31,011 bases of DNA from the IMG/VR virus record IMGVR_UViG_3300007523_000052, positions 1-31,011 of that record; one strand, given 5' to 3'. The notes under the pieces were generated by a model. The model was not told where the DNA came from. It did not search any database and saw only the letters and a list, made by a program, of their open reading frames with translations. The position numbers and the translations under genes were made by a program. The stretch comes from a virus. Positions 1-31,011 of the stretch are shown piece by piece. Position 1 is the first letter of the stretch. Every line of letters starts with the position of its first letter.

Positions 1-53
1 ATTTGCGGGGGGGGTGTGGGAGCTTGGCTCAAATCTAGCGTTTTATCGTTCAT
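1..53 (-). CDS. partial CDS, N-terminus only, unknown function
   Basis: A start codon at 53-51 opens a frame that runs off the left edge; 17 codons are visible, beginning MNDKTLDLSQAPTPPPQ. An AAGGAG lies about 15 nt upstream and a GGA about 10 nt upstream, so initiation is plausible. It would be the next gene of the early operon after ParB. The proline-rich end gives no function, and too little is present to identify a family. Confidence 0.4.
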   Translation of the reverse strand, partial: MNDKTLDLSQAPTPPPQ

Positions 54-172
54 TTTCTGTCCAAAGGTCTCCTTAAATCATCTTGTTTTCAAAAATAATG
101 ATTTTTTGAGAGACAAGAGGTTTTGTGGTCTTGAAATGAACGACAAATGGGAGCGGCAGGAGGCGGGAAATT
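54..172. other. intergenic gap left of parB-like gene
   Basis: There is no credible gene in these 119 bases. The part next to parB is GC-rich and the rest AT-rich. I see no convincing hairpin-plus-T-run terminator and no well-spaced promoter on the minus strand. Confidence 0.5.
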
Positions 173-1432
173 TTATTTTCCCTGAATTTCCAAAACCCAC
201 TCAATCGCGTTAATGACGATCCAGTAATCATCCGGATTTACATCGCAGATCATTGCATCTGCGGACTCTGGGCAGACATTGTCGATCATTGCATCTGCGG
301 ACTCTGGGCAACCATGAGCGTCGAGATAATCAAGAAAATCGCGGATATCATCTGGTTTATCTAAGATTTCCCGCCGGATCTCGACAACCTCGTCCTCAAC
401 CTCATCAGGCATGATTTTAGCCTTTTTTTTGCTCGCTGATGATAGCCATGCGGATCCTCTCTCATTGTCCTCAAGCGCTCGCTCGCCCGCCATGATCAGG
501 CTATGATTGATGAGCGGGATGGAGTTATTAAGCGCTCCCTCGTTATCGTTAGTCGCGGGATGCACCATTATCGGGACACCATGACGTTGCGCCAAATGCA
601 GCCATTTGAGATCTTTGGGAGCTCCCTGGGAGCGCTCAATCGTCGGGACATCATCATCCGCCACGACGGAGTTTGATGGTGCGGCGAGGTCGTATGGTGC
701 CGCTAGCACGTCGGGGTTTTCGAGGGATATTTTAGCGACGCATCCCAAAAAAACTGCCCAGCCGTCGCTCATGGCCGTCATACGCAACTCCCATTCTTTC
801 CTAGCACGGGCTGGCTCAATGATTTTGCTATCAATGATTTGTTGAGCCTGCCTCGCATTGAGGGGCGACTCCTGAAACTGAGGGTGGAGGACGAGCTGCA
901 AGGCCTCCTCTCGTCTATCAACTGGTAGATGGAGGACCATACCTAGGACGCCTAGAGATACCTCTCGGCGAGAGGCGAACTCTTGCGCCTCAACTGGTAG
1001 ATCAAGCAGTCCTTGGCGTAGTCCAACCCACTCGATTGATCGATGGATGCGCGATGACACCTCCTCTACCGTCAGTCCAGCTCTCTCAATCAATAACCGG
1101 ACGCCTCGCGCCTCCTCGCATGGGTCTAGGTCAACTCGTTGCAGGTTTTCGATAAGCATCATAGACAACGCCCCTGAGTCCGTCATGGCCTCCGCGATTG
1201 CGGGGACGTGAGACATGCCCAGCGACCTTGCGGCCCTCCAGCGACGCTCTCCTGCTACGATCTCATAGCCCTCGCTTGTCGGCCTGACAAGCAGCGGCTG
1301 TTTGATGCCATAGCATTTGATTGACTCCCTAAATTCGTCCCACGTCTCGCCCGATGTCGCCACGATACGGTTTTCTGGATGCGGCTTGATATCTCCGGTT
1401 TCCAGCATTTCAATTATCAATCCTGTTTTCAT
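173..1432 (-). CDS. ParB/Spo0J-family nuclease-like / partition protein
   Basis: The 419-aa protein carries the ParB N-terminal domain: the GERRWRAA box at about residues 61-68 and a second conserved block, ENLQRVDLDPCEEARG, at about 95-110. A helix-turn-helix follows at roughly 118-141, then a divergent C-terminal half. The family includes CTP-binding DNA clamps for plasmid and chromosome partition and phage proteins of unclear role. I chose the start at 1432 rather than 1489 because it makes an ATGA overlap with the upstream stop and has a GAAGGAA about 10 nt ahead; the longer version has no ribosome site and overlaps its neighbour by 61 bases. No ParA partner and no parS-like palindrome are visible, so plasmid-style partition is unproven. 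Residues near the C-terminus contain a CPESADAMI duplication. Confidence 0.85.
   Translation of the reverse strand: MKTGLIIEMLETGDIKPHPENRIVATSGETWDEFRESIKCYGIKQPLLVRPTSEGYEIVAGERRWRAARSLGMSHVPAIAEAMTDSGALSMMLIENLQRVDLDPCEEARGVRLLIERAGLTVEEVSSRIHRSIEWVGLRQGLLDLPVEAQEFASRREVSLGVLGMVLHLPVDRREEALQLVLHPQFQESPLNARQAQQIIDSKIIEPARARKEWELRMTAMSDGWAVFLGCVAKISLENPDVLAAPYDLAAPSNSVVADDDVPTIERSQGAPKDLKWLHLAQRHGVPIMVHPATNDNEGALNNSIPLINHSLIMAGERALEDNERGSAWLSSASKKKAKIMPDEVEDEVVEIRREILDKPDDIRDFLDYLDAHGCPESADAMIDNVCPESADAMICDVNPDDYWIVINAIEWVLEIQGK
248..310 (-). repeat. 27-bp direct repeat inside the parB-like gene
   Basis: Identical 27-bp copies at 248-274 and 284-310 have a 36-bp period (12 codons). They encode two CPESADAMI blocks near the protein C-terminus. 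The in-frame period means copy number can change without breaking the gene. Confidence 0.9.
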
Positions 1433-2220
1433 TGTTTTTGTTTCCTTCGATTTTGGTTTCCCCTTTGCGCCGCCGAATACTTCCTGCATGTTGACGCGCT
1501 TTTCTGATATTTCATATGTGCAACCGCCCCGCTTTCGGCGACGGTCTTGATGACTAAAACTTTGATCCTAGCGCTCCATCTTGCGCGGTTGCCCCGATTG
1601 TCACCCTCCCCGAATGTTTTACCGATGTCGTGTAGGCTCATACCATTGATTGCATGAGAGCAAAACGACTTTGCGAGAGCATAGACACGACGCATTGCAT
1701 AGGCCGGTTGCGATGGTCGATCGTCCGAAAAAATGAAACACATTAGTCGTCCAACTGTCTCATCTCGGACCTCGTAGCCTCTGCCATCATCTCCGGCCTG
1801 AGATAGTAGTTGTGCGATTGAGTCGCATCGTCTCGCGCTGACTCCGTCGTCTGATAGAGCCCCCTCATAGATCGACTCCATGCAGTCCGATGATACGCCG
1901 ATAAGAAGGTGTGGATAAAACTCGCGAGCAACTGAGTAGAGCCTGCGGGTCGCGTAGCAGAGCTTTTTGGGGAGCGCGTCCCCGAATAGGTAGCCAATAA
2001 AGCGCCGCATCGCCTCAACCTGCATCTCAATCTCGGACGCCCTCTCATCATCCTCATTATGCTCCTCCCTCGCCATCGCGGCGTCATCCGGGGACTGAAA
2101 ATGCAGCGACTGGATCCCGTTTGTCGGGTCCATACGACCGCCGCGATGGGCTGCCCCTATCCGGTCCTCGTCGCTCATCTCGATCATTGTTTTATGATCG
2201 GTCCCCCTAATATGCGCCAT
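1429..2220 (-). CDS. HTH protein with two tandem related domains (sigma-region-4-like)
   Basis: The 263-aa protein has two related halves. The block from about residue 71 (RRFIGYLFGDALPKKLCYAT, then RRLYSVAREF) is echoed from about 156 (GRLMCFIFSDDRPSQPAYAM, then RRVYALAKSF). The second copy leads into GMSLHDIGKTFG followed by ARWSARIK, which resembles a helix-turn-helix of the region-4 type and suggests DNA binding. Its C-terminus is basic. The stop overlaps the parB-like start as ATGA, so the two are probably translationally coupled. The start at 2220 has only a weak ribosome site; 2187 is an alternative. I do not recognise a named family, and transcriptional control or DNA organisation together with the ParB-like protein is inference. 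Confidence 0.7.
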   Translation of the reverse strand: MAHIRGTDHKTMIEMSDEDRIGAAHRGGRMDPTNGIQSLHFQSPDDAAMAREEHNEDDERASEIEMQVEAMRRFIGYLFGDALPKKLCYATRRLYSVAREFYPHLLIGVSSDCMESIYEGALSDDGVSARRCDSIAQLLSQAGDDGRGYEVRDETVGRLMCFIFSDDRPSQPAYAMRRVYALAKSFCSHAINGMSLHDIGKTFGEGDNRGNRARWSARIKVLVIKTVAESGAVAHMKYQKSASTCRKYSAAQRGNQNRRKQKQ

Positions 2221-2237
2221 GCGAGCGCCGCAACCGC

Positions 2238-2435
2238 TTAAATTTGCCCATTGCCAAGGGCTGCAAGCTGGACCACCCCATCGGCCACCCCATCGGCCAC
2301 CCCATCGGCCACCCCACCCACGTTGGGTTCATGAGCCTGCCGTAAGATGCGGCGTGGGTAGTCCTCGATCTCGACAGCGGCGCGGGTAGTCCCTCCGCCG
2401 CCGCCTGCAAATAGTGCCAGCTCATTTATTTTCAA
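2238..2435 (-). pseudogene. collapsed remnant of a DNA cytosine-5 methyltransferase
   Basis: This 65-codon frame starts on TTG. The N-terminus, NELALFAGGGGG then AAVEIEDYPRRILRQ, matches motif I (FAGxGG) and the following motif II region (AxEID/E) of cytosine-5 methyltransferases as found in phages. It then runs directly into HEPNVGGVADGV and LAALGNGQI, which resemble the extreme C-terminal motif X region (RLxALGNGQVP). The catalytic Pro-Cys motif, the ENV motif and the target recognition domain are missing, as is a short piece after motif I. About 300 residues of a normal enzyme are therefore absent and methylation is impossible. The joint contains a triplicated ADGV unit. It is either a deletion relic or a tiny retained protein; homology is from recognised motifs only. 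Confidence 0.65.
2273..2317 (-). repeat. 12-bp tandem repeat in the methyltransferase remnant
   Basis: The unit CCACCCCATCGG (plus strand) occurs three times in full (2273-2308) followed by a partial copy. It is in frame and encodes repeated ADGV. It probably arose by slippage at the deletion joint. Confidence 0.9.
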
Positions 2436-2509
2436 TTTTCATTTCCGCGTTTATTGCCTAATGACCCTAGTTTCTTTTCGACCTGCTACCCTTAACGGGG
2501 AGCGGGTGA

Positions 2510-2545
2510 TTTTTTTCTTTTTTTTCTTTTTTTTTCTTTTTTTTT
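2510..2545 (-). repeat. A-tract array with single G interruptions every 9-10 bp
   Basis: On the minus strand the order is A9-G-A9-G-A8-G-A7. The interruptions sit at 2536, 2526 and 2517, close to one helical turn apart, so the DNA should be unusually stiff or bent. In mRNA it would be a long unstructured A-rich segment ahead of the next reading frame. Its function is unknown. Confidence 0.85.
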
Positions 2546-2561
2546 GATGCTCGGCCTCACT

Positions 2562-2589
2562 TAAATACGAATTTCGCGCGTTTTGTAAA
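2562..2589 (-). promoter_or_regulatory. weak sigma70-like promoter candidate
   Basis: On the minus strand TTTACA (2589-2584, five of six matches to the -35 consensus) is followed after 16 bp by TATTTA (2567-2562, three of six). The A-tract array lies just downstream. It could drive the remnant, HTH and parB-like genes separately from the replication genes. The -10 match is poor. Confidence 0.25.
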
Positions 2590-2622
2590 GTGTTTTTTCT
2601 ATTTATTCATGGATGCTCATTT

Positions 2623-3927
2623 TTAGTAAAATCTTGTCGTTGGAGGATTGAAATTGAGGGTTAAGTCAGCGCATGGGCCATGCCTATTTTTAGCTATCCT
2701 GACCAGCTTTTCTATCGGAATATTAGGGTCATCCATCTCATCGCCCTTGCTCCCTAGCAATATGATCGTGTCTGCGTCCTGCTCAAGAGATCCAGACTCT
2801 TTGAGGGCATTAACCTCTGGATTGTCATTTTTAGATCCCCGCCCTAGTTGAGCCAGTAGGACTAATGCGATATCAAGAGCCTTGCATGTCCGGTGGAGCA
2901 CGTCGGTAGCGTTGATGATCCTCAGCCTCAAATCTGACCGCTCCTCAGGAAGCGCGGCAGGGAGCTTTTGAATGTAATCAATTATCACGACCTTGATCGG
3001 AGATTGTTGGTGCATCCGTCTGATTTTTGCGGCTATCTCGACCGCGTTGCAAATCCGATCATCCATCCTAAGAGAGCAATCCTTAGTCTCGCTCATTCGG
3101 CGCTCAATTTTATGGATGTCCTCTTTCGAGATTTGCTTATCCCTAATCCGTTTTGCTGATACGTGAGCGGACACCGCCATCAATCTCGTCGTTAGATACG
3201 ACCTCTTACCCTCGACCGCAAAAAGAGCGGTTGGTATGTCGAGCCTAAGCGCGAGATTTTCAGCGAGTGATATTGCAAATGCTGTTTTGCCCATCGCTGG
3301 CCGAGCACCTATTACGGTAATCTCGCCTGGATGCAGCCCTCCCGTGATGGAGTCGATGGTCTCAAATCCGGTAGGGATGCCCTCGCCCTTGTCGGCCATT
3401 AGGACGGACATAAGCTCGCGGTAGGCGCATTTGAGGGAGTAGTCATAGCCAGCCTTGTCCTCAGCGTCTTGCCCTATCGTTAGGGCTCCTAGCTCTAGCC
3501 TAGAGATCATCTCCGTTACGTCGGTTGTATCGTAGGCATCGCTCACTATTTTAGATCCGAATTTGATGATCGCCCTAAGGACGCTTGCATCTAGGACCAG
3601 TTTTGCATGACTCTTAAAATGCGCGGCAGATGGCGCGTAGGTGTAAATTTCGGTAAGCGCCGATGGTCCACCGATGGTCATCATCGTCCCGTCATCCATC
3701 ATCGTCTTTGCGAGATCGATCAACTCAATGACCTCTCCCCGATTCTGTTTTTCGAGAAAAATTGAATATAGCTTGGCGTGAGCTGGTGCGTAGAACGATG
3801 CCGGGGATAATCCCATCTCGATGGCGAGAGGGACGAACTCAACCGGATCCTGCAACATGGACGACAGTATTGATTTTTCAGGCCCGTCGGCATGAGGCGG
3901 CGTTTTGATATCTGCAAATGGGCTCAT
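2623..3927 (-). CDS. dnaB-like: replicative DNA helicase, DnaB family
   Basis: The 434-aa protein has a DnaB N-terminal domain (about 10-115) and a RecA-fold ATPase. Visible motifs are Walker A GARPAMGKTAF (207-217), the catalytic-glutamate position FAVEG (E239), Walker B VVIIDYIQ (313-320), the sensing glutamine in LLAQLGRG (Q360), the ESGSLEQDAD block (377-386) and arginine-finger region KNRHG (413-417). Its role is to unwind the phage replication fork as a hexamer. The length is close to bacterial DnaB. ATGA overlap with the initiator gene upstream indicates coupled synthesis, matching the usual initiator-helicase pairing. The usual FSLEM is replaced by FAVEG, so loader or partner contacts may differ. 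Confidence 0.95.
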   Translation of the reverse strand: MSPFADIKTPPHADGPEKSILSSMLQDPVEFVPLAIEMGLSPASFYAPAHAKLYSIFLEKQNRGEVIELIDLAKTMMDDGTMMTIGGPSALTEIYTYAPSAAHFKSHAKLVLDASVLRAIIKFGSKIVSDAYDTTDVTEMISRLELGALTIGQDAEDKAGYDYSLKCAYRELMSVLMADKGEGIPTGFETIDSITGGLHPGEITVIGARPAMGKTAFAISLAENLALRLDIPTALFAVEGKRSYLTTRLMAVSAHVSAKRIRDKQISKEDIHKIERRMSETKDCSLRMDDRICNAVEIAAKIRRMHQQSPIKVVIIDYIQKLPAALPEERSDLRLRIINATDVLHRTCKALDIALVLLAQLGRGSKNDNPEVNALKESGSLEQDADTIILLGSKGDEMDDPNIPIEKLVRIAKNRHGPCADLTLNFNPPTTRFY

Positions 3928-4862
3928 TTAGAGATGGTTTTGATTTTGGCGATGATCTCGTTGCGGAGCGGGATATCGACGTGCCCCCACTGGATCGGGA
4001 TATGACCGTTAGGGATTAGCTCCCGGAAGGCGATTTCCCATCCTGTGGGACCGCTCACGGGGTTTTTGGCCTGATTTGGTCCACTAGGGCCACTCGCGTC
4101 CGGAAAGCTCGCATACTTACAATTTGCGAACCAGCGATGCAGTCCGGGGACAAACGACCCGCCATCTTTTGTCCACTCATCGCATTTAAGCCATGCCCTA
4201 AAAGTTTCCAGGACGCTCTCATCGCTTGGTTTATCCCTGATTAGATCCCACTCCGCCAATACCTGTCTCTGGCTGGATCTGTTTTTTGATTTTGCGGGAG
4301 CGAGTCCCCATATTGTTTCGAGGAGTTTGTTCGGGGGTTTTTCAGGGGTACGTCTTTTCTTGGATTCTTCTTCTGCTTCTTCTTCTGCTTCTGCTTCTGC
4401 TTCTGCTTCTGCTTCTGCTTCTGCTTCTGCTATATCCCTCTTTTGCGTTACTATGGCGTTACCTTGCGTTACTATGGCGTTACCTTGCGTTACTATGGCG
4501 TTACGCTCTCGGTGTCTCTTTTGCCTAGCAGCGTTAGCGGCCTTAGAATCCTCTCTTGAGGCCATGAGCCTATATTTGGCGTGGTTTAGGAGATCCCATC
4601 CGCCGTCGATCGCCTCAATCCTCCGCCCCTCGTGGTCTGGAGTCCGAGAATATTTGTCGGGGCTAGATAAGCAGTCAAGAGCTCTCTCGACATCATCAAT
4701 GCTAACTGAGGCTACCCGGGACAGTCCGGGAATGCTCGCGTGGACCTCTCCGTTTTGATCGGCGAGGGCTAGCATTGTGATCCAGACGATCCTGGTCTTG
4801 TCGTCCTCTGTCCATATCGTTGATGTGATAATGGAATTGAAGAGTTTTGTGTAATTTGGCAT
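3924..4862 (-). CDS. phage replication initiator / replisome organizer
   Basis: The 312-aa protein begins MPNYTKLFNSIITSTIW. I chose this start because the 56 residues upstream in the same frame are only the overlap with the previous gene. The N-terminal part, to about residue 120, is a winged-helix type seen in phage replication proteins, with the typical RTPDHEGRRIEAIDGGW block around 74-90. A low-complexity linker (AIVTQGN repeats, then an alternating Glu/Ala run) follows. The C-terminal domain contains SFVPGLHRWFANCKY, common in helicase-recruiting phage initiators. Role: recognise the origin and bring in DnaB, whose gene follows with ATGA overlap. The linker DNA is a repeat array that looks like the origin itself. 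No Shine-Dalgarno precedes the start, which sits 8 nt from a palindrome. Confidence 0.8.
   Translation of the reverse strand: MPNYTKLFNSIITSTIWTEDDKTRIVWITMLALADQNGEVHASIPGLSRVASVSIDDVERALDCLSSPDKYSRTPDHEGRRIEAIDGGWDLLNHAKYRLMASREDSKAANAARQKRHRERNAIVTQGNAIVTQGNAIVTQKRDIAEAEAEAEAEAEAEAEEEAEEESKKRRTPEKPPNKLLETIWGLAPAKSKNRSSQRQVLAEWDLIRDKPSDESVLETFRAWLKCDEWTKDGGSFVPGLHRWFANCKYASFPDASGPSGPNQAKNPVSGPTGWEIAFRELIPNGHIPIQWGHVDIPLRNEIIAKIKTISK
4364..4430 (-). repeat. hexanucleotide repeat encoding an alternating Glu/Ala run
   Basis: Repeats of GCAGAA with some GAA units on the coding strand encode the acidic linker of the initiator. They lie directly beside the 21-bp repeat array. They are prone to slippage, but always in frame. 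Confidence 0.9.
4443..4505 (-). repeat. three 21-bp tandem repeats, candidate replication-origin iterons
   Basis: Three 21-bp units (4443-4463, 4464-4484, 4485-4505) are identical except for the last base of the third. Each holds the heptamer GCGTTAC twice, giving six copies at 4445, 4456, 4466, 4477, 4487 and 4498. The spacing alternates 11 and 10 bp, so all face the same side of the helix. The array sits in the middle of the initiator gene, as the iterons do in lambda O. Function as an origin is inferred from position, phasing and family. Confidence 0.7.
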
Positions 4863-4869
4863 GGTTTTT

Positions 4870-4895
4870 GCGTTACTGTAACGGCTAGGCGTTAC
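4870..4895 (-). promoter_or_regulatory. candidate initiator operator over the start region
   Basis: The iteron heptamer GCGTTAC recurs at 4870-4876 and 4889-4895. Between them CGTTACTGTAACG (4871-4883) is a perfect 13-bp palindrome made from the iteron core in inverted orientation. It lies 8 bp upstream of the initiator start and overlaps the end of the previous gene. Iteron plasmids often place inverted half-iterons at the rep promoter for autorepression; the same is suggested here. Confidence 0.5.
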
Positions 4896-5211
4896 TATAC
4901 CCTTCCTCAACATCAGCAAGGATTTTCTCAACAATGATCCTGACCCTGTCAGTAACATAATAATGAGCCAGCGACTTCGTAGATATCCCCATGACCTGCC
5001 TAGTCTCAACTCGGATAAGGCCGCCCTCAATTAAGCGTGCGGCGTATCCATCGACTACCTGACACTTTGACGAGGTTATGGCCATCAGATGGCTGACTCT
5101 GATTCCGGGGCGATCATAGGCCGCTAGTAAAAACAGGGCCTGCTTTGTCGAGCGGACTCCTATCCTGTCGAGATGCGATAGGATGATGAGGGTTTGTCTT
5201 TGTGGTGTCAT
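4885..5211 (-). CDS. small winged-helix protein, MarR-like fold
   Basis: The 108-aa protein begins MTPQRQTLIILSHLDRIGVR. Its pattern of helices with AYDRPGIRVSHLMAITSSKC, a recognition-helix-like VVDGYAARLIEGGLI and a wing-like RVETRQVMG followed by HYYVTD resembles winged-helix transcription factors. A second protein of similar pattern is encoded at 5721-6062. Its ATG overlaps the stop of the upstream gene (ATGA at 5211-5208), and its own stop lies inside the repeat-rich start region of the initiator. Regulation of the replication operon is possible but not shown. Confidence 0.65.
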   Translation of the reverse strand: MTPQRQTLIILSHLDRIGVRSTKQALFLLAAYDRPGIRVSHLMAITSSKCQVVDGYAARLIEGGLIRVETRQVMGISTKSLAHYYVTDRVRIIVEKILADVEEGYSNA

Positions 5212-5468
5212 AACTTGTCTCTTTCTATCTCTAGCGCTTCATTCATCACTTTAACTTTTTTCATATTGTTGTTTTCTTCAGTTTTTGGAAATGCCTTATT
5301 AAGGGCGTTGCAAATTAGGTGCATGGCCTCCTTATGTCTAAGTTCGCCATCCACCCACTGCGAACATTCGAGCAGAATGTTTTTAGCGGCATCGACAATG
5401 TGAGCGTCTGTCCCGCATTTGTAATGTGATAATACCCTAAAGGGCGGGGTGAAAGGGAGTTCGTTCAT
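5208..5468 (-). CDS. small conserved-type phage protein, unknown function
   Basis: The 86-aa protein contains HIVDAAKNILLECSQW, a KEAMHLICNALN helix and a charged C-terminal extension (TEENNNMKKVKVMNEALE). The His-Ile-Val-Asp-Ala start followed by Glu-Cys and Trp resembles short proteins common in phage early operons, whose role I do not know. The last 25 residues come from a repeat (copy A) also found at 5487 and 6117, so the tail may be a recent addition. The ATG overlaps, as ATGA, a stop codon in a short start-less frame. Confidence 0.6.
   Translation of the reverse strand: MNELPFTPPFRVLSHYKCGTDAHIVDAAKNILLECSQWVDGELRHKEAMHLICNALNKAFPKTEENNNMKKVKVMNEALEIERDKL
5249..5279 (-). repeat. early-operon repeat, copy A
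   Basis: Coding-strand GAAGAAAACAACAATAT (5279-5263) followed by a run of A and GTTAAAG. Here it is translated as EENNNMKKVK inside the 86-aa protein. Copies B and C are at 5473-5503 and 6117-6133. Confidence 0.85.
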
Positions 5469-5472
5469 GACT

Positions 5473-5503
5473 CTTTAACTTTTTTTATATTGTTGTTTTC
5501 TTC
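5473..5503 (-). repeat. early-operon repeat, copy B
   Basis: Same 17-bp core (5503-5487) and the same A-run plus GTTAAAG extension as copy A, with ATA instead of ATG. It spans the end of the coiled-coil gene and the gap to the next start. The EENNN reading frame here has no start codon and ends at the ATGA that opens the next gene. Confidence 0.85.
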
Positions 5504-5724
5504 TTCAAATTAGGAAACTTCCTAACATCGTCTTTTAATCGATGGATCTCACTCTTTACTATAATCGACTCCATGCGTATAGATACCATGGCATTCAGCG
5601 CCTCTTTTAGCTGTCTTTGCATCTCATCGCGCTGCATCTCCATCCCGCGCTTAACCTCAAAGATGCGTTCTAGCTCGTCCCTGGCCTCCTCAAGCTCATG
5701 TGAGAGCCTATCTATGAGTTTCAT
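5485..5724 (-). CDS. small coiled-coil protein, unknown function
   Basis: The 79-aa protein is almost entirely charged heptad-like helix (DRLSHELEEARDELERIFEV and onward) and ends in a basic tail, KFPNLKKKTTI, that is encoded by repeat copy B. The start has a strong AGGAGG seven nt upstream and an ATGA overlap with the preceding stop; this junction is an exact duplicate of the one before rusA. Function is unknown; a coiled-coil accessory to replication or recombination is possible. Confidence 0.6.
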   Translation of the reverse strand: MKLIDRLSHELEEARDELERIFEVKRGMEMQRDEMQRQLKEALNAMVSIRMESIIVKSEIHRLKDDVRKFPNLKKKTTI

Positions 5725-5748
5725 TTGATGCCTCCTCTCGATGCTAGC
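5712..5748 (-). repeat. 37-bp duplicated gene junction, copy 1
   Basis: Exact match to 6588-6624. It encodes the last residues ASRGGIK, the stop, an AGGAGG ribosome site and the first codons MKLI of the next gene. A whole translational-coupling junction is therefore duplicated. Confidence 0.95.
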
Positions 5749-6062
5749 TCGCCTTTTTCGGTTAGGAAGAAATGAGGTCTAGGAGTGTTACCAAGGCCCT
5801 TTATTACGATACGCTTGATGATGATGAGATCCAGCGACACCAGAGACCTCATGTATCCATAGATAGAGTCCTCGCTGACACCCATCATGTTGCCGATTGC
5901 GGTAGAGTTTATGCCCGGCTTTGCCGCTATGAAGTCAAGGCATAGCTCTGAGTTTATGGTAGTTAATCCTATCGATCTATAATAGAGCGTCTTAATAGTC
6001 ATTGCCCGACGCATTGCCGGATTCATTGCCGGATTCATGGTAGTGTTCATGGTAGTGTTCAT
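5721..6062 (-). CDS. small winged-helix protein with tandem start codons
   Basis: The 113-aa protein is read from 6062. The N-terminus is a repeat, MNTTMNTTMNPAMNPAM, then a DNA-binding-like region (ELCLDFIAAKPGINSTAIGN, then MMGVSEDSIYGYMRSLVSLD) and wing-like IKRIVIKG with FFLTEKGELA, a pattern typical of winged-helix regulators ending in LTxKG. I prefer 6062 over a TTG at 6158 because the latter reads through a small frame and repeat copy C. The C-terminus ASRGGIK is shared with the 99-aa protein at 6597-6896 through the duplicated junction. A DNA-binding role is inferred from the pattern only. Confidence 0.6.
   Translation of the reverse strand: MNTTMNTTMNPAMNPAMRRAMTIKTLYYRSIGLTTINSELCLDFIAAKPGINSTAIGNMMGVSEDSIYGYMRSLVSLDLIIIKRIVIKGLGNTPRPHFFLTEKGELASRGGIK
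6015..6062 (-). repeat. 12-bp start-codon repeats (MNTT x2, MNPA x2)
   Basis: Two 12-bp units ATGAACACTACC are followed by two units ATGAATCCGGCA on the coding strand. Each unit begins with an in-frame ATG, so there are at least four candidate start codons in a row. Confidence 0.9.
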
Positions 6063-6079
6063 TTGTTTTTTTGTTTTTT

Positions 6080-6145
6080 TTAAGTTTGGTCGTTTAGTTT
6101 GTCGTTTAGGGTTTTCATATTGTTGTTTTCTTCTAGGTTGCTCAT
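6080..6145 (-). CDS. possible 21-aa peptide after rusA
   Basis: An ATG at 6145 overlaps the rusA stop as ATGA and opens a 21-codon frame beginning MSNLEENNNMKTLND. It carries repeat copy C in the same EENNNMK frame as copy A. It is very polar and has no recognisable motif. It may be a real short peptide or only a translational relay to the 6062 start; the ATGA junction is the main support. Confidence 0.35.
   Translation of the reverse strand: MSNLEENNNMKTLNDKLNDQT
6117..6133 (-). repeat. early-operon repeat, copy C
   Basis: Coding-strand GAAGAAAACAACAATAT, identical to the 17-bp cores at 5263-5279 and 5487-5503. Confidence 0.85.
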
Positions 6146-6600
6146 GATTTTGCCCCAAGTTCGTATATTGAGATTCCTAGTCCGGCATTTCCGTCGTCAG
6201 CGTATTTCTTGATGGTCAAGTTTTTCACGATCTGGCAATCGTCTTGCCATAATCCGATTCCAGACTTATGGGACAGACAATCCCATACGGCCTTTTCCAA
6301 GTTGTCATTATCAGGTTTTACAATGTGATAGTTTGGTGCGGATTTCTTCAAAACATTGGCATTCTTTCCAGTCCCGAAATGGCTTTTCGGCCGGGCGAAG
6401 TAGAATGTCATATTGACGTAGATAGGGCATGTTACGCATCGACCAGCGTGTTTTTTGAGCTCCTGAGCTATTAGGTTTTTCCAGCCGTTAGCGGTGCCCG
6501 GATCGTAAATCCTAGCGCGTCCGCCTCCGAAGCTCGAGGCTCTCGTTCGAGGCTGCGCTTTAGGCTCCCCTGATATAAATTCTGAGGCTATGAGTTTCAT
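6142..6600 (-). CDS. rusA: RusA-family Holliday junction resolvase
   Basis: The 152-aa protein is read from the ATG at 6600, which has AGGAGG at proper spacing and an ATGA overlap with the previous stop; an 18-residue upstream extension is rejected. It has the RusA signature KPDNDNLEKAVWDCL (95-109), giving metal-binding D97 and D99 and a lysine at 103, then GLWQDDCQIV with D120/D121 as the third acidic site. The length fits the family (about 120-150 aa). Role: symmetric cleavage of branched DNA formed during phage recombination and before packaging. It sits with RecT-like and YqaJ-type genes in one recombination block. Confidence 0.9.
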   Translation of the reverse strand: MKLIASEFISGEPKAQPRTRASSFGGGRARIYDPGTANGWKNLIAQELKKHAGRCVTCPIYVNMTFYFARPKSHFGTGKNANVLKKSAPNYHIVKPDNDNLEKAVWDCLSHKSGIGLWQDDCQIVKNLTIKKYADDGNAGLGISIYELGAKS

Positions 6601-6624
6601 TTGATGCCTCCTCTCGATGCTAGC
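6588..6624 (-). repeat. 37-bp duplicated gene junction, copy 2
   Basis: Exact match to 5712-5748, here joining the 99-aa gene to rusA. Both copies carry the stop, Shine-Dalgarno and MKLI start in the same arrangement. Confidence 0.95.
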
Positions 6625-6896
6625 GCATCTATCGCAGATTTCGCAATCTCCCACTGGTCAGAATATTTTCTGGTATTTTCGATAATGCTTTTTAGTGCTA
6701 CGACCAGGTCGTCATGAGCGTTGCAGGCGCGGACGATGAAAGCCGCGTTGGCTTCGCTATGCTCGTTTGTGATGGCGAGCGTCGAAATAACCCCCCTATG
6801 ATGGCTGCCCTCGTCGTCGTATCCGTCAACGGTGATCATCCACTGAGTGCCGGTGGCGTTCTGATCCAACCCCCATGGGGTTCGAGTGTGGGTCAT
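6597..6896 (-). CDS. small conserved-type phage protein, unknown function
   Basis: The 99-aa protein starts MTHTRTPWGLDQNATGTQWM and contains HSEANAAFIVRACNAHDDLV, a block I recognise as widespread in small phage early proteins of unknown function (ANAxFIVxACNxHDxL). It then forms a helix and ends ASRGGIK from the duplicated junction. ATGA overlap with the exonuclease gene upstream places it in the recombination operon. Confidence 0.7.
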   Translation of the reverse strand: MTHTRTPWGLDQNATGTQWMITVDGYDDEGSHHRGVISTLAITNEHSEANAAFIVRACNAHDDLVVALKSIIENTRKYSDQWEIAKSAIDALASRGGIK

Positions 6897-7597
6897 GGCG
6901 ACACCTCCTCACATGCAAGCGACTCTGACAGAGTAGGCATAGCCTCCCATATCGCAATCCCACTCAATGACTTTTCAAAATCATCGATGAACTCATCGGT
7001 TCGCCTAGTCAATTCATCGCAAAATTCCATAACCTCATTTCCTAGGTTGTCGGTGTATGAGTTTGGCGTGATCTCCATAACGCGATAATCAAATGGCATC
7101 GCTTCGTCATGGTAGATCATAAAAACCCATGATGGGCAACCAGTCAACCATAGCAGGCCGTGGACCTGAGGGTTGCAATCAGTAGGCATCGCGTTTTTGA
7201 TGAAAATATCAACGTGCTTATCGTAATTATAGCACTTGATTTCAAGGCCGGAAACTAGCCGTTCCGAGTCGTAGATCAAGCCATCTGGCGACCCAGCGCA
7301 AAGGCCGTTGTCATGTTCGATGCTCGCGACCTCGATCACTCCGATATCAGCACGCTCTCTGAATAGAGAGCGCGCGATCGGCTCTAACATTGTCCCTCGC
7401 TCGGTATATTCATTTCCTGACCATGGCGGCAGGGTATAGATGGTCGACACTGCGCATTTGCGCATGTATGCCTCCCTTTGGTTTGAGATCTTTCCGCCGC
7501 CCGTGAAGATTTTTCCAAATTCGGAGGCGGTAGCCCTGACCGATCGGAATTTAAGCCATTCAGCTGAGCCCTGCCCGAACGATTTATGAATGATCAT
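6893..7597 (-). CDS. YqaJ-type phage recombination exonuclease
   Basis: The 234-aa protein is of the lambda-exonuclease/YqaJ nuclease fold. Visible active-site blocks are QGSAEWLKFRSVRATASEF (9-27), GTMLEPIAR with E72, AGSPDGLI with D105, GLEIKCYNYDKH with E119 and K121, and PQVHGLLWLTG with Q144. Role: 5'-3' degradation of one strand at double-strand ends, leaving a tail for the annealing protein. The upstream RecT-like gene overlaps it as TAATG, as expected for an Exo/Beta-type pair acting together in recombination-dependent replication. Confidence 0.9.
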   Translation of the reverse strand: MIIHKSFGQGSAEWLKFRSVRATASEFGKIFTGGGKISNQREAYMRKCAVSTIYTLPPWSGNEYTERGTMLEPIARSLFRERADIGVIEVASIEHDNGLCAGSPDGLIYDSERLVSGLEIKCYNYDKHVDIFIKNAMPTDCNPQVHGLLWLTGCPSWVFMIYHDEAMPFDYRVMEITPNSYTDNLGNEVMEFCDELTRRTDEFIDDFEKSLSGIAIWEAMPTLSESLACEEVSP

Positions 7598-8616
7598 TAC
7601 TCATCCCCTCCTTCTATCTCATCGAAATCTTCCAGCTTAAATCCGCCCTTTAATGATTGCGAATATTGGATCATAATCTTATCGCCTTTTCGCCCCGCGA
7701 GCCGCTCATAAAGCGACTCTGAGAAGGTGAAAAATTCCACGTTCTTTTCACCGCCTACGTCGTCCGGGATTTCGCAAATCGCAACGAAATATTTCTTTCC
7801 GGTAGCGGAATCCATCTCGGAAATATCGGTCAGGGTTGCGGCGCTCGCATGGCGGGAGATGGTCCGGCCAACGGCAGGCTTCTTTTCAGGGTTCGGGGCA
7901 GCGATCTTTTTGGCCTCTGCGGTCCTTTTTTCATATACCTCCGCGATTGATTGGCCGGGCGGAGTCACGTTTCGAATCCATTTCGAATCCATCTCATCGG
8001 GCGCGTAGACACCAAGGATTACCTCTGGAGCGTATCTACGCGCCCACTGACGAGCTCCCCTATATGCCAGCATTTGATCATAATTCGCGGCCTTCCATGG
8101 CGATCCATCGTGGGTCGTTTTCCAGGTTGATACCGTTCCCTCGATTGATTCGAGGGCGCCATCAACGACGGCTGAAACGATTATTTTTCGCTTCTCGCCC
8201 TCGCCACTATATTCATATTTTAGCCTTATTCCTAGCCCCGATTTGATGGCTGCAGCTATCAGTTTCCCCTCCCACATTAGTTTACCCCTAACTACTGACG
8301 CACTATCCATGACGGCGAATGGAGATAATCCCCATCTCTGCGCCTGCTCCACGACGCGGAAACAGTTCGACACGGTTTGATCGTCCGTATTCCCTTTTAG
8401 GGTATCAGGGACCAGCGATGATGACGCCAGTTGCCTGGCGATTTGACCCATTTGATCAAACGATCTAGGGTCGAATACGCTCAGGCCATTCCCGAACGAT
8501 TTTTCATTCATTTCATTCATTTCATTCATTGTTTTTTTTTTTTTAGCCATAGATGGCACCCGTAAAGCCCGACAGTTTGACCTGTCAGGCTGGGGATTTG
8601 TAACGTAAATTTTCAT
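7597..8616 (-). CDS. recT-like: RecT-family single-strand annealing protein
   Basis: The 339-aa protein has a RecT-type core from about residue 50 to 240: QMGQIARQLASSSLVPDTL, NCFRVVEQAQRWGLSPFAVM, ASVVRGKLMWEGKLIAAAI and the Trp/Arg-rich MLAYRGARQWARRYAPEVIL with GVYAPDEM. Role: anneal complementary strands produced by the adjacent exonuclease. The first ATG (8616) overlaps the upstream stop as ATGA, supporting the long form. Its first 28 residues are encoded by a 68-bp segment duplicated at 9100-9167 and are probably acquired; starts at 8550 or 8529 are alternatives. A C-terminal region after residue 250 (KKYFVAICEIPDDV onward) may interact with partners. Confidence 0.85.
   Translation of the reverse strand: MKIYVTNPQPDRSNCRALRVPSMAKKKKTMNEMNEMNEKSFGNGLSVFDPRSFDQMGQIARQLASSSLVPDTLKGNTDDQTVSNCFRVVEQAQRWGLSPFAVMDSASVVRGKLMWEGKLIAAAIKSGLGIRLKYEYSGEGEKRKIIVSAVVDGALESIEGTVSTWKTTHDGSPWKAANYDQMLAYRGARQWARRYAPEVILGVYAPDEMDSKWIRNVTPPGQSIAEVYEKRTAEAKKIAAPNPEKKPAVGRTISRHASAATLTDISEMDSATGKKYFVAICEIPDDVGGEKNVEFFTFSESLYERLAGRKGDKIMIQYSQSLKGGFKLEDFDEIEGGDE
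8503..8529 (-). repeat. 9-bp start-codon repeat (MNE x3)
   Basis: Three tandem ATGAATGAA units on the coding strand near the 5' end of the RecT-like gene. Each begins with an in-frame ATG. Confidence 0.85.
8539..8606 (-). repeat. 68-bp duplicated leader segment, copy 1
   Basis: Differs from 9100-9167 at only four positions. It is translated as VTNPQPDRSNCRALRVPSMA at the RecT-like N-terminus. In RNA, AGCCTGACA and TGTCGGGCT can pair around an 8-nt loop with one G-U pair. Both copies are followed by tandem MNE-type start codons. Confidence 0.9.
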
Positions 8617-8816
8617 ATATTTCTACCTGAGCCGTTGCCGTTGCCTGAGCCGCCGCCGCTACCGTAGCCGATACCGAATCCGAATCCGAATCCGCCGTAC
8701 CCGTGGCCGCTACCGTAGCCGCTACCGTGGCCGCTACCGTTGCCGAATCCGCAGCCGCCGCCGTTGCCGAATCCGTATCTTTGTCTATTACTCGACGTAA
8801 TTGGACAGACTCTCAT
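8613..8816 (-). CDS. glycine-rich low-complexity protein
   Basis: The 67-aa protein has a short N-terminus (MRVCPITSSNRQRYG) followed by about 50 residues in which nearly every second residue is Gly, alternating with Phe, Tyr, Asn, Ser and His. The DNA is a run of degenerate hexamers. The start has AGGAG close upstream and overlaps the previous gene by 29 bases; the stop overlaps the RecT-like ATG as ATGA. Similar Gly-alternating proteins occur in gut phages beside DUF6948-like genes, to my recollection. The composition suggests a disordered or phase-separating chain; function is unknown. Confidence 0.55.
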   Translation of the reverse strand: MRVCPITSSNRQRYGFGNGGGCGFGNGSGHGSGYGSGHGYGGFGFGFGIGYGSGGGSGNGNGSGRNI

Positions 8817-9093
8817 GACTCCTGGTAGTTAGGTTTAGTATTTCTGCGACGTCGCCTATTGGGATTGATAGCCATGGGACAGCACATGCTATCCGCCCTC
8901 CTGTTATCCCAATCTGCGACAGTTCGGAAAGCGTAAATGCTCCCTCCCAACTCCAGACTCTATGGGAGTCAGATAGGTGGACAAACTCGCCAGCATGTTG
9001 CAGGACCCCGTAATGGACCCCTGCGTTTCCTGCCCTAACAACTACCTGATAGCCAATCAGCGGGTGTGATGTTTCATTCATTGTTTCATTCAT
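8788..9093 (-). CDS. DUF6948-like phage protein
   Basis: The 101-aa protein reads YQVVVRAGNAGVHYGVL, then VHLSDSHRVWSWEGAFTLSE and a Pro-Trp-Leu-Ser-Ile segment near the end. The GVHxGxL and RxWxWxGAxTLSE pattern is that of a small uncharacterised phage family (DUF6948, from memory). The start carries a duplicated MNETMNET and directly follows a 39-codon frame (TGA then ATG). Function is unknown; it belongs to the small-protein head of the early operon. Confidence 0.65.
   Translation of the reverse strand: MNETMNETSHPLIGYQVVVRAGNAGVHYGVLQHAGEFVHLSDSHRVWSWEGAFTLSELSQIGITGGRIACAVPWLSIPIGDVAEILNLTTRSHESLSNYVE
9070..9093 (-). repeat. 12-bp start-codon repeat (MNET x2)
   Basis: Two tandem ATGAATGAAACA units on the coding strand form the first eight codons of the gene. 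Confidence 0.85.
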
Positions 9094-9213
9094 TCAAACT
9101 TTTTTAGCCATAGATGGCACCCCGAAAGCCCGAAAGTTTGACCTGTCAGGCTTGGGATTTGTAACGTCATTTTGTTGACGGGCGTAGGTTACTCGCCACC
9201 CACCTAAAGTCAT
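9094..9213 (-). CDS. possible 39-aa protein containing the duplicated leader
   Basis: The frame starts at 9213, 1 nt after the stop of the ribbon-helix-helix gene, and ends immediately before the ATG of the DUF6948-like gene. It begins MTLGGWRVTYARQQND and continues into VTNPKPDRSNFRAF, ending SMAKKV. The C-terminal half is the 68-bp repeat, read in the same frame as the N-terminus of the RecT-like protein. Tight packing on both sides supports translation. No known family. Confidence 0.5.
   Translation of the reverse strand: MTLGGWRVTYARQQNDVTNPKPDRSNFRAFGVPSMAKKV
9100..9167 (-). repeat. 68-bp duplicated leader segment, copy 2
   Basis: Partner of 8539-8606 with 64 of 68 positions identical. 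All four differences change an amino acid, and one breaks a base pair of the potential hairpin. Confidence 0.9.
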
Positions 9214-9214
9214 T

Positions 9215-9373
9215 TCATGGCATGCCCTCCTTAACCTTATCTATGCCCTGCAACACGCAGAGTCGTACGATTGCCGACGTGGACAGTCGGTATTTAACGG
9301 AGAGCCTCACGACCTCCGCCATCGTTTGGGGGTCGAGCCTGGTCGAAACCTTGTTATTTTGCTTTGTCCTCAT
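9215..9373 (-). CDS. ribbon-helix-helix (Arc/CopG-type) DNA-binding protein
   Basis: The 52-aa protein, ATG at 9373, begins MRTKQNNKVSTRLDPQTMAE. KVSTRLDP fits the DNA-contacting beta strand, MAEVVRLSVKYRL the first helix, and STSAIVRLCVLQGI the turn and second helix of the ribbon-helix-helix fold. Its length is typical for the fold. It is the first gene of the leftward early operon and lies just downstream of tandem palindromes at 9387-9411, a typical autoregulated arrangement for this family. A stop codon lies a few codons upstream in frame, fixing the start. No Shine-Dalgarno is evident. It is a good candidate for the early-operon repressor or switch. Confidence 0.8.
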   Translation of the reverse strand: MRTKQNNKVSTRLDPQTMAEVVRLSVKYRLSTSAIVRLCVLQGIDKVKEGMP

Positions 9374-9497
9374 TTGCGCCGTTGTTGTCCACTATGGACC
9401 ACTATGGACCACAAGGAGACAAGATCTTTTTTCACGAGCCGACGAAAAAACCTCTGAAATCACCGTAGATTAAAGGATGCAGAGGCGAAAATATTTT
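9374..9497 (-). promoter_or_regulatory. regulatory gap between lysis and early operons
   Basis: These 124 bases separate the end of the late operon from the first early gene and hold no gene on the minus strand. They contain an AT-rich palindrome, GAAAATATTTTT near 9487-9498, several T/A runs, and the tandem operator-like repeats at 9387-9411. I could not place a well-spaced -35/-10 pair, so the promoter position is unknown. Confidence 0.5.
9387..9411 (-). promoter_or_regulatory. tandem palindromic operator candidate
   Basis: GTCCACTATGGAC (9387-9399) is a perfect palindrome around a 3-bp centre. The unit CCACTATGGA is repeated with a 10-bp period (9389-9398 and 9399-9408). It lies 14 bp upstream of the ribbon-helix-helix start. 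Arc/CopG-type proteins bind such tandem sites cooperatively. Confidence 0.6.
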
Positions 9498-9701
9498 TCA
9501 GTGGCTGGTCTTTAGCCAGGGGCATCCTACGGACCCGCACCCTTCTGAGAGTCGATCAATGTCGTACTGCAGGCGTTTTATGATCATCCCCTGGGTCTCA
9601 ATCTGCGCGGCGAGATTGCTGTAAATGAGCTTTGCCATCGTCGCGACTGCTCCGGCGAGGGTCAAATAGCTGGCCAGTATCCATTCAGGGGAGATTTCCA
9701 T
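9498..9701 (-). CDS. small membrane/coiled-coil lysis-cassette protein
   Basis: The 67-aa protein has an N-terminal hydrophobic segment (ILASYLTLAGAVATMAKLIY, about 7-26) followed by a short coiled coil (AAQIETQGMIIKRLQYDIDR) and a cysteine pair in CGSVGCPW. Topology fits a small phage membrane protein of the spanin- or holin-accessory type next to an endolysin. It is the last gene of the late operon, 5 bp after the endopeptidase. The exact role is inference from size and position. Confidence 0.6.
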   Translation of the reverse strand: MEISPEWILASYLTLAGAVATMAKLIYSNLAAQIETQGMIIKRLQYDIDRLSEGCGSVGCPWLKTSH

Positions 9702-9706
9702 GATTT

Positions 9707-10363
9707 TTAAGGTCTATCAACGTAAGCGATGTGCATCATATCGCGGCGGGTTCCATCAGATTGTAAAAATCCAACTTGGAAGCCATGTTTTTTAAATATC
9801 TTGATTGCGACGGGCGGCATTTCATATGTTCCGTTATCTGCTTTCGCTCCTGACCTCCATGTGTGCTTGTTTCCATTAGCATCTTGATTGAGATCGATTG
9901 CGATCGCCCAAGAATGATCAGACAGTGCATTTCCTGATCGTGATTTGCGATGATTGAAACATCCGGCGTATAGATCAAGCCCGTGCTTTTTGATCCATTC
10001 CTCGCCCTTATCTGCAATCTCTTTTAGCGCATCCTCCAAGGGTTTTGCAATAAGCGCATGACAGCCGATTTTAGATACCTTAGCACCAAAGTAGGTCATC
10101 TCGTAGGGGGGGACAAACAAAGCCATACTAGGAGATCCTGCGGCCCCAAAGATGCGCGATTTATCAGCGGCAGTCCCTTTAGGTCTTGGCGGTCGAGATC
10201 CATCGGACCTCCTCGCCTCTGTTTTGGATCCAAAACGAGAAACTAATGAATCATACAATGCCGCCTTAGTTTTTTGCCCATCCAATCCATCAGCAGGCCC
10301 GGGATCGAACCCAAGCGTCTTGAGTCCGATCTGCTGGCAATAGATGGCGTGGGAGTAGCTCAT
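9707..10363 (-). CDS. endolysin: peptidoglycan-binding plus M15 D,D-peptidase-like
   Basis: The 218-aa protein has an N-terminal peptidoglycan-binding-like repeat (QQIGLKTLGFDPGPADGLDG, KTKAALYDSL, about 10-40), a basic linker, and a C-terminal M15-type peptidase. Zinc ligands are read as H150 and D157 in LSDHSWAIAIDLN and H211 in DMMHIAYV, with D208 as the likely catalytic acid. No signal peptide is seen, so release would need the neighbouring membrane proteins. It sits between the holin-like gene (2 bp away) and the small coiled-coil gene, which fits cell-wall degradation at lysis. Confidence 0.85.
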   Translation of the reverse strand: MSYSHAIYCQQIGLKTLGFDPGPADGLDGQKTKAALYDSLVSRFGSKTEARRSDGSRPPRPKGTAADKSRIFGAAGSPSMALFVPPYEMTYFGAKVSKIGCHALIAKPLEDALKEIADKGEEWIKKHGLDLYAGCFNHRKSRSGNALSDHSWAIAIDLNQDANGNKHTWRSGAKADNGTYEMPPVAIKIFKKHGFQVGFLQSDGTRRDMMHIAYVDRP

Positions 10364-10365
10364 GA

Positions 10366-10533
10366 CTATTTGCGATCTGCTAGTCCCTGTCCGATGTTAT
10401 AGGTGCCACCGAGGAACCCGATGATGATTCCGGCGAGTTCGATGGGGAGCCCAATCTGGGTTAGTATAACGGTGAGGCCACTGCCGAGGACGGTGAGCCA
10501 GAGTTTGCGGGATTTCAGTTTTGATAGGTTCAT
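10366..10533 (-). CDS. holin-like small membrane protein
   Basis: The 55-aa frame begins MNLSKLKSRKLWLTVLGSGL. A basic N-terminus (KLKSRK) precedes two hydrophobic stretches (LWLTVLGSGLTVILTQIGL and IELAGIIIGFLGGTY), ending in the polar NIGQGLADRK. SRKLWLTVLG with a terminal YxxGQGxAD is a pattern I associate with small phage holin-like proteins. It ends 2 bp before the endolysin start and follows the fibre gene by 6 bp. Function as the lysis pore is likely but unproven. Confidence 0.7.
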   Translation of the reverse strand: MNLSKLKSRKLWLTVLGSGLTVILTQIGLPIELAGIIIGFLGGTYNIGQGLADRK

Positions 10534-10539
10534 GGGATT

Positions 10540-12141
10540 TTAGGTGGGAAGAAATGTCACAATTCGGTTCGCCAAATGACTTGCCCCAACTGGTCCGAAA
10601 TGAGTTGACGCCGAGCTCGCTGGCGAGTCTCTCGTTGATCTTGGAACGATGCCTCTGGATTGATCCGATATGTCGTTAGAACCGATTGGAGTATAGTTTG
10701 CCGGATTGATGAACCAGTCTTGAACGTCGATATAGTAGACTCTCGAATCTGATGCAGCGATTTCCGATAATCCGGCATTGATGAAATCAAGATGGCCTTG
10801 CAGGGTTGCTATCGTTTGAAACGTCGCATCCGTCACCGTCCGGTTAGGGCATCCAAGGATTAGGACTCGCTCAGCACCTGCGATCAAGGCGCGATGAACC
10901 CCTTTGAATGCGGCATCGATGACGATTTGCCGCTGGCTAGCTGAGTTATTTCCGATCCAAAATGCAACCACTTTTCGCTCAATATTTGATAGCGGATATG
11001 TGAGAAATCTATCGATAACTGGGACAGCCGTTTGCCCTCCGATGCCGCTTATTTCAGCCCTCCAAAGAGGAGAATGAAGAGTGGTTGCGCGTTCAAATGT
11101 ATTTGGATCGGCGTAGCTCTCGGTCGTCAAGCTGTCGCCGATAGCGAGGACTGACCTATACCGTTTGAGGGTTTTTGGTAGATCGGTTTTAAGGGTCGCA
11201 AAATCAACTGCTTGAGCCGATGTCAGAGCGTCGATTGACCTCTCGGATAGCTGCCCGAACCCATAGGCAAAGAATCCGATCTTGCCGTTCATGTGCGAAT
11301 TAGTGGCAACCGTTGATACGAATGACCTGCCTATGTTGAGGGGATAATTTGTTAGGTCGAATCCAGCCGATCCGCTAACGAGAGAAGCGTGATCATATGC
11401 CTCTCCAACCTCTGAAACGTATAGGTAGAGCCCCGTTGAATCGTTTCGGAATGCGATCACATAATCAACTCCTGACGTGACTCCCGCCACTTCGACAACG
11501 TCGAAATTAACGGTAGTGCTCATCCGCCTGACCGTAAATCTGATTATGTTTCCGATCTTCGAGAGATACCAGTTAAGAGTGGTTCCCGATGTCCCCTCTC
11601 CGCAGATTCCATCGGTTGAGGGATCTGCGAAATTAACCCCGATGACTCCCCAAAAAGGACGGCCTGCGCGGGTCGTGTTTGATGCTGATAAACCGAATTG
11701 ATTGGTGCCGTTGAATGATCGGGACTCCCTAAACCTCCCTCCTGATGCGCTGTTGTTTGCAACCCCGTTGACTGATAGATTGAGGGATCCCACTCTATCG
11801 ACGTATGCCGTTCCTGCCTCGTTGCAAAAGTAGCAATGTTCCGCGCCTCGAATCACCTCGGCGAGAGTTGATCTCTCTCTTTTGAAATGATCTGACGTTG
11901 CTAGTGATAGCGGTCCGAATGTTTCAATGTTCGTCTTGAGGTCGAGCGCCGTGAGTTGAGCAGTGGAAACAGGCTTGTTTTCGTCGCTCGTATTGTTGAC
12001 GAGGTCTAGCGAGATCCCTTTTTTAATGTCAGAGAGACGCGCCTTTGTATCAAGGCCATCGTCGTTGAACGTATAAACATAGTCATCCGGAACGGGGGAT
12101 AGATCGTCCGGTAGGTCTAAAACTGTGATTCCTGCTGGCAT
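10540..12141 (-). CDS. tail fibre with LamG-like domain and SGNH-hydrolase domain
   Basis: The 533-aa protein has an N-terminal tail-attachment region typical of phage fibres (LPDDLSPVPDDYVYTFNDDG; NTSDENKPVSTAQLTALDLK), then a beta-rich concanavalin/LamG-like domain (about 100-310; NGTNQFGLS, LYLYVSEVGEA) and a C-terminal SGNH hydrolase: GDSL with S337 (335-338), a Gly in SGIGGQ (365-370), GNN (397-399) and the catalytic His in STHFGPVGASHLA (H514). Predicted role: bind and deacetylate or de-esterify a surface glycan during adsorption. The usual Asp three residues before the His is Ala (A511), so the triad may be incomplete. It is the last tail gene before lysis. Confidence 0.8.
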   Translation of the reverse strand: MPAGITVLDLPDDLSPVPDDYVYTFNDDGLDTKARLSDIKKGISLDLVNNTSDENKPVSTAQLTALDLKTNIETFGPLSLATSDHFKRERSTLAEVIRGAEHCYFCNEAGTAYVDRVGSLNLSVNGVANNSASGGRFRESRSFNGTNQFGLSASNTTRAGRPFWGVIGVNFADPSTDGICGEGTSGTTLNWYLSKIGNIIRFTVRRMSTTVNFDVVEVAGVTSGVDYVIAFRNDSTGLYLYVSEVGEAYDHASLVSGSAGFDLTNYPLNIGRSFVSTVATNSHMNGKIGFFAYGFGQLSERSIDALTSAQAVDFATLKTDLPKTLKRYRSVLAIGDSLTTESYADPNTFERATTLHSPLWRAEISGIGGQTAVPVIDRFLTYPLSNIERKVVAFWIGNNSASQRQIVIDAAFKGVHRALIAGAERVLILGCPNRTVTDATFQTIATLQGHLDFINAGLSEIAASDSRVYYIDVQDWFINPANYTPIGSNDISDQSRGIVPRSTRDSPASSASTHFGPVGASHLANRIVTFLPT

Positions 12142-12144
12142 GAT

Positions 12145-12231
12145 TTACGAGGGGTTTGTTAGTATGTATTCGCCGGATGCTGTTTGAAGCAATAAGCCTG
12201 ATGCGGAGAGCAAAACGTGAGGACCGATCAG
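12145..12231 (-). CDS. possible short tail-associated peptide without a standard start
   Basis: A 28-codon frame follows the previous stop and reads LIGPHVLLSASGLLLQTASG then EYILTNPS, ending just before the SGNH fibre start. The Ser-Gly-Leu-Leu-Leu repeats resemble short peptides found among phage tail-fibre genes. No ATG, GTG or TTG is in frame; CTG at 12231 would have to start it. It may be a remnant. Confidence 0.35.
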   Translation of the reverse strand: MIGPHVLLSASGLLLQTASGEYILTNPS

Positions 12232-12233
12232 GC

Positions 12234-12728
12234 TTAGATTTTTCCCAGCAAAAGAACCTCGTAGCTTAGTCCTGTGATACCAGCTTCCCCGAAGATCATT
12301 GCGTCAGTCGGTGCGATATTAACGGACCCGGGAATTGTTTGATGGAAAGTAGCTCCCGGCTGAAGAATATTACTGGTAAACGGCTTGGACGCGGCAAAAA
12401 CTGGCAGATTGATTTTAAGCTCGGCAATAGAGGTATTCTTGATTTGGATCGCATAGAGCTTAGTGATCGCGATAGTCTGACCGTCTGGATCTACTCCGGC
12501 CCCGCCAAGTTTCGTGCCAGCCCCTGAAAGGGTTAGGACTCCTGTTTTGATGATTAACGTCGCGGTCGCTGCCTGCCCTGAAACCTTGATGGGATAGATT
12601 TGATCAACTGCGGCAAGGTCCACTTGTCCCGCATCGCTGCCGATTTGATAGGTGCCGGACGCGAGAGGATCGCCGGGAATAATGTCGACGAGTAGCCGGG
12701 CGGAACCCTTTGCGCTGTTGATGGTCAT
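12234..12728 (-). CDS. tail-region structural protein, unknown
   Basis: The 164-aa protein begins MTINSAKGSARLLVDIIPGD and is rich in small residues and beta-forming segments (TLIIKTGVLTLSGAGTKLGG; PGATFHQTIPGSV), as in virion decoration or tail-tip proteins. No family is recognised. The ATG is preceded by the TTTGACA box at exactly 13 nt and by no Shine-Dalgarno. It lies among tail-tip and fibre genes, so a minor virion protein is the best guess. Confidence 0.55.
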   Translation of the reverse strand: MTINSAKGSARLLVDIIPGDPLASGTYQIGSDAGQVDLAAVDQIYPIKVSGQAATATLIIKTGVLTLSGAGTKLGGAGVDPDGQTIAITKLYAIQIKNTSIAELKINLPVFAASKPFTSNILQPGATFHQTIPGSVNIAPTDAMIFGEAGITGLSYEVLLLGKI

Positions 12729-12741
12729 GGGTTTGCCGTGA

Positions 12742-12748
12742 TGTCAAA
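12742..12748 (-). promoter_or_regulatory. TTTGACA box, 13 nt before the 12728 start
   Basis: Exact TTTGACA lying 2 nt after the previous stop (TAG) and 13 nt before ATG. It is one of a set of such boxes. Confidence 0.5.
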
Positions 12749-12750
12749 GT

Positions 12751-13233
12751 CTATACTGAGATACTTATTCTTGCTTTCGAGTTGATAGCATCACCGATTG
12801 ACTCGATCAATATGGCAACACCGCAGGCGTTAGGGATGATGGGAACAGTCACGGTGTCGACCTGTTCGTGAACAATGCCCGGAGTGCTGGCCCATACGGT
12901 AGTCGCCCCCGTGGGAGGATCTAGTGAAGCTGGCGAATAGGTTGTAATTTTATAGCCGAAAGTAGCGGATTCGTCATCTCCAGCTAGATGATAGTCGAAC
13001 GTAAGAGTTAAGCTCTTGCGGCAGCACACTCCGAACACTAAGCGATCTCCATCTCCTCCGCTTAGTACGGCCCAATCATACCAGTTATAGTATTGATCCA
13101 TAGCAGGAGGATATGATTCCCTTGCTCTTGCCTTATAGGCAGTCCATCTATCTTTTGGCTCGGTGCATATAGGCCCGAAAGTCCAATCATCTATCGCGTA
13201 AGTGATTGGCGTGAAAATATGAGGCAGCGTCAT
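12751..13233 (-). CDS. tail-tip region protein, unknown
   Basis: The 160-aa protein starts MTLPHIFTPITYAIDDWTFG and contains aromatic-rich ARESYPPAMDQYYNWYDWAV and a cysteine pair (VCCRKSLTLTF), with beta-like segments to the end. No recognised family. It begins 3 bp after the 443-aa gene, so the two are probably co-translated. Baseplate or minor tail component is inferred from position only. Confidence 0.55.
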   Translation of the reverse strand: MTLPHIFTPITYAIDDWTFGPICTEPKDRWTAYKARARESYPPAMDQYYNWYDWAVLSGGDGDRLVFGVCCRKSLTLTFDYHLAGDDESATFGYKITTYSPASLDPPTGATTVWASTPGIVHEQVDTVTVPIIPNACGVAILIESIGDAINSKARISISV

Positions 13234-13236
13234 TGG

Positions 13237-14568
13237 TTAAATCAAAGTGATGAATTTCCTAGTCTCAACCGTGGGAGGATCTCCGGTCGCATAGGGGGGA
13301 ACGCAAACCTCCATTGATATTACCTTCATCTTCGAGAGGAACTGTGTGATTAGACCGTCTTCGCATGTCGCTATCTCATGATCGTACAAGACGTCCCCAT
13401 TTGTCTCGCGGATAAACAACGTCTGGGATATGTTGTTTCCCTGAATTTTGATTGTGTCGCCTTTTCCACCATTATCAGTGACAACTTGGATCTGTCTTCT
13501 ACCGGTGACGTCTCCGTCCGTGAGTGTTCGGAACTGATATTTCCCATTTTCTTTATCGTATTTTTTCCAGACTTTGCTTCCCGTCCCTATGTTCTCAGCA
13601 GTCCATAGAGCGGGAGTCAGCTCTATGTCAGATGCTTGCCACACCCTAGATGCAACCGGGCTCTCATCTTCCGGGATTGATACCGTGAAAAGTTTCCGAT
13701 ACTGGAAAGTCTCATCCTCCCCGCCCTCATTATCCTCGTCGAATGGAACATAGTGAGCGGACTCATTAGCGGTTGATTCCGATACCGCAACGATTTCCTG
13801 AGTCCCTACTACTACTCCGGTGTCATCTCGCTCGATCTTAGCGCAAACTACTATGCCGTCATTAACTAAGATAGTGGGCGGTTCCACTGCATCCAGCTCC
13901 ACCCCTGCAATCGTAGGCATGAAATATTCAAGCGCGGTACCGTCAGGTGCTTTCGGATTCGTTGAAATTATAAACCCGGGCTCAACCTGCACGGTCCATC
14001 CTCCACCCGATGTTTCGATCGGCGAGTGCATCGTGAACGGTGGCCTGCCTCCGTTTACGATTTCTATATCTCCGGTTCTTAGCTGGTTGAGAGTGTAAGT
14101 TATCCCTGATTTTTCATATCGAAAAATCTCTATGATGTATTCATCAGATTTGTGTTCTGGATCTGTTCCGGTCGTCTCTTGAACGATGAATGATTCCGTC
14201 TCGCTGAATTTGATCCAGATTGATTGTTCACCTCCCGACGTTGCAATCAATGGCGGGGGCTCGGTCGTCAGTAGATCGGTCCCGTATTTTGTTGGTATTG
14301 GATTGAACACGCCGCTAGATCCCATCACTGAAGTAGTCCCGTGGTGAACTAGAATCTTATGTCCGATGAGCTGGCACGTATAAGCGGGGATGACCCTAAC
14401 GTCAGCAGACAACACCAGCCCATCCGCAGTCTGATTTCCTAACAGGCCCCTAGCTGGTATAACCCTAGTCTGCTCAATCCTAGTAGATAGATCGTTCAGG
14501 TCGCGCCCCTTCATGATCACGCTTGCGTCAGCGCTATATCTAGGCAGCTTTTTTCCGTTGATTGGCAT
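13237..14568 (-). CDS. tail-tip structural protein, unknown family
   Basis: The 443-aa acidic protein starts MPINGKKLPRYSADASVIMK; the segment IMKGRDLNDLSTRIEQTRVI could be an N-terminal helix for assembly. The rest is beta-rich, with Gly/Asn/Asp turns (QIQVVTDNGGKGDTIKIQGN) as in phage tail-tip and fibre proteins. It begins 3 bp after the 215-aa gene and follows the tape-measure gene by two positions, where siphophages encode distal-tail and tip proteins. I do not recognise a specific tip family. Confidence 0.6.
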   Translation of the reverse strand: MPINGKKLPRYSADASVIMKGRDLNDLSTRIEQTRVIPARGLLGNQTADGLVLSADVRVIPAYTCQLIGHKILVHHGTTSVMGSSGVFNPIPTKYGTDLLTTEPPPLIATSGGEQSIWIKFSETESFIVQETTGTDPEHKSDEYIIEIFRYEKSGITYTLNQLRTGDIEIVNGGRPPFTMHSPIETSGGGWTVQVEPGFIISTNPKAPDGTALEYFMPTIAGVELDAVEPPTILVNDGIVVCAKIERDDTGVVVGTQEIVAVSESTANESAHYVPFDEDNEGGEDETFQYRKLFTVSIPEDESPVASRVWQASDIELTPALWTAENIGTGSKVWKKYDKENGKYQFRTLTDGDVTGRRQIQVVTDNGGKGDTIKIQGNNISQTLFIRETNGDVLYDHEIATCEDGLITQFLSKMKVISMEVCVPPYATGDPPTVETRKFITLI

Positions 14569-14571
14569 AAA

Positions 14572-15219
14572 TTACATTTCCTTTTTGAACTTGAAAACGT
14601 GCCGATCAGTAACCATGTGATAGGTAGTGTTAGGCAGTTGCTCGGTAGACCTGTCATCCAAGATCCAACCGCTTGGATATACGTATGTCGGATCTGAAAA
14701 TGATGTTATGAATTGAGCTGGCGGAGTTGGAAGCCCGGGGAATCCTGCTGGATGGCCGGATATCTCTTGTTTTACCTGCGACATAGAAGGCAATGATCCC
14801 GCGACATAGGTTGTTTCAACACTCAAAACAGGTTGCTCAAGTTTGATCTTTTTTACCCATGATGGATATCCTGGAGCATTTATGTAAAACCCGTTTGAAG
14901 TAGATGATGTTTCACCAAAAACTTTGACCACTCTGCGGAATCCTTTTGAGTTGATTACGCCTTTCCACTCCACTTCAATCTCATAGATGCCCCCTCCTTG
15001 ATCTCGTGGATCACGTCGAGAGATGAACATTCCGGGATACAGTGAGGATTTAACCTGACCATACGGATAATGAAAATCAAGCGCCGCGTTGAGATTACCA
15101 GAAACGTCTATCAAATAAGTCTGCTTTAGTCCGTCCCAGCTAGTGTCGCTCTCGGACCGTGAGAGATCAGAGATGGCGATTGGCGAGGTTGACACCCCGT
15201 GAAATATTGATTCGATCAT
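14572..15219 (-). CDS. distal-tail region protein, unknown family
   Basis: The 215-aa protein is encoded immediately downstream of the tape measure, the usual place of distal tail or minor tail protein. It begins MIESIFHGVSTSPIAISDLS, includes YEIEVEWKGVINSKGFRRVV and ends in a region with WILDDRSTEQLP and MVTDRHVFKFKKEM. Beta-rich pattern, no transmembrane segment. Function is assigned by position only. Confidence 0.6.
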   Translation of the reverse strand: MIESIFHGVSTSPIAISDLSRSESDTSWDGLKQTYLIDVSGNLNAALDFHYPYGQVKSSLYPGMFISRRDPRDQGGGIYEIEVEWKGVINSKGFRRVVKVFGETSSTSNGFYINAPGYPSWVKKIKLEQPVLSVETTYVAGSLPSMSQVKQEISGHPAGFPGLPTPPAQFITSFSDPTYVYPSGWILDDRSTEQLPNTTYHMVTDRHVFKFKKEM

Positions 15220-15221
15220 GG

Positions 15222-17447
15222 CTAGCTGGATGTTTGAATTTTCTCGAAGGATCTAAGTTGTCTCTCAGCGAGATCAATCAATCGATCTGTTTTTGATAGG
15301 ATCGGATTCTCGTTTGCTTCTTTCGCTGCGAGGTTGTCCCTGAGATTTCTAGCGGCGGCATCGGCGAGCTTGTTGTCTTTGTCGGCACGAATCAGGACAA
15401 TCTTTTTGCGCTTACCGTCACGAGCCATCTTCCGGTTCCCCTCCTCATCGAACCTGTTATCAAGACCGCCTTCCTTACCATCAATCTTGATCTGCAACTC
15501 TGATTTTTGGCGAGCCAATTTAAGTGCGTTCTCCTCAGTGATTCCGGTTTGTTCAGCTATCTGTTTTGCCCTCTTCCTGAGTTCGATTTCATCCTCAAGA
15601 GCTTTCGCTTGGGCCTCGAATCCGGCGGCCTTTAGTTTGAGGATCGTGAGCTCCTGAGCTTCTTCTCTGAGTGCCTCCTTTTGAGCTGTATCTTTCCTCG
15701 CGACCTCATCAAGAAAGTCGCCAGCTTTCGCCGCCTTCGCCTCCTCGGCATCAGCAAGAGCCTTCGCCTCTGATTTGAGTTTCTCCTCAATCGTCAGGAT
15801 TTCCTCCTTCTTTGATTTTAGATCTCCTGCGAGAATTAGCAGTTGCTTAGCGACATCTAATTGATCATTACCTGCAGCGGCACGGGCGAGATCTGTTAGG
15901 CTTTCAGAGCTAACTTCTCCGGGTGCCGTGATACCATTAGCTTTAGCAAAGGCTTTTGCTGATTCAACCAGCTTATCCATCTTAGCTTGCTGAGCGTCTA
16001 GCTGTTCCTCCTGAGTTTTGCCTGCCAATTCAGCGGCCAATACCCCAGCTGCGATCGTGTTGATCTCGGTTTTAAGAAGTGCGTTTGATGCTTTGCGCGT
16101 TTCTGCAATACCTATGTTTAGAAGGTTGAGCTTATTAAGTTGAGCTAGGTGAAACTCTGCTGATATCCTTTCCGCTTTTGCTAGGATTGCTATCTCGCGA
16201 TCAATATCAAGCTGCTTTGCTCGCGCCCTTGTCTGATCGGTTTTAGTGTCATTGAATAAGTTCGGATCGTCAAAATCCATTCCCTCCGCGAATTTATCGC
16301 CGAAGATTTCCCCCGCTTTATATCCCGCAACTGCAACTGCAGCCGAAGCGACTGATATCCAGTCGAGCGACGAGGACCGGATAGGGTCACCCCGTAGCGG
16401 GGGCAAAGACGTCCGTCCGGGAGGTATCATCGAATTAGCAATCTTGGCCTTTGAATTTGCCAGAACCGCAGCGGTGTTTAATCCCGTCGCTATTGTGCTT
16501 GCTCCTAGTAACAACGTGCTCGCCCCAAGTGCCAATCTATAAGACGCGTATGTTTTTATGATAGTAAGAAACACGCCACTATGATCAACCATGAACTGAG
16601 TCAGGCTAACCAGCATCTCTCCTCCCGCCTTTAACGCGGGGGTGAATTCAGTGAGAAGCTCAACGCCTGATCTCATGACTTTGATGAATTCAAGCTGTGC
16701 TGGCATTAACTCCTCCCCAAGCTTTGCCTTCGTATTCTCCAATTCGGCGGCGAGAATGCGCTGCTGGTTAGCCATGCCTCCAGATGTTTTAGTAAAGTCC
16801 CCCTGCGCGTCCGTTGTCCTTTGATAGATTAAATCAAGGGAAACAATCTGCTTAGTTCTTGCATCAAGAACGCTTTTGCCATCGGAAATTCCTAACTGAA
16901 AAGCTCTCTCTTTAAGCATCGCTTCATTCACGATGACGTTAAACTTCTTTAGCTGAGCGAACTCTCCGCCAAGGGCTGCCGCGATCGCTTCCTTCGCCTC
17001 GTCTTGATCGGTGTTGAAGAATGATGCCAAGTCAGATGATAGACCTACAAGCTGCCTAGATATCAATTCGGCCTCTTGCTCGGTCTTCCCTCCAATTTCT
17101 TTCAATGCACCTCCGAATCGTGATGCAAAATCTAGGGCTGTTTTAGTTGATAATCCCAAGCCCTTCGCTTGTCCTTCTGCCCATTTCACGGTCGTATTGC
17201 TATCACCGAAAACGGCATTCGTTTTTGATATGGTCTCGCTAAGGTTTGAAGCGGAATCAACGAGTGATCCAAATAGCCCGATTATTGATTTGATTCCAAG
17301 AGCCCCAGCCGCGAATCCAGCAAGGGCTTTCGTCGATCCAGATATGCCAGAGGTAAACTTTCCAACCGAAGTATCCGCTTTTCCGAACTCGCTACGGAGC
17401 TGTGCCGAGTCCGCTCTCAGTTCTGTTACGATTCGATTTCGAGCCAT
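15222..17447 (-). CDS. tail tape measure protein
   Basis: The 741-aa protein is the longest in the window. The N-terminal third resembles phage tape measures (MARNRIVTELRADSAQLRSE; STKALAGFAAGALGIKSII as a hydrophobic segment around 38-60; VFGDSNTTVKWAEGQAKGLG and ALGGEFAQLKKFNV). A second hydrophobic stretch lies around 290-345. From about 400 onward it is charged coiled coil. Role: set tail length and pass into the host envelope during DNA ejection. At about 0.15 nm per residue the tail would be near 110 nm. It lies just after the G/G-T chaperone genes, the conserved siphovirus order. A TTAGACA sequence lies 14 nt before the start. Confidence 0.9.
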   Translation of the reverse strand: MARNRIVTELRADSAQLRSEFGKADTSVGKFTSGISGSTKALAGFAAGALGIKSIIGLFGSLVDSASNLSETISKTNAVFGDSNTTVKWAEGQAKGLGLSTKTALDFASRFGGALKEIGGKTEQEAELISRQLVGLSSDLASFFNTDQDEAKEAIAAALGGEFAQLKKFNVIVNEAMLKERAFQLGISDGKSVLDARTKQIVSLDLIYQRTTDAQGDFTKTSGGMANQQRILAAELENTKAKLGEELMPAQLEFIKVMRSGVELLTEFTPALKAGGEMLVSLTQFMVDHSGVFLTIIKTYASYRLALGASTLLLGASTIATGLNTAAVLANSKAKIANSMIPPGRTSLPPLRGDPIRSSSLDWISVASAAVAVAGYKAGEIFGDKFAEGMDFDDPNLFNDTKTDQTRARAKQLDIDREIAILAKAERISAEFHLAQLNKLNLLNIGIAETRKASNALLKTEINTIAAGVLAAELAGKTQEEQLDAQQAKMDKLVESAKAFAKANGITAPGEVSSESLTDLARAAAGNDQLDVAKQLLILAGDLKSKKEEILTIEEKLKSEAKALADAEEAKAAKAGDFLDEVARKDTAQKEALREEAQELTILKLKAAGFEAQAKALEDEIELRKRAKQIAEQTGITEENALKLARQKSELQIKIDGKEGGLDNRFDEEGNRKMARDGKRKKIVLIRADKDNKLADAAARNLRDNLAAKEANENPILSKTDRLIDLAERQLRSFEKIQTSS

Positions 17448-17479
17448 TTGATACTAGGTTTTGTCTAATCAACGGAGAT

Positions 17480-18180
17480 TCATTTTCGCATCTTTTCGGT
17501 GATAGCGTTCCACCACTTTTTTTCCTTTGCGGTCCCGCCGGGAATCGTCATCGGGGCTCCATCCAGTAGTCTCGCGGCATGGAAGTAAGCCCATCCTCTT
17601 GATAGCGGGAGCTGCCATCGAATATAATCTTCTGACCAGCCAGTGCGAGAGGCGATAACAATCACGTATTGAGCCTCTGGAACTGGCGGTATTAGTTTCC
17701 CGACGGCGATCCATCATCTACGGGGGAGGGGTGATTTACGGTTGATCTGTTATGGATCAGCAAGGCCAGCTCTGCGGCTGATTCGCGAGTGCCCGGTGGG
17801 ATTGCGGCATCAGCCCAATCATCGATTACATCCTGCATTACTGATGGGCTCGATCTTAGCGCTGTGATCTCCTCTTTTGATACACTGCAAAGCCATAGGA
17901 TTCGCGCGGCATCAGCTAGGAATGCTGTGAAGTCCTTGTTGATCTCTGCGAGCGTAGGCGATCCCATCGAGCGCCTGAGGGAGTAGAACACGCTCTCGCG
18001 GGCGAAAGAGAACGGCTCTAGCTCTCGCCCGTCCCATGTTGGATTTGACGCGAAGGCGTCCTCCCGCTCTTGTTCGTCGATGTCCGGCGCGTCGTCTTGA
18101 AGGATTGTCGGCTTTGTGTATCGACGCTTCTTTTTCTGTTCCGGCTCTTGGATTGTCGGTGGATCGTTTGATGTTTTCAT
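17480..18180 (-). CDS. tail assembly chaperone G-T fusion (via -1 frameshift)
   Basis: Reading of gene G shifts to the -1 frame at GGGAAAC (17701-17695), one codon before the G stop. Translation then continues through KLIPPVPEAQYVIVIASRTG, WSEDYIRWQLPLSRGWAYFH to a stop at 17480, adding 71 residues for a total of about 233. The T part has no ATG of its own; GTG at 17665 is the only conventional start and would remove the first ten residues. In lambda and many siphophages, a small amount of G-T is made in this way and coats the tape measure during tail assembly. Gene order here (G, T, tape measure) is identical. The T part is rich in Trp and Arg. Confidence 0.8.
17692..18180 (-). CDS. tail assembly chaperone G
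   Basis: The 162-aa protein begins MKTSNDPPTIQEPEQKKKRR. The central helical part reads EPFSFARESVFYSLRRSMGS then FTAFLADAARILWLCSVSKE, a pattern I associate with tail-assembly chaperones of this phage type. The C-terminus ends in a flexible DDGSPSGN. Role: bind the tape measure and guide tail-tube polymerisation, remaining outside the mature virion. The slippery heptamer at its 3' end makes it the abundant short form of the G/G-T pair. Confidence 0.75.
   Translation of the reverse strand: MKTSNDPPTIQEPEQKKKRRYTKPTILQDDAPDIDEQEREDAFASNPTWDGRELEPFSFARESVFYSLRRSMGSPTLAEINKDFTAFLADAARILWLCSVSKEEITALRSSPSVMQDVIDDWADAAIPPGTRESAAELALLIHNRSTVNHPSPVDDGSPSGN
17695..17701 (-). promoter_or_regulatory. 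programmed -1 frameshift slippery heptamer GGGAAAC
   Basis: Read in the G frame as G GGA AAC followed directly by the TAA stop, it fits the X XXY YYZ rule and differs only in the last base from the lambda G-T site GGGAAAG. The -1 frame reached is exactly the one holding the T segment. Confidence 0.85.
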
Positions 18181-18197
18181 GTGATTTGTTGGAAAAA

Positions 18198-19034
18198 TTA
18201 TCCTAGGAAATGACGCTTCATTTTGTCGAATCCAGCGCCAGACATATTTGGGTTAATGATGGCTGCCCGGATGCTATTCGGCTTGCGTATCAATACGTGC
18301 TCTGTATCGCTCTGAATGCTCTTGACGAGTCGCTGATAGTTCACAAGTCCAAGTATAGGGTAGCAAATTGGATGCTCTGCATGGACCGCTTTGGCTCTCC
18401 AATCACGCATGAGATCCCCCGCCATTTCACGTCCCAGAGTCGATACCCTTTTTTGAGCGTCTAGGTAAAATTTACGTGCCCCATGCGGCCCCCTGACCTC
18501 TAGGACTGGCACACCAAATCTAGCGAGTGCGGAAACCAGATTGAGGTCAGACGTTTCTAAAAGTTTTGATACCCCGTGGATGCCGGGGAAGCTCGTTCCC
18601 GATCCATCTCTGTAAAAGGTCCGATCAGTTCCGGCCTGCTTTACAAGCTCAATCCGGGTGCCTCTATTGACTGAGTCAAGAAGTCGATCCCGATTCTGCT
18701 TCGCATAACAAATATCAAGGACTGGGTGTTCAGGTTGATCTCGCAATAACTGGCCGCTATCAAATTGCGTTTTGATTCCTGATGAATCAATCAAGCCGTC
18801 TAGGCTTTTCGCTGCGATATGAAACACGCAATTTGATTTGCCGCTGAGTTCATCAAATGATCGTTCAGTTCGGACTAGAAATCCCATAGTGCCGAGCGAT
18901 GCGGCTAGGATTGTTTTGGTGGTTGATATCCAAGCTTCCATTATGGGATCGATATAAAAAGGGTTCCCGCTTCTTGATTTGCCACCAGGCGGGACTGGCG
19001 CAATTAGGTTTATGATGGACCTTGCTAGGCTCAA
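18198..19034 (-). CDS. tail-module protein, unknown function
   Basis: The 278-aa protein lies between the tail tube candidate and chaperone G. It starts on TTG at 19034 with MSLARSIINLIAPVPPGGKS; no better in-frame start is seen nearby. It contains FLVRTERSFDELSGKSNCVF and a basic C-terminal region (RKFYLDAQKRVSTLGREMAG; RDWRAKAVHAEHPI). I do not recognise a family. A tail terminator or tube-associated role would fit the location but has no sequence support. Confidence 0.55.
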   Translation of the reverse strand: MSLARSIINLIAPVPPGGKSRSGNPFYIDPIMEAWISTTKTILAASLGTMGFLVRTERSFDELSGKSNCVFHIAAKSLDGLIDSSGIKTQFDSGQLLRDQPEHPVLDICYAKQNRDRLLDSVNRGTRIELVKQAGTDRTFYRDGSGTSFPGIHGVSKLLETSDLNLVSALARFGVPVLEVRGPHGARKFYLDAQKRVSTLGREMAGDLMRDWRAKAVHAEHPICYPILGLVNYQRLVKSIQSDTEHVLIRKPNSIRAAIINPNMSGAGFDKMKRHFLG

Positions 19035-19063
19035 GATGGCCTATTTTCCGGGCGGGGAAAAAC

Positions 19064-19459
19064 TTATACCATGAATGGGAACTGAGTAGCAGTGAATGAG
19101 ATCTGAGTTGGATCTTCACCGTTTTCAGTCTCGCTCACGTCCTTGTAAACAGTGGTTCCATCGCCGGATGTGAAACCATGTCGAGAGACTCCAACCCCGA
19201 AATTTGCGAGAGCTGAAACAGCGGTTCCGGGGTGCTGCGTTGCGAACCCCGATGATGTTGAAACGGTGCCAGAGAACGCAAAAGAGATAGTTGGATCAGT
19301 TGAGCGAATGGCTCTCGTTGCTCCTCCTGCGCCTTTGTATAGCTTTTCGCTACGCGTTGGAGTGATGGTCAGGGAGTTTACAAGGACGCCAACCTCATCT
19401 AATAAGACATTGCTGGTTAGCGTCCCATGTTGGACGAGGAGTGCGACTGCGGTAGGCAT
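19064..19459 (-). CDS. probable tail tube (major tail) protein
   Basis: The 131-aa protein has LTITPTRSEKLYKGAGGATR followed by RSTDPTISFAFSGTVS, resembling small tail tube subunits of the type with E-KxYKGxxGA and PTxSFxFSG motifs. The rest is beta-rich with Gly/Thr turns. Size fits a single-domain tube protein. It stands two genes upstream of chaperone G, in the usual position of the tube gene. The start is preceded by TTTGACA at 13 nt. Abundance in virions would be the decisive test. Confidence 0.6.
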   Translation of the reverse strand: MPTAVALLVQHGTLTSNVLLDEVGVLVNSLTITPTRSEKLYKGAGGATRAIRSTDPTISFAFSGTVSTSSGFATQHPGTAVSALANFGVGVSRHGFTSGDGTTVYKDVSETENGEDPTQISFTATQFPFMV

Positions 19460-19472
19460 GTGATCTTTAGGG

Positions 19473-19479
19473 TGTCAAA
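19473..19479 (-). promoter_or_regulatory. TTTGACA box, 13 nt before the tail tube start
   Basis: Exact TTTGACAC with 13 nt from the last A of TTTGACA to ATG, in a 66-bp intergenic gap that has no Shine-Dalgarno. Confidence 0.5.
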
Positions 19480-19525
19480 TAAAGGCCCTCGATCTGATGG
19501 ACCTAGGGCTTGGCTTTGTGTGATT

Positions 19526-19861
19526 TCATGGCAGCTCAGGCACGGGTTGCCTCAACGCAAGATAATCCGCTTGAGTGATTTGCTGGATCGCGTTTCCAGC
19601 GATAGCTGGAGCGAGCAATGCACCGTATGGCAGCGTTTTGTATTCTTGAATCTGCAAAATCGCTTTGCCATTGGTGCCAACCTCAATGACCGATGTTTCG
19701 GGCAGAGCGCGAATGGTGAGCAGTTGCGGGTATCCGCCAGCGTCGTTGATCGCGTTATACATGTTCGTGTATTGCGAGAGAGAAGCAGAGTAAAAGACGA
19801 AGCCACCGGAATCAATAACGTCTTGTTCTAGTGGTGTCAGTGGTGGTGGTGTTTCAGGCAT
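19526..19861 (-). CDS. small protein of the fibre cassette, unknown
   Basis: The 111-aa protein begins MPETPPPLTPLEQDVIDSGG and contains FVFYSASLSQYTNMYNAIND with later LLTIRALPETSVIEVGTNGK. Proline-rich start, no hydrophobic segment. It starts 4 bp after the 541-aa fibre-like gene, so it may be a chaperone, adaptor or accessory for that protein. No family is recognised. Confidence 0.55.
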   Translation of the reverse strand: MPETPPPLTPLEQDVIDSGGFVFYSASLSQYTNMYNAINDAGGYPQLLTIRALPETSVIEVGTNGKAILQIQEYKTLPYGALLAPAIAGNAIQQITQADYLALRQPVPELP

Positions 19862-19865
19862 GGTT

Positions 19866-21491
19866 TTAGTCAGTTGCGATTAGAGCGGCGTATGCGTCAG
19901 CTTGCTCAGCGAGGGAGAACGCGCGGTTGACGACGGTGGCGACTTCGTAGTCCGCCTTCATCGGATTTGAATTGCTACTGTAAACACCAATTTTAGCAGC
20001 CTCGGCAATACCAGCTTCGATCGCTGTGCTTTGCGCGACATCGAACGTCACGCCGTTGATGGTACCGTAAATCCGTCCGGCCTTTGGACCGCCAATCACA
20101 TCGTGGGAGATAACGGCTCGCAAATCATTGGTGGTTTGCGCTCCGCCAGTATAAACCGTAGCTGAGCCTTGATACACCGACCAATTAGAGCTAGCCAATT
20201 TACGTAATATGAAATTATAAACGCCCCCCCAAATTGATATAGCCGTTTGAGAATCAGCAATAGTCCCATGATGCTTGAGCTTAACTGACACCGTGTAGCC
20301 AGCATTATAAGTGGTAGATGGTGCAACGAGGTTATCACCCAAGCCGTCGAACGAGATCATCGACCGTGCAATCGTTTTCGCGCCGCCCAACATCGTTACT
20401 GTTTGTCCGCTCTTTGCAACGTGCGTTTCAGCAAGATGCTGCTGCTTTTTGAAATCGTTCTCGAATACAGTGCCGACTCGTGACTCGATTTTGACGTATC
20501 CTATTGTGCCTTTGTGGTAGTGGCCGCCTGATGTTAACCTGCCGATTTTGAATCCCGCGGGGCTGTCCCAAATAGGGCCAGCGGTCGCAACACCAGACGT
20601 AATAGTTTCGTGCAATGTCCACGTGATGCCGTCGGTTGATTTTTCGTAAGTTGCGACATCATAACCGCCAGCGTTTTTATTGATTTCTAACGTGCCTCGA
20701 AAAAATCCCGCAAGCGGGAACGCGATCGTAGGGGACATGGAAATAGTTGTTGACCCATTACTGGAGTAGATAAATGTTATCATCCCAGTTGCGTTCGATG
20801 AAATCTCAAGCGACCTAGTTGCGGATGTTCCATTTGACAATAACCCAGACCAGTTTTTAAAAGCCACGTGCGAATACTCAAGCGTAACTCGCGCATAATT
20901 ACCAAAATTTAACTGCTCATCAACACTCGCATAGCTGCCAGCGATGCCGTCGAAATATGCGTAGCCGCCGGATGCTCCGACCGGAAACGCGATCGGCTGG
21001 TTAGCTGCGGTGGTTTGTGCAAAGGCACCAGGGCCAGTCCCCTGATTGACCATTTGGGCCACGTTTATGCCAATGCCAGCAGTAGCTCCTGCGCCATCTA
21101 GGATACTGATCTCCTCATCGGCGTTCGCAGAAAACAATGCGTTCCTGACCAGCTTCGCACGATCAAATTGCACGACCGGATCGAATGCTTGTGGCGTCAA
21201 CGAGCCATCTGCACCGACAGCCGCGCTATATTTACGACCATCCGGCGTAGTATATCTGATCGACTGTGCCTCTCCGGACAAGTTGACCGTGCCGAAGACG
21301 ACGTTGTCCGCGGTTCCTAAACCGATTGCGGTTGCGAGTTCGGCCTTATCCTGGGTGGTGGCTTGTCCCGCAAGTATTTTAAATGCGGTTCCTAAACCGA
21401 TTGCGGTTGCGAGTTCGGCCTTCTCCTGGGTGGTGGTGGCTTGTCCCGCAAGTAGTTTAAATGCGGCTTCGTTTGCTGTTAAATCAGGCAT
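19866..21491 (-). CDS. large fibre-like virion protein with LamG-like domains and N-terminal repeats
   Basis: The 541-aa protein starts with two tandem copies of FK(L/I)LAGQATT.xxKAELATAIGLGTA (residues 11-62), then a phage-fibre-type region (NLSGEAQSIRYTTPDGRKYS) and two beta-rich concanavalin-like regions (YAYFDGIAGSYASVDEQLNF, about 180-340; FDGLGDNLVAPSTTYNAGYT, about 390-520). The domain style matches glycan-binding fibres. It is encoded between neck genes and the tail tube, not with the other fibre at 10540. It could be a head or neck fibre or a laterally gained receptor-binding protein. Small co-encoded proteins on both sides suggest a cassette. Confidence 0.6.
   Translation of the reverse strand: MPDLTANEAAFKLLAGQATTTQEKAELATAIGLGTAFKILAGQATTQDKAELATAIGLGTADNVVFGTVNLSGEAQSIRYTTPDGRKYSAAVGADGSLTPQAFDPVVQFDRAKLVRNALFSANADEEISILDGAGATAGIGINVAQMVNQGTGPGAFAQTTAANQPIAFPVGASGGYAYFDGIAGSYASVDEQLNFGNYARVTLEYSHVAFKNWSGLLSNGTSATRSLEISSNATGMITFIYSSNGSTTISMSPTIAFPLAGFFRGTLEINKNAGGYDVATYEKSTDGITWTLHETITSGVATAGPIWDSPAGFKIGRLTSGGHYHKGTIGYVKIESRVGTVFENDFKKQQHLAETHVAKSGQTVTMLGGAKTIARSMISFDGLGDNLVAPSTTYNAGYTVSVKLKHHGTIADSQTAISIWGGVYNFILRKLASSNWSVYQGSATVYTGGAQTTNDLRAVISHDVIGGPKAGRIYGTINGVTFDVAQSTAIEAGIAEAAKIGVYSSNSNPMKADYEVATVVNRAFSLAEQADAYAALIATD
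21310..21462 (-). repeat. 75/78-bp direct repeat in the fibre-like gene
   Basis: Copy 1 (21310-21384) and copy 2 (21385-21462) are nearly identical, differing by one inserted GGT and a few substitutions. They encode the duplicated AELATAIGLGTA modules. The high DNA identity indicates recent duplication. Confidence 0.9.
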
Positions 21492-21494
21492 GGT

Positions 21495-21707
21495 TTAAAG
21501 GGGCTGGACGTTGTATTTTACCCCGTTAGGAGCGATGATGTTGATCGTTGATATATCTGATGATGGTCGAATTAAGCGACTCGTTCGGGTCGAGTTAAGA
21601 ATTGAAATGAGCGCATCGTTAAAAAAGACGGTCTCACCAAGCGGATCATACAAGCCAGCGGCGGTTGAATCCCAGTCGTGTAGTCCTGCATTGATAGTCA
21701 GTAGCAT
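21495..21707 (-). CDS. small protein sharing a C-terminal module with the tail completion protein
   Basis: The 70-aa protein begins MLLTINAGLHDWDSTAAGLY. Its last 34 residues (STRTSRLIRPSSD ... NIIAPNGVKYNVQPL) align with the last 34 of the 174-aa protein at 22004-22528, about half identical. It lies 3 bp after the 80-aa gene and 3 bp before the 541-aa fibre-like gene. It may be an adaptor that docks at the same site as the completion protein; that is inference. Confidence 0.6.
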   Translation of the reverse strand: MLLTINAGLHDWDSTAAGLYDPLGETVFFNDALISILNSTRTSRLIRPSSDISTINIIAPNGVKYNVQPL

Positions 21708-21710
21708 TGC

Positions 21711-21953
21711 TTAAAATACTTGCTTTAGTTGATAGGTCACGTTCGCAACCGATGGGATCAGCTCAAGCAAGCCGTCTGCCGAGTGTCCATTAAATCGCAT
21801 ACGCTCGCCAGACCCTACCGTGCCCTCATTGAACCTGACCGCATCGCCCGTTTTGGTGAGAGTCGAAAGGATGATGCTTCCTCCATTTGCTGAGATATAA
21901 TAATCGCGAGCGGATTTGAATGGGACCGTTACGGCGGTTGAGATGGTTGGCAT
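21711..21953 (-). CDS. small virion-like protein of the fibre cassette
   Basis: The 80-aa protein starts MPTISTAVTVPFKSARDYYI and has RDYYISANGGSIILSTLTKT, GERMRFNGHSADGLLELIPS and a YQLKQVF end. Compact beta-rich pattern without hydrophobic segments suggests a small structural subunit. The gap upstream (21954-22003) contains another TTTGACA at 21989-21995, but 35 nt from the start. No family is recognised. Confidence 0.5.
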   Translation of the reverse strand: MPTISTAVTVPFKSARDYYISANGGSIILSTLTKTGDAVRFNEGTVGSGERMRFNGHSADGLLELIPSVANVTYQLKQVF

Positions 21954-22003
21954 AAAAAAAGGAGGTCGCTAGGTTGGTTTCTCGCGAGTGTCAAAGAGGC
22001 TGA

Positions 22004-22528
22004 TTATAGCGGCTCGATATTGTAGAAGTTCCCATATGAATCAATCAGATTTACGGTGGTCGTGTCAGACGCTGGCCTGACAAGTCGATTCAATCTCGTG
22101 GAATCAGTGATGACTTGACGATAGATAAGCTCCATCAACACCAGTCTATACGTTAGACCACTTGACCATTCGCGCTTGTCTGAGGGATCACTGAACTCCT
22201 CCAGCATAAACCAGCTACGAGTTTGCCACTCGTCATCCATGATTGCGATGGCGATTGTCTTAGCGTATGCGCTGATGTGATCGCTTATTGCGTCTTGATA
22301 TCCCACCCTAATAACCTCGGACGTATCATCCCGATTTGTCAGTAGATCAATCCTGAGATCAATCGTCTTTAGCAGTCGATGAGCTGAGCTTCCAGCGTCT
22401 GCGCTAACAACGATATAGGGGAGCTTTTCCGGCTCCATGTCCCATGAATGCAGTATCGGTATAGGAAGCGCGGCATCGGCAAGCAGTGACGCAACTACGC
22501 GGGTAATGAGTGATTTGTCAGCGGTCAT
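22004..22528 (-). CDS. probable tail completion/terminator protein with extra C-terminal module
   Basis: The 174-aa protein lies just after the HK97-gp10-like gene, where siphophages encode a tail completion protein. Residues 1-140 fit that class in size and pattern (ASLLADAALPIPILHSWDME; LPYIVVSADAGSSAHRLLKT; LTYRLVLMELIY). Residues 141-174 (STRLNRLVRPASD ... NFYNIEPL) repeat the C-terminus of the 70-aa protein at 21495-21707. Assignment is by position and pattern. Confidence 0.55.
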   Translation of the reverse strand: MTADKSLITRVVASLLADAALPIPILHSWDMEPEKLPYIVVSADAGSSAHRLLKTIDLRIDLLTNRDDTSEVIRVGYQDAISDHISAYAKTIAIAIMDDEWQTRSWFMLEEFSDPSDKREWSSGLTYRLVLMELIYRQVITDSTRLNRLVRPASDTTTVNLIDSYGNFYNIEPL

Positions 22529-22537
22529 TTATAAGAC

Positions 22538-23350
22538 TTATTTCGATTTGTTAAATCCGTTCTTGTTGAGGTGTTCAACAGATAGATTCAAAGCGCCGAT
22601 GAATTCGCGCTCCGCTTGATCGATTGCGGCGAAGAATCGATCTTCCGGAAGAGCCTCGCCGATATGAGGAACGATGTTCCATATTTTCGCGACCGCCCTA
22701 ATTCCACCCCTGAATGATGCGCCCCCTATGTTCCCCCTCTTTGATAGAGCGCGGACATATGATGGAAACTTCTCGACAGTCTTTCCGGTAGTCCTTGATA
22801 CAGTTCGAGTCCTTCCGCCCAGCGCTTTTGCGGCAGCAGCCCATCCAGCTTTTGCTAGTCCGGCCTTCTTCTGAGTTTTACGGATGTATGCTGATAATCT
22901 AGTGTCGGTTGAGAACGAGATAGTGGCGGCGTCCGTAGGGACTTTGCCTCGACTCTTCCTTGCTGATTGATGCTTGACTGGATCGATCCCCCTAGGAAGA
23001 TTGGCCCTCCTCATGATTCTAGCCTGAGCCTTTTGATCTTGTGATTTATAGGCAGCCCAGAAAGCCATTGCTAGTTTAGCGTCGCTCCTTTTTATGTATT
23101 CAAAAACCTTGCTAGCGTTATCCTTAGAAGGGAAGAGCCTCTTGATATCGTTCTCTATCCGGCCCTTGAGTTTTGCGGCCCCGCCCTCAGCCATGCGAGA
23201 CGGGAGAGTGTTTGCCCCTAGATTAACAGCGAGCGCCCTGGCTTCTTGAACCAAGATCGAATTAATTGTTCTGCCAACCTTTTCTGGGTGCCTCTTGAGC
23301 GCATTGATGAAGTCATCCGCTCCTCGCATCTTGAGATTTACAGTGATCAT
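22538..23350 (-). CDS. HK97 gp10-like neck/tail-joining protein, extended
   Basis: The 270-aa basic protein begins MITVNLKMRGADDFINALKR, where a gp10-type protein starts with the GxDxxxxxLxxxP pattern, and ends in helices (FFAAIDQAEREFIGALNLSV). It is about twice the usual gp10 length, with a long Lys/Arg-rich middle (IMRRANLPRGIDPVKHQSAR). Role: joins head and tail. The start overlaps the stop of the head-closure gene (ATGA-type). Order head closure, gp10-like, completion, tube is the standard one. Confidence 0.65.
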   Translation of the reverse strand: MITVNLKMRGADDFINALKRHPEKVGRTINSILVQEARALAVNLGANTLPSRMAEGGAAKLKGRIENDIKRLFPSKDNASKVFEYIKRSDAKLAMAFWAAYKSQDQKAQARIMRRANLPRGIDPVKHQSARKSRGKVPTDAATISFSTDTRLSAYIRKTQKKAGLAKAGWAAAAKALGGRTRTVSRTTGKTVEKFPSYVRALSKRGNIGGASFRGGIRAVAKIWNIVPHIGEALPEDRFFAAIDQAEREFIGALNLSVEHLNKNGFNKSK

Positions 23351-23673
23351 TTAGCGGCGGGGATGCAGGTTAGATACCAAGCGTCTGATGATCGATCATC
23401 CGTCACTTCATCGATACGCCAAATCTCTCCGGCGAATGTGAGAGTTTCTTTCCCGTGGATCGGACGAGTTGGAAGCAACGCTTTCCGGATTCTCACTTTA
23501 AGGATCGAATCAAGTTGATCGATACCAAGACCAAGCTCTCCGCCTCGCGAGGGATGGCTGACCGCTGCTTCAATCACTTTGCCTGCGATTGTTATCACCT
23601 CACCATAGAGGGCTTCTACAACGTCCGCTGCGGCGGCCATGAATTGTTTCAGCCCTACGCGCTCCATTTTCAT
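23347..23673 (-). CDS. head closure / head-tail joining protein candidate
   Basis: The 108-aa protein contains HGKETLTFAGEIWRIDEVTD and AWYLTCIPAAK at the C-terminus, a beta pattern (TFxGxxWRIDxVT ... WxLxC) similar to lambda FII-like head-closure proteins. It is the first gene after the mid-operon terminator and begins 13 nt after TTTGACT, the 3' end of the terminator T-run. The family call is tentative. Confidence 0.55.
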   Translation of the reverse strand: MKMERVGLKQFMAAAADVVEALYGEVITIAGKVIEAAVSHPSRGGELGLGIDQLDSILKVRIRKALLPTRPIHGKETLTFAGEIWRIDEVTDDRSSDAWYLTCIPAAK

Positions 23674-23686
23674 AGTGTCTTTAGAG

Positions 23687-23693
23687 AGTCAAA
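23687..23693 (-). promoter_or_regulatory. TTTGACT box, 13 nt before the 23673 start
   Basis: One mismatch to TTTGACA, at the same 13-nt distance from ATG. It is fused to the T-run of the terminator. Confidence 0.4.
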
Positions 23694-23728
23694 AAAAGGA
23701 CTCGTAGCAGTAATAGCTACGAGTCCTT
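23691..23728 (-). terminator. intrinsic terminator within the structural operon
   Basis: On the minus strand a perfect 13-bp stem (AAGGACTCGTAGC, 23728-23716, with GCTACGAGTCCTT, 23708-23696) encloses a 7-nt loop and ends in a run of seven T (23697-23691). It is oriented to stop leftward transcription right after the capsid and its following gene. It would lower expression of neck and tail genes relative to capsid. Confidence 0.9.
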
Positions 23729-23751
23729 CCCGATGTAACAACAAGCAAAAG

Positions 23752-24057
23752 TTATTTCTTGGAATCGGCGACGGTTTTCTCGTCTGATACAATCGCTTTA
23801 GCCACCTTCTTTGCCGTGGCTTCAAGCCCCTTCCGGAAGTCTTCAACGACTTGGGAGATCGTCGGCGCGTCTTTTGATGGAGATAGATTGCGAGCGCGGG
23901 AACGTCCCCCGTTGCTATCCCAAATCTCAACCGAGGAAACCCCGGCGGGACATGAAATAGCGACGGCTTGGAACAATCCTTGATGGACTGAGCGGACGGT
24001 ATCTTGTGATAAGATCTTCCGCTCTCCTGATGCGCTTACGGTAAAGGTGATGAGCAT
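23752..24057 (-). CDS. small head-region protein, unknown
   Basis: The 101-aa protein follows the major capsid gene by 9 bp. The first half is beta-like (MLITFTVSASGERKILSQDT; VSSVEIWDSNGGRSRARN) and the second a Lys/Ala-rich helix (FRKGLEATAKKVAKAIVSDE). This could be a capsid decoration or connector-adaptor protein. No family is recognised. The operon terminator lies 23 bp downstream, so it shares the high expression expected for the capsid. Confidence 0.6.
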   Translation of the reverse strand: MLITFTVSASGERKILSQDTVRSVHQGLFQAVAISCPAGVSSVEIWDSNGGRSRARNLSPSKDAPTISQVVEDFRKGLEATAKKVAKAIVSDEKTVADSKK

Positions 24058-24066
24058 AACGATAGA

Positions 24067-24969
24067 TTAGGCTGAGGTGATACGCTTGATGGCGGCTCCT
24101 TCTCCTACGGCAAAACCATAGTTGCATTCAAGAACTTCCTTGAGCGTGTCAGAGCTTGGATCGAACCATTTACGATATTCGATTGCGATGCCCGTTTCAG
24201 CGTCGGCTAGGATATCATATTCAACCACTCGGCCTTCATCGGCGGGAGTGATAGGGGCGAATGCGATAGCCATGGCAGACTTGTGGGCCGCGAAGCCGAC
24301 AAGTAACTGAGCATTGCCAGGGATGGAATTCGTCTTATGCAAATCAAATCCGGCAACGTCTTCTAGCACTCCGCGCTTGACTGGATTGTCAGAAGCATAA
24401 GAAGAAGCATCTTTCAACTCCGTAACCAGGTTGCGGTAGTAGGCAGACTTGAGGACCATGGAGCGACCATCATCTGGCCACTCGGCTGCATCGCAGATAG
24501 TTCCAATAGTCTCGTTGAGGGCTACGAAATCAAATGCTCCTGAGGCTCCGATGAATGCAGCTGTGCCATAGTTTGCGGCAGTTACTACGCTCAAGATATC
24601 GGCAAAAACATCGTTGGCGAGCTTATCACCTTTGGCTCGTCCGATATCCTCAAGGCTGAGTTGAGGCTGTCGGGAGATAACGGAAGACGTGATAGACAAG
24701 GGCTGGTATTTGCGCTTGTTGACTGTAACCTCCTTGACTCCCACGGTGTAGTCATCACTGAAAACATAACCGTTGCCAGCATTCCAATCAGTAGAAGCCG
24801 AGGTTTCTAGTGGATAGTAAGGCACGGCCACTTTGTCAGTTCCTTCGAGGGGAACATTTCCAAATGAAGTCGAGAATACAGTTAGAGCAGTCAACCGCTT
24901 TTTAAAGGCGTGAAGAGCGCCCTGCATGATAGTAGTGCGCTGAAGCGCAGCGTTTAGGGTAGCAGGCAT
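24067..24969 (-). CDS. major capsid protein
   Basis: The 300-aa protein begins MPATLNAALQRTTIMQGALH, with FKKRLTALTVFSTSFGNVPL and DKVAVPYYPLETSASTDWNA (N-arm/E-loop-like), QPQLSLEDIGRAKGDKLAND (spine-helix-like), and a C-terminal region with VEYDILADAETGIAIEYRKW and LECNYGFAVGEGAAIKRITS. Size, pattern and location after protease and scaffold fit a HK97-fold coat protein. Role: forms the icosahedral shell. No Shine-Dalgarno is evident at its start despite the need for very high expression. Confidence 0.8.
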   Translation of the reverse strand: MPATLNAALQRTTIMQGALHAFKKRLTALTVFSTSFGNVPLEGTDKVAVPYYPLETSASTDWNAGNGYVFSDDYTVGVKEVTVNKRKYQPLSITSSVISRQPQLSLEDIGRAKGDKLANDVFADILSVVTAANYGTAAFIGASGAFDFVALNETIGTICDAAEWPDDGRSMVLKSAYYRNLVTELKDASSYASDNPVKRGVLEDVAGFDLHKTNSIPGNAQLLVGFAAHKSAMAIAFAPITPADEGRVVEYDILADAETGIAIEYRKWFDPSSDTLKEVLECNYGFAVGEGAAIKRITSA

Positions 24970-25001
24970 AATGGATCAGGTTTGTGGTGTCGGGAGATTG
25001 T

Positions 25002-25490
25002 TTAGTGACCGCGAAGGATGGTGTTAACCTCCGCTTTGTTATCGATCATAAATTTACTGAGCGCGACGGGGCCAGCGGCCTTAGCGTTTGCATAGCGGCC
25101 TTCGAAAGGTTCGGCTTCCGCTTCCTGAGCTGGTAGATCGGCGGCAGGAATTCCAGTTGCCGCAACCATATCAATAGCGGTTTGAGTTGCGGTCTTCGCG
25201 CTGATCTCGGCGGCTTCAATGATCGATGTGAGAGCGGACTCTTGATCAATCAAATTCGCGTTTTCTTCAGTAAGATTCTGAATCTGAGATTGCATTTCAG
25301 ATACCTGGCTCTGGAAATCTGAGTTATCAGCGCGAAGGATTCTGTTCTCTGCTTCGAGCGATGGGCCTGATTTAAAGGCTGCCTTGGCACGGTCGAGGAG
25401 ATTAGGGACTGCTACGGGAGTAGAGTCTACGGCAGGAGCGGAGGTTTCCACTTCTTCGATTTCGATGGGAGCGTCTACTGTTTCGAGCAT
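25002..25490 (-). CDS. scaffolding protein candidate (coiled coil)
   Basis: The 162-aa acidic protein begins MLETVDAPIEIEEVETSAPA and has a central coiled coil (SLEAENRILRADNSDFQSQV, SEMQSQIQNLTEENANLIDQ). Position between the S49-type protease and the capsid gene, the coiled coil and acidic composition all fit a scaffold that is removed during head maturation. TTTGACA lies 13 nt before the start. A structural head protein of other type cannot be excluded. Confidence 0.65.
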   Translation of the reverse strand: MLETVDAPIEIEEVETSAPAVDSTPVAVPNLLDRAKAAFKSGPSLEAENRILRADNSDFQSQVSEMQSQIQNLTEENANLIDQESALTSIIEAAEISAKTATQTAIDMVAATGIPAADLPAQEAEAEPFEGRYANAKAAGPVALSKFMIDNKAEVNTILRGH

Positions 25491-25503
25491 GGCATCTTGA
25501 TAG

Positions 25504-25510
25504 TGTCAAA
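25504..25510 (-). promoter_or_regulatory. TTTGACA box, 13 nt before the scaffold start
   Basis: Exact TTTGACAC just after the protease stop codon, with 13 nt to the ATG and no Shine-Dalgarno. Confidence 0.5.
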
Positions 25511-25511
25511 T

Positions 25512-26354
25512 TTATGAGTTAGATAGTCGCTCCATTTCGCCTTGTAAGACCTCATGGATTCCTAGGGCTATCCTATCAACTAGCGTTGAAGGGGCGTTCA
25601 TAGCGTCAAAACACTGCCCTTGCATTACTGATTCCTCGATTCCGGGACGGCAGGATCGAATATGATTTTTGAAGTCAGCGGACCACTGTTCAAGTCGTGA
25701 TTGTAGAAATGATTCCTCCTCTGCGGTCCATTCCTTTCCGGGATGACCCATTGCTTTATACTCGCCATCTTTAAAAAGCTTTAGTTTGATCCCCTCCATC
25801 TCCCATGCTTTTGAGTCATCGATAGCGGCGACGTATGTCCCGATAGATCCAACCTGAGCGCTTGGAGATGCTACGATCTCTTCAGAGCATGCCGCGAGCC
25901 AGTAGCCAGCGGAACAACATTGATAGTCCGTAAATGCGACGACGCGAGTTCCCGAGTCCTTGACTGACTGGAGTCTCATTGCGGTTTCCTGCAATCCAAT
26001 TCCGCATCCTCCCGGTGTGTCGATATCTAGGACGAGGGTTTTGATACCAGGATCACTAGCGATATCAACAAGCAGTCGGTCAAGGATTGATAGATCGATC
26101 AGTTGAGGTCCGCACATATCAGGCATGGCCTTTTTTACAATAACTCCGGAAAGCTGAATTAGGGCAATCCCGAATTCAGAATCAACCTCGTAATGGATGC
26201 CTCCGCTATAATCTGTCCCGCTTCCGTGGAGTGATGCAGGGATATTTCCTTCGAGGTAGTTTCTAAAGTTTTGCGATAGCTCGGCGTGGACTCCGGGGAG
26301 AATGCACCACGGCTGGCAGTATAAGGTTGATGCGATTAAAGGGAGATGTTTCAT
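25512..26354 (-). CDS. prohead protease, S49 (SppA/lambda C-type)
   Basis: The 280-aa protein has the S49 fold with a catalytic Ser-Lys pair: S148 in the CCSAGYWLA block (146-154) and K200 in FKDGEYKAMGHP (194-205). Supporting blocks are TLVLDIDTPGGCGIGLQETA (106-125) and ASPSAQVGSIGTYVAAIDDS (162-181). Role: cleave scaffold and perhaps portal during prohead maturation, as lambda gpC does. It follows the portal gene by 2 bp, exactly as expected. The scaffold here is a separate gene rather than an internal in-frame start. Confidence 0.9.
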   Translation of the reverse strand: MKHLPLIASTLYCQPWCILPGVHAELSQNFRNYLEGNIPASLHGSGTDYSGGIHYEVDSEFGIALIQLSGVIVKKAMPDMCGPQLIDLSILDRLLVDIASDPGIKTLVLDIDTPGGCGIGLQETAMRLQSVKDSGTRVVAFTDYQCCSAGYWLAACSEEIVASPSAQVGSIGTYVAAIDDSKAWEMEGIKLKLFKDGEYKAMGHPGKEWTAEEESFLQSRLEQWSADFKNHIRSCRPGIEESVMQGQCFDAMNAPSTLVDRIALGIHEVLQGEMERLSNS

Positions 26355-26356
26355 GG

Positions 26357-27859
26357 TTATTCTGAAGGATCTTGATTAGGTTCGGGGGGCTCTGATTCCT
26401 CAACTTCTGGCGATGCGGCCCCTTGACGTGGGCGGAAAACCTCGGTGTATTTGTAGCCAGCGACGCGGGACGCCTCCACTTTATATTTGTGTTCGGCAAC
26501 AACCTGATCCACCAAATCTCGCCAATCGTCGCCCGTTGTCTCCTCGCTCCAATCGGCGAGAGTGGCGGTTCCGGAGTCGATCTCGTCGAGGCGCTGCTTG
26601 CCCTCTTTCCCCCTGTCGATAGTGAGACTCCGGCGCTTTGTGAGTTTCAACTTTTGCATCCAGTCGTCGTCGGTGCATTCGCGAAGTCGCCCCGATTTGA
26701 TCTCTTTCGCGGTATCATAAACCCAATAACGATGACAGAATTCATCTAGCTGTTCCTGTTTGTCTTCGATCCATTGCGACGCCATCGACATGACAAATCG
26801 GACTCCGGGGCCAGTCAATCTCTTGACGAGGATCATCACAACTTCTTTTGCTAGTCCCCATCCGGTAGCGATTTCATCCACTAGGTTTTCCTCGAATGAT
26901 AGCTGGTTCGGGTGCGGTCTAGCGTCGTGGACGATAGACAACTTCTCGCCGGGTCGAGTTTCAGGGATTACTCCACCATCGAACACTTCAGACGTTTTGA
27001 TCTTCCGGTCTGTTCCGGTTCCGTCGTCGCGAGTTGACGCACGGCCAGGCATTGTGACCGATGCTTCCATTCCTCCAACTATCCTGTTAGGATTAGATCC
27101 TGCGGCCTGCTCGCTGATCACGCCAAATAGGGAGCTGTTTTTGATAGCGAGTTTCAGGAATCCTCTCGTCTCTGAAATGTCCTTAGCGTGATTGATCGCA
27201 TAGCCTAGAGGAGGGTGAGGGCGAACGTGTCCGACACTATCAAAATTTCCAAAAAGGAAAGCATCTTGAGCGTCGATCACTTTGACTGAGTCGCCGCTTT
27301 TCACCCCATAAGCTAGGTGTGCTCCGGCCTTGTTGATCTTAACACCTTCTTTCCAGATGCTTGCATCCGCGCCGTCCGGATTGGAAAGCTGGTGCGCCTC
27401 ATAGAACGCGCATCGAGCACCGCCGCTAGGAGTTTCGGTAAAGACGACTAGGATATCACCATCTTCAAAGGACCTCTCTAGGAGCATCCTCTGAGCTGTT
27501 TTGAAGGTAAACTTTCCAGCGTTGTCGAAGATCAATCTCGCTTTGTTTCGAGCCTTGAATGTTCTATCTCGTTCCTTGTTCCATTCGACATCTCTTGTTT
27601 GCGCGTGAGTGGTTTTCCATCCAACAAGCATCGCGGAGTTTTTAATCAGCCCCCTGATTGCTCCCGAGTTTGCCTTGAGCCAGCGACCATCTCTGATCAA
27701 TGACGCGCGAGAATATGAAGATAGTTCCGCCCCAGTTTCGAGAGACGTGAAGGGTGTAAATCCTCGTCGCATCGATGTTCTAGTAGCGTCGTAAATGTCA
27801 GACTTCGGTGCTAGTATCGATGCGTTAGATGCGGATCGGTTGCGTGATTTTCGAGACAT
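26357..27859 (-). CDS. portal protein, lambda family
   Basis: The 500-aa protein has lambda-portal features: an N-terminal RSASNASILAPKSDIYDATR, the crossover-type LKANSGAIRGLIKNSAMLVG (about 62-81), AQRMLLERSFEDGDILVVFT, a middle YGVKSGDSVKVIDAQDAFLF segment, VDEIATGWGLAKEVVMILVK and a C-terminal acidic/Pro tail. Role: dodecameric vertex through which DNA is packaged and ejected. It is encoded between the small joining protein and the protease, matching lambda A-W-B-C order. Confidence 0.9.
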   Translation of the reverse strand: MSRKSRNRSASNASILAPKSDIYDATRTSMRRGFTPFTSLETGAELSSYSRASLIRDGRWLKANSGAIRGLIKNSAMLVGWKTTHAQTRDVEWNKERDRTFKARNKARLIFDNAGKFTFKTAQRMLLERSFEDGDILVVFTETPSGGARCAFYEAHQLSNPDGADASIWKEGVKINKAGAHLAYGVKSGDSVKVIDAQDAFLFGNFDSVGHVRPHPPLGYAINHAKDISETRGFLKLAIKNSSLFGVISEQAAGSNPNRIVGGMEASVTMPGRASTRDDGTGTDRKIKTSEVFDGGVIPETRPGEKLSIVHDARPHPNQLSFEENLVDEIATGWGLAKEVVMILVKRLTGPGVRFVMSMASQWIEDKQEQLDEFCHRYWVYDTAKEIKSGRLRECTDDDWMQKLKLTKRRSLTIDRGKEGKQRLDEIDSGTATLADWSEETTGDDWRDLVDQVVAEHKYKVEASRVAGYKYTEVFRPRQGAASPEVEESEPPEPNQDPSE

Positions 27860-27862
27860 CTT

Positions 27863-28156
27863 TTAGGTTCGGGATGGCTGTTTTGAAAAGTCAACTTGAT
27901 AGGGGCCAGTCGCAGATACCGTCGCGGACTCGATATCTTCAAGCTCGGCGAGGAGATACTCGCAAGCCTCCATGATCTCTTTCGGATCCCCCGCAATCTG
28001 GCCGGATGAGTTGCCGCCCTCGAACTGGCTGGCCGTGATCGTCACGCTAGTTTGGCGAGACGAATAGGCATCCCATGCTAGTTTATATGCTTGGGTTAGG
28101 TTTTGAGTCCCGACAACAAAGCGACGGAGAGCGTTGATTACTGCGAGATCAGCCAT
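27863..28156 (-). CDS. small head-tail joining protein (gpW-like position)
   Basis: The 97-aa protein lies between large terminase and portal, the position of gpW in lambda. It has an N-terminal helix (ADLAVINALRRFVVGTQNLT), a beta hairpin-like middle (TSVTITASQFEGGNSSGQIA) and a helix ending ACEYLLAELEDIESA. The pattern is compatible with gpW-type connectors but motif evidence is thin. It starts 3 bp before the portal gene ends the gap, with a TTTGACA 15 nt upstream of its ATG. Confidence 0.5.
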   Translation of the reverse strand: MADLAVINALRRFVVGTQNLTQAYKLAWDAYSSRQTSVTITASQFEGGNSSGQIAGDPKEIMEACEYLLAELEDIESATVSATGPYQVDFSKQPSRT

Positions 28157-28171
28157 TGTCTAAGGTTCATT

Positions 28172-28178
28172 TGTCAAA
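28172..28178 (-). promoter_or_regulatory. TTTGACA box, 15 nt before the 28156 start
   Basis: Exact TTTGACA one nt after the large terminase stop; spacing to ATG is 15 instead of 13 nt. Confidence 0.4.
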
Positions 28179-28179
28179 G

Positions 28180-29994
28180 TTATGAGACTCCTTCTTCTTC
28201 CATTTCCGATTCATCGAAAACCTTCTGCATCCCCATTGACGGGGCCATGATTTGCCAGACCGCTTTCGTATATTTCAGCGTGTCCCACCAGTCATTAGGC
28301 CCCTTCTTGATCCATTCCCAGCCATCGAATCCGAATTTATTCTTGAGCTTAACGGGTATTTCCATGGTTAGCTCGGTGAGAAATTCAGCGTCCGCGTTTG
28401 AATCACTTGGCAGAACAACGAGCGGGATCTTCTTTTGTCTGCTATCGGAATAGTGCTTTCGGCGGAGGGAATTTAATAGCTGCCACTTGAAAGCGCGGTC
28501 GTCGATATGGTATGAAATCACAAGCTGGCCATCTAACGATCCTTGAGATTTAACAACAAGATCTTTGACCTGTCTTCCTCCCCGTCCCTTGACCGGATAG
28601 AATCTTGGTTGCGTATCTAGGTGATACCGCCACACGTCCTCCTTGTCGTTGCCCTCGTCGATGAGCCCGCAGTGAACTATCATCGGACCTTTTGATGTTT
28701 CCAAAACCTCATCAGCGAAGTCCTCCATGTCCCCGAATGAGAAGAATTCCCCCCAGTCAATGACATACATATTACCGTCTTTATCAAACAATGATTTCGT
28801 CGCCTTGAGTCTGAGACCGTCCTGAATGTCTACCGCAATCACGTATAGGACTGGCTCGATACCAGGAGGGCATTGGCCTCTAACGTAGTCCCCTCGTAGT
28901 TCTAGGAGCTCATGATTCGTAACTATACCTCCGCTTTGCTCATAGTGCATCCCACGCCGGCCTCGCATAAATCGCTCAAGTTTTGCCGGGTCTCCTTGGG
29001 CTTTGATCCACTCAATAGCTAGCGCTCCGAATGTAACAAACGCGGAATAAGCATCCCATAGGTGGATCGATCTAACACGTGCGGGAGCCTTGAGATTCGT
29101 GGCCACGCTCCGAAAGTCTTGCATCGCGGGAAGCTTTTGATGGTCGAAAAGCCTCCCGTCGTCGCATGATTTACACCGAAAGTAAGCCCCTTTTTCAACA
29201 AGCGATAGGTCAAGTTCGTCCTCCTCATCTCTAAATTCATCGGTCGAGAACACGAAGTTATCCCAGTCAAGAGCCTGCTCGAATCCACAACAAGGGAACG
29301 GGAATATGATCTCTTCTTGAGTCCCTTTTTTGTGCTCCATCGTGATCAATCCAGAGCTGCCAGGTGTGCAAAATCCTAGTATCTTCGCGTTCCTCGGAAC
29401 CTTGCATCGATCCCGTGCGAGGTCTGAAGTCGTTCCCTGCCCTTCAATATAGTCGTGCTCATCTAGCTCATCTAGTATAAAAAGGCATGTCGATTTGTTT
29501 GCAAATCCGCTAGCAGATTGACCGCCCATCATATAGACCGTGATGCCGGATAGATAAAAGGTAAGGTTAGAAACGTCGTCGGGGGCTTCCCCCATCTCTT
29601 CCAAGATCTTGTTTTCTGAAAGCCACTTTTGAAGGCGGGTCCGGGATACTCGCCGCGCCTCTTCGATGGTATCAAGCGCGTATCCGATAGCTCCGCCACG
29701 GTGAGCGACAAACCAGCAGATTATAATCAACGCCGCCATCGTGACTCCCACCTGAGAAGATTTCTTGATCCACATCTCACTTTTGCCAGGTCGCTTTACC
29801 CATTCCATTACCTCCCGAACGTATGGGCTATAATAACTAGACCATCGCTGACCTCCCATATCGGCGTTCTCCGTCTTGGGAATTCGTAGGCATCTCTCAG
29901 CCCATTGCCATATCTCCTCATCGGGTTCGGGCGCGAAGATGCCAGCAAGCACCCCCCTAACAAAGGTATGAACCTCATCCATGTTTTGCCTCAT
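28180..29994 (-). CDS. terminase large subunit, lambda GpA type
   Basis: The 604-aa protein has an adaptor-like start, a Walker-A-like KSSQVGVTM (78-86) and Walker B LFILDELD (171-178). A zinc-ribbon-like pair of cysteine clusters sits at 235-236 (PCCGF) and 274-277 (FRCKSC); the first is CC rather than CxxC. The nuclease domain includes YVIAVDIQDGLRLKATKSLF with D389. Role: ATP-driven packaging and cleavage of concatemers. The GpA type suggests cohesive-end packaging. The ATG overlaps the small subunit stop as ATGA. Confidence 0.93.
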   Translation of the reverse strand: MRQNMDEVHTFVRGVLAGIFAPEPDEEIWQWAERCLRIPKTENADMGGQRWSSYYSPYVREVMEWVKRPGKSEMWIKKSSQVGVTMAALIIICWFVAHRGGAIGYALDTIEEARRVSRTRLQKWLSENKILEEMGEAPDDVSNLTFYLSGITVYMMGGQSASGFANKSTCLFILDELDEHDYIEGQGTTSDLARDRCKVPRNAKILGFCTPGSSGLITMEHKKGTQEEIIFPFPCCGFEQALDWDNFVFSTDEFRDEEDELDLSLVEKGAYFRCKSCDDGRLFDHQKLPAMQDFRSVATNLKAPARVRSIHLWDAYSAFVTFGALAIEWIKAQGDPAKLERFMRGRRGMHYEQSGGIVTNHELLELRGDYVRGQCPPGIEPVLYVIAVDIQDGLRLKATKSLFDKDGNMYVIDWGEFFSFGDMEDFADEVLETSKGPMIVHCGLIDEGNDKEDVWRYHLDTQPRFYPVKGRGGRQVKDLVVKSQGSLDGQLVISYHIDDRAFKWQLLNSLRRKHYSDSRQKKIPLVVLPSDSNADAEFLTELTMEIPVKLKNKFGFDGWEWIKKGPNDWWDTLKYTKAVWQIMAPSMGMQKVFDESEMEEEGVS

Positions 29995-30827
29995 GCGAAG
30001 ATCTCCCTTCCGAATCGTTCGAATAGTTTATCGCATTCTTTAAGCCATTGATCTTCCATGACTCCAATCGGTGGCTGGCCTAGGATGGTGCAAAATGCTG
30101 GATACATTTGCCTAATTCCCTTCTCGATCGGTTGCAAATAATCCTGCAACGCTTGCGCCACTTCAGCTTTCGATACAAGAAGATCTTGAGCCTCCTTCTC
30201 ACGCCGGACGTTTGTTGCAAGTGATGTCATTCGAGCCACCGCTTCCATCCATACTTTCGCTTGTCCCGGCTCAGTCGCACGTCTTGATAGCTCAAGCTCC
30301 AACTGGTTCAATCGATCCTGGGCTCCATCTAATCCAAGTTCCTCAGAGTTAATCAGAAATTTGATAGTAGTTTGTTCGGTCGCAATCCCAGCAAGTTCAG
30401 GGGATGCAGTCTTGAGGTAGGCCGCCTCTGCATTGATCACGCCGGGCGGACACCTCATTTTCATGCAGGACGCCCACCACGCTCGCATTTTCCAGGGGTG
30501 ATCGAGCGGACAAATTATAGGATCCGGCTTTTGTTTCCCCCCATTCTCAATCCATTTTTTGATCGTCCTAGTAGCAACTTTATATGTCTCAGCGTAGGTG
30601 TCGAGCCCCTCATCGTAAATTGAATTAGCCTGTCTACCGGACCTTTTTTTGATAGGCTCAAGCTTTTCGCGTTCCGCCTCCGGGAGCTTGTCCCTCTTCC
30701 TCTTTTCATTTTCCGACAATATCAAATCACGCTCCCTCGCGTTCAACGGGATGCCCTCCTCAGTTTTCGAAATGATGTTGTCAATGTCCCTCTGGAGGAC
30801 CGCCCCGAAATCTAATCCCTCGCCCAT
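29991..30827 (-). CDS. terminase small subunit, HTH type
   Basis: The 278-aa protein has a basic N-terminal region followed by a helix-turn-helix (YDEGLDTYAETYKVATRTIK then KWIENGG, about 71-97) that would recognise the packaging site, then LDHPWKMRAWWASCMKMRCP and a long helical region (TIKFLINSEELGLDGAQDRL, about 150-230) for oligomerisation. Overlap with the large terminase start (ATGA) and its place at the head of the packaging operon support the call. TTTGACA precedes the ATG by 13 nt and a 14-bp palindrome lies 40 bp upstream. Confidence 0.85.
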   Translation of the reverse strand: MGEGLDFGAVLQRDIDNIISKTEEGIPLNARERDLILSENEKRKRDKLPEAEREKLEPIKKRSGRQANSIYDEGLDTYAETYKVATRTIKKWIENGGKQKPDPIICPLDHPWKMRAWWASCMKMRCPPGVINAEAAYLKTASPELAGIATEQTTIKFLINSEELGLDGAQDRLNQLELELSRRATEPGQAKVWMEAVARMTSLATNVRREKEAQDLLVSKAEVAQALQDYLQPIEKGIRQMYPAFCTILGQPPIGVMEDQWLKECDKLFERFGREIFA

Positions 30828-30840
30828 GACTGGAGGGGCT

Positions 30841-30847
30841 TGTCAAA
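30841..30847 (-). promoter_or_regulatory. TTTGACA box, 13 nt before the small terminase start
   Basis: Exact TTTGACA with 13 nt to ATG. No Shine-Dalgarno is present (the spacer is C-rich). Confidence 0.5.
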
Positions 30848-30864
30848 GGGCAAAATTGGAAACG

Positions 30865-30999
30865 TCAAGTGATATCACTTTTTGGTTGCCAGTCCGGAGA
30901 CCCCGCAGGCATTTTGAGGGTCGCGGAAGCCTCCTTGGCCCCCCTTGCCCTGCCAATATCAAGGCCATAGACCGCCCCACAAGCTCGCTGGAAGCGGTT
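30865..30999 (-). pseudogene. start-less coding-like fragment upstream of terminase
   Basis: A 44-codon frame lies between two in-frame stops near the window edge and a TGA at 30867-30865. It reads FQRACGAVYGLDIGRARGAK then EASATLKMPAGSPDWQPKSD, which has natural-protein composition, unlike the other frames. No start codon is available before the upstream stops, so it may be the end of a frameshifted or decayed gene (for example a former neighbour of the terminase), or chance. Confidence 0.3.
30867..30880. promoter_or_regulatory. 14-bp perfect palindrome upstream of terminase
   Basis: AAGTGATATCACTT is self-complementary over all 14 bp and sits 40 bp before the small terminase start. It could be an operator for the late operon or part of the packaging (cos) region. 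Confidence 0.45.
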
Positions 31000-31011
31000 T
31001 CAGTCTCACGG
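30881..31011. other. GC-rich leader of the packaging operon
   Basis: Apart from the start-less fragment this stretch holds no supported gene. It is rich in G and C runs. In cos phages the cohesive-end site lies just ahead of the small terminase, so cos may be here or beyond the window edge. Confidence 0.3.

Follow-up and report, generated by a model that had tools for sequence, protein, structure and literature searches.

In phage lambda, the tail assembly chaperones gpG and gpG-T are encoded before the tape measure gene, and gpG-T arises when ribosomes slip by -1 at a heptamer of the GGGAAA type close to the stop of G; T has no start codon of its own and a lambda-type terminase and portal lie upstream, as is also the case for phage N15 GT. 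Both lambda proteins attach to the tape measure protein, and the partner of T is the tail shaft protein (PMC5009743). The heptamer GGGAAAC has been reported as a frameshift site in Caulobacter phage CcrColossus (PMC3556154) and in a haloarchaeal virus (PMC5009743). The CcrColossus genes gp116/gp117 (JX100810) carry an annotated programmed frameshift, in which the stop TGA comes immediately after GGGAAAC and the zero frame ends in GLGN; the tape measure gene is next. A stop directly after the slippery heptamer is also found in eukaryotic viruses, in unrelated genes (PMC4373837), and in an annotated SEA-PHAGES set the mean distance from the slippery site to the in-frame stop is 26 nt (PMC10885494).

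We analysed a 31,011 nt stretch of the IMG/VR virus record IMGVR_UViG_3300007523_000052 (hereafter, the window), which very probably (about 93%) encodes a lambda-type tail assembly chaperone pair made from one start codon via a programmed -1 frameshift. Its layout is that of lambda and N15, but no sequence homology to lambda was found, the heptamer is GGGAAAC instead of GGGAAAG and touches the stop codon, and the window has a strong covarying hairpin. Compared with CcrColossus, whose heptamer and abutting stop are similarly placed, the G and T sequences are not recognisably related, the stop is not TGA, and no comparable hairpin was seen when the single CcrColossus sequence was folded. The mechanism has been described before; new here are its protein family, the hairpin and the fixed position of the stop.

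The slip site and the G and T reading frames

The whole G/T locus is encoded on the minus strand. The G-like gene (17692..18180) runs in the zero frame from ATG to TAA and encodes 162 aa, and its 3' end reads TCG CCG TC[G GGA AAC] TAA. The slippery heptamer G GGA AAC (17695..17701) thus consists of the last two sense codons of this ORF and one base before them, in the X_XXY_YYZ register, and the TAA (17692..17694) occupies the intercodon position with no gap. In the -1 frame, the T part (17480..17698) has AAA as its junction codon and continues for 71 residues (LIPPVPEAQY...KMRK) to a stop. This frame is open from just 6 codons upstream of the first T residue (L1) and ends at 17480, and the first ATG, GTG or TTG in it is a GTG at residue 11 (plus coordinate 17665). 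GGGAAAC occurs six times in the window on the two strands together, so the heptamer by itself is no rarity. Chance falls far short of explaining that it is in register, touches the stop and is kept in 28 of the 31 clusters of relatives.

A preliminary description of this DNA had placed the heptamer in the X XXY YYZ register at the end of a G-like gene directly before its TAA, followed by a 71-residue -1 extension without its own ATG and then by a tape measure gene. Its coordinates agree with the sequence. The strand, which had been left out, is minus (heptamer at 17701-17695), no ATG, GTG or TTG precedes residue 11 of the extension, and a tape-measure-like ORF does start behind it, at 17447. 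The junction peptide proposed there, SPSGKLIPP, would be formed only if slippage precedes A-site decoding. Under tandem slippage the main peptide would instead be SPSGN-LIPP, because the A-site AAC would already have been read as Asn before the slip.

A third-frame ORF with an ATG start (17469-17717, 82 aa) was considered and rejected; it is not conserved, its frame being interrupted by stops in 5 of the 15 diverged relatives and bearing no sign of coding selection. By visual check, no obvious upstream SD-like stimulator was present in the window or common to the relatives.

Conservation of the slip site among relatives

Relatives were retrieved with the T part from IMG/VR, from Verrucomicrobiota genome assemblies (Prosthecobacter, Verrucomicrobiaceae) and from a single phage isolate, Akkermansia phage Moulinsart. 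It took the T part to find them, as the window G protein alone found no relatives in viral_contigs. A tblastn search of phage records with the window T gave no match, and the family-consensus T as query found Moulinsart. Loci found by protein similarity and by DNA pattern together gave 64 sites, which form 31 clusters at <90% DNA identity.

In 30 of the 31 clusters, a slippery heptamer is present and TAG or TAA comes immediately after it. The heptamer is GGGAAAC in 28 of these, GGGAAAA in one (L009) and AAAAAAC in one (Moulinsart), the two variants still being slippery sequences. The DNA-pattern search demanded GGGAAACTAG, and the loci fetched by it (L030-L077) are not independent evidence for the letters of the heptamer and TAG; the unbiased figure is therefore that of the clusters found by protein similarity alone, 16 of 17 of which have the heptamer with the abutting stop. 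The preliminary description had suggested asking whether the heptamer and the -1 frame are conserved together. They are, with T in the -1 frame in these 30 clusters, and the one exception, L028, has another A-rich slippery run. Around L028 2900-3258 there is no GGGAAAC-stop site, and an AAA AAA AAA G run (A9G) lies ~10 codons before the zero-frame stop; the frameshift site has moved while T stayed in the -1 frame.

Moulinsart (ON453896) is the closest isolate. Its T homologue is 45% identical to the family over 51 aa, its slip site reads A AAA AAC TAG, and a hairpin follows with a folding z of about -4.6. It differs from the window in the AAAAAAC heptamer, in three ORFs between T and the tape measure gene, and in its annotation, in which G and T are two hypothetical proteins with no frameshift annotated. 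The Moulinsart T (L083 11087-11332) is mis-started, being annotated from an ATG at 11120 with the loss of its first 11 residues.

That this arrangement recurs across dozens of independent contigs, and also in the genome of a phage isolate, makes it exceedingly unlikely that one gene was split by a sequencing or assembly frameshift, or that transcriptional slippage joins the frames. An A run is present at these sites, and polymerase slippage is conceivable at the A9 run of L028. GGGAAAC itself is a short run that is unlikely to make RNA polymerase slip, and the phase of the heptamer and a hairpin at ribosomal spacing fit slippage by the ribosome. The last base of the heptamer counts against ribosomal frameshifting to some degree, in that A_AAA_AAC is reported to be much less shift-prone than A_AAA_AAG in E. 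coli (PMC5009743), though GGGAAAC has itself been described as the site in CcrColossus and the haloarchaeal virus.

Coding signal and start codons of the T frame

To profile coding in the three frames, we compared T residues 2-10 in 15 diverged sequences. Of the codon differences, 47% were synonymous when read in the T frame, as against 8% for the G frame and 6% for the third, and stops were present in 0, 12 and 5 of the 15 sequences, respectively. Most possible T starts lie inside or downstream of these residues, no start codon position is common to the relatives, and five clusters (L021, L028, L038, L057 and L076) have no ATG, GTG or TTG from the opening of the frame to residue 27. Because residues 2-10 evolve as coding sequence and there is no shared start, the T frame appears to be translated from upstream, which would require a change of frame. 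A conserved -1 coding frame that seems to lack its own start is what is expected of a programmed -1 frameshift signal.

The same data bear on whether T could be a separate gene with an internal start, at GTG 17665 in the window and at a GTG at residue 5 or 13 in relatives, much as T is annotated in Moulinsart, from an ATG at residue 12. The GTG of the window has a GAGG 8 nt upstream, which also counts against the frameshift reading. That GAGG derives from conserved Glu-Ala codons, however, and an SD-like motif is found in just 2 of 25 window genes. Since there is no common start position, the five clusters offer no start at all up to residue 27, and the codons upstream of the candidate starts are conserved and evolve synonymously, we regard a separately initiated T as very improbable. 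The case that the preliminary description named as refuting its reading, a relative without the slippery site in which T has its own start, was not found among the relatives, several of which have no in-frame ATG, GTG or TTG to residue 27.

Another pattern was noted elsewhere in the window. Five genes on the minus strand have a TTTGAC placed exactly 14 nt ahead of their ATG (12748, 19479, 23693, 25510 and 30847; shuffle expectation 0.34), and a sixth copy has a 16 nt spacing, at 28178. This motif is possibly a non-SD initiation signal or a promoter signal of these phages.

A covarying hairpin downstream of the heptamer

A predicted stimulatory stem-loop (17635..17690, minus strand; folding z -4.1 in the window) follows the heptamer. 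Its conserved core stem pairs 17687-17680 with 17646-17639, and an inner helix pairs 17678-17673 with 17653-17648. The spacer from the heptamer to the core stem is 7 nt (17688..17694) and includes the stop codon, and the window stem as a whole reaches to 4 nt from the heptamer.

Folding z-scores were calculated for 31 clusters in a 61 nt window from +5 to +66 after the heptamer. The mean was -3.74 at the hairpin, compared with -0.55 to +0.24 in 20 flanking windows. In the core stem, 93% of the cells were paired, and the covariation score was 0.41 versus 0.105 when shuffled and at most 0.093 when slid. Changes on both sides were found at four of the eight pairs, and one position shows all four Watson-Crick pairs (CG, GC, UA and AU). 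The columns 22-64, in the core stem, are the top covarying pair among all 663 variable column pairs. Their bases occupy the third positions of a Pro and a Thr codon in T, and the protein thus does not account for the pairing.

Stimulatory structures in such signals generally begin 5-8 nt downstream (PMC4066793). At 4-7 nt after the heptamer, the hairpin has about this spacing and is a putative stimulator; an Rfam search gave no match. The hairpin is new here and is evidence that the preliminary description did not have. Together with the comparison of relatives, it argues strongly for the -1 frameshift that had been proposed from the window alone.

The stop codon abutting the heptamer

The T codon that overlaps the zero-frame stop is CTA (Leu) in every member with GGGAAAC or AAAAAAC, with its third base invariant, although in most of these loci CTA accounts for 1-17% of CTN codons (in the window, 29%). 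In 23 codons of 14 protein-found sequences, the A of this CTA was the only degenerate third position that never varied, the other invariant third-base column being Trp TGG. TGA was found at none of 30 abutting stops, though it makes up 46% of stops in these loci. The position of the stop looks selected, because CTA is invariant though usually rare and the other degenerate wobble sites vary.

These patterns allow a refinement of the frameshift reading, not a competitor to it, in which the abutting stop is a working part of the signal. Slippage from the E and P sites, with the A site occupied by the stop, would compete with the release factor, and the speed of termination would set the ratio of G to G-T. 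Stop and hairpin would hold the ribosome with GGA-AAC in the E and P sites, and the supply of release factor would tune the ratio. The invariance of CTA, usually a minor CTN codon, beside varying wobble sites and the lack of TGA at the 30 sites point this way, as does competition by the release factor at a stop after a slippery site on bacterial ribosomes (Horsfield 1995, as described in PMC4373837). In HIV-1, however, frameshifting fell when a stop took the place of the intercodon (PMC4373837), and the stop of CcrColossus is TGA. The arrangement could also just end G without extra residues, and the relatives are not independent of one another, with 14 of the 31 clusters coming from a pattern that contained TAG. 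We consider this role of the stop doubtful; if true, a DNA phage family would have a -1 frameshift coupled to release factor.

Gene neighbourhood and predicted proteins

The gene order in the window is a lambda-type terminase (GpA, 28180-29994) and lambda-family portal (26357-27859), an S49 protease (25512-26354), and then G, T and the tape measure, and this synteny is conserved. Two further genes on the minus strand are syntenic in relatives, one in the upstream structural module (22538..23350) and one immediately upstream of G (18198..19034). The tape-measure-like protein (15222..17447, minus strand, 741 aa) is called from its position, size, composition and synteny; it has weak PHROG matches to unnamed families, and homologues lie behind T in L066 and L008. 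The G and T genes thus lie directly upstream of a probable tape measure gene in a lambda-type morphogenesis module.

Sequence searches of PHROGs, Pfam and the PDB gave no significant match to G or T, and they form a family that matches no named family, which is a new detail here. The G model has a helical domain and less ordered ends (pLDDT 84), and against viral models its only named match with a probability >0.5 was phage N15 GT (probability 0.85, with a weak E of 0.17). The T model has four short helices and no significant match to viral models, and a fold search of the PDB returned nothing useful. Because the sequence and fold matches are absent or weak, the chaperone role rests on the gene order, the frameshift and the tape measure next door. 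We therefore infer this role from architecture and the weak G fold match, and not from sequence homology to lambda.

Two other proteins in the window were noted. The tail-region protein at 10540-12141 matches GDSL lipase/acylhydrolase weakly, at an E of 5.8e-7 that narrowly misses the Pfam cut-off, and is perhaps a host-surface esterase. The protein at 9707-10363 resembles the one annotated as the Moulinsart endolysin (38% over 95 aa).

Proposed mechanism and significance

The compared sequences have a conserved heptamer, a -1 coding frame without a shared start, a hairpin, a fixed abutting stop and conserved synteny; that slippage occurs, its rate and the chaperone function are what we infer. 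The majority of ribosomes would end G at the TAA adjoining the heptamer. A smaller share, holding GGA and AAC, would be impeded by the hairpin 4-7 nt further on and shift back by one base, re-pairing with GGG AAA; they would then continue in the -1 frame to make a G-T protein of about 233 aa. If the proteins work as in lambda, the tape measure protein would be covered by G together with a few copies of G-T, and T would bring in the tail tube protein.

The lambda-type G/G-T scheme likely gains a Verrucomicrobiota phage family that protein family libraries do not recognise, with a putative frameshift signal backed by three independent comparative features, namely the heptamer, the fixed stop and the covarying hairpin. 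Present annotations, for example that of phage Moulinsart, split and mis-start the T part. The family would also provide a natural bacterial system for asking whether a stop right after the slippery site affects -1 slippage.
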